Made by a program: the position numbers and the translations under genes. DNA of 64,000 bases, taken from the NCBI RefSeq assembly GCF_001969445.1, contig NZ_CP017297.1:2542001-2606000 (forward strand). Reading direction: 5' to 3'. Each line of letters starts with the position of its first letter. Position 1 is the stretch's first letter. Below, piece after piece: positions 1 through 64,000 of this stretch. Below the pieces are notes generated by a model that worked only from the letters and a program-made list of their open reading frames with translations, did no database searches and was not told the origin of the DNA. Source of the DNA: Brachybacterium sp. P6-10-X1. GTDB lineage: Bacteria > Actinomycetota > Actinomycetes > Actinomycetales > Dermabacteraceae.

Positions 1-401
1 GCCGGGACGACGGCCGCTGCGCCGATCCCCTGGATGATCCGTGCGGCGATCAGGGTCGTGGCGTCGACGGCCACCGCGCACGAGACCGTCGCCGCCAGGT
101 AGAGCGCCATCCCGGCCAGGAACACCTTCCGCGCCCCGAGCACATCGGCGAGACGCCCCCCGAGCAGGAGCAGCCCGGCGAACGCCACCAGGTAGCTGTC
201 CACGACGAGGGTGAGCTCCGCGGCCGTCAACCCGAGGCCGTCGCGGATCGTGGAGGCGGCGAGGTTCACCATCGCCGCGTCGAGGATGACCAGGAACATG
301 GCTGTGGCCAGACCGAACATCGCCACCGCCCGCGGGATCGGTGACGGGGCGTACGCAGCAGCGGGTGCGGCGGCGGTGCGCATCGTGTTGTCATTGCTCA
401 T
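1..401 (-). CDS. MFS drug transporter, DHA2-like (N-terminal part)
   Basis: Integral membrane efflux transporter of the major facilitator superfamily. The visible 133 residues cover the N-terminus and about the first three membrane segments: a hydrophobic helix around FGLATAMFLVILDAAMVN, then LTLVVDSYLVAFAGLLLLGGRLADVLGARK. The latter holds the family's motif A (GGRLADVLGARK) in the loop between helices 2 and 3. The D-A-A-M-V-N segment is typical of 14-helix proton-driven multidrug exporters. The rest lies beyond the left edge. The start at 401 has no clear ribosome site; an in-frame ATG at 383 is the alternative. It diverges from the LuxR-type regulator at 548, which may control it (inference). 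The substrate cannot be told from this part. Confidence 0.85.
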   Translation of the reverse strand, partial: MSNDNTMRTAAAPAAAYAPSPIPRAVAMFGLATAMFLVILDAAMVNLAASTIRDGLGLTAAELTLVVDSYLVAFAGLLLLGGRLADVLGARKVFLAGMALYLAATVSCAVAVDATTLIAARIIQGIGAAAVVP

Positions 402-547
402 GCCACGATGGTCCGGGCTGCGCACGCTCGGTCGCGTCGGTGAGAATCACCTAGTCCCGCGCCCGGGCAGGGCCGGCGCCACACGGGCCCGGCGCCCCAG
501 GGGTGCCTCGACGCCGAAGCACTGCGGCAGCATGACGAAGGAGAGAC

Positions 548-3226
548 ATGCCCACGACGCCTGTCCATCCGCTCATCGGCCGGGGCGACGAGATCGCCGA
601 CCTCCTCGGACTCGTCCGCGCGGCGGAGCACGGCGACGGGGGCGCCCTCGTCCTCCACGGGGAGCCCGGCATCGGCAAGAGCGCGCTGCTGGAGCACGTC
701 GAGCACGCGACGCCGGCAACGTTCCGGATCATCCATGCGACCGGTTCGGAGTTCGAGGCCGAGCTCCCGTTCGCGGGACTGCACCAGCTGTGCCGTCCGG
801 CTCTGGACCTCCTCGACATGCTCTCGCCCCCGTACCGCACCTCCCTCGAGGTCGCTTTCGGGCTGGCCGAGGGCACTGCGGATCCGTTCCGCGTCGGCCT
901 CGCGGCGCTCGAACTGCTCGCGGCCGCCGCGGCACGAGAACCGCTGCTGTGCATCGTCGACGACGCCCAGTGGTTGGACAGCGCCTCGAGCACGGCCTTG
1001 GTGTTCTTGGCCAGGCGCGTCGCGGCGGAGCCGATCGCGATCGTGGTCGCGACCCGGGACCGGGCGCCGGTGCGCGGCCTGGACGAGCTGCCCGGGATCG
1101 CGGTGGGCGGCTTGAGTGACCCCGACGCGCGAGCGCTCCTGTCCCGGGAGACGTCGATCGCCACGCTCGATGAAAGAGTCCGGGACCGCTTCCTCGCGGA
1201 GTCCCGCGGAAATCCTCTCGCTCTGATCGAGCTGCCGAAGTCCGGTGGCTTCTCGCTGCCGACGCCGTCGCCGGTCACCGGTCGGATCGAGCGCAGCTTC
1301 CAGAGGCGGATGGCGGCGCTGCGGCCCGATGCGAGACGGTTGCTGATTCTCGCCGGCGCCGAGCCCACGGGAGACTCGGCGCTGATCCGGTCGGCCGCGC
1401 AGCGCCTGGACATCGACGTACCGGCCGCCGGTGCCGAGGCGGAGGCCTCCGGGCTCGTCGTGCTCGACCCGCGCGCACGGTTCTGCCACCCGCTGGCGCG
1501 CTCCGCCGCCTATCACGCGGCGGAACCATCCATGCTCCGGTCAGCGCATCGAGCGCTGGCCGAATCCACCGATCCCGTCTCCTTCCCGGACCGACGGGCC
1601 TGGCACCGCGCCCAGGCCGCCACCGGCCCGGACGAGCAGGTCGCGGAGCAGCTGACATCGTCGGCGTCGCGGGCGCAAGCACGGGGCGGCGTGGCGGCAT
1701 CCGCCGCATTCCTGCGCCGTGCCGCGGACCTCTCCCGCGATCCGCGCCGACAGGTCGAGCGCACGCTCGCCGCCGCGCGGGCGACGCTGGAGACGGGGCA
1801 GGCGGACGCGGCGGCGACCCTGCTCAACGGCATCGATGCCGGCCTGTTGGAGGATCCGCAGCACGCGGACGTGGACATGCTTCGCGGGCAGATCGCCTTC
1901 GTGGACGGCGACGACGGGGTGGTGCGGGGGCCGGAGCTCATCGTGCAGGCGGCGCGGCGCCTCGCGGCCACTGATCCGGAACGCTCGCGCGGCACCCTGG
2001 TGGCGGCGCTGGACATGGGGCTCTCCGTCGGCCGGGCCGCAGGGGTGCTGGACCGGGTCATCGATGCCGCGCGTTCGGCGCCGGCGACGCCCCGGCCGGA
2101 CCTCCTCGACGCGCTGGTGCGGCTGCGCGACGACGGGCACCGCGCCGCCATGCCGACGATCCGTCGAGCCCTCACCGAGGGCGACGCCTGTTGGGCACGG
2201 ACGCCGGCTCTGGCCACGGTTCTCGCGGGCGAGCTCTGGGACCTGGACCTGCATGCGGAGATCGTCGACTGGCTGGTGCGCACCGGGCGCGAGACGGGGG
2301 CGCCGGTGATCATCCGGCTCGGCCTGGCTCAAGCGGCACTGCACGCGGTGCTCACCGGGTCGTTCGGACAGGCGATGGCCTCGATCGCCGAGGAGGAGGC
2401 GGTCGCCGATGCGGTCGGCGATCTGCCGCAGCTGTATCCGAGAGTCCACCTGGCGGCGATGCGGGGACGGCACCACGAGGTCCTCGACCTGTTCACGGAA
2501 GGGACGAACCGGGGCACGGGTCTGCTGACCGCGAACCTCAGCTGGGCGAAGGCCGTGCTGTACAACGGCCTGGCCGACTATCCGGCCGCGCTCGACGCGG
2601 CACAGCGGGCCGTGGCGAGCGGCGATCTCTTCCTCGCCGGGTTCGCGCTGCCCGAACTGGTGGAGTCCGCCGTCCGGTGCGGTGAGACCACCCTCGCGCG
2701 GTCGGCCCTGGACTCCCTGCTGGAGCGAGCGGAAGCGGCGGGGACCGACTTCGCCCTCGGGGTGGCGGCCGGTGCACGGGCGCTGGTCACCGACGAGGAG
2801 GATCAGTACCGGGAAGCGATCGAGCGTCTCACGGCCCGTTCACTGCCGCTGCACCTGGCACGAGCGCATCTGCGGTACGGGGAATGGCTGCGTCGGGCCG
2901 GTCGTCGTCGGGACGCTCGCGCGCACCTGCGCGTCGCGTACGAGCAGATGGCGGAGATCGGATCAGAGGCGTTCGCGCAGCGGGCGGCGACCGAGCTGCG
3001 AGCGACCGGGGAGGTGGCGCGCCGTCGCTCCGGGCACACCTACGACCACCTGACCATGCAGGAGATGCACATCGCCCGACAGGTCGCCACCGGGGCCACG
3101 ACGAAGGAGGTGGCCACGAACCTCTTCCTGAGCCCTCGGACGGTGGACGCCCATCTGCGCAGCATCTTCCGCAAGCTCCAGATCACCTCGCGCAGACAGC
3201 TCAGGGCCATCCCCGATCTGGAGTGA
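548..3226 (+). CDS. LuxR-family transcriptional regulator with N-terminal ATPase (LAL type)
   Basis: Large ATP-binding regulator of 892 residues, the usual length of the LAL (MalT-like) family. The Walker A motif GEPGIGKS is at residues 38-45 and Walker B LLCIVDD at about 133-139, followed by QWLD as in this family. The middle is a helical TPR-like region of about 500 residues. The C-terminus (about 830-890) is a LuxR helix-turn-helix: LTMQEMHIARQVATG, then TTKEVATNLFLSPRTVDAHL. AAGGAGAG at 538-545 precedes the ATG by 4 bases and fixes the start. These proteins act as ATP- and ligand-gated activators; the inducer is unknown. The divergent MFS exporter at 1-401 is the nearest candidate target. 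Confidence 0.93.
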   Translation: MPTTPVHPLIGRGDEIADLLGLVRAAEHGDGGALVLHGEPGIGKSALLEHVEHATPATFRIIHATGSEFEAELPFAGLHQLCRPALDLLDMLSPPYRTSLEVAFGLAEGTADPFRVGLAALELLAAAAAREPLLCIVDDAQWLDSASSTALVFLARRVAAEPIAIVVATRDRAPVRGLDELPGIAVGGLSDPDARALLSRETSIATLDERVRDRFLAESRGNPLALIELPKSGGFSLPTPSPVTGRIERSFQRRMAALRPDARRLLILAGAEPTGDSALIRSAAQRLDIDVPAAGAEAEASGLVVLDPRARFCHPLARSAAYHAAEPSMLRSAHRALAESTDPVSFPDRRAWHRAQAATGPDEQVAEQLTSSASRAQARGGVAASAAFLRRAADLSRDPRRQVERTLAAARATLETGQADAAATLLNGIDAGLLEDPQHADVDMLRGQIAFVDGDDGVVRGPELIVQAARRLAATDPERSRGTLVAALDMGLSVGRAAGVLDRVIDAARSAPATPRPDLLDALVRLRDDGHRAAMPTIRRALTEGDACWARTPALATVLAGELWDLDLHAEIVDWLVRTGRETGAPVIIRLGLAQAALHAVLTGSFGQAMASIAEEEAVADAVGDLPQLYPRVHLAAMRGRHHEVLDLFTEGTNRGTGLLTANLSWAKAVLYNGLADYPAALDAAQRAVASGDLFLAGFALPELVESAVRCGETTLARSALDSLLERAEAAGTDFALGVAAGARALVTDEEDQYREAIERLTARSLPLHLARAHLRYGEWLRRAGRRRDARAHLRVAYEQMAEIGSEAFAQRAATELRATGEVARRRSGHTYDHLTMQEMHIARQVATGATTKEVATNLFLSPRTVDAHLRSIFRKLQITSRRQLRAIPDLE

Positions 3227-3283
3227 GGCGGGATCACCGTCACGCCGAGCGCCGGCGGGCTCACGGAGTTCACGACGCGGAGC

Positions 3284-4264
3284 TCAGCGCGCGCCGGTGC
3301 CCGTCGGAGCGACGCCGTGCTGGATCCGCCATTCCGTCGGGGTGCAGCCCATGGAGCTGCGGAAGCGCCGGGAGAAGTGCGACGCATCGGCGAACCCGCT
3401 GGCCCGGGCCACCGCGGAGATGGTGAGGTGCGGTTGCGCCAGCAGACGCTGCCGGGCAGTTCCCAGGCGCAAGGACATGACGGTCTCCTGCAGCGTGAGC
3501 GGCTGCGACTGCCACACCTGGAACAGCTTGCGCTCGGAGATGGCGTGAGCCGCGGCGATCTCCGCGGCGCCGAGATCTGGATCCGCGATGCGCAGGCGGA
3601 GGTAGAGCAGGATCCGATCCGTGAGATGGTCCTGGGCCGCCGGATGATTCTGCGGGTCGTCCACGGAGGCGCTCGCCACGAGTCCACGTAGCAGCGCCAC
3701 GCTCGCCTCGGCAGCGACCTCCCGGTCCTGGGGCGAGGTCAGGAGGGACGCATGGCTGGACAGCGAGACCAGGTGGTCGCGGACGAGGCCGTACAGGGGG
3801 CTGCTCTCCAGCTGCCGGTCGGCGCGTCGGATCGTCTCGATGCTGAGCTCCAGGCGGGAGCGTTCCACCTGGACGATATGGGCCTCCCCCACGCCACGGC
3901 GGCAGTAGGCGTAGGTCGCCGTGAGATCGGTGACGTAGAGATCGCCGCGCCGCAACGGCCGTTCGGCATCATGGTGCGCGTAGTGTCCGGGCCCGCCGTC
4001 GGGGAGGACGAGAGCGATCATCTCCGGCCCGGTCCGTCGCAGGTGACGCGTCGTGCGCTCGTGCACGATCCCCGTGCTGACTTCCCGCATGTAGAGGACG
4101 TCGTCGTCCAGCCGGCTCCCGGCCACGTGGGCGTGCTGCGCCGTCGTCTCCTCGGGGAGGAAGCGGATCCGGTGCAGCAGTCCCGAGGCGGACGACATCA
4201 TGTCCTGGAATGCCTCCGCGTGCTCCGAGGGCGCGAGCTGTCCGGTGTCGAAGAGCGTCTGCAT
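3284..4264 (-). CDS. AraC-family transcriptional regulator
   Basis: A 326-residue DNA-binding regulator. The N-terminal two thirds resemble the cupin-like AraC-binding domain of NimR/FeaR-type regulators (GPEMIALVLPDGGPGHYAHH, then RRGDLYVTDLTATYAY). The last 100 residues are a double helix-turn-helix: AEIAAAHAISERKLFQVWQ, then ISAVARASGFADASHFSRRF and the ending GCTPTEWR. The start at 4264 is chosen over an upstream in-frame ATG at 4372 because a full AGGAGG (complement of 4272-4277) lies 7 bases before it. It faces the end of the LuxR-type gene and lies downstream of the hydrolase on the same strand, 160 bases away. The ligand is unknown. Confidence 0.9.
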   Translation of the reverse strand: MQTLFDTGQLAPSEHAEAFQDMMSSASGLLHRIRFLPEETTAQHAHVAGSRLDDDVLYMREVSTGIVHERTTRHLRRTGPEMIALVLPDGGPGHYAHHDAERPLRRGDLYVTDLTATYAYCRRGVGEAHIVQVERSRLELSIETIRRADRQLESSPLYGLVRDHLVSLSSHASLLTSPQDREVAAEASVALLRGLVASASVDDPQNHPAAQDHLTDRILLYLRLRIADPDLGAAEIAAAHAISERKLFQVWQSQPLTLQETVMSLRLGTARQRLLAQPHLTISAVARASGFADASHFSRRFRSSMGCTPTEWRIQHGVAPTGTGAR

Positions 4265-4424
4265 GCGCCTGCCTCCTGCGCGTGTCAGGAGGGACCTGCT
4301 GCCGGATGCTCCCTGGTGCGGCGCTCCCACCAGGGCGAGGCCCGGTGCTCCACCGACCTCGCTCGCGTCCACCCCCGTGACGGCATCGCCGATCGGAGGT
4401 GAGCCGGAGGCTCCCGCAGGGGCG

Positions 4425-5300
4425 TCACCGCTGGGCTCCCGCAGCGGTCAGGAATCCACGGATGTGCTCGACCACGAGATCCAGGTGGCTCTCGAGCAGG
4501 AAGTGGCCCCCACCGGGGATCAGATGGATCTCCGCATCCGGCAGGTCGCGGGCGAAGGCACGGGCGCCGTCCGGCCCGAAGATCTCGTCGCCTGCACCCC
4601 AGACGGCCAGGAGAGGGACCTGGGACTCCCGGAAGTAGGCATGCACCCGGGGGTAGAGGGGACGATTGCTGGAGTAATCGCGGAGCAGCTCGAGCTGTAT
4701 GCGGTCGCCCCCGGGGCGATCGATGTCGCGATGGTCGGCGATCCAGGAGTCCGGATCGACGAGTTCGGGACGGTCCACCCCGTGCAGGTACTGCCAGCGG
4801 ATGGCGTCGAGCGAGAGGGCGTGGCGGACTGCCGTCTCGGTCTCAGGGCTCGGGTTCCGGCCGTACTCCCAGACGGGCTGCCAGAAGTCCGGCACGAACC
4901 CGTCCTCATAGGCGTTGCCGTTCTGGGTGATCACCGCGGAGACCTTCTCCGGGGCACGCAGGGCGAGCCTCCAGCCGATGGGGGCGCCGTAGTCGTGGAC
5001 GTACAGGGCGTAGCGGGTGATCCCGAGCTGGGTCAGCAGGGTCTCCGTGATGTCCGTCAAGGAGTCGAACGTGTAGGCGAACGATTCCACGGACGGGACG
5101 TCGGACCTGCCGAACCCGAGGTGGTCGGGCGCGATGACGTGGAATCGGTCCGCGAGAGCGGGGATGAGCTGGCGGAACATCCGTGAGCTGGAGGGGAAGC
5201 CGTGCAGGAGGACGAGAGCCGGCGCCTGGGCCGACCCTGCCTCGCGGTAGAAGACGCGATGCCCTCGCACGATCTCGTCCCGGTGTCGGGTCTCCGTCAT
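4425..5300 (-). CDS. alpha/beta hydrolase, epoxide hydrolase/haloalkane dehalogenase-like
   Basis: Cytoplasmic alpha/beta-fold hydrolase of 291 residues, a normal length. The oxyanion-hole motif LLHGFPSSS is at about 31-39. The nucleophile elbow reads YVHDYGAP with Asp at residue 103, not the Ser of esterases. An Asp nucleophile is the mark of epoxide hydrolases, haloalkane and fluoroacetate dehalogenases. The catalytic His is in PGGGHFLLES, about residue 266. The substrate cannot be told. A near-consensus promoter (complement of 5344-5372) stands directly upstream, in the space shared with the divergent CGNR regulator at 5407, which is the likely controller (inference). Confidence 0.87.
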   Translation of the reverse strand: MTETRHRDEIVRGHRVFYREAGSAQAPALVLLHGFPSSSRMFRQLIPALADRFHVIAPDHLGFGRSDVPSVESFAYTFDSLTDITETLLTQLGITRYALYVHDYGAPIGWRLALRAPEKVSAVITQNGNAYEDGFVPDFWQPVWEYGRNPSPETETAVRHALSLDAIRWQYLHGVDRPELVDPDSWIADHRDIDRPGGDRIQLELLRDYSSNRPLYPRVHAYFRESQVPLLAVWGAGDEIFGPDGARAFARDLPDAEIHLIPGGGHFLLESHLDLVVEHIRGFLTAAGAQR

Positions 5301-5343
5301 GTTTAACCTCTTCGATGAGTTGTGCCGGTTATCACCGAGGTCC

Positions 5344-5372
5344 AGTAGACGCCCCGTGAGTTAACCTGTCAA
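5344..5372 (-). promoter_or_regulatory. sigma-70-type promoter of the hydrolase gene, with repeated half-sites
   Basis: On the minus strand TTGACA (complement of 5367-5372) is followed after exactly 17 bases by TCTACT (complement of 5344-5349), about 45 bases before the hydrolase start. GGTTAACTC overlaps the spacer and a near copy, GGCTAACTC, lies upstream of the -35 box. These are candidate half-sites for the divergent CGNR protein (inference). Confidence 0.6.
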
Positions 5373-5406
5373 GCACACTCATGGAGTTAGCCGGGAGGTG
5401 ACGCAC

Positions 5407-5928
5407 ATGCTCGACGACCGAGCGCTGCTGGAGGCGCTGAACAGCACCCCCGTGGTGCACGGGGAACCGCGGGATCTCTGGGCCGATGATCGCGAGGCGC
5501 GGGGATGGGCGAGGGAGCACGGAGGTCTCGGCGAGGACGCTGAGCTCGCATGGCTGCGCACGGCCCGCGATGCCCTCCGGGCGGTCGAGTCGGGCGCGCC
5601 GACCGATCCCCGGCTGGACCGCGTGCTCGCGGGAGTTCACAAGGTGCCCCGGCCCAGCGCATCGGGCATCGAGTGGCACGTGGACGTGCCCCCGGAGCGC
5701 CGACTCGCCGTGGAGCTCGTCCTCGCGTGGGCGGACGTCAAGGAGCGCATGCCCGGTCGTCTGCGGCCGTGCGAGAACACCGAGTGTCGCCTCTTCGTGC
5801 TCGACCGCAGCCGCGCCAACTCGGCACGATGGTGCTCGATGAGGACCTGCGGGAACCGGATCAAGGCCCGTCGGCACCTGGCCCGGGTGCGGGAGAACCG
5901 ACAGACCGAGGCGACCGCCGGATCGTGA
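5407..5928 (+). CDS. CGNR zinc-finger / ABATE-domain regulator
   Basis: A 173-residue protein of the CGNR family. The N-terminal half is the ABATE-like helical domain. The C-terminus carries the zinc finger: RPCENTECRLFVLDRS, then RWCSMRTCGNRIKARRH, where two Cys pairs bind zinc and CGNR names the family. Such proteins are putative transcription factors, often of stress or detoxification genes. GGGAGG at 5393-5398 lies 8 bases before the ATG at 5407; a GTG at 5398 overlaps that site and is a poorer start. It diverges from the alpha/beta hydrolase, its likely target. Confidence 0.85.
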   Translation: MLDDRALLEALNSTPVVHGEPRDLWADDREARGWAREHGGLGEDAELAWLRTARDALRAVESGAPTDPRLDRVLAGVHKVPRPSASGIEWHVDVPPERRLAVELVLAWADVKERMPGRLRPCENTECRLFVLDRSRANSARWCSMRTCGNRIKARRHLARVRENRQTEATAGS

Positions 5929-6143
5929 GCCGAGCCGGCGCCTCGTCGTGAGCCGGGCGCGAGGGAGACATGCCCACCGGAGGGCTCTCGCCCTGCAGCC
6001 CTCCCACCCGAAGGAAGCAAGCTCACGCTGGACGGCACCCCGATTCCCGGTGCGAAGCGCTCCCGCCTCGTTATGCTGACTGACGTCGGGACAGCGTTTC
6101 CCCGCCCCCGATCCGACCACAGTCCCCCACTGGAGGAGCCTCG

Positions 6144-7265
6144 ATGCCCGCCGTCCGTCTCAGCGACGTCGCCCAGGACGCCGGGGTCTCCCTGGCCACC
6201 GCCTCCCGAGTGCTCAACGGCTCCAGTCGCGTGCCCGGCAAGGCCGTCGCCGAGAAGGTGGAGGCCGCCGCGCTCAAGCTGGGCTACGTCCCCAACGCCC
6301 AGGCACAGGCCCTGGCCCGGTCCCGCTCGGGCCTGATCGGCCTCGTCGTCCACGACATCGCCGACCCCTACTTCGCGACCATCGCCCGCGAGGTCCAGCA
6401 GCAGGTGTTCGCCTCCCGGTCCCAGGTGCTGCTCACCCAGACCGACCGGGAGATCGACACCGAGATCCGGGCGCTCCGCTCGCTGATCGCCCAGCAGGTG
6501 GACGCGCTGGTGCTGGTGGGCTCGCACCGCTACGGCCATGAGTCCGACGCCTCGATCAGCGCGATGCTGGAGGGCTTCGCCCGCAACGGCGGGCGCGTGG
6601 TGGGCATGGGGCAGTCCGTCGGGGTGGGCCGCACGATCGTCCCCGACAACGCCGCTGCCGCCCACGAACTCGCGACCGCGCTGGTGGTGGGCGGCCACCG
6701 CCGCTTCGCGGTGGTCCAGGGCATCTCCGGGATCCCCTCGGCAGCGGACCGCACCGGCGGCTTCATCGCAGCCCTGACCGAGGCGGGCATCGAGCCGGAG
6801 CTCGATGTCGAGGCGGGCCTGACCCGAGACGGCGGCTACGAGCTGGCCCGGACGATCCGGGCTCACCTCGCCGACGCCCCGGACGAGGGCTCCGCGCCGC
6901 TGTGCGTCTTCGCCCCGGCCGACGTCATGGCCCTCGGAGCGCTCGGCGAACTGCGCCGCCTGGGGATCGACGTCCCCGGCCAGGTCTCGGTCGCCGGCTT
7001 CGGCGGCGTGCCCGACGCCGATGATGCGAACCCGACGCTGACCACGATCGCGCTGCCGCTGCACGAGATGGCGCGGCAGGCCGTCGAGTGGGTGCTGGAG
7101 CAGCCGGGCGGGGAGAGCACTCCCGGTGCCCCCGGCTCCGACGCCGTCCGCACCACCCTGACGAGCACGGACGCCGCTCATGGTCAGGCAGAGGAGCAGT
7201 CCGAGGTCCACGTGCGCGGTGACGTGCTGCTGCGCGAGTCCACCGCGGTCGCCGTCCGAGCCTGA
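6144..7265 (+). CDS. LacI-family transcriptional regulator
   Basis: Sugar-responsive repressor of 373 residues. The first 25 residues form the LacI helix-turn-helix (VRLSDVAQDAGVSLATASRV), with the hinge helix near PNAQAQALA. The periplasmic-binding-like effector domain follows (GLIGLVVHDIADPYFATIA). The C-terminal 40 residues are a low-complexity extension beyond the usual ~335-340 residues. GGAGGAG lies 5 bases before the ATG. It converges on the oxidoreductase/DUF993/isomerase operon (7384-10804), which has a LacI-type operator upstream at 10907-10920, so that operon is the probable target (inference). Confidence 0.92.
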   Translation: MPAVRLSDVAQDAGVSLATASRVLNGSSRVPGKAVAEKVEAAALKLGYVPNAQAQALARSRSGLIGLVVHDIADPYFATIAREVQQQVFASRSQVLLTQTDREIDTEIRALRSLIAQQVDALVLVGSHRYGHESDASISAMLEGFARNGGRVVGMGQSVGVGRTIVPDNAAAAHELATALVVGGHRRFAVVQGISGIPSAADRTGGFIAALTEAGIEPELDVEAGLTRDGGYELARTIRAHLADAPDEGSAPLCVFAPADVMALGALGELRRLGIDVPGQVSVAGFGGVPDADDANPTLTTIALPLHEMARQAVEWVLEQPGGESTPGAPGSDAVRTTLTSTDAAHGQAEEQSEVHVRGDVLLRESTAVAVRA

Positions 7266-7383
7266 GACCTCCACCGCGGGGCGGACGTCATCCCCGGACG
7301 AGGACCTGGGCGACCTGCAGGCGGCTCGATCCGCCGAGCTCGTCACCGCGCCGGACGTCGGTCATCACGTGCTCCCCGAGGGG

Positions 7384-8283
7384 TCACGAGAACGGGTGGT
7401 CGTCCTCGTGCTCCGGGGTCGCGTACGGCAGCACCAGCTGCTCGAACCGCTCGGCGACGATCGCCGTGGCCGTATCGGCCGGAGTGGCCCAGACGTCCTC
7501 GTTGAAGATCTCGACCTCGATGTCCCCGGTGTACCCGGCGGCCGTGACCAGGCGGGTGATCGCGGGGACGTCGATGAACCCGTCACCCATGTAGCCGCGG
7601 GAGAACAGCGGCTCGGCGGCCAGCGGCAGGTTCCAGTCGCACACCTGGTAGCTCAGCAGACGGCCGGCCTCGCCGGCGCGGGCGACGGCCTGCTCCAGCG
7701 CGGGGTCCCACCACACGTGGTACGTGTCCACGACGACGCCGACGGCGTCGCTGCCCGTGCCCTCGGCGATGTCGAGGGCCTGATCGAGGGTGGCGATCAC
7801 GGCGCGGTCCGCGGTGAACATCGGGTGCATCGGCTCCAGGGCCAGCGTGACGCCGGCGGTCTCCGCGTACGGTGCCAGCGCCGCGATGTTCTCGGCGACC
7901 CGGGCCCGGGCTGCGGAGATGTCCTTGTCCTCCCGGGTGATCCCGCCGACGACCATCACCAGGGTGGGGGCGCCGAGCGCCGCGGCCTCGTCGATCGCGC
8001 GGCGGTTGTCCTCGAGGGACGCGGCGCGGGCGGTCTCGTCGGCGACGGTGAGGAAGCCGCCTCGGCACAGGCTGCTCACGCGCAGCCCGGCATCGTCGGC
8101 CCGGCGTCGCAGCGCGTCGAGCCCGACCTCCTCCACGTCCTGGCGCCACAGGCCCACGGCGTCGATCCCGTGGGAGGCGGCGGCCTCGAGGAACTCCTGG
8201 ATCGGGGTGGTGCGCAGCGTCCAGCGGTTCAGGGACAGGCGGGGGGTGCCCGCCCCGAGCCGCTGCGAGGGCGGGGTGTTCAT
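7384..8283 (-). CDS. sugar phosphate isomerase/epimerase (TIM barrel)
   Basis: A 299-residue protein of the xylose-isomerase-like AP-endonuclease-2 fold. It opens with SLNRWTLRTTPIQEFLEAA. Putative metal-binding residues are in LALEPMHP (Glu), VVVDTYHVWWDP (Asp, His) and GDIEVEIFNED (Glu), the normal pattern of sugar isomerases and epimerases. Its start overlaps the stop of the DUF993 gene by 4 bases (ATGA), so the two are translationally coupled. As the last gene of the three-gene operon it probably interconverts a keto sugar or keto acid intermediate. The exact substrate is unknown. Confidence 0.88.
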   Translation of the reverse strand: MNTPPSQRLGAGTPRLSLNRWTLRTTPIQEFLEAAASHGIDAVGLWRQDVEEVGLDALRRRADDAGLRVSSLCRGGFLTVADETARAASLEDNRRAIDEAAALGAPTLVMVVGGITREDKDISAARARVAENIAALAPYAETAGVTLALEPMHPMFTADRAVIATLDQALDIAEGTGSDAVGVVVDTYHVWWDPALEQAVARAGEAGRLLSYQVCDWNLPLAAEPLFSRGYMGDGFIDVPAITRLVTAAGYTGDIEVEIFNEDVWATPADTATAIVAERFEQLVLPYATPEHEDDHPFS

Positions 8284-9635
8284 GCGATCACTCCTGTGGT
8301 GAGGCCACGCCCGGCGTCGTGGTCGCCGGCGGGGACGTCCTGGTCGTCCGCAGCGGCGGGGACGGCGGTGCCGTCCGCGGCGGCGGAGAGGTCGCAGCCG
8401 GCCAGACGGAGCATCGCGTGCCAGCGCTCGGCGGCCAGGGGCGGGTCCTCGAGGTTGCCGGTGGTGGCGGCGAGCTCGACGGTGCGCGAGAGGTGGGGAA
8501 GGCTGCGTGCGGAGTGCATGCCGCCGACCATCGTGAACGCCCTCTGGTGGCCGTTGAGCCAGGACAGGAAGGCGACACCGGTCTTGTAATGGAAGGTGGG
8601 CGCGGAGAACACGTGCCGGCCCAGCTCCTCGGCGGCGTCCAGGATCCGTCGGGCCTCGTCGGGGTCCCCGGCGTCGAGGGCCTGGACCGCGGCCGAGGCG
8701 GCCGGGGCCGTCACCGAGAACGCCCCCAGGAGCGCATCGGAGTACGCACCCGGTGCCTGCGCCGCGGCGGGGTCGGTGGTGGCGGTGCCGTCGCCGACGA
8801 TGAGGTGGGAGAAGTGGAAGTCGTCGCCGGTGAACATCCGGACCCCGGTCGGCAGGTGCTCGCGCACGGCGACCTCCGCCTCGGCGTCCAGCAGGCTCAT
8901 CTTCACGCCGCGGATCGCGGCGGGATCGTCCTCGATGATGCGCAGCAGGGTCTGCGCCGCCTCCGCGGTGTCGTCCGAGCCGAAGTATCCCTCCAGCTGG
9001 GGATCGAAGGCGGTGCCCAGCCAGTGCAGCACCACCGGCTCGCTCGCAGCCTCGAGCACGCGGCGGTAGACCTCCTCGTAGTCGGCGGCCGAGGTGGCGA
9101 CCCGGGCGAGGTGGCGGCTGGCCATGAGCACGGCGCCCGCGCCGGTGGCCTCGGTCGCCCTCAGCTGCTCGACGTAGGCCTCGACGATCTCGTCCAGGCT
9201 CAGCTCGTGCTCGCTGCGCTGGTCGGTCGAGACGCCGGCGACGACGAGATCGCGCACCTGCGCTCCGGCGGGGAAGACGCCGGCGATCTGCGGGTCGGCG
9301 AGCGCCTCGCGGGCCGCGTCGGCGGTGCGGGCGATCAGCGCGCGGGTCGCCGCGGGGTCCAGTCCCATGTTGCGCTGGGCGGTGTCCATCGCGTCGGCGA
9401 CGCCCAGACCCCGGGACCACATGGTGCGGCGGAAGGCGAGAGTGGCGTCCCAGTCGACCTCGGCGGGGGCACCGGGGGTGTTGTCCCCGTGCACGGTCGG
9501 GACCACGTGCACGGCGGCGAAGACGGCGCGGGAGCGCAGCGGCGCACTCGGCGGGGAGAAGGCCGCGGCGTCCCCGAGTTCGATCGTGCGCAGGGAGCCG
9601 TCCGCATCCAGCAGGGTCAGGGCCAGTCCGGCCAT
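8280..9635 (-). CDS. DUF993 family protein (dihydrodipicolinate synthase-like aldolase)
   Basis: A 451-residue protein recognised as the DUF993 family, which is fold-related to dihydrodipicolinate synthase lyases. IRGVKMSLLD around residue 245 resembles the Schiff-base lysine motif of DHDPS/NAL enzymes (inference). GVRMFTGDDFHF and FHYKTGVAFLSWLNG are other recognisable segments. The ATG at 9635 is preceded by GGAGG (complement of 9646-9650) 10 bases away; a GTG at 9644 is possible. It sits 5 bases after the oxidoreductase stop and overlaps the isomerase start. An aldolase role, splitting a keto-acid made by the oxidoreductase, is the most natural guess. Confidence 0.85.
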   Translation of the reverse strand: MAGLALTLLDADGSLRTIELGDAAAFSPPSAPLRSRAVFAAVHVVPTVHGDNTPGAPAEVDWDATLAFRRTMWSRGLGVADAMDTAQRNMGLDPAATRALIARTADAAREALADPQIAGVFPAGAQVRDLVVAGVSTDQRSEHELSLDEIVEAYVEQLRATEATGAGAVLMASRHLARVATSAADYEEVYRRVLEAASEPVVLHWLGTAFDPQLEGYFGSDDTAEAAQTLLRIIEDDPAAIRGVKMSLLDAEAEVAVREHLPTGVRMFTGDDFHFSHLIVGDGTATTDPAAAQAPGAYSDALLGAFSVTAPAASAAVQALDAGDPDEARRILDAAEELGRHVFSAPTFHYKTGVAFLSWLNGHQRAFTMVGGMHSARSLPHLSRTVELAATTGNLEDPPLAAERWHAMLRLAGCDLSAAADGTAVPAAADDQDVPAGDHDAGRGLTTGVIA

Positions 9636-9640
9636 GGTGC

Positions 9641-10804
9641 TCACACCTCCGTCAGCGGGTCGAGGGCGATGCGGCGACCGTCGGCGGCGCTGGCCAGGCC
9701 GGTCTCTGCCAGCCGCACGCCGCGGGCGCCGGAGAGGAAGTCGTAGGGGTACTGACGACCTTCGACGTAGGACCGCAGGAAGTCCTCCCACTGCACCTTG
9801 AAACCGTTGTCGAAACCGTCGGGCCCGGCGTTGTCGGGCACCTCGATCCAGTCGGCGTAGTAGTCGTGACCATCCGTGACGTCTGGGTTCCAGACCGGCT
9901 TGGGGGTGGCCTCGCGCGGCTGGATGCGCGCGGCGTGCAGGCCGACGACGGCGGAGCCCTCCGTGCCGTCGACCTGGAACTCGAGCAGCTCGTCGCGGTG
10001 GACCCGCACGTCCCAGCTGGAGTTCATCTGCACCACCGTCCCGCCCTCGAGGCGGAAGATGCCGTAGGCGGCGTCGTCGGCCGTGGCGGCGTACTGCCGG
10101 CCCGCCTCGTCCCAGCGGGCGCCGATGTGGGTGGCGGTCTGGGCGTAGACGTCCTCGATCCGGCCGAACAGCTCCTCGATGACATAGTTCCAGTGCGGGA
10201 ACATGTCCGCGACGATGCCGCCCCCGTCCTCGGTGCGGTAGTTCCAGGAGGGGCGCTGGGCGCTCTGCCAGTCCCCCTCGTAGACCCAGTAGCCGAACTC
10301 GCCGCGCACCGAGAGGATCTCACCGAAGAAGCCGGAGTCGATCAGGCGGCGCAGCTTGAGCAGACCGGGGAGGTAGAGCTTGTCGTGGACCACCCCATTG
10401 ACGGTGCCGTGCTCCGTCGCCAGCCGCGCGAGCTCGAGGGCGTCGGCGAAGGATTCGGCCGTGGGCTTCTCGGTGTAGATCGCCTTCCCGGCGGCGATGG
10501 CCTTCTTGAGGTTCGCGACCCGCAGGTTCGTCACCAGGGCGTCGAAGTAGACCTCGTAGTCCGGGTCGGCGAGCGCGGCATCGACGTCGGTGGTCCAGTT
10601 CGACAGCCCGTGGCGCTCGGCGACGGCGGCCAGCTTCTCCTCGTTGCGGCCCACCAGCAGCAGATCGGGCAGGAGCCGGTCGCCGTCCAGGAGCTCGACG
10701 CCACCCTGCTCCTGGATCGCCAGCAGTGAGCGCACCAGATGCTGGCGGTAGCCCATGCGCCCGGTGGCGCCGTTGACGATGATCCCGATCCTGCGTGTGG
10801 CCAT
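9641..10804 (-). CDS. Gfo/Idh/MocA-family oxidoreductase
   Basis: An NAD(P)-dependent sugar dehydrogenase-like protein of 387 residues. The N-terminal Rossmann fold has IGIIVNGATGRMGYRQHL in place of a plain GxGxxG. The family's catalytic EKP is present in AIYTEKPTAESFADAL. The C-terminal domain contains the GGGIVADMFPHWNY segment, with His in the active-site position. GAGGAG (complement of 10815-10820) lies 10 bases before the start. It is the first gene of an operon with DUF993 and an isomerase. A LacI-type operator about 100 bases upstream probably controls it. Substrate unknown; the neighbouring alpha-L-fucosidase hints at a deoxy or related sugar. Confidence 0.9.
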   Translation of the reverse strand: MATRRIGIIVNGATGRMGYRQHLVRSLLAIQEQGGVELLDGDRLLPDLLLVGRNEEKLAAVAERHGLSNWTTDVDAALADPDYEVYFDALVTNLRVANLKKAIAAGKAIYTEKPTAESFADALELARLATEHGTVNGVVHDKLYLPGLLKLRRLIDSGFFGEILSVRGEFGYWVYEGDWQSAQRPSWNYRTEDGGGIVADMFPHWNYVIEELFGRIEDVYAQTATHIGARWDEAGRQYAATADDAAYGIFRLEGGTVVQMNSSWDVRVHRDELLEFQVDGTEGSAVVGLHAARIQPREATPKPVWNPDVTDGHDYYADWIEVPDNAGPDGFDNGFKVQWEDFLRSYVEGRQYPYDFLSGARGVRLAETGLASAADGRRIALDPLTEV

Positions 10805-10906
10805 GTGGCTGTACTCCTCGATTCCGGCCGCGACCGACGACGATCCGGCGGGGCTGACAGTGGGGCAGCGGCCCATCCGCCGCGACGCTCCTCCGGGAGC
10901 CACGGC

Positions 10907-10920
10907 GGTAACCGCTTTCC
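10907..10920. promoter_or_regulatory. LacI-family operator
   Basis: GGTAACCGCTTTCC matches its own reverse complement at 10 of 14 positions around a central CG, the layout of LacI/GalR operators. It also contains GCGGT-A-ACCGC. It lies 103 bases before the oxidoreductase start. The LacI regulator at 6144-7265 is the probable binder (inference). Confidence 0.6.
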
Positions 10921-10971
10921 GTCGATTCAGTAGACCATGAGGGGCCTCGGTTTTCAAGCCACTCCTGTCGA

Positions 10972-10992
10972 CGACCGACCACTGGTCGGTCG
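10972..10992. promoter_or_regulatory. perfect 21-base palindrome, TetR-type operator candidate
   Basis: CGACCGACCA, one C, then TGGTCGGTCG: two perfect 10-base arms around one base. The size and ACCGACC..GGTCGGT sequence suit a TetR-family operator, but no TetR gene lies nearby. It could instead form an RNA hairpin. Confidence 0.5.
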
Positions 10993-11079
10993 CGACCGCC
11001 GTCGCGAGCGCAACAGCCTGCACCTTCTGGTGGCCCACATCGCGCCCCCGCAGGAAGGCCCTTACCCAGCGTTCGGGAC

Positions 11080-11334
11080 ATGCACCGGAGCAGCCGGACC
11101 GACCTCGGCCCTCGGCGCGCCGACGTGGTCGCTGCGACGTCGGAGGGGATCGGTGCGGGGCGACGGGACGTGGTCCGCGCAGCGATCGCCCTGGTGCTGA
11201 GACGACCTGGGCGGTGGCTGCCGGCACCTGCGATGATCGTGGCGCTGGCACCACTGTGGCTGCTCGCCCCGCTCACGATCGCGGTCGGCGTCAGCCTTCC
11301 TCCGCACGTCCTCGCCCGCTTCTGGACATCGTGA
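11080..11334 (+). pseudogene. possible C-terminal remnant of a DUF624/YesL membrane protein
   Basis: A short 84-codon frame ends 13 bases before the GH95 start. Its second half ([19 protein letters not shown], then a hydrophobic helix with PLWLLAPLTIAVGVSLPP) resembles the end of YesL/DUF624 proteins, which usually neighbour sugar ABC transporters and glycosidases. The frame is open back to 10912, but upstream it looks noncoding and the other ~100+ residues of a normal YesL are missing. It is probably a decayed gene left when a transporter was lost. A real small membrane protein cannot be excluded. Confidence 0.35.
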
Positions 11335-11347
11335 AAGGCTCTCCCGC

Positions 11348-13612
11348 ATGACGGACCCGACCCTGCTGCGCCGCACCGGTGCCGCCACCCGCTGGCTCGA
11401 GGCCCTGCCCCTGGGCGACGGACGGATCGGCGCGATGGCCTGGGGAGATCCTGCCCGCGCCCGCTTCGGCCTGAACGAGTCGACCTTCTGGTCCGGCTCC
11501 CCCACCTCCACGCGGGACCGCCGCACCCCTCGCCCGGAGGCGGCACGGCTCCTGGCGCGGGCCCGGGAGCAGTTCGTGGCCGGGCAGGTCGCGGAGGCGC
11601 AGCTACTGCTCGAGGGGCTCGGCACGGCCTGGTCGCAGGGGTATCAGCCGGTCGGGGACCTGATCGTCTCGGGCGGGGCGACGGGTGACGGCACCGATGC
11701 CGCCGAACGCGTGCTGGACCTCGCCCGGGCGGAGCACCGGGTGCGCACGCCCGCCGGGGAACATCGCAGCTTCGTCAGCGCCGCCGACGACGTCCTCGTC
11801 CACGCGGTCCCGCTGGCCCCGGACGCCGCGGTCGAGGTCGAGCTGGAATCGCCCCAGGTCGAGGAGCACCGCGAGACCGCGGCCGGACAGCTCACGGTGG
11901 TGCTGCGGGCTCCGTCGGACGCACCGCCCGCGCACCAGGGTGCGCCGATGGCCTGGGACCAAGAGGGGCCCGGCCGCATCGCCGTCGTCGTGCGCAGCCG
12001 CCGCGAGGGCGACCGGGCGCTGGTGGTCTGCGCCCTCGTCACCACCTGGCAGGGTCTCGGGGCGCAGCCGGACCGACCGGTGGCGGAGGCCCTGGCGGAG
12101 GCGACACGACAGGCCGAGGCGGCGCTGGCCCGCGGCGAGGACGAGCTGCACCGTCGCCACCTCGCCCATCCGCTGCCCGGCGCGCACGAGGTCGCCCTCA
12201 CCCTGGACGGCGCCGAGGACTCCGCCCTGCTGGCCACCTGCTTCGCGTACGGGCGTCATCTGCTCGCCTCCTCCTCGCGCCCGGGCCTGCCGCCCGCGAC
12301 GCTGCAGGGCATCTGGAACGCGCAGGTTCTCGCCCCCCGGAACTCGAACTACACGGTCAACATCAACCTCGAGATGAACCACTGGGCGGCCGGCGTCGCC
12401 CACGTCCCGGACGCCGCCGCAGCTCTTGAGGGATACGTGGCGATGCTGCGCGAGTCCGGGGCGGAGACCGCACGGCGGCTCTACGGGGCCGACGGGTGGA
12501 CCGTCCACCACAACTCCGATCCCTGGGGGTACACCGATCCGGTCGAGGGCGATCCCAAGTGGGCGACCTGGCCGATGGGTGGGCTCTGGCTCGAGCGGGA
12601 GCTCGACTCCCTGGCCGGATTCTGCGGGGAGGAGGCGGCGGCGATCGCCGCTCACCGCTTCCCCGCTCGTCGCGCCGCGGCGACCTTCGCCCTGGACCTG
12701 TTGCACGAGAGCGCCGACGGCCACCTGGTCACCTTCCCCTCGACCTCCCCGGAGAACGAGTGGATCGACCCGGACGGGCAGCCGGTCGCCCTCAGCGAGG
12801 GCACCGGCATGGACCGCTGGCTGCTGCGCGAGGTGCTCGCGGCCGTGGTGTCCGACGCCGAGCTGCTGGGCCGCATGGAGGATCGCGTGGTGTGCCGCGC
12901 CGTCGCCGCCCTCGCCCTCATCCCGGGCCCGCGCGTCGGGGCCGACGGGCGGGTGCTCGAGTGGCACGCCGACGGCCTGGCCGAGATCGAGCCGACCCAC
13001 CGGCACGTCTCGCACCTGGGCTTCCTCTATCCCGGCACCCAGGAGGTCGGCGAGGAGCTGGAGCGGGCCGCGGCCGCCTCGCTGGAGGGGCGGGGCGACG
13101 AGGCCACCGGCTGGTCCCTGGTGTGGAAGACGGCGCTGTGGGCGCGGCTGCATCGACCCGACAAGGTCCAGGACCTGCTCGAACTGTTCCTGCGCCCGGC
13201 CGAGCGGGCCGACGGCTCCGAGCGCAGCGGGCTGTACCCGAACCTGTTCTCCGCCCATCCCCCGTTCCAGATCGACGGGAACCTCGGCATCGTGGCGGCG
13301 CTCGCGGAGTGCCTGCTCCAGAGCCATCGTGGCGAGATCGAGCTGCTGCCCGCCCTGCCCCCGATCATGGCCGACGGGTCCGTGCGCGGTCTGCGAGCCC
13401 GGCCCGGGATCGCGGTGGACATGAGCTGGTCCGACGGCGAGCTGACCGCGCTGACCCTGCGGGCCGTGGGCCCCGGCGCGGTCGGGACGCATCGGGTGCG
13501 GCACGGGGAGCGGACCGTCCTGGCCGAGCTACCCGATCAGCACCCGGTGCAGATCGGGACCGCAGAGCTGGGAGACGATCAGGAGCCGCTCTCCCGGACC
13601 GCCGGGCGCTGA
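11348..13612 (+). CDS. GH95 family alpha-L-fucosidase
   Basis: A glycoside hydrolase of 754 residues, a normal GH95 length (about 750-800 without extra domains). The opening WLEALPLGDGRIGAMAWGDP and LNESTFWSGSP is the family signature. The catalytic (alpha/alpha)6 barrel shows GIWNAQVLAPRNSNYTVNIN then LEMNHWAA, STSPENEW, IEPTHRHVSHL and HPPFQIDGNLG. The Asn-rich NYTVNINLEMN loop and PENEW correspond to the catalytic region of characterised 1,2-alpha-L-fucosidases. No signal peptide is present, so it probably acts in the cytoplasm on imported oligosaccharides. Some GH95 enzymes are alpha-L-galactosidases, so sugar specificity is open. It diverges from the oxidoreductase operon. Confidence 0.93.
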   Translation: MTDPTLLRRTGAATRWLEALPLGDGRIGAMAWGDPARARFGLNESTFWSGSPTSTRDRRTPRPEAARLLARAREQFVAGQVAEAQLLLEGLGTAWSQGYQPVGDLIVSGGATGDGTDAAERVLDLARAEHRVRTPAGEHRSFVSAADDVLVHAVPLAPDAAVEVELESPQVEEHRETAAGQLTVVLRAPSDAPPAHQGAPMAWDQEGPGRIAVVVRSRREGDRALVVCALVTTWQGLGAQPDRPVAEALAEATRQAEAALARGEDELHRRHLAHPLPGAHEVALTLDGAEDSALLATCFAYGRHLLASSSRPGLPPATLQGIWNAQVLAPRNSNYTVNINLEMNHWAAGVAHVPDAAAALEGYVAMLRESGAETARRLYGADGWTVHHNSDPWGYTDPVEGDPKWATWPMGGLWLERELDSLAGFCGEEAAAIAAHRFPARRAAATFALDLLHESADGHLVTFPSTSPENEWIDPDGQPVALSEGTGMDRWLLREVLAAVVSDAELLGRMEDRVVCRAVAALALIPGPRVGADGRVLEWHADGLAEIEPTHRHVSHLGFLYPGTQEVGEELERAAAASLEGRGDEATGWSLVWKTALWARLHRPDKVQDLLELFLRPAERADGSERSGLYPNLFSAHPPFQIDGNLGIVAALAECLLQSHRGEIELLPALPPIMADGSVRGLRARPGIAVDMSWSDGELTALTLRAVGPGAVGTHRVRHGERTVLAELPDQHPVQIGTAELGDDQEPLSRTAGR

Positions 13613-13700
13613 GCCGCGCGCCTGCGGGCTCGCGGCATCGTGGACCCACGGTCCGGGACCGGCTCCGGCCTGCTCTCGCGGCGTGCCCGGCATGGGTCCC

Positions 13701-14237
13701 TCAGGCGCGCACCGGTTCCTCGCCGAGGGTGAGCTGGAGGAAGACGAGATCGAGCCACCTGTCGAACTTCCGTCCGACCTGCGGGAAGAATCCCACCTGG
13801 CGGAAGCCGAGCTTCTCGTGCAGCCCGATCGATGCGGCGTTGCCGGCTTCGATCCCCGCGACCAACACGTGCTTGCCGAGCTCCCGGGCCCGGCTGATCA
13901 GCTCCACCAGGAGCTGCTCCCCGATGCCCTGGCCGCGCTGGTCACCTCGCACGTAGACGGAGTGCTCCACGGTGTACCGGTAGCCCTCCCAGGCACGCCA
14001 GTCGCCGAAGGTCGCGTAGCCGACCACCTCGAGCTCGTCGTCCAGGGCGACCAGCACCGGATGGCCGGCGGCGCGGTGCTCCGCGAGCCACTCCGCCCGG
14101 TCCGCCAGGTCGACGGTGCTCGAGTTCCACACGGCCGTCGTGCTCCGCACCGCATCGTTGTAGATCGCGGTGATGGCGGGCACCGACGCGTCCGTCGCCT
14201 CGTCGATGGTCACACGCAGGTCCTGTTCTCGAGTCAT
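13701..14237 (-). CDS. GNAT N-acetyltransferase, phosphinothricin acetyltransferase-like
   Basis: A 178-residue acetyl-CoA-dependent N-acetyltransferase. The acetyl-CoA pyrophosphate-binding motif is VRGDQRGQGIGEQLL. ITAIYNDAVRSTTAVWNSS, then GYATFGDWRAWEGYRYTVEHSV, and IGLHEKLGFRQVGFFPQVG match the Pat/Bar subgroup that acetylates phosphinothricin or methionine sulfoximine. In non-producers these usually act on methionine sulfoximine-like or unknown amines. It converges with the GH95 gene across 88 bases and stands alone. No obvious ribosome site precedes the ATG. Confidence 0.9.
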   Translation of the reverse strand: MTREQDLRVTIDEATDASVPAITAIYNDAVRSTTAVWNSSTVDLADRAEWLAEHRAAGHPVLVALDDELEVVGYATFGDWRAWEGYRYTVEHSVYVRGDQRGQGIGEQLLVELISRARELGKHVLVAGIEAGNAASIGLHEKLGFRQVGFFPQVGRKFDRWLDLVFLQLTLGEEPVRA

Positions 14238-14371
14238 GCGCCGGGAACGCCCGGCGGCGACCCACGATATCCGCCCGTCGCCGGTGGAGCGCGACCCGTC
14301 CGAGCCCTCGACTCAGGGTCACCGCCGGCGCCCTCCTCGGCGCTCCCCGCACGACCGTCGGTCCCGTGCCC

Positions 14372-15520
14372 TCACCCTTCATCCGCGGGGGCGTCCTCGG
14401 GCGGCTCGCCGCCGGGGCCACCGGGAGCGCCCGCCGCGGCTTCCTCGGTCGTGCTCGTGTCCAGCGGCACGTCGATGCTCACCCGGTACCCGGCCTCGGC
14501 ATCCCCGATCACGGTCGCCAGCTGCAGGTCCCATCCGTCGGAGAAGACGTTGTCGCCCTCCAGGGACGTCTCGGCCAGGTTCTCGGCGGACCCGTCGTAC
14601 AGCGACGAGGAGTAGACCTCGGTGCACGCCTCCTCCGGCAGGGCCAGCTGCGAGGTGAGCACGGCGTTGGTCGCATCGGTGATGGAGTCGATCCCGGGGA
14701 AGACCTCGAAGTGGATGTGGGGCCACCTGCCGGAGTAGCAGCCCGGGAAGATCGAGGTGAAGGTGACGGTCCCGTCCTCGCCGACCACCTGCACACCGCG
14801 CAGGTAGGTCTCGTCGGCGAGACCGTCGCCGTACATCGAGTAGGCCCCCTGGGCATCGCAGTGCCAGACGTACACCGCCGCCCCGGTCATCGCGGCACCG
14901 TCCTCGGCGAGATCGGTGACCGTCATGACCAGGGTGATCGCAGTGCCCTCGGCGATGGTGTCCGTGTCGATGCTGGAGCGCAGGTCGCTGCGCTCCACCC
15001 CGCTGATCTCCAGCACATCGGCGCCGTTGGAGCCGTCGCCCGGGTAGGGGCCGGCGGTCTCGGTGGGCATCTCGTCCGTCCCGCTCGCCCCCGCGGAGCC
15101 GCCGTCGGAGGAACCCGAGCTCCCGCCGTCGGAGGCGGAGGAGCCGGACGTTGCGCCGCCGGCCCCGGCGCCGCAGGCGGCGAGGACGGTCGCCGCCGCG
15201 CCGGCACCGAGGGCGCCGAGCGTGCGACGGCGGGTGACCAGGGTGCCGAGGTCGAAGACGAGACCCTGGTCCTCGAGGTCCTCCTGCGGTCGGTCCAGGC
15301 GACGTCCGTGCCAGGTGGTCGGCGCGGCGTCGGCCGACGCCTGACCAGCCGGGCCGGCCAGGCCCGCGGCATCCACGGCAGCATCAGAGCGCGCTGCCGG
15401 ATCGTCGGGGCCCGCCCCCTCCGAGGCCGCCGGGAACGGACGACGAGCGCCGGGGCGCCGATCCGGGGACGGGGTCGGGTCGTGGTGAGGGCAGGAGTGC
15501 GACGAGGTGCTGGTGTTCAT
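14372..15520 (-). CDS. secreted intradiol dioxygenase-like lipoprotein
   Basis: A 382-residue protein of the protocatechuate/catechol intradiol dioxygenase fold. The non-haem iron ligands appear present: Tyr227 (CDAQGAYS) and Tyr262, Arg265, His268, His270 (CYSGRWPHIHFEV). A twin-arginine-like motif RRRTLGALG (about 97-105) leads to the lipobox LAAC with Cys116, so it is exported and lipid-anchored. About 90 residues precede the Tat motif (His/Pro/Ala-rich), unusually long for a signal. No downstream ATG lies before the Tat motif, so a shorter form would need a GTG start. A Gly/Ser linker separates Cys116 from the enzyme domain. It diverges from the two-component system at 15650. Substrate unknown; extracellular members act on catechol-like compounds. 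Confidence 0.85.
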   Translation of the reverse strand: MNTSTSSHSCPHHDPTPSPDRRPGARRPFPAASEGAGPDDPAARSDAAVDAAGLAGPAGQASADAAPTTWHGRRLDRPQEDLEDQGLVFDLGTLVTRRRTLGALGAGAAATVLAACGAGAGGATSGSSASDGGSSGSSDGGSAGASGTDEMPTETAGPYPGDGSNGADVLEISGVERSDLRSSIDTDTIAEGTAITLVMTVTDLAEDGAAMTGAAVYVWHCDAQGAYSMYGDGLADETYLRGVQVVGEDGTVTFTSIFPGCYSGRWPHIHFEVFPGIDSITDATNAVLTSQLALPEEACTEVYSSSLYDGSAENLAETSLEGDNVFSDGWDLQLATVIGDAEAGYRVSIDVPLDTSTTEEAAAGAPGGPGGEPPEDAPADEG

Positions 15521-15649
15521 GTCGAGGACGGTAGGGGCCGCCCCTATGTCCTTGCTATGAATCCGGTATGCACCGCCCAAGGACGCCCCGGGAGCCCGGG
15601 GACAGGCGGTAGCGTCACGAAGAATCTCCTCGAGGCAAGGGTTCACACC

Positions 15650-16387
15650 ATGGCGTCCACGCTCCCCGATCCACGACCGACGATGCTCACCCGTCCCGAC
15701 GGCTCTCCCATCCGGGCGCTGGTCGTGGACGACGAGGCCTATCTCAGCGATCTGCTGCGCATGGCGCTGAGCCTGGAGGGATGGGAGGCGCGGACCGCCG
15801 CGAACGGGCAGGAGGCGCTGAACCTGGTGCGCGAGTTCGAGCCCGACGTCGTCGTCCTGGACATCATGATGCCGCACCTCGACGGTCGGGAGGTGCTCCA
15901 CCGCCTCCGCGGCGCCGAGAACGACGTCCCCGTGCTGTTCCTGACCGCGAAGGACGCGGTCCAGGACCGCATCGCCGGGATCTCCGCCGGTGCCGACGAT
16001 TACGTCACCAAGCCGTTCAACCTCGAGGAGGTGCTCGCCCGGCTGCGCGGCATGGTCCGACGGCATGTCGCGGCGGGCACCGGGGTCGACTCCCGGCTGC
16101 ACGTGGGGGATCTCGTCCTGGACGAGGAGACCTACGAGGTCGAGCGCGCCGGGACCCCGATCCACCTGACCGCGAAGGAGTTCGAGCTGCTGCGCTGCCT
16201 GATGCGCAACGAGCGCCGGGTGCTCAGCAAGGCGCAGATCCTGGATCGGGTGTGGAGCTACGACTTCGGAGGACGCTCCAGCGTCGTCGAGCTGTACATC
16301 TCCTACCTGCGCAAGAAGATCGACGCCCTCGGCGAGCCGATGATCCGCACCGTCCGCGGCGTCGGCTACACGATCCGGTCCGCATGA
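15650..16387 (+). CDS. OmpR-family response regulator
   Basis: A 245-residue phosphorylation-controlled transcription factor. The receiver domain has the acidic pair in VVDDEA (27-29), the phospho-acceptor Asp71 in VVLDIMMPHLDG, Thr99 in FLTAKD and Lys121 in YVTKPFN. The C-terminal winged helix (HLTAKEFELLRCLMRNERRV, then RTVRGVGYTIR) is typical of OmpR/PhoB. AAGGG about 9 bases before the ATG at 15650 supports this start; a second ATG at 15683 is possible. Its stop overlaps the kinase start (ATGA), so the two genes are coupled. The divergent dioxygenase gene shares its upstream region. Confidence 0.93.
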   Translation: MASTLPDPRPTMLTRPDGSPIRALVVDDEAYLSDLLRMALSLEGWEARTAANGQEALNLVREFEPDVVVLDIMMPHLDGREVLHRLRGAENDVPVLFLTAKDAVQDRIAGISAGADDYVTKPFNLEEVLARLRGMVRRHVAAGTGVDSRLHVGDLVLDEETYEVERAGTPIHLTAKEFELLRCLMRNERRVLSKAQILDRVWSYDFGGRSSVVELYISYLRKKIDALGEPMIRTVRGVGYTIRSA

Positions 16388-17889
16388 CCCGCCCGAGCAG
16401 CTGGAGCCTGCGGCGTCGTCTCGTCGCAGGGGTCGCCGTGCTGGTGGCGGCCGCCTTCCTCCTCATCGGCCTGACGACCGTGGTGGCGGTGCGGGCATCG
16501 GCCCTCGATCGGCTCGACGATCAGGTGCTCGCGGGACTTGACCTGACCGGAGGCCCCGGAGGCCCCGGGGGCGCCGGCGGACCCTCCGCGGGACCGGGTG
16601 AGGAGAGCGGGCAGCCGCCCCCGCGCATCGGAACGCTGCACGTGCTGATCCAGGACGACGGCACGGTCCTGGCCGCCGCGTACACGGACGGCAGCGGTAC
16701 CGAGATCCCTCTGTCCGCTGAACAGATCAGCACCTTGACCTCCGCCCGGCTCCCCCACCGCAGCCCGGAGTCGATCGACCTCGGCGGGTCGATCGGGGCG
16801 CTGCGGGTGGCCGCCGAGGACCGCGACGGGGTCACCGTCATCGCCGGCAGCTCCCTCCAGGACGTCACCGCGACGACCACCACCACCGCCCTCATCCTCC
16901 TGGCCGTCCTGGGCGGCGTGCTGATCCTGGTCACGGTCGGCCTCATGGCTGTGGTCACGCGCGAGCTCCGCCCGCTGCACCGGCTCGCCGGCACCGCCCG
17001 GCGCGTCGCCGAGCGCCCGCTGGCATCCGGTCAGGTCGACCTGCCCGACCGCGTCGAGCCCGCCGACACCGACCCCAGCACCGAGGTGGGTCAGGTCGGC
17101 AGCGCCCTGAACACCATGCTCGGCCATATCGAGGAGGCGCTCGCCGCACGCCATGACAGCGAGGAACAGCTGCGCCGGTTCCTGGCCGATGCGAGCCATG
17201 AGCTGCGCACACCTCTGGCCTCGATCAGCGGCTACGCCCAGCTCTCCCAGCAGGAGCAGGCCCCGATGACCCCGACGCAGGAGCAGTCGCTGTCCCGGAT
17301 CTCCGCGGAGGCGACCCGGATGAGCGCCCTCGTCGAGGACCTGCTGCTGCTGGCCCGCCTGGACGCGGGCCAGAGCATGCGCCACGAGAGCGTCGATCTC
17401 ACCCAACTCCTGATCGATGCCGTCGGCGACGCGCACGCCGCGGACCCCGGCCACCGGTGGCTGCTGGAGGTCGAGGAGCCCGTCGAGGTTCCCGGGGACG
17501 AGGACCGTCTCCGTCAGGTTCTCGTGAACCTCCTGGGAAACGCCCGCCGGCACACCCCGCCCGGCACCACGGTCACCGCCGCCCTCGAGCGCGACGGACG
17601 GCATGCGATGATCCGCATCATCGATGACGGCCCCGGCATCGCCCCGGAGCTGCGCGAGCGACTCTTCCAGCGCTTCAGCCGCGGGGATCAGTCCCGGGCC
17701 CGGGAGAGCGGCGCGAGCGATGCCGCCCGAGACGGCGTCCCCGGCCGAGGCACCGGCGGCGCGGGCCTCGGGCTCTCGATCTCCCAGGCGATCGTCGCCG
17801 CCCACGACGGGCAGATCGCCGTGACCAGCGATCCGGGGCGAACGGTGTTCACGGTCCGCCTCCCCGCTCCCGGCGTCGACGACTCCTGA
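16384..17889 (+). CDS. sensor histidine kinase
   Basis: A 501-residue membrane kinase, partner of the response regulator just upstream. Helix 1 is at about 12-37 (LVAGVAVLVAAAFLLIGLTT). A sensor region outside the membrane follows, containing a Gly/Pro-rich stretch. Helix 2 is at about 160-185 (ALILLAVLGGVLILVTVGLM). After a HAMP-like region comes the dimerisation box FLADASHELRTPL with phospho-acceptor His272. The ATPase domain has LVNLLGNARRHT (N box), IDDGPGIAP (G1) and GTGGAGLGLSI (G2). The signal is unknown. Confidence 0.93.
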   Translation: MTRPSSWSLRRRLVAGVAVLVAAAFLLIGLTTVVAVRASALDRLDDQVLAGLDLTGGPGGPGGAGGPSAGPGEESGQPPPRIGTLHVLIQDDGTVLAAAYTDGSGTEIPLSAEQISTLTSARLPHRSPESIDLGGSIGALRVAAEDRDGVTVIAGSSLQDVTATTTTTALILLAVLGGVLILVTVGLMAVVTRELRPLHRLAGTARRVAERPLASGQVDLPDRVEPADTDPSTEVGQVGSALNTMLGHIEEALAARHDSEEQLRRFLADASHELRTPLASISGYAQLSQQEQAPMTPTQEQSLSRISAEATRMSALVEDLLLLARLDAGQSMRHESVDLTQLLIDAVGDAHAADPGHRWLLEVEEPVEVPGDEDRLRQVLVNLLGNARRHTPPGTTVTAALERDGRHAMIRIIDDGPGIAPELRERLFQRFSRGDQSRARESGASDAARDGVPGRGTGGAGLGLSISQAIVAAHDGQIAVTSDPGRTVFTVRLPAPGVDDS

Positions 17890-18112
17890 CCTCTCCGGCG
17901 GCCCGGTGCCGCGGAGGGATCCTCGCCCCACCTCCCGCTGAGCCATGCCCGCACGAGAGCACCGCGGTCCCTGGCCATCGAGGTACTGCCCGGCTCCCTC
18001 GCCGGCGTGCACGCCGGGGCATCATGCGGTCCGGTGCCACGATCCCTCCCGCGACCGGTCGCTTGTGCGCGATCCTGATATCGACCAGGTGCCACGACGA
18101 CGGAGGAGAGTC

Positions 18113-18280
18113 ATGGAGGAGTACTCGATCGGGGACGGCGTCCGGACCACGGACGGACCGATGAAGCACCAGTACGGAACGGTGGTGCATCTCCGAAAGG
18201 ACGACGGCACCTACCTGGTGCGATTCGGCGGGTCGCAGCAGATGTTCTTCCGGGCCGACGAGCTGGAGCCGTGGGAGTAG
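18113..18280 (+). CDS. small protein, 55 residues, function unknown
   Basis: A short acidic protein starting MEEYSIGDGVRTTDG and ending FFRADELEPWE. GGAGGAGAG directly upstream (18102-18110) is a strong ribosome site and excludes longer forms. The pattern of short beta strands (GDGVRT, QYGTVVHL, GTYLVRFGG) suggests a small SH3/KOW-like barrel; that is inference. It overlaps the GTG start of the HIT-like gene by 10 bases, so the two are probably co-translated. Confidence 0.65.
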   Translation: MEEYSIGDGVRTTDGPMKHQYGTVVHLRKDDGTYLVRFGGSQQMFFRADELEPWE

Positions 18281-18780
18281 GACGCCCGGGGACCGGACCG
18301 GGCGCCGGGGCCCACGGGCACGAGGACCGCGTCGGCAGTGCGCTGAGGGGCGAGAACCCGACGGTGCTGTCCCATCTGCCGGGCGGCTTCGCCGTCATCG
18401 GTGACGTCCAGTTCCTCCCCGGCTACAGCGTGCTGCTCACCGATCGTCCCGGCGTGGACCGGCTCTCTGATCTCCCTCCGGCGGATCGCACGCAGTTCCT
18501 GGCGAGCATGGACCTGCTCGGGGAAGCGGTCGAGACGGTGTGCGCGGCGCGGGACGGGGCGTTCCGCCGGGTCAATCTGGAGATCCTGGGAAACACCGAT
18601 GCGTTCCTGCACGCCCATGTCTGGCCCCGCTACGACTGGGAGCCGGCCGACGTCGTCACGAAACCGGTCTGGCTGCATCCCCGCGCGAACTGGTCCGATT
18701 CCGCCCTGCGGCTCTCCTCGGAACACGACGAGCTGCGCGCGGACCTCACCGCCGCCCTCGATTCCCTGTCGTCCCGCTGA
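18271..18780 (+). CDS. HIT-like protein (diadenosine polyphosphate hydrolase-related)
   Basis: A 169-residue protein whose core follows the HIT fold: PGYSVLLTDRPGVDRLSDLP, then RRVNLEILGNTDAFLHAHVW. The histidine triad reads H114-A-H116-V-W118, so the third His of the classical HxHxH is Trp, as in several degenerate HIT subgroups. Nucleotide or dinucleotide hydrolysis is possible but not certain. The GTG start at 18271 lies inside the end of the small-protein gene. The first ~20 residues are Gly-rich and may not belong; later GTG codons could be the true start. A GCCGGC..GCCGGC hairpin follows the stop. Confidence 0.7.
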   Translation: MGVGRPGTGPGAGAHGHEDRVGSALRGENPTVLSHLPGGFAVIGDVQFLPGYSVLLTDRPGVDRLSDLPPADRTQFLASMDLLGEAVETVCAARDGAFRRVNLEILGNTDAFLHAHVWPRYDWEPADVVTKPVWLHPRANWSDSALRLSSEHDELRADLTAALDSLSSR

Positions 18781-18956
18781 CGCCGGCCTGATGCCGGCCG
18801 GAGCTGGCCCTTTCCTCTCGGGACTGGTCGCCTGTCAGAGGTGGTCCGCCTGGCAGAGCCTGTCGAGCACCTCGTCCAGGCCGACGATCCGCTCCGGAGC
18901 CTCGGGATGCTCGCTCCGACGGCCCAGGTGGAGGGCCGACGCCCGGCAGTGAGCGC

Positions 18957-19691
18957 ATGGGGCCGCGCACCCTGCTCCTCGCTCTGGGCTCCAACCGTGC
19001 ACTGACCGGCATCATCGCCGCGTCACTGTGCATGCTCGTCGCCATGACGCTGCTGGCGAGCATGCTTCCCTACGTCTACAACGAGGTCTTCGACCGCGGC
19101 CGGCTGCTGTCGCTGGCGAACATCGTCGGGCTCCTCCCGGTCCTGGCGTTCCTCCCCTTCGCCACCGCCCTGGCCAGGAGATTCGGCAAGCGCGAGATCG
19201 GCGTGCTCGGCATGATGCTGGCAACTCTCGCCGGGCTCGCGCTGCTCGCCCTGCGCACCGACAGCCCGTACGCCTTCACGGTCGGGTACGCCGTGCTCAT
19301 GCTGGGCTACGCGGCGATGGAGTCGCTGATCTGGGCGGTGATCAGCGACGTGATCGACATGCAGGAGATCCGCACCGGCGAGCGCAACGATGCCACGATC
19401 TATGCCCTGCATTCCTGGTCGCGCAAGATCGGGCAGGCCGTGGCCGGTGGGCTGTCCGGCTGGTCGCTGGGGTGGATCGGCTACGAGGCCGCCGCCGGGC
19501 AGGGGGCGGCGCAGTCACACGAGGTGCTCGCGGGCATCTACACCCTCGCCACCGCGATCCCCGCCGTCCTGCTCGGCACGGCCGGGGTGATCCTCGCTCT
19601 GTGGTACCCGCTGTCGAAGGCGCGGGTCCAGGCGAACGTCGACCTGCTCGAGGAGCGGCGCGCTGCCGTGCGCCGTGGCGCGACCCCCTGA
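18957..19691 (+). pseudogene. truncated GPH-family sugar:cation symporter (C-terminal half)
   Basis: The 244 residues match only the second half of MelB/XylP-type glycoside-pentoside-hexuronide transporters (normally about 450 residues). Six membrane helices are visible, with the family's central loop region ALARRFGKREIGVLGMM and the late motif YAAMESLIWAVISDVIDMQEI, then GERNDATIYALHSWSRKIGQ. The first six helices and their cation site are missing, and the upstream 176 bases do not encode them. It looks like a deletion remnant. If expressed it would not be a normal transporter. Confidence 0.75.
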
Positions 19692-19885
19692 CCCCTCCCC
19701 CGAGCACGTGGGACCGCCCCCGAGGCGTCTCCGTGACATCCGGGCTCACGGGCCGGGAGGAACACCGGCCGTGGACGCGGTCACCGCGCCGCATGACTGC
19801 CGTCAGTCCCATCCCGCGACCGGTCGGGGCCCGAGGTACGCGATCGCCCCGGGGAGCCCGAAGACGGCCCTGCTGCTCGACAATC

Positions 19886-19912
19886 GTTAGTCACTAACGG
19901 TTATGCAGTAAC
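19886..19912. promoter_or_regulatory. tandem TetR operator, GTTA-N5-TAAC twice
   Basis: GTTAGTCACTAAC (19886-19898) and GTTATGCAGTAAC (19900-19912) are inverted repeats of the same form, centres 14 bases apart, ending 8 bases before the TetR start. The first extends to CGTTAGT-C-ACTAACG. They are the likely autoregulatory site of the TetR gene. Confidence 0.65.
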
Positions 19913-19920
19913 ATGCCGCT

Positions 19921-20487
19921 ATGGCCACGTCGACGCCGGGTACGCGGGAGCGACTGCAGCAGTGCGCGCTGGCGCTGTTCGAGGCGCGCGGGTATGCCGC
20001 GACCACGGTGGCCGCGATCGCGCATGAGGCCGGGGTCTCGCACATGACGTTCTTCCGCCACTTCCCATCGAAGGACTCCGTGGTGGTCGGCGATCTGTTC
20101 GACCCGATGATCGCGGCGGCGATCGCGAACCAGCCCGCCCACCTGCCAGCGTTCGAACGGGCCGTGCGAGGCCTGGTGGCAGCGCTGGACGACGAGGACG
20201 CTCGGGCGGAGGTGCGGTCTTCGCAGTTCCGCCGGCGCATCCAGCTGATCACCGCGACTCCCGAGCTGCGCTCGGCATTGTGGATGTCCGGACAGCAGAC
20301 CCAGCAGGCGGTCATCGAGGCTCTGACAGGGACGGGCGCGTCGGCCGCTCCGGCGCGCATCGCGGCCGGTGCCCTGATGGGCGCAGCCACGGCCGTCCTG
20401 ATCGACTGGGGCACCCAGGCCGACGCAGGCGACGCCGACGAAGCCCTGCGGGGCGGTCTGCTCGGCCTGCTGGGCGGTGCCGGATGA
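19921..20487 (+). CDS. TetR-family regulator of ABC exporter 1
   Basis: A 188-residue repressor. The N-terminal helix-turn-helix is RERLQQCALALFEARGYAAT, then VAAIAHEAGVSHMTFFRHFP. The C-terminal ligand domain is variable as usual. The start lies directly after the tandem operator at 19886-19912. Its stop overlaps the ATG of the ATPase gene (ATGA), so regulator, ATPase and permease form one operon and the regulator probably represses all three. Confidence 0.92.
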   Translation: MATSTPGTRERLQQCALALFEARGYAATTVAAIAHEAGVSHMTFFRHFPSKDSVVVGDLFDPMIAAAIANQPAHLPAFERAVRGLVAALDDEDARAEVRSSQFRRRIQLITATPELRSALWMSGQQTQQAVIEALTGTGASAAPARIAAGALMGAATAVLIDWGTQADAGDADEALRGGLLGLLGGAG

Positions 20488-21212
20488 CGGCGGCCTTGGA
20501 GGTGCACGAGGTCCGGCGCGCTCTGCACTCCCGCCCGGTCCTGCACGACCTGGACCTGAGCGTGCAGGCCGGGTCGTGCCGAGCTCTGGTCGGACTCAAC
20601 GGGGCGGGGAAGACCACTGCTCTGCGGGTCACGCTCGGCATGCTCCGCCCCGACCACGGCTCGGTCCGGATCCACGGACGGGACATCGCGGCGGCCGGGC
20701 CCGAGATATGGACTCGGGTGGGGCATCTGGTCGAGATGCCGTTCTCCTACCCCGAGCTGACGGCCCGGGAGAACATCGCCACGGCCGCTCATCTGCATGG
20801 CGCGTCCGAGCCGACCATCCGCGCATCGATCGACGAGATCGCCGAGACACTGAGGTTCGCCGACGATCTCGATGTCCCGTCCGGGAGACTCTCGCTGGGG
20901 ACCAGACAGAAGGTCGGCCTGGCTGCCGCGTTCGCCCATCACCCCGCTCTGGTGGTCCTCGACGAGCCGACCAACGGCCTCGACCCGCTGGCCGTGGTCG
21001 GACTGCGCGAACTCCTCACCACGTTCACCCGCAGCGGCGGCACTGCCTTGGTCACCAGCCATCACTTCGATGAACTCGCCCGGATCGCCGACCAGGTCGA
21101 CATCCTGCACCGCGGACGGATCCTCGAGACCCTCGCCCCTGACGGGCCGGAGCTCGAGCGCAGGTTCTTCGAGACGGTGCTGGCTGCCGACCTCAACGAG
21201 GAGCGACCATGA
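20484..21212 (+). CDS. ABC exporter 1, ATP-binding protein
   Basis: A 242-residue ABC ATPase. Walker A is GLNGAGKTT, the signature position reads SLGTRQKVGLAAAFA (a variant of LSGGQ), Walker B is LVVLDEPTNGLDP and the H-loop is VTSHHFDE. This is the ABC-2 exporter type (CcmA-like). It overlaps both neighbours by four bases, the TetR gene upstream and the permease downstream. It supplies energy for the permease at 21209. Cargo unknown; the island context suggests a drug-like molecule or lipid. Confidence 0.93.
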   Translation: MTAALEVHEVRRALHSRPVLHDLDLSVQAGSCRALVGLNGAGKTTALRVTLGMLRPDHGSVRIHGRDIAAAGPEIWTRVGHLVEMPFSYPELTARENIATAAHLHGASEPTIRASIDEIAETLRFADDLDVPSGRLSLGTRQKVGLAAAFAHHPALVVLDEPTNGLDPLAVVGLRELLTTFTRSGGTALVTSHHFDELARIADQVDILHRGRILETLAPDGPELERRFFETVLAADLNEERP

Positions 21213-21973
21213 CCTCACGGAATCGGGCGGCGCTGTCTCTCGAGGCACGCAAACTCGCTCGCGCCCCGGTCGCCCGCGTCGCCACCGCGGCATCCCTTCT
21301 CCTCGTCCTGGTGACCACCGCCGGCGGCTATGCCGCTGCTCTGCACTCGGGTGGGACCGACATGGGTCGTCAGGCCGCGGCGATGATCACCGCCCCAGGC
21401 TGGGACGGTTACGCCGGCCTGGCAGCAACCAGCGTCGGAATCACCAATCTCCTAGCAGTCGGCATCGTGATGTCCTGGAGCATCGGCAGAGAGTTCACCG
21501 ACGGCACGATCGTGGGCCTGTTCGCGCTGCCGGTTCCGAGAACCGCGATCGCTGACGCCAAGATGTGCGCCGCCGTCTGCTGGTTGGCTCTGCTGGCCTC
21601 CGCCGAGAGCATCCTGATCACGATCTCCGGGCTGGCCCTCGGCCTGCCCTGGCACGGAGCGGCGCGCACCGTGCTCACCATCGCGCTCGTGGCTGCCCTC
21701 CTGTCCCTCAGCGCGCTGCCGGTGATGTGGATCGCCACTGCGGGTCGCGGGTACCTCGCCGGCATCGCCGCGACCTTGGCCATCGTCGTGGTCACCAACG
21801 TCGCTGCCGGCTTCGGCCTGGGCCAGGTCCTCCCCTGGGCGATCCCGGTGCTGTGGGCCAATCCCGACAGCGCCCTGGACCCCCTGCTGCTCCTCGCCCC
21901 TCTCGCGGTCGCGCTCGCGGGAGCCTTCCTCACCCGCCGCACCTGGGCCCGCCTCGAACTCGGCGACTCCTGA
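21209..21973 (+). CDS. ABC exporter 1, ABC-2-type permease
   Basis: A 254-residue membrane protein with six predicted helices: VATAASLLLVLVTTAGGYAA, NLLAVGIVMSWSIGREF, then AVCWLALLASAESILITISG and three more. The segment MSWSIGREFTDGTIVGLFA after helix 2 is the usual cytoplasmic loop of ABC-2 permeases, which contacts the ATPase. It is the last gene of the TetR-ATPase-permease operon. Substrate unknown. Confidence 0.88.
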   Translation: MTSRNRAALSLEARKLARAPVARVATAASLLLVLVTTAGGYAAALHSGGTDMGRQAAAMITAPGWDGYAGLAATSVGITNLLAVGIVMSWSIGREFTDGTIVGLFALPVPRTAIADAKMCAAVCWLALLASAESILITISGLALGLPWHGAARTVLTIALVAALLSLSALPVMWIATAGRGYLAGIAATLAIVVVTNVAAGFGLGQVLPWAIPVLWANPDSALDPLLLLAPLAVALAGAFLTRRTWARLELGDS

Positions 21974-22026
21974 GGCCCTGACTCGCGCCGTCGCCGCGCA
22001 TCGGCCGTCGAACCTGCTGGTACACC

Positions 22027-22072
22027 GGAGGCTACATGGTCTTGTTGCTTACTACATGGACGTGTAGCCTCC
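22027..22072. promoter_or_regulatory. TetR operator region with 10-base inverted arms
   Basis: GGAGGCTACA (22027-22036) is exactly inverted as TGTAGCCTCC (22063-22072). CTACATGG occurs twice in direct orientation (22032, 22052), and the second copy forms an imperfect palindrome, CTACATG-GA-CGTGTAG (22052-22067). The block ends 4 bases before the TetR ATG at 22077. No separate ribosome site fits between, so the message may be leaderless and the operator would cover the promoter. Confidence 0.65.
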
Positions 22073-22076
22073 ATCC

Positions 22077-22754
22077 ATGTCATCCGCCACACCACCTGCT
22101 TCCGATCACGATCTGACCGCACGGGCCCGTCTGCGCGATGCCGCCCTGATCGTCTATGCGCGCCATGGCGCCAAGGGCGCCACGGTCCAGGCCATCGCGG
22201 CCGAGGCCGGTGTCTCCACAGGCCTGATCCGCCATCACTTCGGCTCCAAGGACGGATTGCTCGCGGCGTGTGACGCGCATGCCATCGGGACCCTGCTCGA
22301 GCAGGCCCGCGAGGCTCTGGCCGAGGACTCCGCTCGACCAGGGTTCGCCACAGGCATGTACCACTCGAGCCGGCCCGAAGTTCGATACCTCGCCCGCGCC
22401 CTGGTCGACGGGTCACGCTCTGCCGACGAGCTCTACGAGGTCAGCACCGATCTGGCCGAGCGCTTCCTGTCCGAGCGGTGGCCGGATCGATTCGTGCCGG
22501 GATCACAGGCAGCGCGAGATGCTGCGGCAGTGATGACCACCATGCACCTGGGTCAGCTCGTGCTGCACACACAGCTGTCTCGACGAATCGGCGTGGACAG
22601 CCTCGACCCCGCCCATGCTCCCCGCGTCGGGGCCGCGATGACGGCCCTGTACTCGGCCATGGGCGAGTTCTTCTCGGCCGGGCACGGCAAGCGGCTCGCG
22701 GACGACCTCGACGAGGGAGCCGGCGAATCCCACCACCACCCAGGAGGGCAATGA
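22077..22754 (+). CDS. TetR-family regulator of ABC exporter 2
   Basis: A 225-residue repressor with helix-turn-helix RLRDAALIVYARHGAKGATV, then IAAEAGVSTGLIRHHFGSKD. The following GLLAACDAH segment recurs almost unchanged in the TetR protein at 26819, so the two are paralogues. The C-terminal domain resembles TetR_C_6-like ligand pockets only loosely. It is the first gene of an operon with the ATPase (stop and start share one base at 22754) and the permease. The inverted repeat just upstream is its probable operator. Confidence 0.92.
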   Translation: MSSATPPASDHDLTARARLRDAALIVYARHGAKGATVQAIAAEAGVSTGLIRHHFGSKDGLLAACDAHAIGTLLEQAREALAEDSARPGFATGMYHSSRPEVRYLARALVDGSRSADELYEVSTDLAERFLSERWPDRFVPGSQAARDAAAVMTTMHLGQLVLHTQLSRRIGVDSLDPAHAPRVGAAMTALYSAMGEFFSAGHGKRLADDLDEGAGESHHHPGGQ

Positions 22755-23680
22755 TGTCCCGACCCGTGATCGACGTCGCCGGACTCGTCAAGCATTTCGG
22801 GAAGGCCAGAGCACTGGATGGCCTGGACCTGCACGTCGACCCCGGAGAGGTCCACGGATTCCTCGGCCCCAACGGGACTGGGAAGACCACCACATTGCGT
22901 ATCCTGCTGGGCCTGACGCGGGCCGATTCCGGGACCGTCCGCGTGCTGGCGGGGGATCCTTGGCGCGAGGCGGCGCAGCTGCACCACCGACTGGCCTACG
23001 TGCCCGGGGACGTCACGTTGTGGCCGGGACTGTCCGGTGGGGAGATCCTGGACCTGCTGGCACGGATGCGCGGTGGCGATGACCGTCGCCGCCGCACCGA
23101 GCTGGTGGACCGGTTCGAGCTGGATCTGGGCACACGAGGTGGTGCGTATTCCACCGGGAATCGTCAGAAGGTCGCACTGGTGGCGGCGCTGGCGGCGGAG
23201 ACCGAGCTGCTGGTGCTGGATGAGCCCACCTCCGGACTCGACCCGCTCATGGAAGAAGCATTCCGCCGAACCATTCGAGAGGAGAAGCTCCGCGGCCGGA
23301 CGATCCTGCTGTCCAGCCACATCCTGTCCGAGGTCGAAGCGCTCTGCGACCGCGTGACCATCATCCGGGCCGGCCGGACCGTCGAGACCGGGAGTTTGGC
23401 CGAACTGCGCCACCTGTCCCACCTCGTCGTCACGGCCGACGTCGCGTCGGCCCCCGAAGCACTCGCGGAGCTGCCGGGCGTGCACGAGGTGACCGTGGAG
23501 GACACGAGCATCACGGTGCAGGCAGATGCCGGAGCTCTGGAGATGCTGTGCGCGGAGCTGGCCCGGCTCGGCGTGCGCGACCTCGCCGTCGCCAGACCCA
23601 CGTTGGAGGATCTGTTCCTGCGCCATTACACGACCGAGTCCGACGCGCCCGCATCCGGCGAGGACGCACGATCACGATGA
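22754..23680 (+). CDS. ABC exporter 2, ATP-binding protein (TnrB2-like)
   Basis: A 308-residue ABC ATPase. Walker A is GPNGTGKTT, Walker B LLVLDEPTSGLDP and the H-loop LLSSHILSE. The signature motif is replaced by [16 protein letters not shown], a form found in exporters related to the tetronasin-resistance ATPase. A C-terminal domain of ~80 residues with beta strands follows, normal for this group. AGGAGG (22742-22747) is 6 bases before ATG 22754 and 3 before an adjacent ATG at 22751, so 22754 is chosen. Strongly similar throughout to the ATPase at 27550. Confidence 0.92.
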   Translation: MSRPVIDVAGLVKHFGKARALDGLDLHVDPGEVHGFLGPNGTGKTTTLRILLGLTRADSGTVRVLAGDPWREAAQLHHRLAYVPGDVTLWPGLSGGEILDLLARMRGGDDRRRRTELVDRFELDLGTRGGAYSTGNRQKVALVAALAAETELLVLDEPTSGLDPLMEEAFRRTIREEKLRGRTILLSSHILSEVEALCDRVTIIRAGRTVETGSLAELRHLSHLVVTADVASAPEALAELPGVHEVTVEDTSITVQADAGALEMLCAELARLGVRDLAVARPTLEDLFLRHYTTESDAPASGEDARSR

Positions 23681-25347
23681 CCCCGGGCAACGGAGTCCAG
23701 GATTCCCCCCGACTCCCGGAGGCAGCGGGCGGTTCGACCGGGGGCGGCCGACGAGCGGGATTGCCGCTGGGCGCCGCGCATCTCGTGCGCCTTGCCCTGC
23801 GTCGTGATCGGGTGCTGCTGGTGGTGTGGCTGACGATCACCGCCGGGATCGTTCTGGGCGGGGTGGCCGCGGCCGAGACCACCTACCCCACCGCACAGGA
23901 TCGAGCGGATCGGTGGGAACAGCTGCACAGCATCCCGATGTTCGTCCTGTTCCAGAGCAGGGCCTTCGCCGATACCGCCGCAGCACTGGCCGCCCAGCAG
24001 GCCTTCGCCGGGGGCACCATGTGCGCTGCGCTCGGGGCGATCCTGCTGGTGGCCCGCACCACCCGGGGCGAGGAGTCGGCGGGTCGCCGCGAGCTGCTGG
24101 CCGGAACTCCCGTGGGCCGCCGCGCAGATCTGGCCGCTGCGCTGACCGTCACCGGGAGCGCCGGGGCCCTGCTGGCCGTCGTGGTCGCAGTAGGCCTGGT
24201 CGCGTCCGGTACGCCGTGGGCCGGGTCGATCGCCCTGGCCCTGATCGTCGCGATGGCGGTGTGGACCGGTGCGGGCCTGGCCGCGATCGCCGCGCAGCTG
24301 CTCACCGGTCTCGGCGCCGTGATCGGCATGGCCTTCGCCGTCTTCTACAGCCTGCATCTGGTTCGCGGCGCCGGCGCGGTGATGGGTGATGGTGCCCTGT
24401 GGATGACGTGGGTCGTCCCTCAGGGATGGTGGGAGAACCTCCGCCCGTTCGCCGATGAGCGCTGGTGGGTGCTGCTTCCCGCCGTGGCGTGGATCGTGGC
24501 CACCGTGTCGGCGGCCGTCCGGCTCGCCGACCGTCGAGACCTGGGACGCGGCCTGCTGCCGGTCCGCCCCGGCCGGGAGCACGGTCCCGGGTGGCTGTGT
24601 TCGCTGCCGGCATTGCTGTGGCGCCTCGACCGCGCCTCTGTGACGATCTGGGCGCTGGCCGTGGCGATCATCGCCTCGTCGATCGGCTACGTGGGGGCGG
24701 GGGCGATGTCTGATTACGCCGACATGGCCTGGGTGCGGGCCATGGGCGCGGAGCTGGGAGTAGCACCCGAGGACACCTTCTTCACCTACGTCATCCTCGT
24801 CTTCGTCTTCCCCATCGCCGGACACGCGATCCACACCGCTCTGCGGATCCGCCGGGAGGAGACCGCAGGCACCGCGGAGCTGATGCTGGCCGGGCCGCTC
24901 ACACGAAGCACCTGGGCCCTGGCGCATGCGGCGGCAGGATTCCTCTACCCCGTCGTCCTGCTGCTCGTCCTCGGAATCGCGGTCGGGACGGGCTCGGGCC
25001 TCGGAGGCGGGTCATTCGGCCCCGACATCGCAGAGTTCACGGGGTTCACCGTGTCCTTGGCGCCCGCCGTGTGGGTCCTGGTCGGCATCGCCATCGGGGC
25101 GCACGCTCTGGTGCCGCGCGGCGCAACCGCGGTGAGCTGGACCATGCTCGCCCTCGGGATCGTCACCGAGATCGCCGTGAAAACCGACCTGGTCCCGGAA
25201 CTGCTGTTCCTCCTGGTCTCACCGTTCCCCCACGTCAACCCGTACTACCACAGCTCCTCGGTGCCCTACGTCGTCCTCCCCCTGCTAGCTCTCGGACTCG
25301 TCGCGATCGGCCTGCTGGCCCTGCGCCGCCGGGATCTGCCCACCTGA
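23677..25347 (+). CDS. ABC exporter 2, 12-helix permease (TnrB3-like)
   Basis: A 556-residue membrane protein with about twelve hydrophobic helices in two similar halves, as in tetronasin-type exporter permeases. Recurrent segments are LLVARTTRGEESAGRRELLAG in the first half and IRREETAGTAELMLAG in the second, both cytoplasmic loops after the second helix of each half. It overlaps its ATPase by four bases. It forms an exporter with the protein at 22754; one permease chain carries both halves. The same design recurs at 28491. Confidence 0.9.
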   Translation: MTPGNGVQDSPRLPEAAGGSTGGGRRAGLPLGAAHLVRLALRRDRVLLVVWLTITAGIVLGGVAAAETTYPTAQDRADRWEQLHSIPMFVLFQSRAFADTAAALAAQQAFAGGTMCAALGAILLVARTTRGEESAGRRELLAGTPVGRRADLAAALTVTGSAGALLAVVVAVGLVASGTPWAGSIALALIVAMAVWTGAGLAAIAAQLLTGLGAVIGMAFAVFYSLHLVRGAGAVMGDGALWMTWVVPQGWWENLRPFADERWWVLLPAVAWIVATVSAAVRLADRRDLGRGLLPVRPGREHGPGWLCSLPALLWRLDRASVTIWALAVAIIASSIGYVGAGAMSDYADMAWVRAMGAELGVAPEDTFFTYVILVFVFPIAGHAIHTALRIRREETAGTAELMLAGPLTRSTWALAHAAAGFLYPVVLLLVLGIAVGTGSGLGGGSFGPDIAEFTGFTVSLAPAVWVLVGIAIGAHALVPRGATAVSWTMLALGIVTEIAVKTDLVPELLFLLVSPFPHVNPYYHSSSVPYVVLPLLALGLVAIGLLALRRRDLPT

Positions 25348-25368
25348 TCCGACCGGGCCCCACCGATT

Positions 25369-25411
25369 GACTGACCATACAGTCAGCCCTACGCTGACCG
25401 TGTATTCAGTC
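25369..25411. promoter_or_regulatory. two copies of a TetR-type operator before the glycosyltransferase
   Basis: GACTGACCATACAGTCAG (25369-25386) has inverted arms TGACTG/CAGTCA (flanking T included). The complement of 25394-25411, GACTGAATACACGGTCAG, matches it at 14 of 18 positions. Centres are 25 bases apart. The TetR protein encoded at 26819 in the same operon is the probable binder. Confidence 0.6.
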
Positions 25412-25494
25412 TCGTCGAGGACGCGGGGCACCCAGGCTCCCCGTGACCTCTTCACCGGTCGACGCCGGCACAGCGACCAGAAGGAGACGGTGTC

Positions 25495-26808
25495 GTGAGA
25501 GTCCTGATCCTGACGTTCGGCACCCGCGGCGATGTGGACCCCTACATCGCTCTGGCCGAGCGCTTGTCTCTCGAGGGTCACGAAGCATTCGTCGCCGCGC
25601 CCGAGGAGTTCCGCTCCGATGCCGAGGCCTGCGGTGCGGGATTCGCACCGATGGGCACCGAGATGCTCCGCCTCGTCCGCGCCGGCATGGCCCAGATGGC
25701 GGGTCCGTCCGATTCGATGCGGCTCCTGCGTCGCATGAAGGGGGCGATGCGGACGTCGCTGCTGGAGCAGTGGCGGGCCGCGCAGCAGGTCGAGCCGACG
25801 CTGATCGTCACGCACCCCAAAGCGCTCGGAGGCCTCCACATCGCCCAGCGGCTGCGGATTCCCGTGGTGGCCTCGATCCCCCTGCCGTTCCTGACCCCCA
25901 CCAGTGCGTTCCCGGCTCCGTTCCTCCGCCGTTCGCCGGGCGGCGTCGTCAATCGCCGCAGCTACGCGATCAATCGGTTCGCCGCGCTCGCCTACGGCGG
26001 CATGATCAACACGTTCCGCCGTCGGGTTCTCGGACTCGGACGGATGAGCCGTTTCTCGGACTATCTGCACGCCGACGACGGGTCGCGTCTGCCGGTGCTG
26101 TACGGCTTCAGCGAGCACGTCGTCCCCGTGCCCTCGGACTACCCCGACACCGCGCACGTGACCGGCTCCTGGCACCGCAGCAGCAGCGAGTGGACCCCGC
26201 CGAACGAGGTGGAGGAGTTCCTGGATTCCGACGAGCCGACCGTCTACATCGGATTCGGGAGCATGGGGTTCGGCAAGCACGCCGCCGAACGCGGCCATCT
26301 GATCACCGAAGCGGTCGAGCGCGCCGGGATCCGAGCCGTCGTCGCCGCCGGGTGGGGAGGGCTGAGCCTGCAGGAGGCATCCCCGCGGATCCTCACCCTC
26401 GACGAAGCCCCGCACGAGCATCTGTTCCCACGGCTCGACGCCGTGGTCCACCACGGTGGCGCGGGGACCACTGCCGCCGGGCTGAGGGCGGGAAGACCCA
26501 CCCTGGTGTGCCCGGTGCTGGGAGACCAGGCGTTCTGGGGACAACGAGTGTCGTCGCTGGGGGCAGGCCCGGACCCGGTGCCGCTGCGGACGCTGAGCGT
26601 CCAGATGCTCACCGACCGTCTCCGACAGCTCGTCACCGACCCGCGGTTCTCCCGACACGCCGCCGCCGTCGGGCAGCGGCTCCAGCGGGAGGACGGCACC
26701 GGCACCGCCGTCCGGGTCTTGGAGAACATCGCAGCCCACGGGCACGAACGCGGCGGGAGCACCCCCGCCCGCAGCCAGCGCGACACCGGACCACTGGGCC
26801 AGGCATAG
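25495..26808 (+). CDS. UGT/MGT-type glycosyltransferase (GT1)
   Basis: A 437-residue GT-B fold enzyme that would transfer a sugar from an NDP-sugar to a small hydrophobic acceptor. The N-terminus is VLILTFGTRGDVDPYIALAE, like sterol and macrolide glycosyltransferases. The C-terminal donor-binding motif is APHEHLFPRLDAVVHHGGAG, then TTAAGLRAGRPTLVCP and GDQAFWG. AAGGAGA (25481-25487) precedes the GTG start by 7 bases. It stands 10 bases before a TetR gene and two overlapping exporter genes, so it is the first gene of an operon. Glycosylation coupled to export is a known way to detoxify macrolides and phenols; that role here is inference. Confidence 0.92.
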   Translation: MRVLILTFGTRGDVDPYIALAERLSLEGHEAFVAAPEEFRSDAEACGAGFAPMGTEMLRLVRAGMAQMAGPSDSMRLLRRMKGAMRTSLLEQWRAAQQVEPTLIVTHPKALGGLHIAQRLRIPVVASIPLPFLTPTSAFPAPFLRRSPGGVVNRRSYAINRFAALAYGGMINTFRRRVLGLGRMSRFSDYLHADDGSRLPVLYGFSEHVVPVPSDYPDTAHVTGSWHRSSSEWTPPNEVEEFLDSDEPTVYIGFGSMGFGKHAAERGHLITEAVERAGIRAVVAAGWGGLSLQEASPRILTLDEAPHEHLFPRLDAVVHHGGAGTTAAGLRAGRPTLVCPVLGDQAFWGQRVSSLGAGPDPVPLRTLSVQMLTDRLRQLVTDPRFSRHAAAVGQRLQREDGTGTAVRVLENIAAHGHERGGSTPARSQRDTGPLGQA

Positions 26809-26818
26809 GAGAGGCCGC

Positions 26819-27553
26819 ATGGACACGACAGCGGACAGTGCCCCCACCGGGGCGGAACGGATCCTGGATGCCGCGATCGACCTGTTCGGCCAGCACGGGT
26901 TCAGAGGGACTCCGCTGAAGGCCATCGCCGCCGAAGCGAACGTGTCCCAGGCGCTGATCGTGCACCACTACGGGACCAAGGACGGTCTGCGGGCGGCTTG
27001 TGATGCGCACGTGGCGCACCTGGTCCGCGTGCGCAAGGAGGAGACGGTCGACGCCGAGCAGCAGTTCGACCCGTTCACCGCCCTGCATCGCATCCAGGAC
27101 AGCCGGCCGCTGCTGCGCTATCTGACCCGAGCGCTCACCGAAGGCGGGCAGGGCACCTCGGATCTGATCGACGACATCATCGACGACGCGGTGGCGTACC
27201 TCGCCCAGGGCGAGGAGGCCGGCCTGATCAAGTCCAGCGCCGTGCCCCGGGACCGGGCCGCGCTGCTGGTGATCTGGTCCCTCGGGGCCCTGACGCTGCA
27301 TGAACAGGTGCGCCGGCTGTTCGGGACCGACTTCCTCGCCGGCAGCACCCCGCCCGAGGACCTTCACCGATATCTGCGTCCGGCGATCGAGCTCTACACC
27401 CAGGGCTTGGTGCAACCGGGCAGCTTCGATCGACTGGCCGAAGCACTGGAGAGCACGACGCCGGGCGAGGAGCCCAGCGCTGCGGACGAGCCGCCGGCCA
27501 GCACCACGACGAGCACCGAGCGCAACGAGAAAGGAACCGGTGAGCACCGATGA
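26819..27553 (+). CDS. TetR-family regulator of glycosyltransferase/ABC exporter 3 operon
   Basis: A 244-residue repressor. The helix-turn-helix is [20 protein letters not shown], then [20 protein letters not shown]. The segment [18 protein letters not shown] mirrors the TetR at 22077, which marks them as paralogues. TAGGAGAGG, overlapping the glycosyltransferase stop, is the ribosome site. The C-terminal 45 residues are Ala/Glu/Thr-rich and disordered. Its stop overlaps the ATPase start (ATGA). The probable operators are the two sites at 25369-25411 upstream of the glycosyltransferase. Confidence 0.91.
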
Positions 27554-28494
27554 GCGAGACCCCCGTGATCTCCGCACGAAGCCTGGTCAAGACCTTCGGC
27601 AGCACGCGCGCCCTCGATGGGCTGGACCTCGAGGTCGCGCCGGGAGAGGTGCACGGCTTCCTGGGTCCGAACGGCGCCGGCAAATCGACCACGATGCGCG
27701 TGCTGCTGGGACTGCTGCGCGCCGACGGCGGCACCGTCCACCTGCTGGCCGGCGACCCCTGGCGCGACGCGGTCAGGTTGCACCGACGCCTGGCCTACGT
27801 GCCCGGCGACGTCGAGCTGTGGCCGAACCTGACCGGCGGCGAGGCGATCGACATCTTCGCCCGCCTGCGCGGACGATGGGACCGAGAGCGCCGCAACAGC
27901 CTGTGCGAACGCTTCGACCTGGATCCCACCAAGAAGGCCCGCACCTACTCGAAGGGCAACCGGCAGAAGGTGGCGCTGATCTCCGCCCTCGCCTCCGATG
28001 TCGAGCTGCTGCTGCTCGACGAGCCCACCGCCGGCCTCGACCCGCTGATGGAAGTCGTCTTCCAGCAGACCATCCGCGAAGTCCAGGAAGCGGGCCGCAC
28101 GGTGCTGCTGTCCAGCCACATCCTGGCACAGGTCGAAGCACTGGCGGACCGGATCTCGATCGTGCGACAGGGCCGCATCGTCGAGACCGGAAGCCTGTCC
28201 CAGCTACGACACATGACCCGCACCACCGTCGTCGCCGAGACCGATCACCCACCGGACGGCCTGGAGCTCCTCGACGGCGTCCATGACCTGAGCGCGGAGA
28301 ACGGGAAGATCACGTTCCAGGTCGACGGCGACCGGGTCGACGAGGTGATGCGCACTCTCGCCCCGCTCGGCGTCCGCTCCCTGATCGCCCACCCACCCAC
28401 GCTGGAGCAGCTGCTGATGCGCCACTACGGCGAGTCCGGCACTGCCTCGGGTCCCGAGCGGTCCTCGAGCCTGGAGCAGGAGGACGCCCGATGA
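27550..28494 (+). CDS. ABC exporter 3, ATP-binding protein (TnrB2-like)
   Basis: A 314-residue ABC ATPase, a close paralogue of the one at 22754: both read [27 protein letters not shown] and [12 protein letters not shown] or near copies. Walker A is GPNGAGKST, Walker [14 protein letters not shown] and the H-loop LLSSHILAQ. The signature is again the variant [16 protein letters not shown]. It overlaps both the TetR and permease genes by four bases. Confidence 0.92.
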
Positions 28495-30146
28495 GCGCGC
28501 CCACGCACACCCATCGCCGGGACCCGCGGCGCGAGCGCTCCTCGCCGCTGACCGGGACCGGCACGATCGTTCGGCTGGTGCTGCGCCGGGACCGGATCCG
28601 CCTGCCCGTCTGGATCGGTGCCCACGGCCTGCTGGTGCTGTACATCGGTTCCGCCCTCCCCCAGCTCGCGCCCCGCGAGGAGAACCTGGCCGAGATGACG
28701 GCGCTGCTGTCGCAGCCGGTCGGCAGGATGTTCACCGGGCCGGCCTTCGGGATGGACGAGCCCACCTATGAACGGTTCTTCGCCGCCGGCTACGCCCCCT
28801 ATCTGTTCATCCTGGCCGCCCTGATGAGCATCTTCCTCGTCGTCCGCCACACCCGCGGCGAGGAGCAGTCCGGACGGGCAGAACTGATCCGCGCCAACGT
28901 CACCGGTCGCCACACCGCCCTGACGGCCGCCCTGCTCGTCGCCGGCATCGCCAACGTCGCGACCGCCGTGGTCGTCACCGCCGTCGCCCTCGCCATGGGG
29001 TACGCGGCCACCGGATCGCCCCTGGTCGGTCTGGCCACGGGCCTGACCGGACTGGCGTTCGCCGGGGTCGCGGCGATGACCGTCCAACTCAGCGAGTTCT
29101 CCCGCCCCGCCGCCGGTCTGGCCGGAGGCGTGCTCGGCGCCGCGTTCCTGCTGCGTGCCCTGGGAGACATGGCCGCCCTCGGAGGCACGGCCTTGTCCTG
29201 GGCCTCTCCGCTGGGGTGGGCGACACAGACCGCCCCCTACGTCCACGACCGGTGGGCCCCGTTGCTGCTGTCGGTCGCCCTCGCGGCCGTGACCATCGCC
29301 GCCGCCTTCGCCCTGCAGCGCCGGCGCGACTTCGGCGCGAGCCTCGTGGCCACCCGGCCCGGTGCCGGCGACGCCCACCCCGCGCTCGGCCGTCCCGTGG
29401 GCCTCGCCGCCCGGCTGCAGCGCGGTGGTCTCCTCGGCTGGGGATCCGCGATCGTGCTGCTCGGTGTGACCGATGGTGCCTTCACCCAGGCGATGATCGA
29501 CGCCGGCCAGGGCATGCCCGAGCAGCTGCGAGCCGTGTTCGGCAGCGACGCTCTCGTCCAGGGGTATGTCGCCTTTCTGGGCTCGTTCGTGGCGATCTTC
29601 GCCGCTGCCTACGCCGTGTTCGCGATGCAGACCCTGCGCGGCGAGGAGGACAGCGGCCGCACCGACACGGTGCTGGCGACCTCCGTCGGCCGCAGCGCGT
29701 GGGCCCTGGCGCACGTGACGGTCATCGCGGTCGGCATCCTCGTGATCACCGTGCTCACGGGCCTGGGCACCGGGATCGCCGCCGCCGCGGTGACCGGGGA
29801 CGGCGACCTGGTGATGGACATCCTGGCCGCGCACCTGGCCGTCGTGCCCACCGCCTTGTGCGTGCTGGGGCTCGGCGTGGCACTGTTCGGCTGGCTGCCG
29901 AAGCTGATGGCCCCGGTCAGCTGGGCCGCGGTCGCCCTGATCGGCATCACCGACCTCTTCGGTGAGCTGCTGGACCTTCCCGAATCGGTGCGTGCGCTAT
30001 CACCGCTGCACCACCTCGCTTCCGTCCCGATCGACGACTTCGCTGCCGCTCCCTTCCTGCTCGTCACAGGGACTGCGATCCTGCTGACAGTGGTGGGTCT
30101 GCTCGGATTCCGGCGACGGCAGGTGCGCGTCGTCCGGGGATCCTGA
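28491..30146 (+). CDS. ABC exporter 3, 12-helix permease (TnrB3-like)
   Basis: A 551-residue permease with about twelve helices in two halves, parallel to the protein at 23677. [20 protein letters not shown] and [19 protein letters not shown] are the matching cytoplasmic loops, both carrying the RGEExSGR motif. It is the last gene of the glycosyltransferase-TetR-ATPase operon. It ends 28 bases from the DrrB-like gene on the opposite strand. Substrate unknown; a glycoside made by the first gene is the simplest guess. Confidence 0.9.
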
Positions 30147-30174
30147 GAAGGCGACACGAACCACGCTGCAGCGC

Positions 30175-30942
30175 TCAGCGGGCCCGTCGGCGGTAGATCG
30201 CGACCGCCGCGGCGCAGGCCAGCACGAGGAGGCCGAGCATCCAGCCCAGGGCGATCCAGATGTCGTGACCGACGGGCTGCTGGGCGAACAGGGCTCGCAG
30301 CGTGTCCACGATCGAGGTGACGGGTTGGTTCTGGGCGAACCAGGCCACCGGCGCCGGCATCGAATCGGTGGGGACGAACGCGGAGCTGATGAAGGGCAGG
30401 AAGATCAGGGGGTAGCTGAAGGCGCTCGCACCGTCGACGGTTTTCGCCGTGAGTCCGGCGATCACGGCGATCCAGGTCAGGGTGAGGGTGAACAGCGCGA
30501 GGATTCCGATGGCCGCGAGCCACGCGAGGATCGATGCCCCGGTGCGGAACCCGATGATCAGTGCGACGCCGATCACGATGGCGATGGAGGAGAGGATCGC
30601 GGTGATCGACGTGAGCACGTGCGCCCACAGGACGCTCGCCCGTGCGATCGGCATCGATTGGAAGCGTTCGACGATTCCGCCCTGCATGTCCAGGAACAGT
30701 CGATACGCGGTGTAGGCGACGCCGGACGCGATCGTGATGAGCAGGATGCCGGGGAGGAGATAGTTGACGTAGGAGCCCTCGGCTCCGGTCTCGATGGCGC
30801 CGCCGATGACGTAGACGAACAGCAGCAGGAGCGCGATCGGTATGACGGCGGTGGTGATGATGGTGTCCGGGCTGCGCAGGATGTGGCGCAGGGAACGTCC
30901 GGTGAGGACTCGGGTATCGGAGACGAAATGTGCCGTGGTCAT
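30175..30942 (-). CDS. DrrB-like ABC-2 permease
   Basis: A 255-residue membrane protein of the daunorubicin-resistance exporter type. It opens with a cytoplasmic VLTGRSLRHILRSPDTII and then six helices, the first being VIPIALLLLFVYVIGGAIE. The ABC-2 loop QGGIVERFQSMPIARASVLW follows helix 2, and SSAFVPTDSMPAPVAWFA before the last helices is typical of DrrB/NodJ. It overlaps the ATPase gene by four bases and completes a DrrAB exporter. Confidence 0.92.
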   Translation of the reverse strand: MTTAHFVSDTRVLTGRSLRHILRSPDTIITTAVIPIALLLLFVYVIGGAIETGAEGSYVNYLLPGILLITIASGVAYTAYRLFLDMQGGIVERFQSMPIARASVLWAHVLTSITAILSSIAIVIGVALIIGFRTGASILAWLAAIGILALFTLTLTWIAVIAGLTAKTVDGASAFSYPLIFLPFISSAFVPTDSMPAPVAWFAQNQPVTSIVDTLRALFAQQPVGHDIWIALGWMLGLLVLACAAAVAIYRRRAR

Positions 30943-31733
30943 CGGAGGTCCTGTTCAGTCATTGCGGGGGCGGGCCCACTGGTGAGGGAGAGGAACACGT
31001 CCTCGAGGGAGGGCTGCTTCTCGACGTACTCGATCTCGGCGGGCGGGAGCAGACGCTTGAGGTCGGCGAGGGTGCCGTGCTGGATGATCCGGCCTTCGTG
31101 CAAGATGGCGATGTGGTCGGCGAGGTGCTCGGCCTCCTCGAGGTGCTGCGTGGTCAGCAGCACGGTGGTGCCGCCGGAGGCGAGGCCGGTGATCGTGTTC
31201 CACACGTCGAGACGGGCCTGAGGGTCCAGCCCGGTGGTCGGTTCGTCGAGCACGATGATCGGTGGATCGCCGATGAGGCTCATCGCGATGTCGAGCCGCC
31301 GACGCATGCCACCCGAGTACGTTGAGGCAGCGCGCCTGCCAGCATCGGTCAGTGAGAACCTCTCCAGCAGGTCGTCGGCGATCGCACCGGGACCGCTGAG
31401 GTGACGGAGCCGGGCTACGAGGATGAGGTTCTCCCGTCCGGTGAGGACGCCGTCGACGGCGGCGAACTGGCCGGTGAGGGTGAGTGATCCGCGCACCTGG
31501 GCAGGCTGTGTGGCGAGGTCATGGCCATTGACGGTCGCTCTGCCCGCGTCCGGTGCGAGCAGAGTGGACAGGATGCGCACGAGGGTGGTTTTGCCCGCTC
31601 CGTTCGAGCCGAGCAGGGCGAGGACGGTGCCTGGTGCGACGTCGAGGTCGATGCCGCGGAGGACGTGCAGGTCGCGGAAGGACTTCTCGATGCCGCGGAT
31701 CCGCAGGGCCGGTGTGGTGTGTTCGGTGGTCAT
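30939..31733 (-). CDS. DrrA-like ABC exporter ATP-binding protein
   Basis: A 264-residue ABC ATPase. Walker A is GSNGAGKTT, the signature a canonical YSGGMRRRLDIAMSL, Walker B IIVLDEPTTGLDP, and the H-loop LTTQHLEEAE. The C-terminus has the short DrrA tail EYVEKQPSLEDVFLSLT. It is encoded 24 bases after the DUF4097 gene and probably in one operon with it. It drives the DrrB-like permease downstream. Cargo unknown; DrrAB families export polyketides and glycolipids. Confidence 0.94.
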   Translation of the reverse strand: MTTEHTTPALRIRGIEKSFRDLHVLRGIDLDVAPGTVLALLGSNGAGKTTLVRILSTLLAPDAGRATVNGHDLATQPAQVRGSLTLTGQFAAVDGVLTGRENLILVARLRHLSGPGAIADDLLERFSLTDAGRRAASTYSGGMRRRLDIAMSLIGDPPIIVLDEPTTGLDPQARLDVWNTITGLASGGTTVLLTTQHLEEAEHLADHIAILHEGRIIQHGTLADLKRLLPPAEIEYVEKQPSLEDVFLSLTSGPAPAMTEQDLR

Positions 31734-31757
31734 CTCGTGTCTCCTCGGTGGGGCGGG

Positions 31758-32600
31758 TCACGGTCGCCGGACGACGATGTCGCCGTATCGGGTGCTCGCC
31801 TGGATGTGGGCAGTGGCCTCGTCGTCGACGGGGCCCTCGGTGGGGGTGAGCAGGTTGCGGGCGGAGCCGTGCTCGGTGGCGAGGTCGAGGTAGGCGGCGG
31901 TCCCGTCCGGGACGCCCACCTCCAGGGCCCCGAAGGACGTCGTGAGGCTGGCGCGCCCGTTGTCGAACCGACCCACTCGAATGCCGGCATGGGCAGACTT
32001 CGCGACAAGGTCACCGCACAGCTGCCCGACGGAGATGTCGGCGTGGGCTCCGATGATTTCGAGGGACCCGCTGAGGCGATCGACGGTGGTGGTGCCATTG
32101 GCGGCCCGGATGGTCCCCTCGCCGGTGAGCTCCCCGATGCGTACGGAGCCGGCGCTGACTGCGATCGTCGCGGCTCTGTCGATGCGGTCGATGGCCGCAG
32201 AACCGGCGGAGACCTTCAGGTCCAGCGTCTCGACGGCATCGAGACGGGCGTCGCCGCTGGAGAGCGTCAGATCGACTGCCCCGAAGGTCCCCTCGGCCGT
32301 GAGAGAGCCGGTTCTACCGCGCACGGCGGAGCCGGTGGGGAGCTCGATGGTGATGTTCGCCGTGCCCGATGCGAAGGGGAGCACGTACTGCTTCCAGGAG
32401 CCGGGGTAGGTGATGGCGAGCGAGTCGTCGCGCTGCTGGACCTGCACCTCGTCGGCCGCGCGCACGCTGCCGGAGCGGGCGGGATCCGAGGGCAACACGG
32501 TCACCACGGCGTCGCCCCGGTCGGAGGCAACGACGTGGACGGCGGCGAAGGGGACGTCGAGGTTGACGCTGAGCGGGGCAGGGGCGGGAAATGTGGGCAT
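31758..32600 (-). CDS. DUF4097 beta-strand repeat protein
   Basis: A 280-residue protein with regular short beta strands, typical of DUF4097 (putative adhesin-like beta helix): SGDARLDAVETLDLKVSAGS, then AAIDRIDRAATIAVSAGSVR and similar later turns with VS/SAGS corners. There is no signal peptide or membrane helix, so it is probably cytoplasmic. The start at 32600 is preferred to an upstream ATG at 32636 because TGGAG lies just before it. DUF4097 genes often stand between an RHH regulator and a DrrAB exporter in actinobacteria, as here; its job is not known. Confidence 0.85.
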   Translation of the reverse strand: MPTFPAPAPLSVNLDVPFAAVHVVASDRGDAVVTVLPSDPARSGSVRAADEVQVQQRDDSLAITYPGSWKQYVLPFASGTANITIELPTGSAVRGRTGSLTAEGTFGAVDLTLSSGDARLDAVETLDLKVSAGSAAIDRIDRAATIAVSAGSVRIGELTGEGTIRAANGTTTVDRLSGSLEIIGAHADISVGQLCGDLVAKSAHAGIRVGRFDNGRASLTTSFGALEVGVPDGTAAYLDLATEHGSARNLLTPTEGPVDDEATAHIQASTRYGDIVVRRP

Positions 32601-32617
32601 GATGGAGCTCCAGGAAT

Positions 32618-32635
32618 GGTGTCGTCGTGGTGTCA
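32618..32635. promoter_or_regulatory. direct GGTGTC repeats before the DUF4097 gene
   Basis: GGTGTC at 32618-32623 and GGTGTCA at 32629-32635 are spaced by 11 bases, one helical turn. The same heptamer builds the operator at 33184-33207. Ribbon-helix-helix proteins commonly bind such repeats, so the regulator encoded at 32666 may act here as well. Confidence 0.5.
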
Positions 32636-32665
32636 AAGCGGGCGTGCAGAGAAGGGATGATGTGG

Positions 32666-33175
32666 TCAGCGGACCCAGCCGGTGACGCGCTGCCCGGGAG
32701 TGGAGCGCGCGGCCGGCGCACCGGAGTGCTGCTCGAGCGCCGCGGCCACGGCGCGGACCAGCCAGGTGTTGACGGAGACACCGTCGCGCGCGGCAGCGAC
32801 CTCGGTCTGGTTCTTGAGATGGTCCGGCAGGCGCAATGTGGTGCGGGAGGTCGCCCCGCCCTCGCTCACCGGCTGCCGATTCTCGTGCTCCACCCCAGCA
32901 GAGATGCTGGCTGGCGGCTCGTTCCGGGAGTCGGGCCCGGGAGTGACCACGAACTCGGGGCCACCGCCACGCAGGCGGAGGTCGACGGAGGTCGGGGCGA
33001 GCTCGACGGAGATCTCTCCGACGGCGTCGGTGAGCGACTCCAGGAGCACCAAACGGGCGGCAGCATCGAGCGGAGCGGTGAGACGGGCTGCGAGGTCGCG
33101 TGCGTCCTCGCCGCCTGCAGCCGCCGCGGTGTCGAGCTGGCGGTGCAACTCGTCGACATATCGGTTCAGATCCAT
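32666..33175 (-). CDS. ribbon-helix-helix (HicB/Arc-like) regulator
   Basis: A 169-residue protein. The C-terminal part, TTLRLPDHLKNQTEVAAARD then GVSVNTWLVRAVAAALE, is a ribbon-helix-helix DNA-binding fold as in HicB antitoxins and Arc; the strand TTLRL would sit in the major groove. The first 100 residues are helical with one strand pair and probably dimerise or sense a signal. No HicA toxin gene is adjacent, so this is more likely a dedicated repressor of the DUF4097-DrrAB genes than an antitoxin. It lies 65 bases upstream of the DUF4097 gene and directly downstream of a strong palindromic operator. Confidence 0.82.
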   Translation of the reverse strand: MDLNRYVDELHRQLDTAAAAGGEDARDLAARLTAPLDAAARLVLLESLTDAVGEISVELAPTSVDLRLRGGGPEFVVTPGPDSRNEPPASISAGVEHENRQPVSEGGATSRTTLRLPDHLKNQTEVAAARDGVSVNTWLVRAVAAALEQHSGAPAARSTPGQRVTGWVR

Positions 33176-33183
33176 GACTCCAC

Positions 33184-33207
33184 TATGACACCACTCGTGG
33201 TGTCATA
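33184..33207. promoter_or_regulatory. 24-base palindromic operator of the RHH regulator
   Basis: TATGACACCAC, two bases, then GTGGTGTCATA: perfect 11-base arms, starting 9 bases before the RHH gene. A third GGTGTCA half-site is at 33219-33225, 20 bases on from the one inside the palindrome. Autoregulation by the RHH protein is the natural reading. Confidence 0.7.
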
Positions 33208-33343
33208 GCAAGTTCTTTGGTGTCACCGGCCACCGAGTGGGCACTGCGCAGGCGCGTGGAACTGGCCCGAAAGCGAGTAGCGGGGCCTTGACTCGGCCGG
33301 CCGGCCGGTGCCGACTGCGGTTCGTGGGCGTACGATTCCGCGC

Positions 33344-34705
33344 GTGCCATCACTCGGCAGTCCACAGGCCCGCGTCGTCGATCGGCGGCCGCGTCCTGCT
33401 CGGAACGTGCTTCTGGCGTTCGCTCTTGCCGGTCTCCTCGGGACCGCGCTGCTCCTGCATCCCGCGTCGGCCAGCGGGCCGGGTGGAGCTTCCGTGATGG
33501 AGGCGCTCTTCACGGCCGTCTCCTCGCTGTGTGTGACCGGGTTGATCGTGGTCGACACGCCCGTCTTCTGGACCGGGTTCGGACAGGCCGTGATCCTTGC
33601 GCTGATCCAGATCGGCGGGTTCGGGGTCATGACGTTCGCGTCCGTGGTCGGCATCACCGTCATCCGCAGGCTCTCGCTGCGCTCGAAGCTCACTGCCGCG
33701 GCCGAGACCAAGAGCTCCGGCATCGAGGACGTGCGGTCCCTCGTGTTCAGCATCGTGCGGATCTCTTTGATGATCGAGGTGGTGGCCGCAGTCGTTCTCA
33801 CCCTCCGCTTCGCCCTCACGTACGACGAGACCTGGGGGGATGCCCTGTGGCTCGGGGTGTTCCACGCGGTGTCCTCGTTCAACAACGCCGGATTCGCACT
33901 GTTCAGCGACAGCCTCATGTCGTTCTCGGATGACCCCGTGATCCTCCTGACCGCCAGCTTCGCGACCGTGCTCGGCGGGGTCGGTTTCCCCGTGTTGATG
34001 CAGCTGGGCAAGCACCTGGGGACGCCTCGCCTGTGGACGATGAACACTCGGATCGTGGTCGCTGCGACACCGCTGCTGCTCGTGCTCGGCACCCTCTACA
34101 TCACGGCGCTCGAGTGGACCAACCCCGCCACGCTCGGCGGCATGCCCCCGCACTTGCGGCTGCTGAACGGGTTCGCCATGTCGGCACAGACGCGCACCGC
34201 GGGGTTCAACACCATCGATACCAGCGCGATGGATCCCGCCACGTGGCTCGGCATGGACCTGCTCATGTTCATCGGCGGCGGCCCCGCAGGCACCGCCGGC
34301 GGCATCAAGGTCACCACGTTCGCGGTCCTGTTCTTCCTCATGCTCGGCGAATTGCGGGGCGCGGGAGCCGTCACCGTGTTCGGCAAGCGACTCTCCCGGG
34401 CCGTGCACCGCCAGGCGATCACCGTCATCGTCCTGGCAGTGGGGCTGATCGCCGCCTCCGCCATCGTGATCATGCTCCTCACCGACTTCTCGCTGGACGA
34501 GATCCTGTTCGAGGTCGTCTCCGCGTTCGCCACTGTCGGTCTGTCCACCGGAATCACCGCAGACCTCCCCGCCAGTGCTCAGCTGGTGATCATCGCCCTG
34601 ATGTTCATCGGCCGCCTGGGGCCGATCACGGCGGCCACCGCCCTCGCACTGCGGCCACGAACCCTGCTGTACGAACTCCCCAAGGAAAGGCCGATCATTG
34701 GCTAA
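33344..34705 (+). CDS. KtrB/TrkH-type potassium transporter, membrane subunit
   Basis: A 453-residue potassium channel-like subunit. It has four repeats of helix-pore loop-helix; the pore loops include SSLCVTGLIVVDT, then AVSSFNNAGFALF, AQTRTAGFNTIDT and AFATVGLSTGITA, each with the central Gly of the selectivity filter. MFIGGGPAGTAGGIKVTTFA is the gating-loop region of KtrB. The length is typical. A -10-like TACGAT (33331-33336) lies 7 bases before GTG 33344, suggesting a leaderless start; GTG 33308 is an alternative. It overlaps the regulatory subunit gene by eight bases. Confidence 0.92.
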   Translation: MPSLGSPQARVVDRRPRPARNVLLAFALAGLLGTALLLHPASASGPGGASVMEALFTAVSSLCVTGLIVVDTPVFWTGFGQAVILALIQIGGFGVMTFASVVGITVIRRLSLRSKLTAAAETKSSGIEDVRSLVFSIVRISLMIEVVAAVVLTLRFALTYDETWGDALWLGVFHAVSSFNNAGFALFSDSLMSFSDDPVILLTASFATVLGGVGFPVLMQLGKHLGTPRLWTMNTRIVVAATPLLLVLGTLYITALEWTNPATLGGMPPHLRLLNGFAMSAQTRTAGFNTIDTSAMDPATWLGMDLLMFIGGGPAGTAGGIKVTTFAVLFFLMLGELRGAGAVTVFGKRLSRAVHRQAITVIVLAVGLIAASAIVIMLLTDFSLDEILFEVVSAFATVGLSTGITADLPASAQLVIIALMFIGRLGPITAATALALRPRTLLYELPKERPIIG

Positions 34706-35399
34706 GCACAGAATCTTCGGCTCCATCGATCCCACCCGTGGCGCCTCGCCGCACTCGATCGCTGTGATCGGGCTGGGCCGATTCGGTCAATCCCTCGCTC
34801 TCGAACTGATGAACGACGGCGCCGAGGTGCTCGGGATCGACGCACGCGAGGATGTCGTCCAATCGCTCAACGGACGACTGACCCACGTCGTCATGGCGGA
34901 CGCGACCAACGAGCAGGTGCTGCGTCAGCTGTCGATTCCCGAGTTCGATCGCGTGGTCGTCGCGATCGGCAGCGACATCCAGGCCAGCATCCTGGTGACC
35001 TCCCTGCTGCTGCGATTCTCGATCCGGCGGATCTGGGCCAAGGCCGTCAGTGATGCCCACGGTCTGATCCTCGAGCAGCTGGGCATCCCCCATGTCGTCT
35101 ACCCCGAGAAGGACATGGGACGTCGCGTCGCCCACATCGTGCTGGGCAGCATGCAGGACTTCATCGAGATCGACGCCGACTTCGCCATGGTCAAGACGGA
35201 GGTGAACCCCGAGCACGCGGGGATGCGACTCGGAGACAGCGGCATCCGACGCAATCACGGGGTGACCGTCAGCTCCGTGAAACATCGAGGAGCGGCGTGG
35301 CAGCCCGCCACGGAAGACACCGTCCTCCAGGCCGGCGACACCATCCTGGTCACCGGCCCCACCCGCCAGGCGGAGCGGTTCAGCCGAGCTACCTCTTGA
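34698..35399 (+). CDS. KtrA/TrkA-type potassium uptake regulatory subunit
   Basis: A 233-residue RCK protein that gates KtrB in response to nucleotides. The RCK_N Rossmann fold has SIAVIGLGRFGQSLALEL (GxGxxG) with the acidic strand-end VLGID and a TrkA_C domain after about residue 150. The start is TTG at 34698, supported by AAGGAAAGG at 34682-34690 and by overlap with the KtrB stop. The reading frame stays open after its TGA for another ~50 codons (see findings). Confidence 0.93.
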   Translation: MAKHRIFGSIDPTRGASPHSIAVIGLGRFGQSLALELMNDGAEVLGIDAREDVVQSLNGRLTHVVMADATNEQVLRQLSIPEFDRVVVAIGSDIQASILVTSLLLRFSIRRIWAKAVSDAHGLILEQLGIPHVVYPEKDMGRRVAHIVLGSMQDFIEIDADFAMVKTEVNPEHAGMRLGDSGIRRNHGVTVSSVKHRGAAWQPATEDTVLQAGDTILVTGPTRQAERFSRATS

Positions 35400-35816
35400 C
35401 GCAGCCCGCCGAGTCGCCGGGCCCGGCGATGGCGCACGATCGCGGTGTTCGTGGCGTTCCCGATCATCAGGGTGCTGTACGCGATGATCAGGGCGAACTT
35501 CGTCGTCGGCACGGCGACGGGTGATCCCGGGTGCCGCCCCCTCACGCCAGGCTGATCATGGACGACAACCGCCGATGGGCTCGCACCGAGGGCATCCGGG
35601 ATCTCGATGCGGGGCACCGGGCTGACGCGGTGCGCCTGTCCACAGACTGACGAGGGTCGCTCTCTCGGTCGATCGACCCGTCGCCTCCGACGTGTCGCGC
35701 CCCGTCGGGAGCGCGCGCACGGCAGGCTGGGACCACACCCGTTCCCGGGTGCAGACTGCCGTGTGCTGCTCGTGTTCCAGGGTGGTGGACAGGACAACGG
35801 GGAAGAGGTGCGTGTC
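35400..35816. other. gap after KtrA; no firm gene
   Basis: Just after the KtrA stop the same frame continues with a hydrophobic stretch (RRWRTIAVFVAFPIIRVLYA at about 35424-35483) and almost only G/C third bases, then stops within 150 bases. This may be a remnant or a missed small membrane peptide, but no start signal is clear. From about 35550 to 35798 nothing recognisable was seen; GGGGAAGAGG near 35799-35808 is the ribosome site of the next gene. Confidence 0.4.
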
Positions 35817-37325
35817 GTGAGGGATGGACGACGAGCCGGGGGCCGCCCGTCGCGGCGGGGTGTCCTCACGGCGGCGACGGTGTCGGCCCTCGCCGTCTCC
35901 CTCGGGGCCTGCGTGTTCGACAAGGATCTCCGGGTCGTCGCGGTGGAAGGCGCCCCGGCCTCGACCGTGCTGCCCGACGAGGACCCCGCGCAGACGGCCC
36001 TTGCGCTGAGCTCGGTCCTCTTCGCCTCCGCCGAGGGTGCCGTGATCGCCATCGAGGACACCGTCGATGCTCTCGCAGGCGTCAGCTCACGCTCCGGCCT
36101 GCCGCTGCTGATCGGCACCGACCAGGCGGTCGCCGAGGAGCTCGGGCGGCTCGGAGCCGAGACGATCGTGACGGCCGAGGGCACGGACTTCTCCGCTCTC
36201 GGAGACCAGCTCGACGTCGTGGAGATCGACCCCGCGGATGCTGAGGCCCGGACACCGACGGCCACGCGGAACGGCGGCCCGATCCCGGTCTCGCTGTTCG
36301 TCGACCCGGAGCAGGGCGGCCCCGCGCAGACCGTCGCGCGCGCCCAGGTCGCGGCAGCAGGCGGCGCGATCCGCGAGATGCCCGGCGGAGCCCCCGGGCG
36401 CAGCAGCAGAACCATCGCCGCGACGAAGGAGGCGGCCGACTCGGACCCGTCCGTCGGCGTTCTCGCCCTCGGCGCGACCTTCGGGCCCGCCGAGGCATGG
36501 ATCTCGACGCTGACCATGGCCCTGAGCGCCCCGGAGCTCCCCGGCGGCGGGTCCACCGCCTTTCCCGGGCGACGCATGATCGCCGCCTACGGGTCCCCCG
36601 GCGTCCCGTCGCTGGGGATCCTCGGGGAGCAGGGGATCCAGGAGTCGATCGACCGGGTGCAGGGCCTGGCCGACGACTACGCGGGGCTCACCGAGACGCC
36701 CGTCGTGCCGGCCTTCGAGATCATCACGACCCTCGCCTCCTCCGAGCCGGGATCCGACGGCGACTACTCCACCGAGCTGGACCCCGAGTCGCTGCGGGAG
36801 TGGGTCGATATGGCCGGCGAGGCCGGGGTGTACGTCGTCCTCGACCTGCAGCCCGGCACCAGCGACTTCCTCAGCCAGGCGAAGCGCTACGAGGACCTGC
36901 TGAAGAAGTCCCACGTCGGGCTCGCGCTCGATGCGGAATGGCGCCTGCAGCCCGGCCAGAAGCACCTCGAGCAGATCGGCTCGGTCTCGGCCGCGGAGGT
37001 CAACGAGACCGCCCGGTGGCTGGCCGACGTCACCGCGGAGAACGACCTGCCGCAGAAGGTGCTGATCCTCCACCAGTTCAGCCTGGCGATGATCACCGAC
37101 CGGCAGGACATCGACGCATCCCGTCCCGAGCTCGCGATCTCTGTGCACGCGGACGGCCACGGCACCCCGGACTCCAAGCTCGAGACCTGGCACGCTCTGC
37201 AGAACGATCTGCCCGACGGGATCTTCATGGCGTGGAAGAACTTCTACGACGAGGACACCCCGACCTTCACCCCGGAGCAGACCTACGACGTCGAGCCGCG
37301 CCCCTGGTTCGTCTCGTACCAGTAG
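35817..37325 (+). CDS. secreted lipoprotein of unknown function
   Basis: A 502-residue protein with a Tat-like signal (GRPSRRGVLTAATVSALAVS) ending in the lipobox SLGAC, so it is probably lipid-anchored outside the cell. The first half alternates strand and helix with lines such as GLPLLIGTDQAVAEELGRLG, then AETIVTAEG, vaguely like cell-wall-binding 2 repeats. The second half looks like a TIM-barrel hydrolase-related domain: GVYVVLDLQPGTSDFLSQAK, HVGLALDAEWRLQPGQKHLE, KVLILHQFSLAMITDR. No family name is certain. GTG 35817 is chosen for spacing; GTG 35808 is possible. Confidence 0.75.
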   Translation: MRDGRRAGGRPSRRGVLTAATVSALAVSLGACVFDKDLRVVAVEGAPASTVLPDEDPAQTALALSSVLFASAEGAVIAIEDTVDALAGVSSRSGLPLLIGTDQAVAEELGRLGAETIVTAEGTDFSALGDQLDVVEIDPADAEARTPTATRNGGPIPVSLFVDPEQGGPAQTVARAQVAAAGGAIREMPGGAPGRSSRTIAATKEAADSDPSVGVLALGATFGPAEAWISTLTMALSAPELPGGGSTAFPGRRMIAAYGSPGVPSLGILGEQGIQESIDRVQGLADDYAGLTETPVVPAFEIITTLASSEPGSDGDYSTELDPESLREWVDMAGEAGVYVVLDLQPGTSDFLSQAKRYEDLLKKSHVGLALDAEWRLQPGQKHLEQIGSVSAAEVNETARWLADVTAENDLPQKVLILHQFSLAMITDRQDIDASRPELAISVHADGHGTPDSKLETWHALQNDLPDGIFMAWKNFYDEDTPTFTPEQTYDVEPRPWFVSYQ

Positions 37326-37387
37326 GGGGCCGGTGCCGCGTTGCGCCCATCACTGTCGGCATCGCGCGTCTGCGCGAGAATGGATCC

Positions 37388-37927
37388 ATGCACCGTTCGA
37401 GGCTCCATGTCATGGGAGCCAGCGGCTCCGGCACGACGACGCTCGCGCGGGCTCTGGCGGACCGCTGGTCCGTTCCCCATGCGGATGCCGATGACTACTT
37501 CTGGGCCCCGTCGAACCCTCCCTACGTCCACCAGCGTCCCGCGGAGGACCGGGTCTCGCTGATGGAGGCGGTGTTCGTGCCCCGGGAGGCATGGGTGCTG
37601 TCCGGCTCGATGGTCGGCTGGGGTGATGACGTCGTCGCCCGCTGCGACGCCGTCGTGTTCTTGACGCTGGATCCTGAGGTGCGGCTGCGGCGTCTGGAGG
37701 CGCGTGAGGAGATCCGGCGGGAAGGCCGGGAGAGCGCGGAGACAGCCTGGACGGAATTCCTGGAGTGGGCCCGCGGCTATGACGACCCCGCGTTCCGGGG
37801 TCGCAGCCGCGCACAGCACGAAGCCTGGCTCGAGGCCCTGGAGAAGCCCGTGCTGCGTCTGAACAGCGCACAGCCCCGTGAGCATCTGCTGCAGTCGATC
37901 CTGGACTGGGACCCGAGTTCGTCCTGA
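37388..37927 (+). CDS. P-loop nucleoside/shikimate kinase-like protein
   Basis: A 179-residue adenylate-kinase-like P-loop protein. LHVMGASGSGTTTLARALAD contains the Walker A motif GASGSGTT, and DADDYFWAPSNPPY is the acidic acceptor-site segment of this small family. A lid-like basic stretch, RLRRLEAREEIRREGRE, follows the Walker B-like CDAVVFLTLDP. It is presumably a phosphotransferase; the substrate is unknown. It stands alone, 62 bases after the lipoprotein gene. Confidence 0.78.
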   Translation: MHRSRLHVMGASGSGTTTLARALADRWSVPHADADDYFWAPSNPPYVHQRPAEDRVSLMEAVFVPREAWVLSGSMVGWGDDVVARCDAVVFLTLDPEVRLRRLEAREEIRREGRESAETAWTEFLEWARGYDDPAFRGRSRAQHEAWLEALEKPVLRLNSAQPREHLLQSILDWDPSSS

Positions 37928-37951
37928 CCCGTCATCCGGTTACTCCGCGGC

Positions 37952-38266
37952 GTGACGACGGACGAGCCGTCCACCGGATTGGACGTCGCGGCGCGCGAGC
38001 AGCTGCTGGAGACCCTCGAGACCCTGCCGGAGCACGACCCCGATCTGTCCACGCTGCTGGTGACGCACCATCTCGAGGAGATCCCGCCGACAGCGACCCA
38101 CGCGCTGCTGCTGCGGGACGGTGCCGTCCAGGCAGCCGGAGCGATCCAGGACGTGCTGACCTCTGAGGCGGTCTCGGCCGCGTTCGACCATCCGATCGCC
38201 GTCGGTCACGAGGAAGGTCGCTGGTACGCCCGGGCGCGCCGTCGGGCGCTGACTCCCGTGGCGTGA
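37952..38266 (+). pseudogene. ABC transporter ATPase fragment (C-terminal third)
   Basis: The 104 codons begin at the Walker B/D-loop region (DEPSTGLDVAAREQLLETL), continue through the H-loop (LLVTHHLEEIP) and end with the usual tail (HALLLRDGAVQAAGAIQDVL). Walker A and the signature are absent, and the 24 bases before it do not encode them. It is a leftover of an importer-type ATPase of about 260 residues, similar to YlmA-like proteins. GTG 37952 would be the only start. Confidence 0.72.
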
Positions 38267-38281
38267 GCACGCCGACGGGGA

Positions 38282-38773
38282 TCATCCGGCGCGCAGGTGC
38301 GCGAGGACCAGCCCGATCGGGATGCTCACCAGCGTCGCCACGAGCACGCCGCCGTAGGTCCACAGCGCCCAGGCCGGGCCCTTCGCCCCGCGGCCGACGA
38401 CTCGGATCATGAGCACCATGGTGGCCACCAGCGCCAGCCCTCCGGCATCGACGATCAGCGGTGCCGTGAGCAGCGTCCCGGCGATCACGGCGAGGCAGCC
38501 CAGGTTCCACGTCAGGATCTGGGCGACCAGCACTCGGCGGGAGGGTCGTCGCGCGGCGAGCTCATGCTGTGCGATCCCGAGGGCCGCCTGCAGGACTCCG
38601 CCGACCAGCACCTGGAAGGCCGCGGACCAGGATCCGTGCTCGAGGCCCAGCGGACTCGTCACCGCCGCGACCAGGCCGCCGGTGATCACCCAGAGGAGCG
38701 CGAGGCCGCGGAAGGCACGGGCGTCCCGTGCGAGGGCGAGGGTGGTGCTCCGGGGCTCGAGGTCGTCGGTCAT
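38282..38773 (-). CDS. membrane protein of unknown function, four helices
   Basis: A 163-residue protein with four hydrophobic stretches: LALLWVITGGLVAAVTSPLG, AFQVLVGGVLQAALGIAQH, LGCLAVIAGTLLTAPLIV and WALWTYGGVLVATLVSIPIG. Between helices 2 and 3 lies the basic loop AARRPSRRVL. No family was recognised. ATG 38773 and ATG 38782 are both possible starts; neither has a good ribosome site. The gene stands alone between an ABC fragment and the dioxygenase gene. Confidence 0.65.
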   Translation of the reverse strand: MTDDLEPRSTTLALARDARAFRGLALLWVITGGLVAAVTSPLGLEHGSWSAAFQVLVGGVLQAALGIAQHELAARRPSRRVLVAQILTWNLGCLAVIAGTLLTAPLIVDAGGLALVATMVLMIRVVGRGAKGPAWALWTYGGVLVATLVSIPIGLVLAHLRAG

Positions 38774-38861
38774 GCCCAGCATTGTCCCGCCGACGCCGTG
38801 CGCACGGACCTCCCGGGCGGTGCCGTGAGAGGAAACAGGCACGCCCCGGACGCCGGGAGTC

Positions 38862-39758
38862 TCAGTGATTGCGCGCCACCCACCCCTCGCCGCACTGCCC
38901 GCCGTTCTCGGAGGTCTCGATCCGCACCTCGTCACCGGCGGCGTCGAGCAGGGGCTGGTAGGAGACGGCCACCTCGTGACTGCCCTCGGGGATGTAGTGG
39001 AAGATCAGCGAGCGGCGGAAGCGGTCTCCGCTCGTGTTGGGCTTCGAGCCGTGCACCAGGCTGCCGTGGAAGATGAGCATGTCCCCGGCGGCCATCTCCG
39101 TCTGCACGACCTGCAGGTGCTCGGGGATGCTCACGGTGATCGTGGTGAACGATTCGGTGGCGTCGGCCTCCTCGGGGCATTCGATCTCGTAGTGGTGGGT
39201 GCCGGGCACCACGCCGAGGGCCCCGTTCTCCGCGTCGCAGTCATCGACCGCGATCCAGGCGGCGATGCAGGTCTCGGGATGGGATTGCAGGAAGTAGTTG
39301 TCCTGATGCATGGCCTGGCCGCGGGCACCGGCGGGCTTGAAGTAGAACATCGACTGCGCCGCCCACACGGGGCCGACGGTCTCGGCCACCCGCCCCATCA
39401 CGCGCTGCTCGAGCAGCCAGCGCCGCGCCAGCCGACCCGGCTCGTGGCCGTCCCGGTGGGGCTGGATCATCCGCGGGTAGGCGTGCAGCGGGTCGTCCTC
39501 GCCGATCTCGCCGAACGCACCGCCGGCGCCGTCGGTCTCGATGTGGGTGGTGAACGCGTCGCGGAGCTCGGCGATCTCCTCCGGGGTGAGCACGCCGCGG
39601 AGGTGCACCGCGCCGCCCCGGTCGTAAGCATCGGCCAGAGCCTCCGAGGTCGCGGAGTCCGCGTCGAGGATCGCGAGCCCCGTCTCCCGGGAGGGCTCCG
39701 AGGGGCCGACGGGATCGGTCTGGTGGGTGGTCCGTGCAGTTCCCTGGGTGGTGGTCAT
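38862..39758 (-). CDS. phytanoyl-CoA dioxygenase family protein
   Basis: A 298-residue Fe(II)/2-oxoglutarate-dependent oxygenase. The iron ligands are His151 and Asp153 in MHQDNYF and His236 in HGSLVHGSKPN. Arg248/Arg249 in FRRSLIFHYI would hold 2-oxoglutarate. This is the PhyH family, which hydroxylates diverse small molecules. It diverges from an AraC regulator across 55 bases, suggesting a catabolic or modification role induced by its substrate. The start at 39758 is preferred over an ATG at 39815 because the latter would run into the AraC gene. Confidence 0.88.
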   Translation of the reverse strand: MTTTQGTARTTHQTDPVGPSEPSRETGLAILDADSATSEALADAYDRGGAVHLRGVLTPEEIAELRDAFTTHIETDGAGGAFGEIGEDDPLHAYPRMIQPHRDGHEPGRLARRWLLEQRVMGRVAETVGPVWAAQSMFYFKPAGARGQAMHQDNYFLQSHPETCIAAWIAVDDCDAENGALGVVPGTHHYEIECPEEADATESFTTITVSIPEHLQVVQTEMAAGDMLIFHGSLVHGSKPNTSGDRFRRSLIFHYIPEGSHEVAVSYQPLLDAAGDEVRIETSENGGQCGEGWVARNH

Positions 39759-39813
39759 GTTGTCAGTCTGGTCTCCTGGATTCGAGCGGACCAGGCGATC
39801 GGAGAGCATAGAC

Positions 39814-40653
39814 ATGGACGATCCTGCTGCACGGCGTCAAGCTGCGGCTGTCGAGGTGCCCCCGCCGGAGATCGGCCGCGTGCTCGCCGGTGAGCTCGAC
39901 CAGGGCGCCGGCTATCACGTGCGTCGCTCCCGGGGCACGGAGGACTGGCTGCTGCTGCACACCCTCGACGGCGCCGGGATCGTGCATGCACCCGACGGGA
40001 CCCGGCTGGTCACGACGTCGGGAGACGCGGTGCTGCTGCGCCCCGGGACGCCGCACGATTACGGGACGGACCCGTCCGCCCGGCACTGGCATCTGCTGTT
40101 CTGCCATGTCCACCCTCCCGCGACCTGGCTGGCGCTGCTGGACTGGCCCGAGGCGGCCCCCGGCATCGGCCGGATCCGTCTCGGCGCCGAGGTGGACGAG
40201 CGCGTGCAGCAGGCGCTGCACGGAGCGGCCCGTGCCACCCGGCTCGACGTCGGGCGCCCGGAGCTGTTCGCCCTCAACGGGATCGAGGCCGCTCTGCTCT
40301 GGTTCGACACGCAGAATCCGCGCCGCCACCAGCTCGACGAACGCGTGCTGCGGGTGCTCGAGCACCTCGACGCCCATCTCGCCGAGGAGGTCGACGTGGC
40401 CGGCCTCGCCGCCGTCGCCCACCTCTCCCCCTCGCGGCTCGCGCACCTGTTCACCGCGCAGGTGGGCACGTCGATCTCGCGATACGTCCAGGCGCAGCGC
40501 CTGGAGCTCGCCGCGCGTCTGCTGGAGATGACGGGCGAGCCGGTCTCCGAGGTGGCCCGTCGCGTCGGGTTCCACGATGCGCTGTACTTCTCGCGCCGCT
40601 TCCGACGGTGGCACGGCACGAGCCCGTCGTCCTATCGGGCGCGACCGCGCTGA
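39814..40653 (+). CDS. AraC-family regulator, probably of the divergent dioxygenase
   Basis: A 279-residue regulator. The N-terminal cupin (VTTSGDAVLLRPGTPHDYGT, HWHLLFCHVHPP) would bind a sugar or similar ligand. The C-terminal double helix-turn-helix is VDVAGLAAVAHLSPSRLAHL, then VSEVARRVGFHDALYFSRRF and the end GTSPSSYR. GGAGAG (39801-39806) precedes the ATG by 7 bases. The layout matches sugar-responsive AraC activators of divergent genes. Confidence 0.92.
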   Translation: MDDPAARRQAAAVEVPPPEIGRVLAGELDQGAGYHVRRSRGTEDWLLLHTLDGAGIVHAPDGTRLVTTSGDAVLLRPGTPHDYGTDPSARHWHLLFCHVHPPATWLALLDWPEAAPGIGRIRLGAEVDERVQQALHGAARATRLDVGRPELFALNGIEAALLWFDTQNPRRHQLDERVLRVLEHLDAHLAEEVDVAGLAAVAHLSPSRLAHLFTAQVGTSISRYVQAQRLELAARLLEMTGEPVSEVARRVGFHDALYFSRRFRRWHGTSPSSYRARPR

Positions 40654-40659
40654 TGCTGC

Positions 40660-42072
40660 CTACCGGCGCCGCAGCAGATCGATGACGAGGAACCCGATGA
40701 GAGTGATCCCGACCAGAGGGAGGAAGATGCCCACGCCGATCGCGACGAGGGAGATCAGGGCGACGCCCCACCAGGGAGCGACCCGCAGGGTGCCGGGTGC
40801 GGGGGCCCGGCCGCCCAGGGCAATGCCTCCCCTGGTCGGTCGTCGCTGCCACCACATCACGTAACCGCAGACGACGATCGCCGCTATCGAGAGGGCGACG
40901 AGGGCCAAGACGACCTGGTTGACCAGGCCGAACATAGTTCCCATGTGGATGTCGACGCCCCAGCGCGCGAGCTTCGCCATCAGTCCGTAGTCCTCGAAGT
41001 CGACGCGATCGACCACCTCCATGCTGTGCCCGTCGATCGCGACGGAATCCACCTCGGTGGGATAGCTGCGCTGGATCTCCTGGACCACCCAGGCGGTGTC
41101 CTCGGACGTCGGCGGAACGATCTCGACCCGTCCCGTGTCGATGTTCTGCTCCTGCCCGATCGCCAAGGCGTGATCGAACATCTCCGGATCGACCTCGCCC
41201 GCGCCTGCCGCCGATTCATCGCCGTCGGAGGCGCCGTGGTGGCTGTGCTCGTCGGGAGCAGAGGTCTCCGCGGTGAGATCAGTCGCCACCGCGGGCGTCG
41301 TCCACCCCAGCGCCGCTCGCAGATCGGTGACGTTGGTGCCGGCATGCTGCGACCAGGTGATCCCGGTGGCGGAGAGGAACAGCATCGCGACGGCCAGCAC
41401 GATCCCGCCGGAGGCGTGCCAGGACAGGGTGCGGCGCCGACCGCTCCCGGAGCGGCGGGGGCGGATGACGTCGCGACGGGTGCGCACCGATCGGGCCCGA
41501 TTGATCCAGAGACCGATCCCGGCGACGGCGACCACTGCCAGCCAGGACGCGGAGAGCTCGCTGTAGTGGCGGCCGATGTCCCCGAGGTGGAGGCTGCGAT
41601 GGAAGTGGTCGATCCACGTGCGCAGGGGCAGGGCCCCGCTGGTGCCGTAGGTCGTCAGGTCACCGTGCACCTCGGTGGTCGCGGGGTCGATGAAGACGGC
41701 TCGGGTCTCGCTCTCGCCGAGATCGGTCCCGTCGTAGAGGACGCGGGTGGTGTCGCCGGGTTCGGGCGCGGGCCGCACCGCGACGAGCGTCTCGTCGGGG
41801 CCGACGTAGGAGTTCGCCGCAGCGACCTGATCGGCCAGCGGCAAGGGCTCGGAGCTGACGGGCGCGGTGAGCTCGTCGGCGTAGATCACCTTCTCCAGCG
41901 GCGTCGAGAGGGCGTACATCGCGCCGGTGAGGGCCGAGATCACGATGAACGGGCCCACGAAGAGGCCGGCGTAGAAGTGCAGCCGGAGCAGGAGGGGGAC
42001 CAGCCAGCGGCGCTTCGGGGCATTGCCGGTGAGGCGCGGGCGCGTGTCGGGAGCGAGGTCTGAGCGCGTCAT
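40660..42072 (-). CDS. PepSY-associated transmembrane protein
   Basis: A 470-residue inner-membrane protein of the PepSY_TM (PiuB-like) family, linked in other bacteria to iron-siderophore or haem reduction. Helix 1 is LHFYAGLFVGPFIVISALTG with the family's His/Tyr pattern. IDHFHRSLHLGD, WHASGGIVLAVAMLFLSATG and LARWGVDIHMGTMFGLVNQV are further family segments with conserved His. A His/Asp-rich external loop (PDEHSHHGASDGDES) may bind metal. The start at 42072 is chosen because the upstream in-frame extension is Arg/Pro-rich. A terminator-like hairpin separates it from the secreted protein gene. Confidence 0.9.
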   Translation of the reverse strand: MTRSDLAPDTRPRLTGNAPKRRWLVPLLLRLHFYAGLFVGPFIVISALTGAMYALSTPLEKVIYADELTAPVSSEPLPLADQVAAANSYVGPDETLVAVRPAPEPGDTTRVLYDGTDLGESETRAVFIDPATTEVHGDLTTYGTSGALPLRTWIDHFHRSLHLGDIGRHYSELSASWLAVVAVAGIGLWINRARSVRTRRDVIRPRRSGSGRRRTLSWHASGGIVLAVAMLFLSATGITWSQHAGTNVTDLRAALGWTTPAVATDLTAETSAPDEHSHHGASDGDESAAGAGEVDPEMFDHALAIGQEQNIDTGRVEIVPPTSEDTAWVVQEIQRSYPTEVDSVAIDGHSMEVVDRVDFEDYGLMAKLARWGVDIHMGTMFGLVNQVVLALVALSIAAIVVCGYVMWWQRRPTRGGIALGGRAPAPGTLRVAPWWGVALISLVAIGVGIFLPLVGITLIGFLVIDLLRRR

Positions 42073-42179
42073 GGATGTCCTTGGACGTCTCGGCCGGGAG
42101 GGGCGCTGTGGGGCGGGGTCGGATTCGTGAGGACGCAGTCCAGGGCGTCGACGCGCGGCAGCGATGTGGAGGATGTGGG

Positions 42180-42197
42180 GCGCGAGCATGCTCGCGC
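42180..42197. promoter_or_regulatory. perfect 18-base palindrome
   Basis: GCGCGAGCATGCTCGCGC equals its own reverse complement. It lies 108 bases before the PepSY gene start. An operator is possible, but the G/C-rich arms could also pair in RNA. Confidence 0.45.
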
Positions 42198-42317
42198 AGG
42201 GGCGCCGACGCCGTGCCCGACCTCAGGGGCAGAGCTTCGGGGCGGCAGGACGAGTCCTCGGTGCGAAGCGGCCGAGAAGGCTGGGGGGCGACTCCGACTC
42301 AGGGCACCTGCACCGCC

Positions 42318-42356
42318 ACGAGGGGTGGGATCGCACGCGACGACCCCACCCCTCGT
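42318..42356 (-). terminator. hairpin after the secreted-protein gene
   Basis: ACGAGGGGTGGG (42318-42329) pairs with CCCACCCCTCGT (42345-42356), a 12-base perfect stem with a 15-base loop, beginning about 40 bases after the stop at 42397. It has no T-run, so termination strength is uncertain. Confidence 0.6.
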
Positions 42357-42396
42357 CCTCGATGTCACGAGGACATCGACGGCGGTACTGCTCGGA

Positions 42397-43875
42397 TCAG
42401 CAGGGCTCGACGGGCGCGCTGATGGTCGAGTCGGAGTCAGCGGTGGTCACCTCGAGGGTGAACTCGCCGTTGTCGAGAGCCTCGATCTGCTCCTCGGTCA
42501 GCTCGGCGGAGCCGGCGGCACCGCCACTCGTCCCGCCGTTGGACTCCAGCGCGATCTTGTCCCCGCCGGTGTTCAGGGTCACCGACGTGACCTCAGCGGG
42601 CATGTCCGCGTACACGCAGGTCGCCGAGAACACATTGCCGTTGAGCGACCCCTGGCACTGCGCCGCGCCGACGGCGTCGTCGGACTCGGACGTGATCGCG
42701 GTGTACTGCAGCGACTCGGAGGTGCTGTCGCCGCCCGGTGCGCTCGAGGTGCCGCCGCCGAGGAGACCACCGATGGCGTCGCCACCGAGCAGGCCACCGG
42801 CAGCGTCGCCACCGAGCAGACCGCCGGCAGCGTCGCCACCGAGCAGACCGCCGAGACCGTCGGTGCCGGAGGTGCCGTCACCACCGGTGCCGTCATCGCC
42901 CGATCCGTCGCCGCCGGAGGTGCCGTCACCACCGGTGCCGTCATCGCCGGATCCGTCGCCGCCGGGGACCCCGGACGTCACGCCGCCGAGGAGACCACCG
43001 ACGCCTTCCTCGCCGAGAAGACCGGAGGTGCCCTTCTCGCTGAGGAGGGCGGAGACGGCGTCCGCGCTGAGGAGATCGGACCCGATGTCCCCACCGAGAG
43101 GACCGGAGAGCGATTCGAGGGTGTTGATGTTGTCCGTGATCTTCAGGACGTCCAGGACGCCCGTGGGATTGCCGCTGGACACGTCGCTCAGCGCCGTCTC
43201 CCACAGCAGGCGCCAGGTGTCGACGTGATCGCCCGCGAAGGCGGTGTAGTCCCCGACATCGAGCAGCGTCTCAGGATCGACGCGCTCAAGGATGTCGGTC
43301 GCATCCGTCGTCTTCCAGAGGTACGTGGGGTCCATCAGCATCTCCGGCGAGGGCAGGCCCGGGATGATCAGGTCGGAGAGGTCCGCGAGCTCCTCGACGG
43401 ACTCGACGTCCAGATTGGTCAGGTCGTTGGTGTTCAGAGGGATGCCGACCCCGCCGCAGGAGGTCAGCAGGGTGACGTAGTCGGTCCCATGACCCTTCAC
43501 GTGAGCGGGGTTGAAGACCGGGATCCATCCCAGAGGTCCACCGTAGACGTCGATGACCGGCATGTCGGAATTGCCGATTGCGCCGCTCGCCAGGGAGAGG
43601 ACAAGATTCTCGTAGGCGGGATCGGTGTGGAACTCATTGAAGTGCGACGGGGTCCCGAGCAGCGGAATTCCCTCGTCGTTCGCCCACATGTGATCCAAGA
43701 AGAAGGTACAGGCATCCCCACCTCCCCCTCCGTGTCCGCCGCCATGCCCGCCGCCGTTCCCGTCGGAGCCCTCTCCTGCGGCATACGCAAGTGGTGCGCT
43801 CCCCAGGGCGACGGTCGCGGCCGCCACCGTGACCGCTATCTTCGCCCACCACTTTCGACCGAGCTTGATTGACAT
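42397..43875 (-). CDS. secreted Gly/Asp/Ser-rich repeat protein, possible CHRD-like C-terminus
   Basis: A 492-residue exported protein. The signal peptide KWWAKIAVTVAAATVALGSA ends near APLAYAAG. A His/Gly-rich stretch (GGGHGGGHGGGGGD) follows, then a unique region with two Cys. The middle has tandem repeats: GDGSGDDGTGGDGTSG twice and GGLLGGDA three times. The C-terminal 105 residues (QCQGSLNGNVFSATCVYADM, then AELTEEQIEALDNGEFTLEV) resemble a degenerate CHRD domain, with three more Cys. GGGGAG precedes ATG 43875. It may be a surface or metal-binding partner of the PepSY protein downstream; that is inference. Confidence 0.78.
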   Translation of the reverse strand: MSIKLGRKWWAKIAVTVAAATVALGSAPLAYAAGEGSDGNGGGHGGGHGGGGGDACTFFLDHMWANDEGIPLLGTPSHFNEFHTDPAYENLVLSLASGAIGNSDMPVIDVYGGPLGWIPVFNPAHVKGHGTDYVTLLTSCGGVGIPLNTNDLTNLDVESVEELADLSDLIIPGLPSPEMLMDPTYLWKTTDATDILERVDPETLLDVGDYTAFAGDHVDTWRLLWETALSDVSSGNPTGVLDVLKITDNINTLESLSGPLGGDIGSDLLSADAVSALLSEKGTSGLLGEEGVGGLLGGVTSGVPGGDGSGDDGTGGDGTSGGDGSGDDGTGGDGTSGTDGLGGLLGGDAAGGLLGGDAAGGLLGGDAIGGLLGGGTSSAPGGDSTSESLQYTAITSESDDAVGAAQCQGSLNGNVFSATCVYADMPAEVTSVTLNTGGDKIALESNGGTSGGAAGSAELTEEQIEALDNGEFTLEVTTADSDSTISAPVEPC

Positions 43876-44841
43876 CTCCCCAACCTTCCGTAGAGTTCGA
43901 CCAGCGCCAGTAGAGCGATTCCGGCAAGCCAGCGCCCCTCCTGGACAGCTGTGCATAACCTGCAAAAATCCTGACGGCTCCCTGAACCTACGTGACACGA
44001 AACGAGCGGGTCAAGAGTCGTCCGGGCACGACGCCTCCGCGCAGTCCTCGCCGGCTCTCGAGATCGGTCGACGCAGGCGCCGAGGTGGCGCCGCGGACGA
44101 CAGAGAGCTGGCATCCCCGGCCCGAACCGCCGTCGACCTGCATCAACGCACGGTCGTGAAGAGCTCCGCCGCACGGTCGACCCATGAGGAGACGACGCCA
44201 CAGCCTGCCCGGCGACCTCGCTGGGCCGCCCTCCGCGGATCGCCCCGCTCGTTCGCGGTTGCGACGTGCAGCCGTGCCCGCGAGAGCCCCACGAGCGGGG
44301 GTGGCACGGCGACGGACCGCACTTCTCCGAGCCACGAGGGATGATCCGGAAAAATCGTCTCTTCTGCACGGTCGGCTATCTGCCGCCGCACGAACAAGAG
44401 CTGCTCTTTCGGGCGCTCGATCCGTTTCGCCCGCTTCTTCCGTCCTGTATATGCATGGAGCTTTGACGCGGATACGCCCGTTTTGCCCCGTCGCCTCTCC
44501 CAGCAGGAATGATTCCTGCGATACCAGCCGCCCCGGCGCGGGTTCCAGACAATCGTCGACCTTCTTGAACGGAACCGGCGACGGCTCGATGTCGAGATCT
44601 CCCTCGGCACACCCTTCCTCGGCCACGGACGCACCCCGCACGGAGGTTTCGCGCACGGTTGGAAAAGAACTGGGAAAGCGAGATGACGCCTGAGTTCTCG
44701 CACCAGTGGGGCGACGAGATCGGCCTCGCCGCCGCCCGCCTCCCCCTCGCGGCTCGCGCACCTGCGCCGGCACGGCACCAGTCCCTCGGCGTACCGGGCA
44801 CTGCACCGCTGACCCCCGCCATCCGACAGGAGCTGCGGGAC
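43876..44841. other. 966-base gene-free region upstream of the secreted protein
   Basis: No frame on either strand looks like a protein family here. The sequence is less G/C-biased than its surroundings in places (for example A- and T-rich runs near 44350 and 44450). It contains a promoter for the secreted protein (43985-44014) and a palindrome GCAGGAAT-G-ATTCCTGC at 44503-44519. A structured leader or small RNA is possible, but no known class was recognised. Confidence 0.45.
43985..44014 (-). promoter_or_regulatory. sigma-70-type promoter of the secreted-protein gene
   Basis: On the minus strand TTGACC (complement of 44009-44014), an 18-base spacer, then TAGGTT (complement of 43985-43990). 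Transcription would begin about 100 bases before the start codon at 43875, leaving an untranslated leader. Confidence 0.5.
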
Positions 44842-45417
44842 TCAGGGCCTCCGGAACTGGTCAGCGGCGCCCTGGATCCGATGCGAGAATCGGGACCAGA
44901 ACTCGGGATCGTCTCCCACCTGGTCCTCAGTGTTCCCCACGCGGCCGTCGATCAGTTCGCGCACGATGTCGGCATGGCCCGCATGCTGCGCGGTCTCGGC
45001 GAGCATCCTCACCAGCAGCACGCCGAGCGTCGTCGACGGATCGTCCCACCACGGCACCTGCGCGGGCGCGTCGAGGTCGAGCGTCTCGATCGAGGAGTCG
45101 GCGTGTGCGCCCGCCCGCCGATACAGGTCCACGAGGTATGCGCTCGATTCTTCGGGTCGCGCCCACATGTCGGCGCCCTCCCAGATCGAATCGTCCTCCA
45201 CCCAGCTGAGCGTCTCACCCGGCTCGCGGGCCAGGCACGAGCCGAGGTATCCGTACTCGAGGCCGGCGAGGTGCTTGACCAGTCCCAAGAGATTGGTGCC
45301 GGTGGGCGTCAGGGGCCGTCGCAGGTCGTATTCGTCCAAGCCTTCGAGGTTCTCCAGCACGTGTGCTCGCGCCACCTGGAGCTTCCGGTGCAGCTCTTCC
45401 TTGATCTCGCCGCTCAT
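44842..45417 (-). CDS. DinB/DUF664 family protein
   Basis: A 191-residue four-helix-bundle protein of the DinB/YfiT type, often thiol-dependent metalloenzymes in actinobacteria. Candidate metal ligands are His in GLVKHLAGLEYGYLG and His in MLAETAQHAGHADIVRELID, the usual first and last helix positions. LSWVEDDSIWEGADMWARPE is the family's central loop. ATG 45417 is preferred over an ATG at 45447 because the extra residues are not family-like. The 56-base tandem repeats lie upstream. Confidence 0.87.
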   Translation of the reverse strand: MSGEIKEELHRKLQVARAHVLENLEGLDEYDLRRPLTPTGTNLLGLVKHLAGLEYGYLGSCLAREPGETLSWVEDDSIWEGADMWARPEESSAYLVDLYRRAGAHADSSIETLDLDAPAQVPWWDDPSTTLGVLLVRMLAETAQHAGHADIVRELIDGRVGNTEDQVGDDPEFWSRFSHRIQGAADQFRRP

Positions 45418-45743
45418 CCGCTGATCCTGGATGGAGCAGCGACGCACCCCGAGAGCACGGCGCCGCGCGCATCGCGATCGACGTTCGGACCAGCTTCGCG
45501 GAGGCGAACTGGTCCGACCGTCAGTCTCGATGCGACAGACCGGCCGGGACGTCGATCAGGAAAGCACCGTCTGCCTGATCTCCTACCGCTCGCCAGCTCG
45601 CAGCACGTCGATCAGGAAAGCACCGTCTGCCTGATCTCCTACCGCTCGCCAGCTCGCAGCACGTCGATCAGGAAAGCACCGTCTGCCTGATCTCCTACCG
45701 CTCGCCAGCTCGCAGCACGTCGATCAGGCCCGCCATCTGCCGA
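45418..45743. other. gap between DinB and RNase J genes, holding tandem repeats
   Basis: The interval contains the 56-base tandem repeat (45549-45728). The rest (45418-45548) presumably includes the DinB promoter; no clear boxes or gene were seen. Confidence 0.6.
45549..45728. repeat. three 56-base tandem repeats plus a partial fourth
   Basis: Identical 56-base units begin at 45549, 45605 and 45661, with a 12-base partial copy from 45717. Each starts ACGTCGATCAGG and contains the inverted pair GATCAGG..CCTGATC (in the first unit 45554-45560 and 45574-45580), able to form a 7-base stem. The array lies 16 bases after the RNase J stop, so it would be transcribed as that mRNA's 3' end. Confidence 0.92.
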
Positions 45744-47429
<1,686 letters not shown>

Positions 47430-47528
47430 GGGGAATCTCAATCGTCGAACGGTCAGGGTCTCAAGAGTCGGGTGTCGCGCGCGGCGCCGAGGCGCGCAGC
47501 AGCGTGCACACCATTCACGGTACGGCAG

Positions 47529-47549
47529 GAATGCGGCTTTTCCGCATTC
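47529..47549 (-). terminator. hairpin between the esterase-like and RNase J genes
   Basis: GAATGCGG (47529-47536), a 5-base loop, then CCGCATTC (47542-47549): a perfect 8-base stem 60 bases after the stop of the upstream hydrolase gene and 100 bases before RNase J. Terminator or leader structure. Confidence 0.45.
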
Positions 47550-47609
47550 ATGCTGGATTGACCACGTTCGAGACGCCGGTCTCTGCCGCACGGCGACCGC
47601 CCGGCGGAC

Positions 47610-48596
47610 TCAGGCGAGCCGCTCCGCCAAGGCCTGCAGCGAGCGCTCGGCACGGAAGGCGTGGCCGCCGTCGGTGACGACGAGCTCCGGAGGGACCGCG
47701 CCGTGGGTCTCCCAGGCCGGGGCGAGCTGCACGAAGGAGGCTCGGGTCGCCCCGATCGGGAAGATGTGGTCCCGCTCCCCCGCCTCCAGGATCAACGGGC
47801 GCGGGGCGACGAGGGCGGCGATGTCCGCCATCTCCGTCTCCGGCAGGATTCCGGGGATGATGTTGCAGGGGCAGTGCCGGATCGAGCACAGACTTGCTGC
47901 GAAGCTGCAGAAGTAGGTCGCGACCAGGGCCGCTGAGATCGAGGAATCCACGGCTGCGGCCAGCAGCGAGACCGCTCCCCCTCCGGAACCGCCCGCCACC
48001 GCGACCCGCTGCGGGTCGACACCGTCGAGCTGACGCAGCGCATCGACGGCGGCGAGCGCATCACTCACCCGCGCCCCCATCAGAGGCGGGCCGTGCATCA
48101 GGTGGCGCACCGCGTCGACCCCGCAGGAGCTCTCGGTGTCCGCGTACGGCGCCGAGCCCTCAGGGAGGGGGAAGCGTCGTCGGCCGAAACTGATCATCTC
48201 GGGGCACAGCACCGTGAAGCCCGCGCTCACGAACTTGTGGGCGAGCCCGTCGTGGTACTCGTCGACCGGGTCGACGGCCACCAGGTCGTCGATGCCGCGG
48301 CCGTGCCCGGCGATCAGCACCACGCCCGCGCCGGTGTCCCGGTCCGACGAGGGGCGCAGGAGGAAGGCGGGGATCTCGTCCCCGGCGGCGGTACGGATCG
48401 AGGTCTCGTCGACTACCCGGGGTGCGACGCCGTCGGCCGTGTGCGGCGAGGCCTCGGCGGCGTGGAGCGGCCCATCGGCGGGCTCGGCGCCGGACGTCGG
48501 TCCCCCGCGCGCGAGCGCGGCCGGCGGCCGGTCGCCGGCCGCCTCCGGGAGCCCGAGCAGCGAGCGCAGATGCTGCCGGCGTGCCCCGCTGCTCAC
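47610..48596 (-). CDS. alpha/beta hydrolase, acetyl xylan esterase/dienelactone hydrolase-like
   Basis: A 328-residue cytoplasmic hydrolase. The nucleophile elbow is VAVAGGSGGGAVSLL (Ser in GGSGG), the acid and His lie in ILEAGERDHIFPIG and TDGGHAFRAE. GVVLIAGHGRGIDDL is the oxyanion region. PEMISFGRRRFP resembles the acetyl xylan esterase/Abhydrolase_7 group. The GTG start at 48596 follows GGGGGAG by 5 bases and stands one base beyond the isomerase stop, so the two genes are coupled. It probably deacylates a sugar-related compound used by the isomerase (inference). Confidence 0.82.
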   Translation of the reverse strand: MSSGARRQHLRSLLGLPEAAGDRPPAALARGGPTSGAEPADGPLHAAEASPHTADGVAPRVVDETSIRTAAGDEIPAFLLRPSSDRDTGAGVVLIAGHGRGIDDLVAVDPVDEYHDGLAHKFVSAGFTVLCPEMISFGRRRFPLPEGSAPYADTESSCGVDAVRHLMHGPPLMGARVSDALAAVDALRQLDGVDPQRVAVAGGSGGGAVSLLAAAVDSSISAALVATYFCSFAASLCSIRHCPCNIIPGILPETEMADIAALVAPRPLILEAGERDHIFPIGATRASFVQLAPAWETHGAVPPELVVTDGGHAFRAERSLQALAERLA

Positions 48597-48597
48597 C

Positions 48598-49446
48598 TCA
48601 CTCCCCCGCCACAGCACGCTCCAGGCGCTGGGAGATGTCGGCGAGCACCTCGTCGACGGGCTGCTCGGCGAGCTCCTTCATGAACGGTTCGACCTTCACG
48701 GGGCCGGTGTACCCGGCAGCGTGGACGGCACCCATGAAGCCGGCGAGATCGATGACCCCGGTGGTGTAGGGCAGGCGACGGTCGAGGTCCTGCTGCTGGT
48801 CGCGCTCGCGATCATCGCGGGCGTCGTTGATGTCGACCGAGACGATGTCCGCGTCGGTGAGTCCTGCGAGGTCCTCGGCGCTCTCCCCGGCGGTGTACCA
48901 GTGGTAGCTGTCCAGGATGAGACCGACGTTGCCGGCCCCGGACTCGGCGATCAGCTCGCGCGCCTCGCGCAGGCCGTGGATGAAGGGGAACCGCTCGGTG
49001 GACCAGAAGGTCTTGGGACCGATGTACTCCAGGCCGAGCCGCAGTCCGGCATCGGCCAGCAGCTCGGCGACCAGGGAGAGGCGGCCGACGTGCAGGCGCC
49101 AGTTCTGGCGGTGGTCGAGCACGTCATGCATGGGCCGGATCCAGGTGCCGACGCGGGTGACACCGGCGGCCCGCAGCAGCTCGAGGGTCGCAGGCATGTC
49201 CACGAGCGCCTCGCGGAACTCTGCGGCGGGTGCGTCCAGCGGCACGGGCAGGCCGGCCATGCCCCATGCGAGACCGCGTTCGCGCACCTCGGCGGCATGC
49301 TCGGCGACGGCCCCCGTGCTGCCCAGGGAGCGGAAGTACTCCGGGTCGGGGTCGATGCCGCCGAAGCCGTGCTTCGCGGCGAGTTCTATCGCGGTGGGAT
49401 GGACCAGGGAGAGACCGAGTGCGCCGGGCGAGAGATTCGAGAACAT
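48598..49446 (-). CDS. sugar phosphate isomerase/epimerase (TIM barrel)
   Basis: A 282-residue xylose-isomerase-like protein. It starts NLSPGALGLSLVHPTAIELA and has putative metal ligands in LGLEYIGPKTFW (Glu), ILDSYHWYTAG (Asp, His), DIVSVDINDARDD and VKVEPFMKEL (Glu). It is coupled to the hydrolase just downstream. It is related in fold, not closely in sequence, to the isomerase at 7384. Substrate unknown. Confidence 0.87.
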   Translation of the reverse strand: MFSNLSPGALGLSLVHPTAIELAAKHGFGGIDPDPEYFRSLGSTGAVAEHAAEVRERGLAWGMAGLPVPLDAPAAEFREALVDMPATLELLRAAGVTRVGTWIRPMHDVLDHRQNWRLHVGRLSLVAELLADAGLRLGLEYIGPKTFWSTERFPFIHGLREARELIAESGAGNVGLILDSYHWYTAGESAEDLAGLTDADIVSVDINDARDDRERDQQQDLDRRLPYTTGVIDLAGFMGAVHAAGYTGPVKVEPFMKELAEQPVDEVLADISQRLERAVAGE

Positions 49447-49511
49447 CCGCTCAGCCTAGGCGCGATCGCTTCCCACGTGGTGATCCGGGCCACGATGTCC
49501 ACCTGCTGGGA

Positions 49512-50081
49512 TCAGCCGGTCTCCGGCGGTGGCGTCGTGAACAGGCCGCGGTGCAGGATCCGCCGAGCGCGTGCGAGGCCGTCGGAACCGCCCGCACGAT
49601 GGTCCGCCGCGAGAGCTGCCATCATCATCGGCAGCGCGAGCAGGACGTCCTCGGCGGTCGTGCCGGGATGCGCGGCGCCTGCCGCGCGCGCCTGCGCCAC
49701 CAGGGGCGCGAAGGCAGCCTTCGTCCGGCCCGAGAGCTCCGCGAGCCCGCTGCTCCGCTCGCGGGCGGCCATCTGCGCCAACCACGGCGTGACGATCTGG
49801 ACGTCCAGGACGTGGCGGAACAGCTGGGCGGCCCCGTCGTCCCGTCCCTGAAGAGTCCTCGCCCGCGCTTCGATCTCCTCGACGTTCTCCCGCAGGACCG
49901 CGGCGGCGAGCGCCTCACGATCGGCGAAGTGGCGATGCAGCGTGGTGCGGCTGACCCCGGCCTCACGCGCTATCTCATCCAAGGGCACCTCGGGCCCGTG
50001 CTCCGCCGCGACATGTCGAGCGGCGGCGAGGAGTCGTGCGCGGTTCCGCGCCGCATCGCGCCGCGCAGGTGCCTCAGCCAT
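49512..50081 (-). CDS. TetR-family regulator of the monooxygenase operon
   Basis: A 189-residue repressor with helix-turn-helix RARLLAAARHVAAEHGPEVP, then LDEIAREAGVSRTTLHRHFA. The C-terminal domain (LLALPMMMAALAADHRAGG) is hydrophobic, as suits a small apolar ligand. It diverges from the Baeyer-Villiger monooxygenase; a 22-base inverted repeat stands between them (50127-50148), so it is almost surely the local repressor. Confidence 0.91.
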   Translation of the reverse strand: MAEAPARRDAARNRARLLAAARHVAAEHGPEVPLDEIAREAGVSRTTLHRHFADREALAAAVLRENVEEIEARARTLQGRDDGAAQLFRHVLDVQIVTPWLAQMAARERSSGLAELSGRTKAAFAPLVAQARAAGAAHPGTTAEDVLLALPMMMAALAADHRAGGSDGLARARRILHRGLFTTPPPETG

Positions 50082-50126
50082 GCCCGAACTGTACCTATCG
50101 ACGAGGTCATGGCGTGCTTGCGGCCA

Positions 50127-50148
50127 AAACGTACGTTGATGTACGTTT
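50127..50148. promoter_or_regulatory. TetR operator between regulator and monooxygenase
   Basis: AAACGTAC, six bases, then GTACGTTT: perfect 8-base arms, 22 bases in all. It lies 45 bases before the TetR start and 26 before the monooxygenase start, so it can control both directions. Confidence 0.7.
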
Positions 50149-50174
50149 CTTGCTCGTTGCGAGGAAGGACCCCT

Positions 50175-52040
50175 ATGACGGACACGACCATCACGACCGA
50201 TGACCTCGATCCCGGCATCGACCCCGAGGCACTGCGCGCGAAGTACCGTCGGGAGCGGGATCGTCGGATCCGCTCCGACGGGACCGGCCAGTACCGCCGG
50301 ACGGCCGGGGAGTTCGGCTACTACGCCAAGGACCCGTACACGCCGCCGACCGACCGCGCTCCCCTGTCGGACACGGTCGAGGTGCTGGTGATCGGCGCCG
50401 GCTTCGGAGGCCTGCTCACGGCCGCGAAGCTCCGGGACGCAGGCGTCCGGTCCCTGCGGCTGATGGACGAGGCCGGCGACGTGGGCGGGACCTGGTACTG
50501 GAACCGCTACCCCGGCATCCACTGCGACATCGAGTCCTACCTGTACATGCCGCTGCTGGAGGAGACCGGCTACATGCCGCAGTGGCGCTACGCGCCCGGC
50601 GAGGAGATCCGTCGGCACACGGTGCGGATCGCCGAGCACTACGACCTCTACCGCGACACCGCCTTCCACACCCGAGCCACCGAGCTGAGCTGGGACGAGG
50701 AGGAGGCGCACTGGCTGGTGCGCACCGATCGCGGGGATGCGATGCACGCCCGCTGCGTCGTCGTCTCCTCCGGCACGCTCTCCCAGCCGAAGCTCCCCGA
50801 CATCCCGGGGATCGAGGACTTCGGCGGGCACACCTTCCACACCAGCCGCTGGGACTACGGCTACACCGGCGGCGATGCCGAGGGCGGCATGACGGGACTG
50901 ACCGACAAGCGCGTGGCCGTCATCGGCACCGGAGCGACCGGTCTGCAGGCGATCCCGAAGATCGCCGCGGATGCACAGCATCTGTCCGTCTTCCAGCGCA
51001 CCCCCTCCACCGTCGACGTGCGCGCGAACCGCCCCACCGACCCCGCGTGGGCCGCCTCGTTGCAGCCGGGCTGGCAGCGCGAACGGATGGAGAACTTCCT
51101 GGAGACCCTCGCCGGCGAGGACGTCGAGGAGGACCTGGTCGGCGACGGCTGGACCGCCACGCCGGCCCTGCAGCGCACGATGATCACCGGCAAGGTCGAC
51201 ACCTCGCTCGAGCCCGCCGAGCGCGAGCGCCGGGACGAGCTCGCCGATTTCGCGACCATGAATCGGATCCGCTCCCGGGTGGACGAGGTGGTCGAGGATC
51301 CGGCCACGGCCGAGGCGCTCAAACCCTGGTATCGCTACATGTGCAAGCGGCCCGGATTCAGCGATCAGTACCTCCAGGCCTTCAACCGCGACAACGTCAC
51401 CCTCGTCGACACCGCGGATCACGGCGGCGTCACCCGGATGACGCAGAACGCGGTGGTCGTCGGCGAGCAGGAGTACGAGGTCGACTGCGTCATCTTCGCC
51501 ACGGGCTTCGAGACCGGGGTCTCCGGGGCCGTCTCCGGCACGCTCCCGGTCCACGGCCGGGGCGGGACCCCGCTGCTGCAGGCCTGGGCCCGCGGCCCGC
51601 GCACCCTGCACGGCTTCACCACCCACGGCTTCCCGAACCTGTTCCAGCTGGGCTCGCTGCAGAACGCGAACTCGGTGAACTTCGTGCACATCCTGTCCGA
51701 GCAGGCCGAGCACATCGCAGCGATGATCGGTGCGGCTCGCGACAGCGGCGCCCTCTACGTCGAGCCCACCCGCGAGGCGGAACAGGCTTGGTGCGACACC
51801 ATCGAGGAGGTCGCCGTCGACAACTCCGCGTTCCTCGCCGAGTGCACCCCCGGGTACTACAACGGCGAGGGCACCCGACGTGGCCCGTCCACGTCCTACG
51901 CGCCGGGCCCGGTGGCCTTCCACCGGCTGCTCGCCGCGTGGCGCGAGAACAGCATGGACGAGGTGCTCGTCCACGCCGGTCCCGGCGCACCGCGCCGTGA
52001 GAGCTCGCACGGCGTGCCCGTCGGCCCGGGAGTCGCCTGA
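50175..52040 (+). CDS. Baeyer-Villiger flavin monooxygenase
   Basis: A 621-residue FAD/NADPH enzyme that inserts oxygen next to a ketone, giving an ester or lactone. The FAD motif GAGFGG is at 74-79 with an extended ~65-residue N-terminus typical of cyclopentadecanone/steroid-type members. The class fingerprint FxGxxxHxxxW is F216-G218-H222-W226 followed by Asp. The second Rossmann motif for NADPH is GTGATG (251-256). GAGGAAGG is 6 bases before the ATG. It overlaps the SMP-30 lipoprotein gene by one base (TGATG). Confidence 0.93.
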   Translation: MTDTTITTDDLDPGIDPEALRAKYRRERDRRIRSDGTGQYRRTAGEFGYYAKDPYTPPTDRAPLSDTVEVLVIGAGFGGLLTAAKLRDAGVRSLRLMDEAGDVGGTWYWNRYPGIHCDIESYLYMPLLEETGYMPQWRYAPGEEIRRHTVRIAEHYDLYRDTAFHTRATELSWDEEEAHWLVRTDRGDAMHARCVVVSSGTLSQPKLPDIPGIEDFGGHTFHTSRWDYGYTGGDAEGGMTGLTDKRVAVIGTGATGLQAIPKIAADAQHLSVFQRTPSTVDVRANRPTDPAWAASLQPGWQRERMENFLETLAGEDVEEDLVGDGWTATPALQRTMITGKVDTSLEPAERERRDELADFATMNRIRSRVDEVVEDPATAEALKPWYRYMCKRPGFSDQYLQAFNRDNVTLVDTADHGGVTRMTQNAVVVGEQEYEVDCVIFATGFETGVSGAVSGTLPVHGRGGTPLLQAWARGPRTLHGFTTHGFPNLFQLGSLQNANSVNFVHILSEQAEHIAAMIGAARDSGALYVEPTREAEQAWCDTIEEVAVDNSAFLAECTPGYYNGEGTRRGPSTSYAPGPVAFHRLLAAWRENSMDEVLVHAGPGAPRRESSHGVPVGPGVA

Positions 52041-53101
52041 TGCGCGCCGGGCGCTCGACGGCCGTCGGAACGGTGCCCCGGCGCTCCGTGGCCGTCCTGG
52101 CGGTCGCCGCCGTCACGCTGCCGCTGGCGGGCTGCCTGGAGTCCGGGGAACCGGCCCCTCCGAGCCGGTCCGCCTCTGCGGCCGACGGGCCCAGCCGTCT
52201 GACCGCGCAGCGGCTCCTGCAGGTCACCGAACCTCATGAGGCCACGGGACGGACGCTGCTCGAGGGGCCGACGTTCGACGAGGGCGGTCGCCTGTACCTG
52301 GTCGACGTCACCGCCCCGGCCGAGGCGCCCAAGGTGATGCGGGTCGATCTGGACTCCCAGGAGGTGACCGAGGTGTTCACGGACGAGACCGGTGCCTACA
52401 CCTCGGCGCAGTGGGGTCCGAGGGACGGCCGGCTGTACCTGACCGACTACGCGTCCGGGCGGATCGTCAGCATCACCGCTGACGGCGAGGATCCGCAGAC
52501 GATCTTCGAGGGAGAGGTGGAGGGGCGCGCCATGCACCCCGACGATCTCGCGTTCGACGAGGACGGGAACTTCTTCGTCACCGATTCGTCCCCGACCGCC
52601 TACCCCGACGCGGAGCCCGCCGGGCGCGTGGTGCGGATCGATGCCGGCTCCGGCGAGGCGACCGTGCTCGCCGACGGCCAGCCGAACCCCAACGGGATCT
52701 CCTACGACGCGAGGACGTCGGCGCTCTGGGTCAGCCAGCTGGACGCGAACCGCATCGACCGTCTGCTGCTGGACGAGGAGGGGACCGCGGTCGCCACCGA
52801 GCACACCGCCATCCACGTGGACGGCGGCCCGTCCCGGACCGACTCGAACGCGCTCGACGCCGACGGGAACATCTACCAGGGCGTGCACGGCATCCCGCGG
52901 ATCCTGGTGTACGGCCCGGACGGTGCGCCGAGGGCCACCGTCGGCCTTCCGGAGGAGGACGAGGGCCTCGAGTCGGCGACGAACATCGCGATCGAGCCGG
53001 GCACCACCGATGCGTACGTCACCGTCAGCGGGCCGGCCGGCGGGTTCGTGTACCGCTTCGACACCCTGGCCGAGGGCACCAGGGCATCGAACGGCGGATG
53101 A
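52040..53101 (+). CDS. SMP-30/gluconolactonase-like lipoprotein
   Basis: A 353-residue six-bladed beta-propeller. The signal is PRRSVAVLAVAAVTLPLAGC with lipobox LAGC and Cys32. Propeller signatures are GPTFDEGGRLYLVDV (Glu-like metal site), HPDDLAFDEDGNFFVTDS, QPNPNGISYDARTSALWVSQ (Asn-Gly) and RTDSNALDADGNIYQGV (Asp). These match calcium-dependent lactonases such as SMP-30 and gluconolactonase. It is coupled to the Baeyer-Villiger enzyme, so hydrolysis of the lactone made by its partner is the simplest reading; its location outside the membrane and the oxidase's inside it is a puzzle. Confidence 0.87.
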   Translation: MRAGRSTAVGTVPRRSVAVLAVAAVTLPLAGCLESGEPAPPSRSASAADGPSRLTAQRLLQVTEPHEATGRTLLEGPTFDEGGRLYLVDVTAPAEAPKVMRVDLDSQEVTEVFTDETGAYTSAQWGPRDGRLYLTDYASGRIVSITADGEDPQTIFEGEVEGRAMHPDDLAFDEDGNFFVTDSSPTAYPDAEPAGRVVRIDAGSGEATVLADGQPNPNGISYDARTSALWVSQLDANRIDRLLLDEEGTAVATEHTAIHVDGGPSRTDSNALDADGNIYQGVHGIPRILVYGPDGAPRATVGLPEEDEGLESATNIAIEPGTTDAYVTVSGPAGGFVYRFDTLAEGTRASNGG

Positions 53102-53111
53102 GAGGTCCGGG

Positions 53112-53645
53112 TCAGTCGCCGTCGCGCGGGCGGGGCCGACCCGCGGCCTCGACGACGACCCGGTAGGCCTCGGAGAAGCGGGCCAGCAGGCGCAGGAACT
53201 CGGTGGCCTCAGGTTCCCCCAGGGCGTCCAGCGCCTCGCGGTAGCCGTCCAGGGCGGAGGCGACGTCGGCCTCGAAGAGGTCATGGCCCGCCTCCGTCCG
53301 CGCGAAGACGTAGGCGCCGCCGCCCTCCGGACGAGACCGCTCCAGCAGCCCCGCCGCGACGGCGGCGTTGACCTGCCGATTGACGGTGGATTGCTCGAGA
53401 TGGAGCGCGTCGGAGATCTCCCGCAGAGTGCGCGGCCGCTCGTCGAAGAAGAGCCAGAGGATGCGCAGATCGGCATCCCCCAGCACCTGCTGCTGCCGAT
53501 GGAGCCGTTGATGGCGGGTCAACCGGGTGAGCAGCGCGGCCGTGGTGCGGCCGCGGTCGTCGTCCTCCTCGATGCGCCCGTCGCCGACGCCCGAGGTGCG
53601 GCCCTCGCCGTCCCTCGTCATGCGTCGCGGCCGCTCCTGCGTCAT
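53112..53645 (-). CDS. MarR-family regulator
   Basis: A 177-residue winged-helix repressor. DADLRILWLFFDERPRTLRE, then ISDALHLEQSTVNRQVNAAV (recognition helix) and LLERSRPEGGGAYVFARTEA (wing) are typical. The first 40 residues are charged and low-complexity. GGAGGGG (complement of 53650-53656) is 4 bases before ATG 53645, which is chosen over ATG 53621. It diverges from an MFS exporter, its probable target, with two similar sites between them. Confidence 0.88.
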   Translation of the reverse strand: MTQERPRRMTRDGEGRTSGVGDGRIEEDDDRGRTTAALLTRLTRHQRLHRQQQVLGDADLRILWLFFDERPRTLREISDALHLEQSTVNRQVNAAVAAGLLERSRPEGGGAYVFARTEAGHDLFEADVASALDGYREALDALGEPEATEFLRLLARFSEAYRVVVEAAGRPRPRDGD

Positions 53646-53680
53646 CTGCCCCTCCGTGATCCTCGACTCGGCCTCACCAT

Positions 53681-53723
53681 ATATGCACTTTACACATCGA
53701 GTGCGCCTATGTAGTTTGCACAT
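53681..53723. promoter_or_regulatory. twin MarR-type sites between regulator and exporter
   Basis: Read on the minus strand, ATGTGTAAAGTGCATAT (53681-53697) and ATGTGCAAACTACATAG (53707-53723) agree at 13 of 17 positions, centres 26 bases apart. Each is a loose inverted repeat. They fill the middle of the divergent promoter region. Confidence 0.55.
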
Positions 53724-53754
53724 CACTTCTCCCAGTCCTGACCAGAAGGTGACG

Positions 53755-55275
53755 ATGAACAGCTCTTCCCAGACCCAGGAGGCGGTGCGCGGCCCTGCCG
53801 GCCCCACCGGCCCCGCCGACCCCACCGGCCCCGCCGGCCCCGCCGGGCACCCGATCCTGATCCTCATCGTGGCCGGCTTCTCCAGCCTGTGCGCCGCGCT
53901 CATGCAGTCGCTCGTGATCCCGATCCAGCCGCAGCTGCCCGAGATGCTCTCCACCTCGGCGTCCAACGCCGCGTGGGTGGTCACCGCCACCTTGCTGGCC
54001 GGTGGCGTCGCCATGCCGGTGACCGGCAAGCTCGCCGACCTCAAGGGGCGCAAGCCCGTGCTGGTGGGTTCTGCGCTCCTGCTGCTGATCGGCTCGCTGA
54101 TCTGCGCCCTGGGCGACTCCTTCGCGCCGGTCCTCATCGGCCGCGTCCTGCAGGGCCTGGCCATGGGCTACATCCCGGTGGCCATCAGCTTCGTGCGCGA
54201 GGTGATGCCCCCGCACCTGCGCAACACCGCGGTCGCCGCCATCAGCGCAACCCTCGGCGTCGGGGGCGCCCTCGGCCTGCCCATCGCCGCCTGGGTCGTC
54301 CAGAGCTACGACTGGCACGCCCTGTTCTGGCTGGCCACAGTGCTGGCGGTGATCATGATGGTCGCCTCGATCGTGGTCCTGCCGAACCATCCGGCCACCG
54401 GCTCCGGGAAGCTCGACGTGGTCGGTGCGATCGGTCTGTCCGTCGGCGTCGTCGCGGTCCTCGTCGGCGTCTCCAAGGGCACCGACTGGGGCTGGGTCAG
54501 CCCCTCGACCCTCGGAGCGATCCTCGGCGGCATCGTGGTGCTGCTGCTGTGGGGACGCTTCGAGATCGGCCACGACAACCCGCTGGTCGACCTGCGCACG
54601 ACGGCGCGTCGGCCGGTGCTTCTGACGAACATCGCCGCGCTGATGGCCGGCTTCGGCATGATGGCGCAGTCGATCGCCGTCCCCCAGCTGCTGCAGGCCC
54701 CCGACGCGACCGGCTACGGGCTCGGCCAGACGGTGCTGCAGGCCGGACTGTGGATGGCCCCTGCCGGGCTGATGATGATGATCTTCACCCCGATCTCCAG
54801 CCGCATGCTGACCCGCCTGGGCGGACGCACCACGCTGGCCACCGGCATGGTCGTGATGGCCTGCGGCTACCTGGTCGCCTTCTTCCTGACCGATGCGCCG
54901 TGGCAGCTGATGCTCGCAGCCTGCGTCTCCTCGGCCGGCGTGGGCATCGCCTACGCGGCGATGCCCACCCTGATCATGGAGAACTCCCCCGCCTCGGAGG
55001 CCGGAGCGGGAGTCGGCGTGAACGCACTGATGCGCTCGATGGGCACCACCGTCGCGGGCGCGGTGATGGCGATCGTGCTCACCTCGATCACGACCACCAT
55101 GGCCGGCGCCTCGCTGCCCACGGTGACCGCGTTCAAGGTGTGCTTCGCCCTCGGCGCGGTCGCGGGCCTCGGAGCCGCCGCGGTCACGCTGTTCATCCGC
55201 CGCCGCTCACCGGAGGAGGCCGCGGCCGACGTCACCACGGGGCCCGAGGCCGTCGACGAGCCGGCGCTGCCCTGA
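53755..55275 (+). CDS. MFS transporter, DHA2 (14-helix) drug exporter
   Basis: A 506-residue efflux pump with 14 predicted helices. After a collagen-like N-terminus (GPAGPTGPADPTGPAGPAGH) come helix 1, then motif A-like GKLADLKGRKPVLVGSALLL and motif C-like ATLGVGGALGLPIAAWVVQ. LGGRTTLATGMVVMACG lies in the second half. GAAGGTGA precedes ATG 53755; GTG 53749 is an alternative. It is controlled, presumably, by the divergent MarR protein. A strong hairpin (55308-55348) ends the transcript. Confidence 0.93.
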   Translation: MNSSSQTQEAVRGPAGPTGPADPTGPAGPAGHPILILIVAGFSSLCAALMQSLVIPIQPQLPEMLSTSASNAAWVVTATLLAGGVAMPVTGKLADLKGRKPVLVGSALLLLIGSLICALGDSFAPVLIGRVLQGLAMGYIPVAISFVREVMPPHLRNTAVAAISATLGVGGALGLPIAAWVVQSYDWHALFWLATVLAVIMMVASIVVLPNHPATGSGKLDVVGAIGLSVGVVAVLVGVSKGTDWGWVSPSTLGAILGGIVVLLLWGRFEIGHDNPLVDLRTTARRPVLLTNIAALMAGFGMMAQSIAVPQLLQAPDATGYGLGQTVLQAGLWMAPAGLMMMIFTPISSRMLTRLGGRTTLATGMVVMACGYLVAFFLTDAPWQLMLAACVSSAGVGIAYAAMPTLIMENSPASEAGAGVGVNALMRSMGTTVAGAVMAIVLTSITTTMAGASLPTVTAFKVCFALGAVAGLGAAAVTLFIRRRSPEEAAADVTTGPEAVDEPALP

Positions 55276-55307
55276 ACTGCCCACCCGGGCCGGACCCCGG
55301 GCGACTC

Positions 55308-55348
55308 GACGAGGCCCCGACCAGTGCTCTCCTGGTCGGGGCCTCGTC
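55308..55348. terminator. bidirectional terminator hairpin
   Basis: GACGAGGCCCCGACCAG (55308-55324), a 7-base loop, then CTGGTCGGGGCCTCGTC (55332-55348): a perfect 17-base stem between the converging MFS and TIGR03086-family genes. The following 80 bases repeat pieces of the stem (GGGGCC, GAGGCCTCGTC). Confidence 0.85.
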
Positions 55349-55435
55349 GGGGCCTGGTCGAGGCCTCGTCGGGCCGGGTCCCTCGAGGCTCCGGCGGATC
55401 GGGCCCTCGACCGGGGCCCTCAACCGCTCGGGTCC

Positions 55436-56023
55436 TCAGCGGTTCGGCTCCCACCGCGGGTCGCGGCCCAGGAAGGCGAACAGCTTCTCCTGCTCGGTGG
55501 CGTCATCCGGGACCGGCTGCTGCTGCCCGAACTGGCCGCTGGGGCGCAGCTGCTCCTCCATCGCGCTCATGCCGGTGAAGGCGTCGTGGACCAGGTCGGG
55601 ATCGAGGGTGTCGTCCTGGCCGGAGGAGCGAGCGAGGTCCCAGGTGTGGAAGAAGACGTCGACCGTGTAGACGGCGTCGACCAGCTCCGGCACCGGCCGG
55701 TCCTGCCCCGTGTGCGGCCCGGAATGCCGGTGATCGGCGGCTGCCGGGTCCTCCAGCAGCTCCTGCACCTGCTCATCGAGATGCGCCCAGGCCACGACCG
55801 GGTCCACCTCGACGTCCGGGCCGTCCGCGAAGCGGAAGGTCGAACCCCCGTGGACGAGGGCCGGCAACCATGTGGTCAGATGCCCGACGACGTCCCGGGC
55901 GCGCCATTCCTGCACCGGAGTGGGGGCGTCCCAGTCGGTCACGCCGACCACGGTCCGGGTGAGACCTGCGGCGATCCGGCGGTACTTCTCCTCGGGCGGG
56001 AGCTGGGGCAGGGGCGTCGACAT
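55436..56023 (-). CDS. TIGR03086/maleylpyruvate isomerase-like DinB-fold protein
   Basis: A 195-residue four-helix protein of the mycothiol-dependent maleylpyruvate isomerase N-domain superfamily. Helix 1 to 2 reads PVQEWRARDVVGHLTTWLPA with the metal-binding His in VVGHL. VYTVDVFFHTWDLARSSGQD holds the second His (FFHTWDLAR). Such proteins are thiol-linked enzymes of mostly unknown substrate. It overlaps the SRPBCC gene by one base (TGATG) and belongs to the ArsR-led operon. Confidence 0.87.
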   Translation of the reverse strand: MSTPLPQLPPEEKYRRIAAGLTRTVVGVTDWDAPTPVQEWRARDVVGHLTTWLPALVHGGSTFRFADGPDVEVDPVVAWAHLDEQVQELLEDPAAADHRHSGPHTGQDRPVPELVDAVYTVDVFFHTWDLARSSGQDDTLDPDLVHDAFTGMSAMEEQLRPSGQFGQQQPVPDDATEQEKLFAFLGRDPRWEPNR

Positions 56024-56547
56024 CACGCCCCCGCGCCGCGGGTCGACGGGCCCGGGACGGGGTCCCCTGCCAGCAGGGCGTCGAGGGCCGCGTAGCCCTC
56101 GTGCACCCCGACGTCCATGCCGCTGTCGAGCATCTGGGCCCGGCTCTCGAAGGAGTCGAACATCGAGGTGCTGTGCATGCGGGTCCAGCCGTCGCCGAGA
56201 TCCTCGAGGCGCATCGTCTCCAAGGAGACGCCCTCGGGCCAGCCGTCGAAGGTGAAGGTCTGGACGATGCGGTCCTCGGTGACGTCGTGGAAGCTGCCGT
56301 GGAAGGAGTACTCCTCCCCGTCCGGCCCGATGTTGACCATGGCCCAGGCGCCGCCGGTGCGGGCGTCCCAGTGCTCGATGCGGGTCGAGAGGTCCTTGGG
56401 ACCGACCCACTGGGCGTAGAGCTCGGGATCGGTGTGAGCCCGCAGGACCTGTGCGGGTGCGGCGTGGAAGTCACGTGTGATGCGGATCTGCGGGAGATCA
56501 GGGTCGGCGTCGATGGTGGCGGTTCTCAGGTGATCGGCGGTGCTCAT
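56023..56547 (-). CDS. SRPBCC/AHSA1-domain protein
   Basis: A 174-residue START-like ligand-binding protein. RITRDFHAAPAQVLRAHTDP and ELYAQWVGP open the fold; HWDARTGGAWAMVNIGPDG and GWTRMHSTSMFDSFESRAQM are typical AHSA1 lines. Genes of this type commonly follow an ArsR regulator, as here, and probably bind or act on a small hydrophobic molecule. It overlaps both neighbours: the ArsR stop by four bases and the TIGR03086 gene by one. Confidence 0.9.
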   Translation of the reverse strand: MSTADHLRTATIDADPDLPQIRITRDFHAAPAQVLRAHTDPELYAQWVGPKDLSTRIEHWDARTGGAWAMVNIGPDGEEYSFHGSFHDVTEDRIVQTFTFDGWPEGVSLETMRLEDLGDGWTRMHSTSMFDSFESRAQMLDSGMDVGVHEGYAALDALLAGDPVPGPSTRGAGA

Positions 56548-56891
56548 GAGAGGTGCTCCTCGGTATCGGTGGTTCCGGTGGTCTGCAGCAGCTCGTCGAG
56601 GCGGTCCATGCGCTCGTCGACGGCGCGGCGATGTCGATCGATCCAGTCGGTCAGCTCCCCCAGCACCTCGGCGTCGAGGTGCACGGGGCGGCGTTGGGCG
56701 TCGCGCCGGCGGGTCACCAGCGCGGCGGACTCGAGGACCGCGATGTGCTTGCTCACGGCCTGCAGGGACATGTCGTAGGGGGCGGCGAGCTCTCCCACGG
56801 TGGCATCACCGAGGGTGAGGCGGGAGACGAGGTCCCGCCGCGTCGGATCGGCGAGGGCCGCGAAGGCCCTCGACAGGGTGTCGTCGTCCAT
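56544..56891 (-). CDS. ArsR-family regulator
   Basis: A 115-residue winged-helix repressor without the metal-binding Cys of arsenic sensors. AFAALADPTRRDLVSRLTLG and TVGELAAPYDMSLQAVSKHI (recognition helix), then RRRDAQRRPVHLD (wing) match the group that pairs with AHSA1 proteins. GAAAGGGAGGG lies directly before ATG 56891; an upstream ATG at 56942 is rejected. Two TCAAC-N6-GTTGA sites upstream are its likely operators. Confidence 0.93.
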   Translation of the reverse strand: MDDDTLSRAFAALADPTRRDLVSRLTLGDATVGELAAPYDMSLQAVSKHIAVLESAALVTRRRDAQRRPVHLDAEVLGELTDWIDRHRRAVDERMDRLDELLQTTGTTDTEEHLS

Positions 56892-56902
56892 CCCTCCCTT
56901 TC

Positions 56903-56967
56903 TCAACTCCTTGGTTGACAAGAGAGACGCTACGCCCCACACCCTCCATCGTCAACCCTGCGGTTGA
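56903..56967. promoter_or_regulatory. two TCAAC-N6-GTTGA operators of the ArsR operon
   Basis: TCAACTCCTTGGTTGA (56903-56918) and TCAACCCTGCGGTTGA (56952-56967) have the same arms and spacing, 49 bases apart. The first lies 12 bases before the ArsR start. ArsR-family autoregulation is the likely use. Confidence 0.65.
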
Positions 56968-57028
56968 ACACAAGGGTCATGCCGAGCACGACGCACGATG
57001 CCGCGGGGCGCCGGGATGGGCAGACATC

Positions 57029-57100
57029 GTCGGGTACGGGCGTCCAGGCGGGCTTCCTGGCTATATGGCCAGGGCGCACGCCAGGACGCCCGTACCCGAC
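57029..57100. repeat. 72-base inverted repeat, probable terminator of the GH51 operon
   Basis: GTCGGGTACGGGCGTCC (57029-57045) pairs perfectly with 57084-57100. Inside, 57047-57061 pairs with 57068-57082 apart from two mismatches and one G-T. The total stem is about 33 pairs with the loop TATATG. It lies downstream of the GH51 gene on the minus strand. Confidence 0.75.
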
Positions 57101-57155
57101 CATCACCAGCCGGGGCCGCTCCGCTCGCGGCCGCTCCGCGTGCGGCAGCTCAGGC

Positions 57156-57273
57156 CAGCTGCAGCTCCACAGTCGCGAAGGAATGCGCCAGCTCAAACCT
57201 GCTGCAGCTCCACAGTCGCGAGGGAATGCGCCAGCTCAAACCAGCTGCAGCTCCACGGTCGCGAAGGAATGCG
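57156..57273. repeat. tandem 43-base repeat derived from the GH51 3' end
   Basis: Units at 57156-57198 and 57199-57241 differ at three positions; a third, from 57242, is the coding end of the GH51 gene. Each reads CAGCTGCAGCTCCAC.GTCG on the plus strand (CTGCTGC in the second). 43 is not a multiple of three, so the copies are not an in-frame extension. Confidence 0.9.
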
Positions 57274-58852
57274 GCGGCAGCGTGATCTCGAGACCCCGCT
57301 CGTGCGAGCGGACGTCCTCGAGCGGGGCCGGAGCGACGGCCCGGGGATCCTCCGGGGTGTTGTGCGCGGCGGTGGAGGCTCCGGTCAGCACGGCGGCCCG
57401 ATGCCCGGTGACCGCCCGGCCCCGCAGGTCCAGCACGAGGGTGCGCGGGGCGTCGGCATCGAGGTTCGACAGGGAGATCAGCGCGGTGCCCTCCTCGCTG
57501 CGCACCGACGCGGAGGCCGAGACCAGCGGCAGTGCCCGGCCGTCGACCTCGGCCGGCTCCTCGGGGAGCGTCACGTGGGTGGCGAGCGCAGCGGCATCCT
57601 GGTGCCCGGCGTTCATCGCGAACACGTGGTAGGTCGGGGTGAGCACGAGGGCCCCGGAGTCAGGGTCGGTGAGGATCATCGCCTGCAGCACGTTCACGGT
57701 CTGGGCGATGTTCGCCATGATCAGGCGATCGGCATGGCGGTGGAAGCCGTCGAAGTGGATGGAGGCGACCAGGGCATCGCGCACGGTGTTCTGCTGGTAC
57801 AGGAAACCGGGGTTCGTGCCGGGCTCGACGTTCCACCAGGTGCCCCATTCGTCGAACACCAGGCCCACTTTCCGGTGCGGGTCGTAGTGGTCCATGACGG
57901 TGGCGTGTCGGGCCACCAGCTCTTCGGCGCGGGCCGCACGGGAGAGGGTCAGGTACCACTCCCGGTCGGTGAACTCCGTGGCGCTGCCCTTGTCCGCCCA
58001 GGGGCCGGACATCGTGTAGTAGTGCATGGAGATCGCCTGGTAGGGGCCGGGCCGCCCGTCGCTGCTGTCGAGGTTCGTCGCCGCCCGCATCAGCGACTCG
58101 GTCCACGCGTAGTCGTCGTCGCTGGCGCCCGCGGCGATGCGGGTGACGCGGTTGCCGGGGTCCCCGCCCTGATCGCGCACGTAGGTGGAGTACTGGCGCG
58201 CCAGCGCGGCATAGTCCTCGGCACGCATGGTCCCGCCGCAGCCCCAGGGCTCGTTGCCGATGCCGACGAAGGGCACCGCCCACGGCTCCTCGCGGCCGTT
58301 CTCCCGGCGCAGGGAGGCCATCGGGGAGTCGTCGGCGCGGGTGAGGTACTCGATCCACTCGCTCATCTCCGCGACGGTGCCGGAGCCGACGTTGCCGTTG
58401 ACGTACGCCTCGGTGCCGAGCAGCTCGACGAGATCCATGAACTCGTGGGTGCCGAAGGAGTTGTCCTCGATGACGTCGCCCCAGTGGGAGTTGATCATCC
58501 GTGGGCGGTCCTGGCGGGGGCCGATGCCGTCCTTCCAGTGGTAGTCGTCGGCGAAGCAGCCGCCGGGCCAGCGCAGGTTCGGGATCTGCAGGGCCCGCAG
58601 AGCCTCGACGACGTCGCTGCGGATGCCGCGGACGTTCGGGATCTCGGAGTCCTCGCCGACGAAGAAGCCGCCGTAGATGCAGCGGCCGAGGTGCTCGGCG
58701 AAGTGGCCGTAGAGGTGGCGGCTGATCGTGGGGCCGGGCAGGTCGAGGTCGACGACGACGCGGGCCGGTCCGTCGTCCGTGCGACGGGTGGAGCCGGTCG
58801 CCACGGTGCCGAGGGCGGACACCAGGGAACGGGTGAGCGAGGACGAGGGCAC
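57236..58852 (-). CDS. GH51 alpha-L-arabinofuranosidase (1)
   Basis: A 538-residue retaining glycosidase releasing arabinofuranose from arabinan or arabinoxylan fragments. The acid/base Glu201 is in [12 protein letters not shown] and the nucleophile Glu335 in [30 protein letters not shown] and [20 protein letters not shown] are family hallmarks. No signal peptide is seen, so it acts on imported oligosaccharides. GTG 58852 follows GAAGGAGAG; an ATG at 58924 would add unrelated residues. It lies 79 bases after the second GH51 gene. Its last 32 bases belong to the 43-base tandem repeat. Confidence 0.93.
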
Positions 58853-58931
58853 GGAGAGCTCTCCTTCGAGCGGGGCGGTCGGGCAATGCGGGCCCGACCG
58901 GGAGCGATCCCCCGGCCGGGCCACGTGCGGG

Positions 58932-60449
58932 TCAGGCGCGGCGCGCGAGGCGGATCATGGTCCAGGAGATCGCCGGCAGGTCGCCGCCGAGGTGATTCTC
59001 CGTCAGCGCGACCGAGCCGTTGGCGGCGGGAGTCACGGCCTCGGGGGCGCTCCTGGTGTTCGCGGCGTAGGGGTCCTCGTGGTGCAGCGTGAGCGCCTCG
59101 ACCAGCTCGAGGTCGCCGAAGGCCGACAGGTCCACGTCCAGGGCCAGCTGCTCGTCGGCGCCGCGGTTGACGACGAAGAGCGACAGGTCTCCGGAGTCCT
59201 CGTCCCAGGTGGCGACGGCGTCGGCCGCGGAGCTGGTCCCGAAGCGCCGGTTCTCGAAACTCGGGGCGTCCAGGCGCACGTCGAGCACCTCGCCCCGGGC
59301 GTGGCGGGAGGTCAGCGCGAAGGGGTGGAAGGTGGTCTGCTTCCAGCTCGCACCGCCGGGCTCGGTCATGATCGGGGCGATCACGTTGACCAGCTGCGCC
59401 AGGGAGGCGGAGGCGACGCGGTCGCTGTGGCGCAGCAGGGAGATCAGCAGATTCCCGAACACCACCGCGTCCATGGCGGAGTAGGTGTCCTCGAGCAGCA
59501 CGGGAGCGACGGGCCAGTCCTCGCCGCTGGGCGGGCGGGACTCCGCGCGGTGCTGGTACCAGATGTTCCACTCGTCGAAGCTGACCATGATCCGCTTGTC
59601 GCGCCCCAGCTTCGCGCGCACGTGGTCCGCGGTGGCGACGACGGAGTCGATGAAGTGGTCCATGTCGTCGGCCGAAGCGAGGAAGGAGGCCTGGTCGCCG
59701 TCCTGCTCGGAGTAGTAGGCGTGGGCCGAGATCATGTCGACGTGGTCGTAGGCCTCGGTGAGCACGATGTTCTCCCACTCCCCGAAGGTCTCCATCGAGG
59801 AGTTCGAGGACCCGCAGGCGACGAGCTCGAGGCCCGGGTCCTCCTGGCGCAGCAGACGGGCGGTCTCGGTGGCGAGGCGGGCGTACTCCTCGGGGGTCTT
59901 GTGGCCGGCCTGCCAGGGGCCGTCCATCTCGTTGCCCAGGCACCACATGCTGATCCCGTAGGGCGCGGCATGCCCGTTGGCAGCTCGCTCGTCGGACAGT
60001 GCGATGCCCTCCGGAGCATTGGCGTACTGGAGCACGTCCAGCGCCTCCTCGATGCCGCGGGTGCCGAGGTTCACGGCGTACATCGGCTCGACCCCGGCCT
60101 TGGCGACCCAGGCCATGAACTCGTCCAGGCCCACGGTGTTGGGTTCGGTGGAGTGCCAGGCGAGGTCGTGGCGGGCGGGGCGCTGCTCGAGAGGGCCGAC
60201 GCCGTCCTCCCACCTGTAGCCCGAGACGAAGTTGCCGCCGGGATAGCGCACGGAGCTCACGCCGAGTTCGCGGGTCAGGGCGAGCACATCGGTGCGGAAG
60301 CCGTCCTCGTCGGCCGACGGGTGATCCGGCTCGTGGATGCCGGTGTAGACGCAGCGGCCGAGATGCTCGACGAAGGCGCCGAAGGTGCGTCGACGCACGG
60401 GCGCGACCCGGAAGGCGGGGTTCAGAGCAAGGGTGATACGGGAAGACAT
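58932..60449 (-). CDS. GH51 alpha-L-arabinofuranosidase (2)
   Basis: A 505-residue enzyme of the same family but a different branch (AbfA-like). Acid/base Glu174 is in [13 protein letters not shown], nucleophile Glu293 in [32 protein letters not shown] and [20 protein letters not shown] open it. The upstream GAGAAGG serves either ATG 60461 (no spacing) or ATG 60449 (good spacing), so 60449 is used. No signal peptide, so it is cytoplasmic. It is the first gene of a two-gene operon controlled, it seems, by the divergent LacI protein. Confidence 0.94.
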
Positions 60450-60574
60450 CGGTGTCGGCATCCTTCTCGGGAGGGGCGGCGGAGCGGTCGACGCCGTATC
60501 ACCGCCGCGCGGCAGCCGGACGAGGACCGGACGTTGTCCGGCGACGACCATGCAGAGCGGGCCACGACCGGGTC

Positions 60575-60586
60575 TACAACGTTGCA
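60575..60586. promoter_or_regulatory. LacI-family operator of the arabinosidase operon
   Basis: TACAACGTTGCA is a near-perfect palindrome around CG (10 of 12 positions symmetric). It lies between the divergent GH51 and LacI genes, 126 bases before the former and 153 before the latter. Confidence 0.7.
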
Positions 60587-60738
60587 AACCAGCTTTCCAC
60601 AGCCATGGCTCGGCGTCAACGGCGAAGCGCCGACGGGCGCGTCCGGGTGATCGACGGTAGCGGGACGCCGGCGGCACGGCGCGACCTCACGGGCCCGCTG
60701 CGCACCCGAGCCGGGCCACGGGTGCAAGAATCGACTCC

Positions 60739-61833
60739 ATGCCCCCGCACCCCTCGACCGGCCGTCAGCGCCCTCCTGCGCTGCGCGATGTCGCCGAGCT
60801 GGCGGGAGTCTCGATCAAGACCGTCTCCAACGTGGTCAACGAGTACCCCCATGTGCGCGACTCGACGCGCGAGAAGGTGCGGGAGGCGATCCTGCAGGTC
60901 GGATACCGTCCCCAGGCCGCGGCGCAGCAGCTGCGCACCGGGGCGAGCAAGATGGTCACCCTGGCGGTGCCGGCACTGACCTTCTCGTACTTCTCCGATC
61001 TCGCCCAGGAGTTCATCGACGAGGCGCAGCGGCGCGGGCAGACCGTCGTGCTGCACTCGACCTCCGCTGGCCGCGAGGCTGAACGCACCGTCCTGGAAGG
61101 GTTCAACCGCCTGGTCGGCGACGGGGTGATCTTCAATCCGCTGCTCATCGAGGAGGACGTGTTCGCGCGGATGGAGCGCACCACCCAGCCCACGGTCTTC
61201 ATCGGAGAACATCTGCCCGAACAGCTCCCCCAGGGCAGCGACTACGTGCGGATCGACAATGTGGCCGCCGCCTTCGATGCGACCGCCCATCTGCTGCGGA
61301 CCGGTCGGCATCGGATCGCGTTCCTCGGCGCGATCGCCACCCGGCACGGCCTGCAGCCGCACAGCTCCGGCTCCCTGCGCCGGGACGGCTACGTCGCCGC
61401 GCTGAGCGAGCACGGGCCGGGCGCCGACGCCGCGATCGTGCAGGCGGTCGAGAACTGGCACCGCCATGACGGCTTCTCGGGCGCGCAGGAGCTGATGGCG
61501 CGGCATCCGGAGGTGGACGGGATCGTCTGCGGCAACGACGATCTCGCCATCGGTGTGCTCGCGCAGCTGCGGCGACGGGGTCATCGGGTGCCCGAGGACG
61601 TCGCGGTGATCGGGTACGACGACACCCCCGACGCCCCCTTCGCCTCCCCGCCGCTGTCCACCATCTCACCGGACAAGCACACGCTCGCCGCGACCGCCCT
61701 GGACCTGCTCACCGAGCGGATCCAGGGGCACGACGGGCCCCCACGCGTGCTGGACACCCCGTACACGCTGGTGGTCCGCGAATCCACGACGCCCACCTCC
61801 CTCACCACCGCCGATCTCGAGGAGCTGCCCTGA
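60739..61833 (+). CDS. LacI-family regulator of arabinoside use
   Basis: A 364-residue repressor. The helix-turn-helix is [20 protein letters not shown] with the hinge around [11 protein letters not shown]. The effector domain ([57 protein letters not shown]) would bind a sugar, probably arabinose or an arabino-oligosaccharide, given the divergent GH51 genes. No clear ribosome site precedes the ATG. Its stop overlaps the thyA start by one base (TGATG). Confidence 0.92.
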
Positions 61834-62636
61834 TGACCGTCCCGACCCCCTACGAGGACCTCCTGTGCGAGGTGATGGAGACCGGCCACCCCAAGGGCGA
61901 CCGCACCGGGACCGGCACCCGCAGCCTGTTCGGCAAGCAGATCCGCTACGACCTCTCCGCCGGATTCCCCCTGATCACCACCAAGCGGGTGCACACCCGC
62001 TCGATCATCCTCGAGCTGCTGTGGTTCCTGCGCGGGGACACCAACGTGCGCTGGTTGCAGGAGCGCGGCGTGAGCATCTGGGACGAGTGGGCCGACGAGG
62101 CAGGCGACCTCGGCCCGGTCTACGGCGCGCAGTGGCGCTCCTGGCCCACCCCCGGTGGCGGCGTGATCGACCAGATCACCGACGTCGTCGAGCAGATCCG
62201 CACCGACCCCGACTCGCGCCGGCTGATCGTGACGGCCTGGAACCCGACGGACATCCCGCAGATGGCACTCGCACCCTGCCATGCGCTGTTCCAGTTCGAG
62301 GTGCACGACGGGAAGCTGTCCTGCCAGCTGTACCAGCGCAGCGCAGATCTGTTCCTCGGGGTGCCGTTCAACATCGCCAGCTACGCGCTGCTGACGCACA
62401 TGGTCGCCCAGCAGACCGATCTCGCCGTCGGCGACTTCGTGTGGACCGGCGGCGACTGCCACATCTACGACAACCACCACGAGCAGGTGGAGCGGCAGCT
62501 CTCCCGGGAGCCGTTCGCGTACCCGAGCCTGCGGATCGCGCGCCGACCGGACTCGATCCTGGACTACGAGCTCGAGGACTTCGAGATCGTGGACTACCGG
62601 CACCACAAGGGCATCAAGGCGCCGGTGGCGGTGTGA
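61833..62636 (+). CDS. thyA: thymidylate synthase
   Basis: Makes dTMP from dUMP using methylene-tetrahydrofolate. At 267 residues it is the usual length. The catalytic Cys149 lies in [14 protein letters not shown]; the N-terminal folate/phosphate segment is [31 protein letters not shown] binds phosphate and [12 protein letters not shown] is the conserved late motif. It overlaps folA by four bases and starts inside the LacI stop codon, so all three genes are coupled. Confidence 0.98.
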
Positions 62637-63400
62637 GGGCGGCCGACTCCCCGGCCGGCCAGGCACCGACCGCTCCACGGATCGGCATGATCTGGGCGCA
62701 GGCCCGGAACGGCGTGATCGGGGACGCCGGCACGATGCCCTGGCACCTGCCCGAGGACCTCAAGCACTTCTCGCGCACCACGAAGGGCTCCCCCGTCGTG
62801 ATGGGGCGCCGCACCTGGGAGTCGTTCCCGCCGACGTTCCGGCCCCTTCCCGGACGCACGAACATCGTCATCACCAGCGATGACTCCTTCGCCGACGAGG
62901 GCGCGCTGCGCACCGGAACGCTCGACGAAGCCCTCGACCAGGCCGCCGCGACTCTCGTCACCGGCGCGGACGACTCGAGCGTCCCGAGCGCACCGAGCAC
63001 GCCGGGCACCTCGAGCGCTCCGAGCGCTCCGAGCGCACCGGGCACCCCGGGCGCCCCGGGCAGCCCGATGATCTGGGTGATCGGCGGCGGACGCGTGTAT
63101 CGGGAGGCGATGGATCGTGCCGACCTGCTCGTGGTCACCGAGATCGACCTGGAGATCGACGGGGACACCACGGCGCCGACGATCCCGGCGGATCTCCGCC
63201 TGACGGCCACGGACCCGGAGCCTGCGGTGGCAGTTCCGGACCCGGGGACCACACACCCCGCGTCGGCGATCGCAGGCCCTGAGCCATCGGCCGGGCCGCC
63301 TGAGCCATCGGCCGCAGGCCCTGAGCCATCGATCGCCGATTCCGCCTGGCACACCTCCCGCACCGGCATCCGCTACCGGATCCTCACCTACCGCCGCTGA
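62633..63400 (+). CDS. folA: dihydrofolate reductase with two Pro/Ala/Ser-rich insertions
   Basis: Regenerates tetrahydrofolate with NADPH for thymidylate synthase. Family parts are present: [20 protein letters not shown] then [35 protein letters not shown] and [13 protein letters not shown], ending [17 protein letters not shown]. The protein is 255 residues where ~160-175 is usual. The excess is an extra strand-free segment at about 113-145 ([12 protein letters not shown]-like) and one at about 195-237 ([19 protein letters not shown]). Both fall between core elements, so the enzyme could still fold. GTG 62633 is the only start that overlaps thyA sensibly. Confidence 0.93.
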
Positions 63401-63439
63401 GCGCGCACTCGCAGCCACGCCCGCCCGAGGCATCGCCGC

Positions 63440-63537
63440 AGGCCCGCACGAACAGGTCCGCACGAACAGGCCCGCACACGCAGGCCCGCGCGAACAGGCC
63501 CGCACGAACAGGTCCGCACACGCAGGTCCGTACGGTC
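63440..63537. repeat. seven 14-base tandem repeats after folA
   Basis: Units of the form AGGYCCGCACGAAC or AGGYCCGCACACGC follow without spacing from 63440 to about 63537, with small differences between copies; the last is degraded. They lie just after the folA stop. Confidence 0.85.
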
Positions 63538-63577
63538 TGACGCGTCGCTTGGAGCTTCTCCATCCGACGCGTCAGAC
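63535..63577. terminator. hairpin between folA and the GH43 gene
   Basis: GTCTGACGCGTCG (63535-63547) pairs perfectly with CGACGCGTCAGAC (63565-63577), loop 17 bases. The right arm includes the GH43 stop codon. It probably ends transcription from both sides. Confidence 0.75.
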
Positions 63578-64000
63578 ACCCTGGTCGTGGACCAGCGGCC
63601 CGCCCATGTGCACGCTCGGCGCGGAAGCATCGACCACGAGCTCGCGCAGGTGCATGTACCGACCCGTGCGCGCCTCGTCCCAGGCGTGGAAGGCGATCAC
63701 GTCCTGCCCCTCCGGGCCCACCGTGCAGGAGTTGTGCCCCGGGCCGATGAACTCCGCGTCGCTGCGCAGCAGCACATCCTCCTCCGCGCCCGGGACCGTC
63801 CACGGTCCCAGCGGTGAGGTGGCGTATGCCCAGGCGGTGCGATATCCAGGACCTTGCCATGACCCTCCGGAGAAGGTCAGCACCAGCAATCCGTCCCGCA
63901 CCACCGCGTGAGCTCCCTCGAGCGTGTGCCAGGTGAACCTCCGCCCATACATCTCCCGGTCGCTCTCGAAGATCTGCCAATCGGCATAAGGGGCGAGGAC
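63572..64000 (-). CDS. GH43 family glycosidase (C-terminal part)
   Basis: The last 142 residues of a five-bladed beta-propeller glycosidase. DWQIFESDREMYGRRFTWHT, then LEGAHAVVRDGLLVLTFSGG, GPGYRTAWAYATSPLGPW and FIGPGHNSCTVGPEGQDVIA, AFHAWDE match GH43 enzymes such as arabinanases, arabinofuranosidases and xylosidases. The catalytic His-containing GPGHNS turn and the Glu in WHTLEG are included. The rest lies beyond the right edge. With the two GH51 genes it forms an arabinan/arabinoxylan-use block. Confidence 0.9.
   Translation of the reverse strand, partial: VLAPYADWQIFESDREMYGRRFTWHTLEGAHAVVRDGLLVLTFSGGSWQGPGYRTAWAYATSPLGPWTVPGAEEDVLLRSDAEFIGPGHNSCTVGPEGQDVIAFHAWDEARTGRYMHLRELVVDASAPSVHMGGPLVHDQGV

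Follow-up and report, generated by a model that had tools for sequence, protein, structure and literature searches.

A type I Baeyer-Villiger monooxygenase (BVMO) and a predicted surface lipoprotein of the SMP-30 propeller type form a conserved module, which recurs in many related bacteria. Together with the adjoining TetR-family regulator they probably make up a repressed two-enzyme system that would convert a ketone into a lactone or ester and then into an acid, the opening usually taking place outside the cell. The genetic reading is strongly supported by the operon layout, an operator common to unlinked genes and the pairing of both enzymes; the substrate class, the order of the reactions, the TetR ligand, repression and the direction of product flow are what we only infer.

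Organization of the locus

The DNA analysed, hereafter the window, is a stretch of 64,000 nt from Brachybacterium sp. P6-10-X1, a soil-type bacterium (assembly GCF_001969445.1, contig NZ_CP017297.1, positions 2,542,001-2,606,000 of the forward strand). Its relevant features are collected in Table 1. The first-pass annotation had described a one-base overlap between the BVMO and SMP-30-type genes, an 8+6+8-base operator between the BVMO and TetR genes and a lipid-anchored SMP-30-type product; the first two are confirmed, and the third is borne out by a predicted signal sequence with its lipobox. An identical one-base overlap is found in a congener (L094). A simple scan of positions 50050-50200 yielded neither a sigma-70-type promoter nor a terminator.

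Table 1. Features of the TetR-BVMO-propeller locus, with positions numbered from the first nucleotide of the window.
Feature	Position	Strand	Remarks
TetR-family regulator gene, 189 aa	49512-50081	-	Divergent from the operon; Pfam TetR_N 8e-13
Operator AAACGTAC-gttgat-GTACGTTT	50127-50148	.	Inverted repeat (8+6+8) without mismatches, lying between the TetR and BVMO genes
Type I BVMO, 621 aa	50175-52040	+	Two Rossmann motifs; no signal peptide (by eye)
Type I BVMO motif GGTWYWNRYPGIHCD, residues 104-118	50484-50528	+	Motif printed in the part of PMC6058054 consulted
Type I BVMO fingerprint FGGHTFHTSRWD, residues 216-227	50820-50855	+	Motif printed in the part of PMC6058054 consulted
TGATG stop/start junction, 1 base common	52038-52042	+	BVMO stop TGA 52038-52040; SMP-30 start ATG 52040-52042
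SMP-30/gluconolactonase-type six-bladed propeller lipoprotein, 353 aa	52040-53101	+	SGL 1e-23; predicted metal ligands E75, D168, N218, D268
Signal sequence and lipobox LPLAGC, predicted lipidated C32	52040-52135	+	From sequence

The two enzymes

Besides the two motifs listed in Table 1, the BVMO contains the Rossmann sequences GAGFGG (residues 74-79) and GTGATG (residues 251-256), in agreement with the type I pattern given in the consulted part of PMC6058054, namely two GxGxxG/A motifs, [A/G]GxWxxxx[F/Y]P[G/M]xxxD and FxGxxxHxxxW[P/D]. Its top relatives in the PDB are PockeMO (5mq6, 5e-126) and PAMO, and it is 52.6% identical to an annotated pentalenolactone D synthase. In a quick tree of 130 BVMOs, midpoint-rooted for drawing and made after dropping identical rows and those with fewer than 480 aligned BVMO residues, the paired BVMOs cluster in 101 rows (SH-aLRT 100), apart from 28 distant ones and from the PtlE type. 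Within this clade 94 rows go with the lipoprotein, six with another propeller and one with none, the lipoprotein label having been assigned by list and not row by row.

The partner scores 84.7 bits with the SGL family (PF08450, gathering threshold 26.3). An AlphaFold2 model computed from 46 sequences (pLDDT 86.5, pTM 0.82, residues 1-47 mostly below 50) predicts the six-bladed fold, as it superimposes on Drp35 with a Z-score of 39.0 (rmsd 2.1 over 287 residues, 25% identity), on DFPase with a Z-score of about 35 and on the propeller lactonase RPA3624 with one of 33.8. Residues E75, D168, N218 and D268 align to the metal ligands of Drp35, at the residue numbers that we take these to have (a structure of its D138N variant does exist), and are invariant in 81 of 81 sequences. 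The consulted part of PMC3551927 describes the metal of DFPase, Drp35 and PON as held by four such ligands, and that of PMC6052127 has mevalonolactone opened by Drp35. Because SMP-30-fold proteins have varied activities, with lactonases, organophosphatases and others among them, hydrolysis of the BVMO product is a step that we infer from the fold. The C-terminus of the propeller is of a near-invariant RQSNGG type.

Conservation of the pairing

Searched with the propeller, genome contigs supplied 309 stretches and from these 120 relatives, of which the 80 best were retained. A BVMO like that of the window, 56-79% identical to it, is present in the fetched flank of 75 of these 80; since most of the loci come from Streptomyces, the count does not stand for 80 independent events. 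Both genes run in the same direction, as in the window, in 13 loci and in opposite directions in 62 (61 divergent and one, L013, tail to tail). Among the five loci with no adjoining BVMO, L074 ends at a contig edge, and the genomes of the other four (L009, L034, L039 and L065) hold a BVMO elsewhere (64-78% identical), which in the L065 genome is split over two reading frames (69 and 72% identical).

Co-occurrence is also found within the genus of the window, where the same five of 38 genomes carry both genes. In 394 genomes of the class, a BVMO of at least 59% identity occurs in 29 places, of which 23, that of the window included, adjoin the lipoprotein, five adjoin another propeller and one (L116) adjoins none. 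The five other propellers are of the SGL/NHL kind (L118, L119, L121, L123 and a weak short match in L120), with a Pfam assignment for L121 only. Places with a BVMO of at most 55% identity amount to 70, and in the 28 of them that were fetched the lipoprotein propeller never lies alongside, seven having a longer propeller within the stretch; the clusters with the longer propeller that were inspected contain a Rieske-type oxygenase and dehydrogenases.

In a census covering 86 loci, the families counted besides BVMO, SMP-30 and TetR were a short-chain dehydrogenase in 26 and a MarR-family protein in seven; no other conserved family occurred in more than eight. In Streptomyces, Rothia, Actinorugispora, Promicromonospora and two congeners the distance between dehydrogenase and BVMO is no more than about 1.2 kb, a proximity that suggests an optional step from alcohol to ketone. 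An orthologous dehydrogenase was also sought in the genome of the window and not found, the best match there being 39% identical.

Operator and regulator

The regulator scores 48.4 bits with the Pfam TetR_N domain (cut-off 24), placing it in the family, and its recognition helix reads SRTTLHRHF. With the model for ScbR-type gamma-butyrolactone receptors (NF041196) it reaches 37.8 bits, over residues 10-87 only, and thus stays below the curated cut-off of 150. Its putative operator is the sole match at up to three mismatches both in the window, where 0.01 would be expected, and in the 4.39-Mb genome. When the 93-nt gap was shuffled with its composition kept, a perfect 8+6+8 palindrome arose in 31 of 20,000 cases, and a perfect palindrome with any spacer of 0-10 in 216 of 20,000. 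This rarity in window, genome and shuffles, together with conservation in relatives, leads us to reject a chance palindrome: the same half-sites with a six-base spacer are conserved in L094, L095 and L009/L163, and are near-identical in L010 and L102.

Streptomyces-type loci display ACCGGACA-N4-TGTCCGGT in the gap between the divergent genes, a site with the same 8+6+8 geometry that has six of eight half-site letters in common with the window operator. It occurs exactly in 60 of 80 loci, against none of 80 for the reversed control, and 58 of the 59 such sites in BVMO-bearing loci sit between the two starts. The exact site is single in all 20 such genomes searched, three of which contain one further match at one mismatch; the backwards control also gave a match in one genome.

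Judged by sequence, the operator and the TetR recognition helix change together. Regulators with the helix SRTTLH (window, L094, L095, L010 and L102) accompany sites of the AAACGTAC type, and those with GQGVLY or GQGSLY, including L026 of Promicromonospora, accompany the ACCGGAC sites. Exceptions are four GQGVLY loci without the exact site (L028, L044, L067 and L074); moreover, three loci with the site yielded no helix by the search pattern, and the gap of L103 is masked. In several loci the TetR is replaced by a MarR, or operator and TetR are both absent.

The best single evidence that both proteins serve one purpose comes from Promicromonospora sukumoe (L009), where linkage has been lost and the operator is nonetheless common to both genes. 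Its propeller gene, with no BVMO adjoining, is preceded by a perfect AAACGTAC-N6-GTACGTTT. Only two such sites at up to two mismatches exist in that genome, and the second lies about 0.7 Mb away from the propeller, between a TetR gene (62% identical) and a BVMO gene (77-78%). In the L034 genome the SMP-30 copy has the operator, and none was found around its distant BVMO.

Cellular location of the propeller

A lipobox is present in 80 of 80 SMP-30 relatives (73 by script, six by eye and L047 checked separately), for which reason the signal sequence was rejected as an annotation artefact; the script also detected it in 21 of 22 further loci, several of whose genomes belong to species already represented among the 80. 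The congener L095 is the exception. Its BVMO (84% identical to that of the window) and propeller (77%) lie behind the same operator, and the propeller, which has neither signal nor lipobox, starts directly at an ATGA that overlaps the stop codon of the BVMO. The longer SGL/NHL propeller likewise displays no visible signal. As L095 manages with a signal-less propeller, a trap outside the cell cannot be essential. The puzzle raised by the first-pass annotation, that the lactonase seems to be outside the cell, is thus genuine given the conserved lipobox, but an external site is not strictly required: by its sequence the location appears usual, not obligatory. The step seems feasible both inside and outside the cell, as would suit a product able to cross the membrane.

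Proposed function and alternatives

In the proposed sequence of events, a ketone, or an alcohol oxidized to a ketone, would enter the cell and release TetR from the palindrome. The cytosolic BVMO, dependent on NADPH and FAD, would then convert the ketone by oxygen insertion into a lactone or ester, to be hydrolysed to an acid (plus an alcohol) by the metal-dependent propeller. In the usual form the propeller would sit as a lipoprotein on the outside of the membrane, and a membrane-permeant product would then be opened there. Linear ketones and esters are as possible as cyclic ones. The chemistry from ketone to acid is proposed because it fits both families and because a short-chain dehydrogenase is a frequent neighbour. 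Of the two-step oxidation and ring opening put forward by the first-pass annotation, the genetic part is strongly upheld by layout, the operator common to separated genes and pairing, and the chemical part is consistent with the enzyme families.

As to what such a pathway would be for, a charged acid released outside could not easily return, which looks more like disposal than feeding. Since no catabolic genes travel with the module and the hydrolase would be at the surface, disposal of an unwanted compound may be favoured. We tentatively consider a disposal module split between compartments and widespread in Actinomycetota, in which the BVMO product would be a lactone or ester able to permeate the membrane, and whatever leaks out would be hydrolysed by the propeller at the surface to a charged acid that does not come back. 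The substrate would then be a membrane-permeant ketone, perhaps one that competitors use as a weapon (terpenoid, steroid or polyketide); the hydrolase would take the place of an efflux pump, and sister systems with an intracellular propeller would be the assimilating counterpart.

Assimilation by the module itself, in which the ketone would serve as carbon source and the cell would recover and use the acid, is doubtful. A catabolic scheme in which alcohol dehydrogenase, BVMO and esterase follow one another is known, and the clusters of more distant BVMOs do contain, besides the longer propeller, dehydrogenases and a Rieske-type oxygenase, also a CaiB-type protein and an acyl-CoA dehydrogenase (the last two named by eye from the starts of the proteins). 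Against this, the loci of the lipoprotein type in the 86-locus census have no downstream catabolic genes travelling with them, and an external lactonase would be a poor design for uptake.

It is also unlikely that the two enzymes merely share an inducer and work in separate chains, the lipoprotein opening an external lactone (a signal, an antibiotic or a mycotoxin) and the BVMO acting on some other compound. Such a separation would agree with a propeller predicted outside in nearly all cases and with the four SMP-30 loci lacking an adjoining BVMO in genomes that hold one elsewhere. Nonetheless, BVMO and SMP-30 remain paired through rearrangements, L095 retains a propeller although it has no signal, and the pairing of the same BVMO clade elsewhere with a signal-less propeller points to a shared chain. 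These partners, which follow behind the BVMO in other actinomycetes, are the longer and different SGL/NHL propellers.

A biosynthetic step of the pentalenolactone type is very improbable and a PtlE function is not supported, since with the best NCBIfam model, that of neopentalenolactone/pentalenolactone D synthase (NF045818), the BVMO scores 717 bits against a cut-off of 1100, no SMP-30 is annotated in the pentalenolactone cluster that was inspected, the BVMO of that cluster falls outside the paired clade, and the census found no conserved biosynthetic genes travelling with the module.

Relation to known systems

A BVMO followed by a hydrolase is a known scheme, and acetone and methyl ethyl ketone are degraded through cascades of alcohol dehydrogenase, BVMO and esterase, in which the esterase is cytosolic and of the alpha/beta fold. 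By analogy, the module would follow the same order of chemistry, with the difference that its hydrolase is usually a predicted surface-anchored, metal-dependent propeller. Drp35 of Staphylococcus aureus and the SMP-30/gluconolactonases resemble the propeller in the six-bladed fold and the four metal ligands, whereas the lipoprotein signal, the RQSNGG-type C-terminus and the pairing with a BVMO set the present protein apart. Among the open-licence papers searched none was found that links a BVMO with an SMP-30 propeller, and the constant association of this BVMO clade with an operator and a predicted surface lipoprotein of the SMP-30 type appears to be undescribed in them.

According to PMC4498894, BVMOs have natural substrates and roles that are widely unknown. 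A conserved regulator, an operator at one or two sites and a constant hydrolase partner make the role directly testable for this one BVMO clade: the inducer can be sought by means of the TetR, and the product by means of the hydrolase. If it matters that the propeller is at the surface, the module would be an unusual way of disposing of a lipophilic compound.

The BVMO is similar in motifs, length and sequence to the group of PockeMO, PntE-PtlE and CPDMO (about 600 aa), from which it differs in forming its own, propeller-paired clade. Streptomyces Sle_62070, 50% identical to PntE and 39% to PockeMO, oxidizes bulky cyclic ketones and stanolone, as stated in the consulted part of PMC6058054, and this substrate range offers a starting place for the substrate search. 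Two BVMOs of the paired loci (L003 and L004) are 49-50% identical to a PtlE-type protein, a value that is only consistent with Sle_62070 belonging to the same clade.

Genomic surroundings of the module

The xylose-isomerase-like TIM-barrel gene that adjoins the module in the window is also found at three loci of other genomes (L094, L095 and L096), so that the module occupies a similar place in several congeners. On its other side, relatives of the MFS-type transporter lie near the module in L014, L095, L096 and L098. The position held by the TetR gene in the window, divergent from the BVMO, is taken by a MarR-type gene in L011, L012, L013, L016, L017, L062, L165 and L166, the assignment in the latter two having been made by eye from the start of the protein.

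Features of the module and its surroundings
Feature	Locus	Coordinates
Xylose-isomerase-like TIM-barrel gene, adjoining the module	window	48598-49446
R-x-S-N-G-G at the propeller C-terminus	window	53081-53098
After the module: a MarR-type gene and a divergent gene for an MFS-type transporter (assigned by eye)	window	53112-55275
BVMO spread over two reading frames	L166 (genome of L065)	5995-7745

Copies spread over two frames and more distant relatives

In L097, from congener G437, the propeller adjoining the BVMO is broken across two frames (45% identity, for a fragment only) and is probably a decaying gene. The two-frame reading of the BVMO of L166 points to either a frameshift or a mis-assembly. 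Near more distant BVMOs (L133, L137, L141, L142, L143, L144 and L146), an SGL/NHL propeller of ~530-550 amino acids is encoded, accompanied, at those loci looked at, by a Rieske-type oxygenase and dehydrogenases; these clusters look like an uncharacterised catabolic pathway.

C-terminal end of the lipoprotein propeller

The propeller ends, in the window and its relatives, in an almost invariant R-x-S-N-G-G, with R348, N351 and G353 each present in 81 of the 81 aligned sequences and G352 in 80 of them. Despite this near-invariance, model confidence is low at this end, the last block having a pLDDT of 41.
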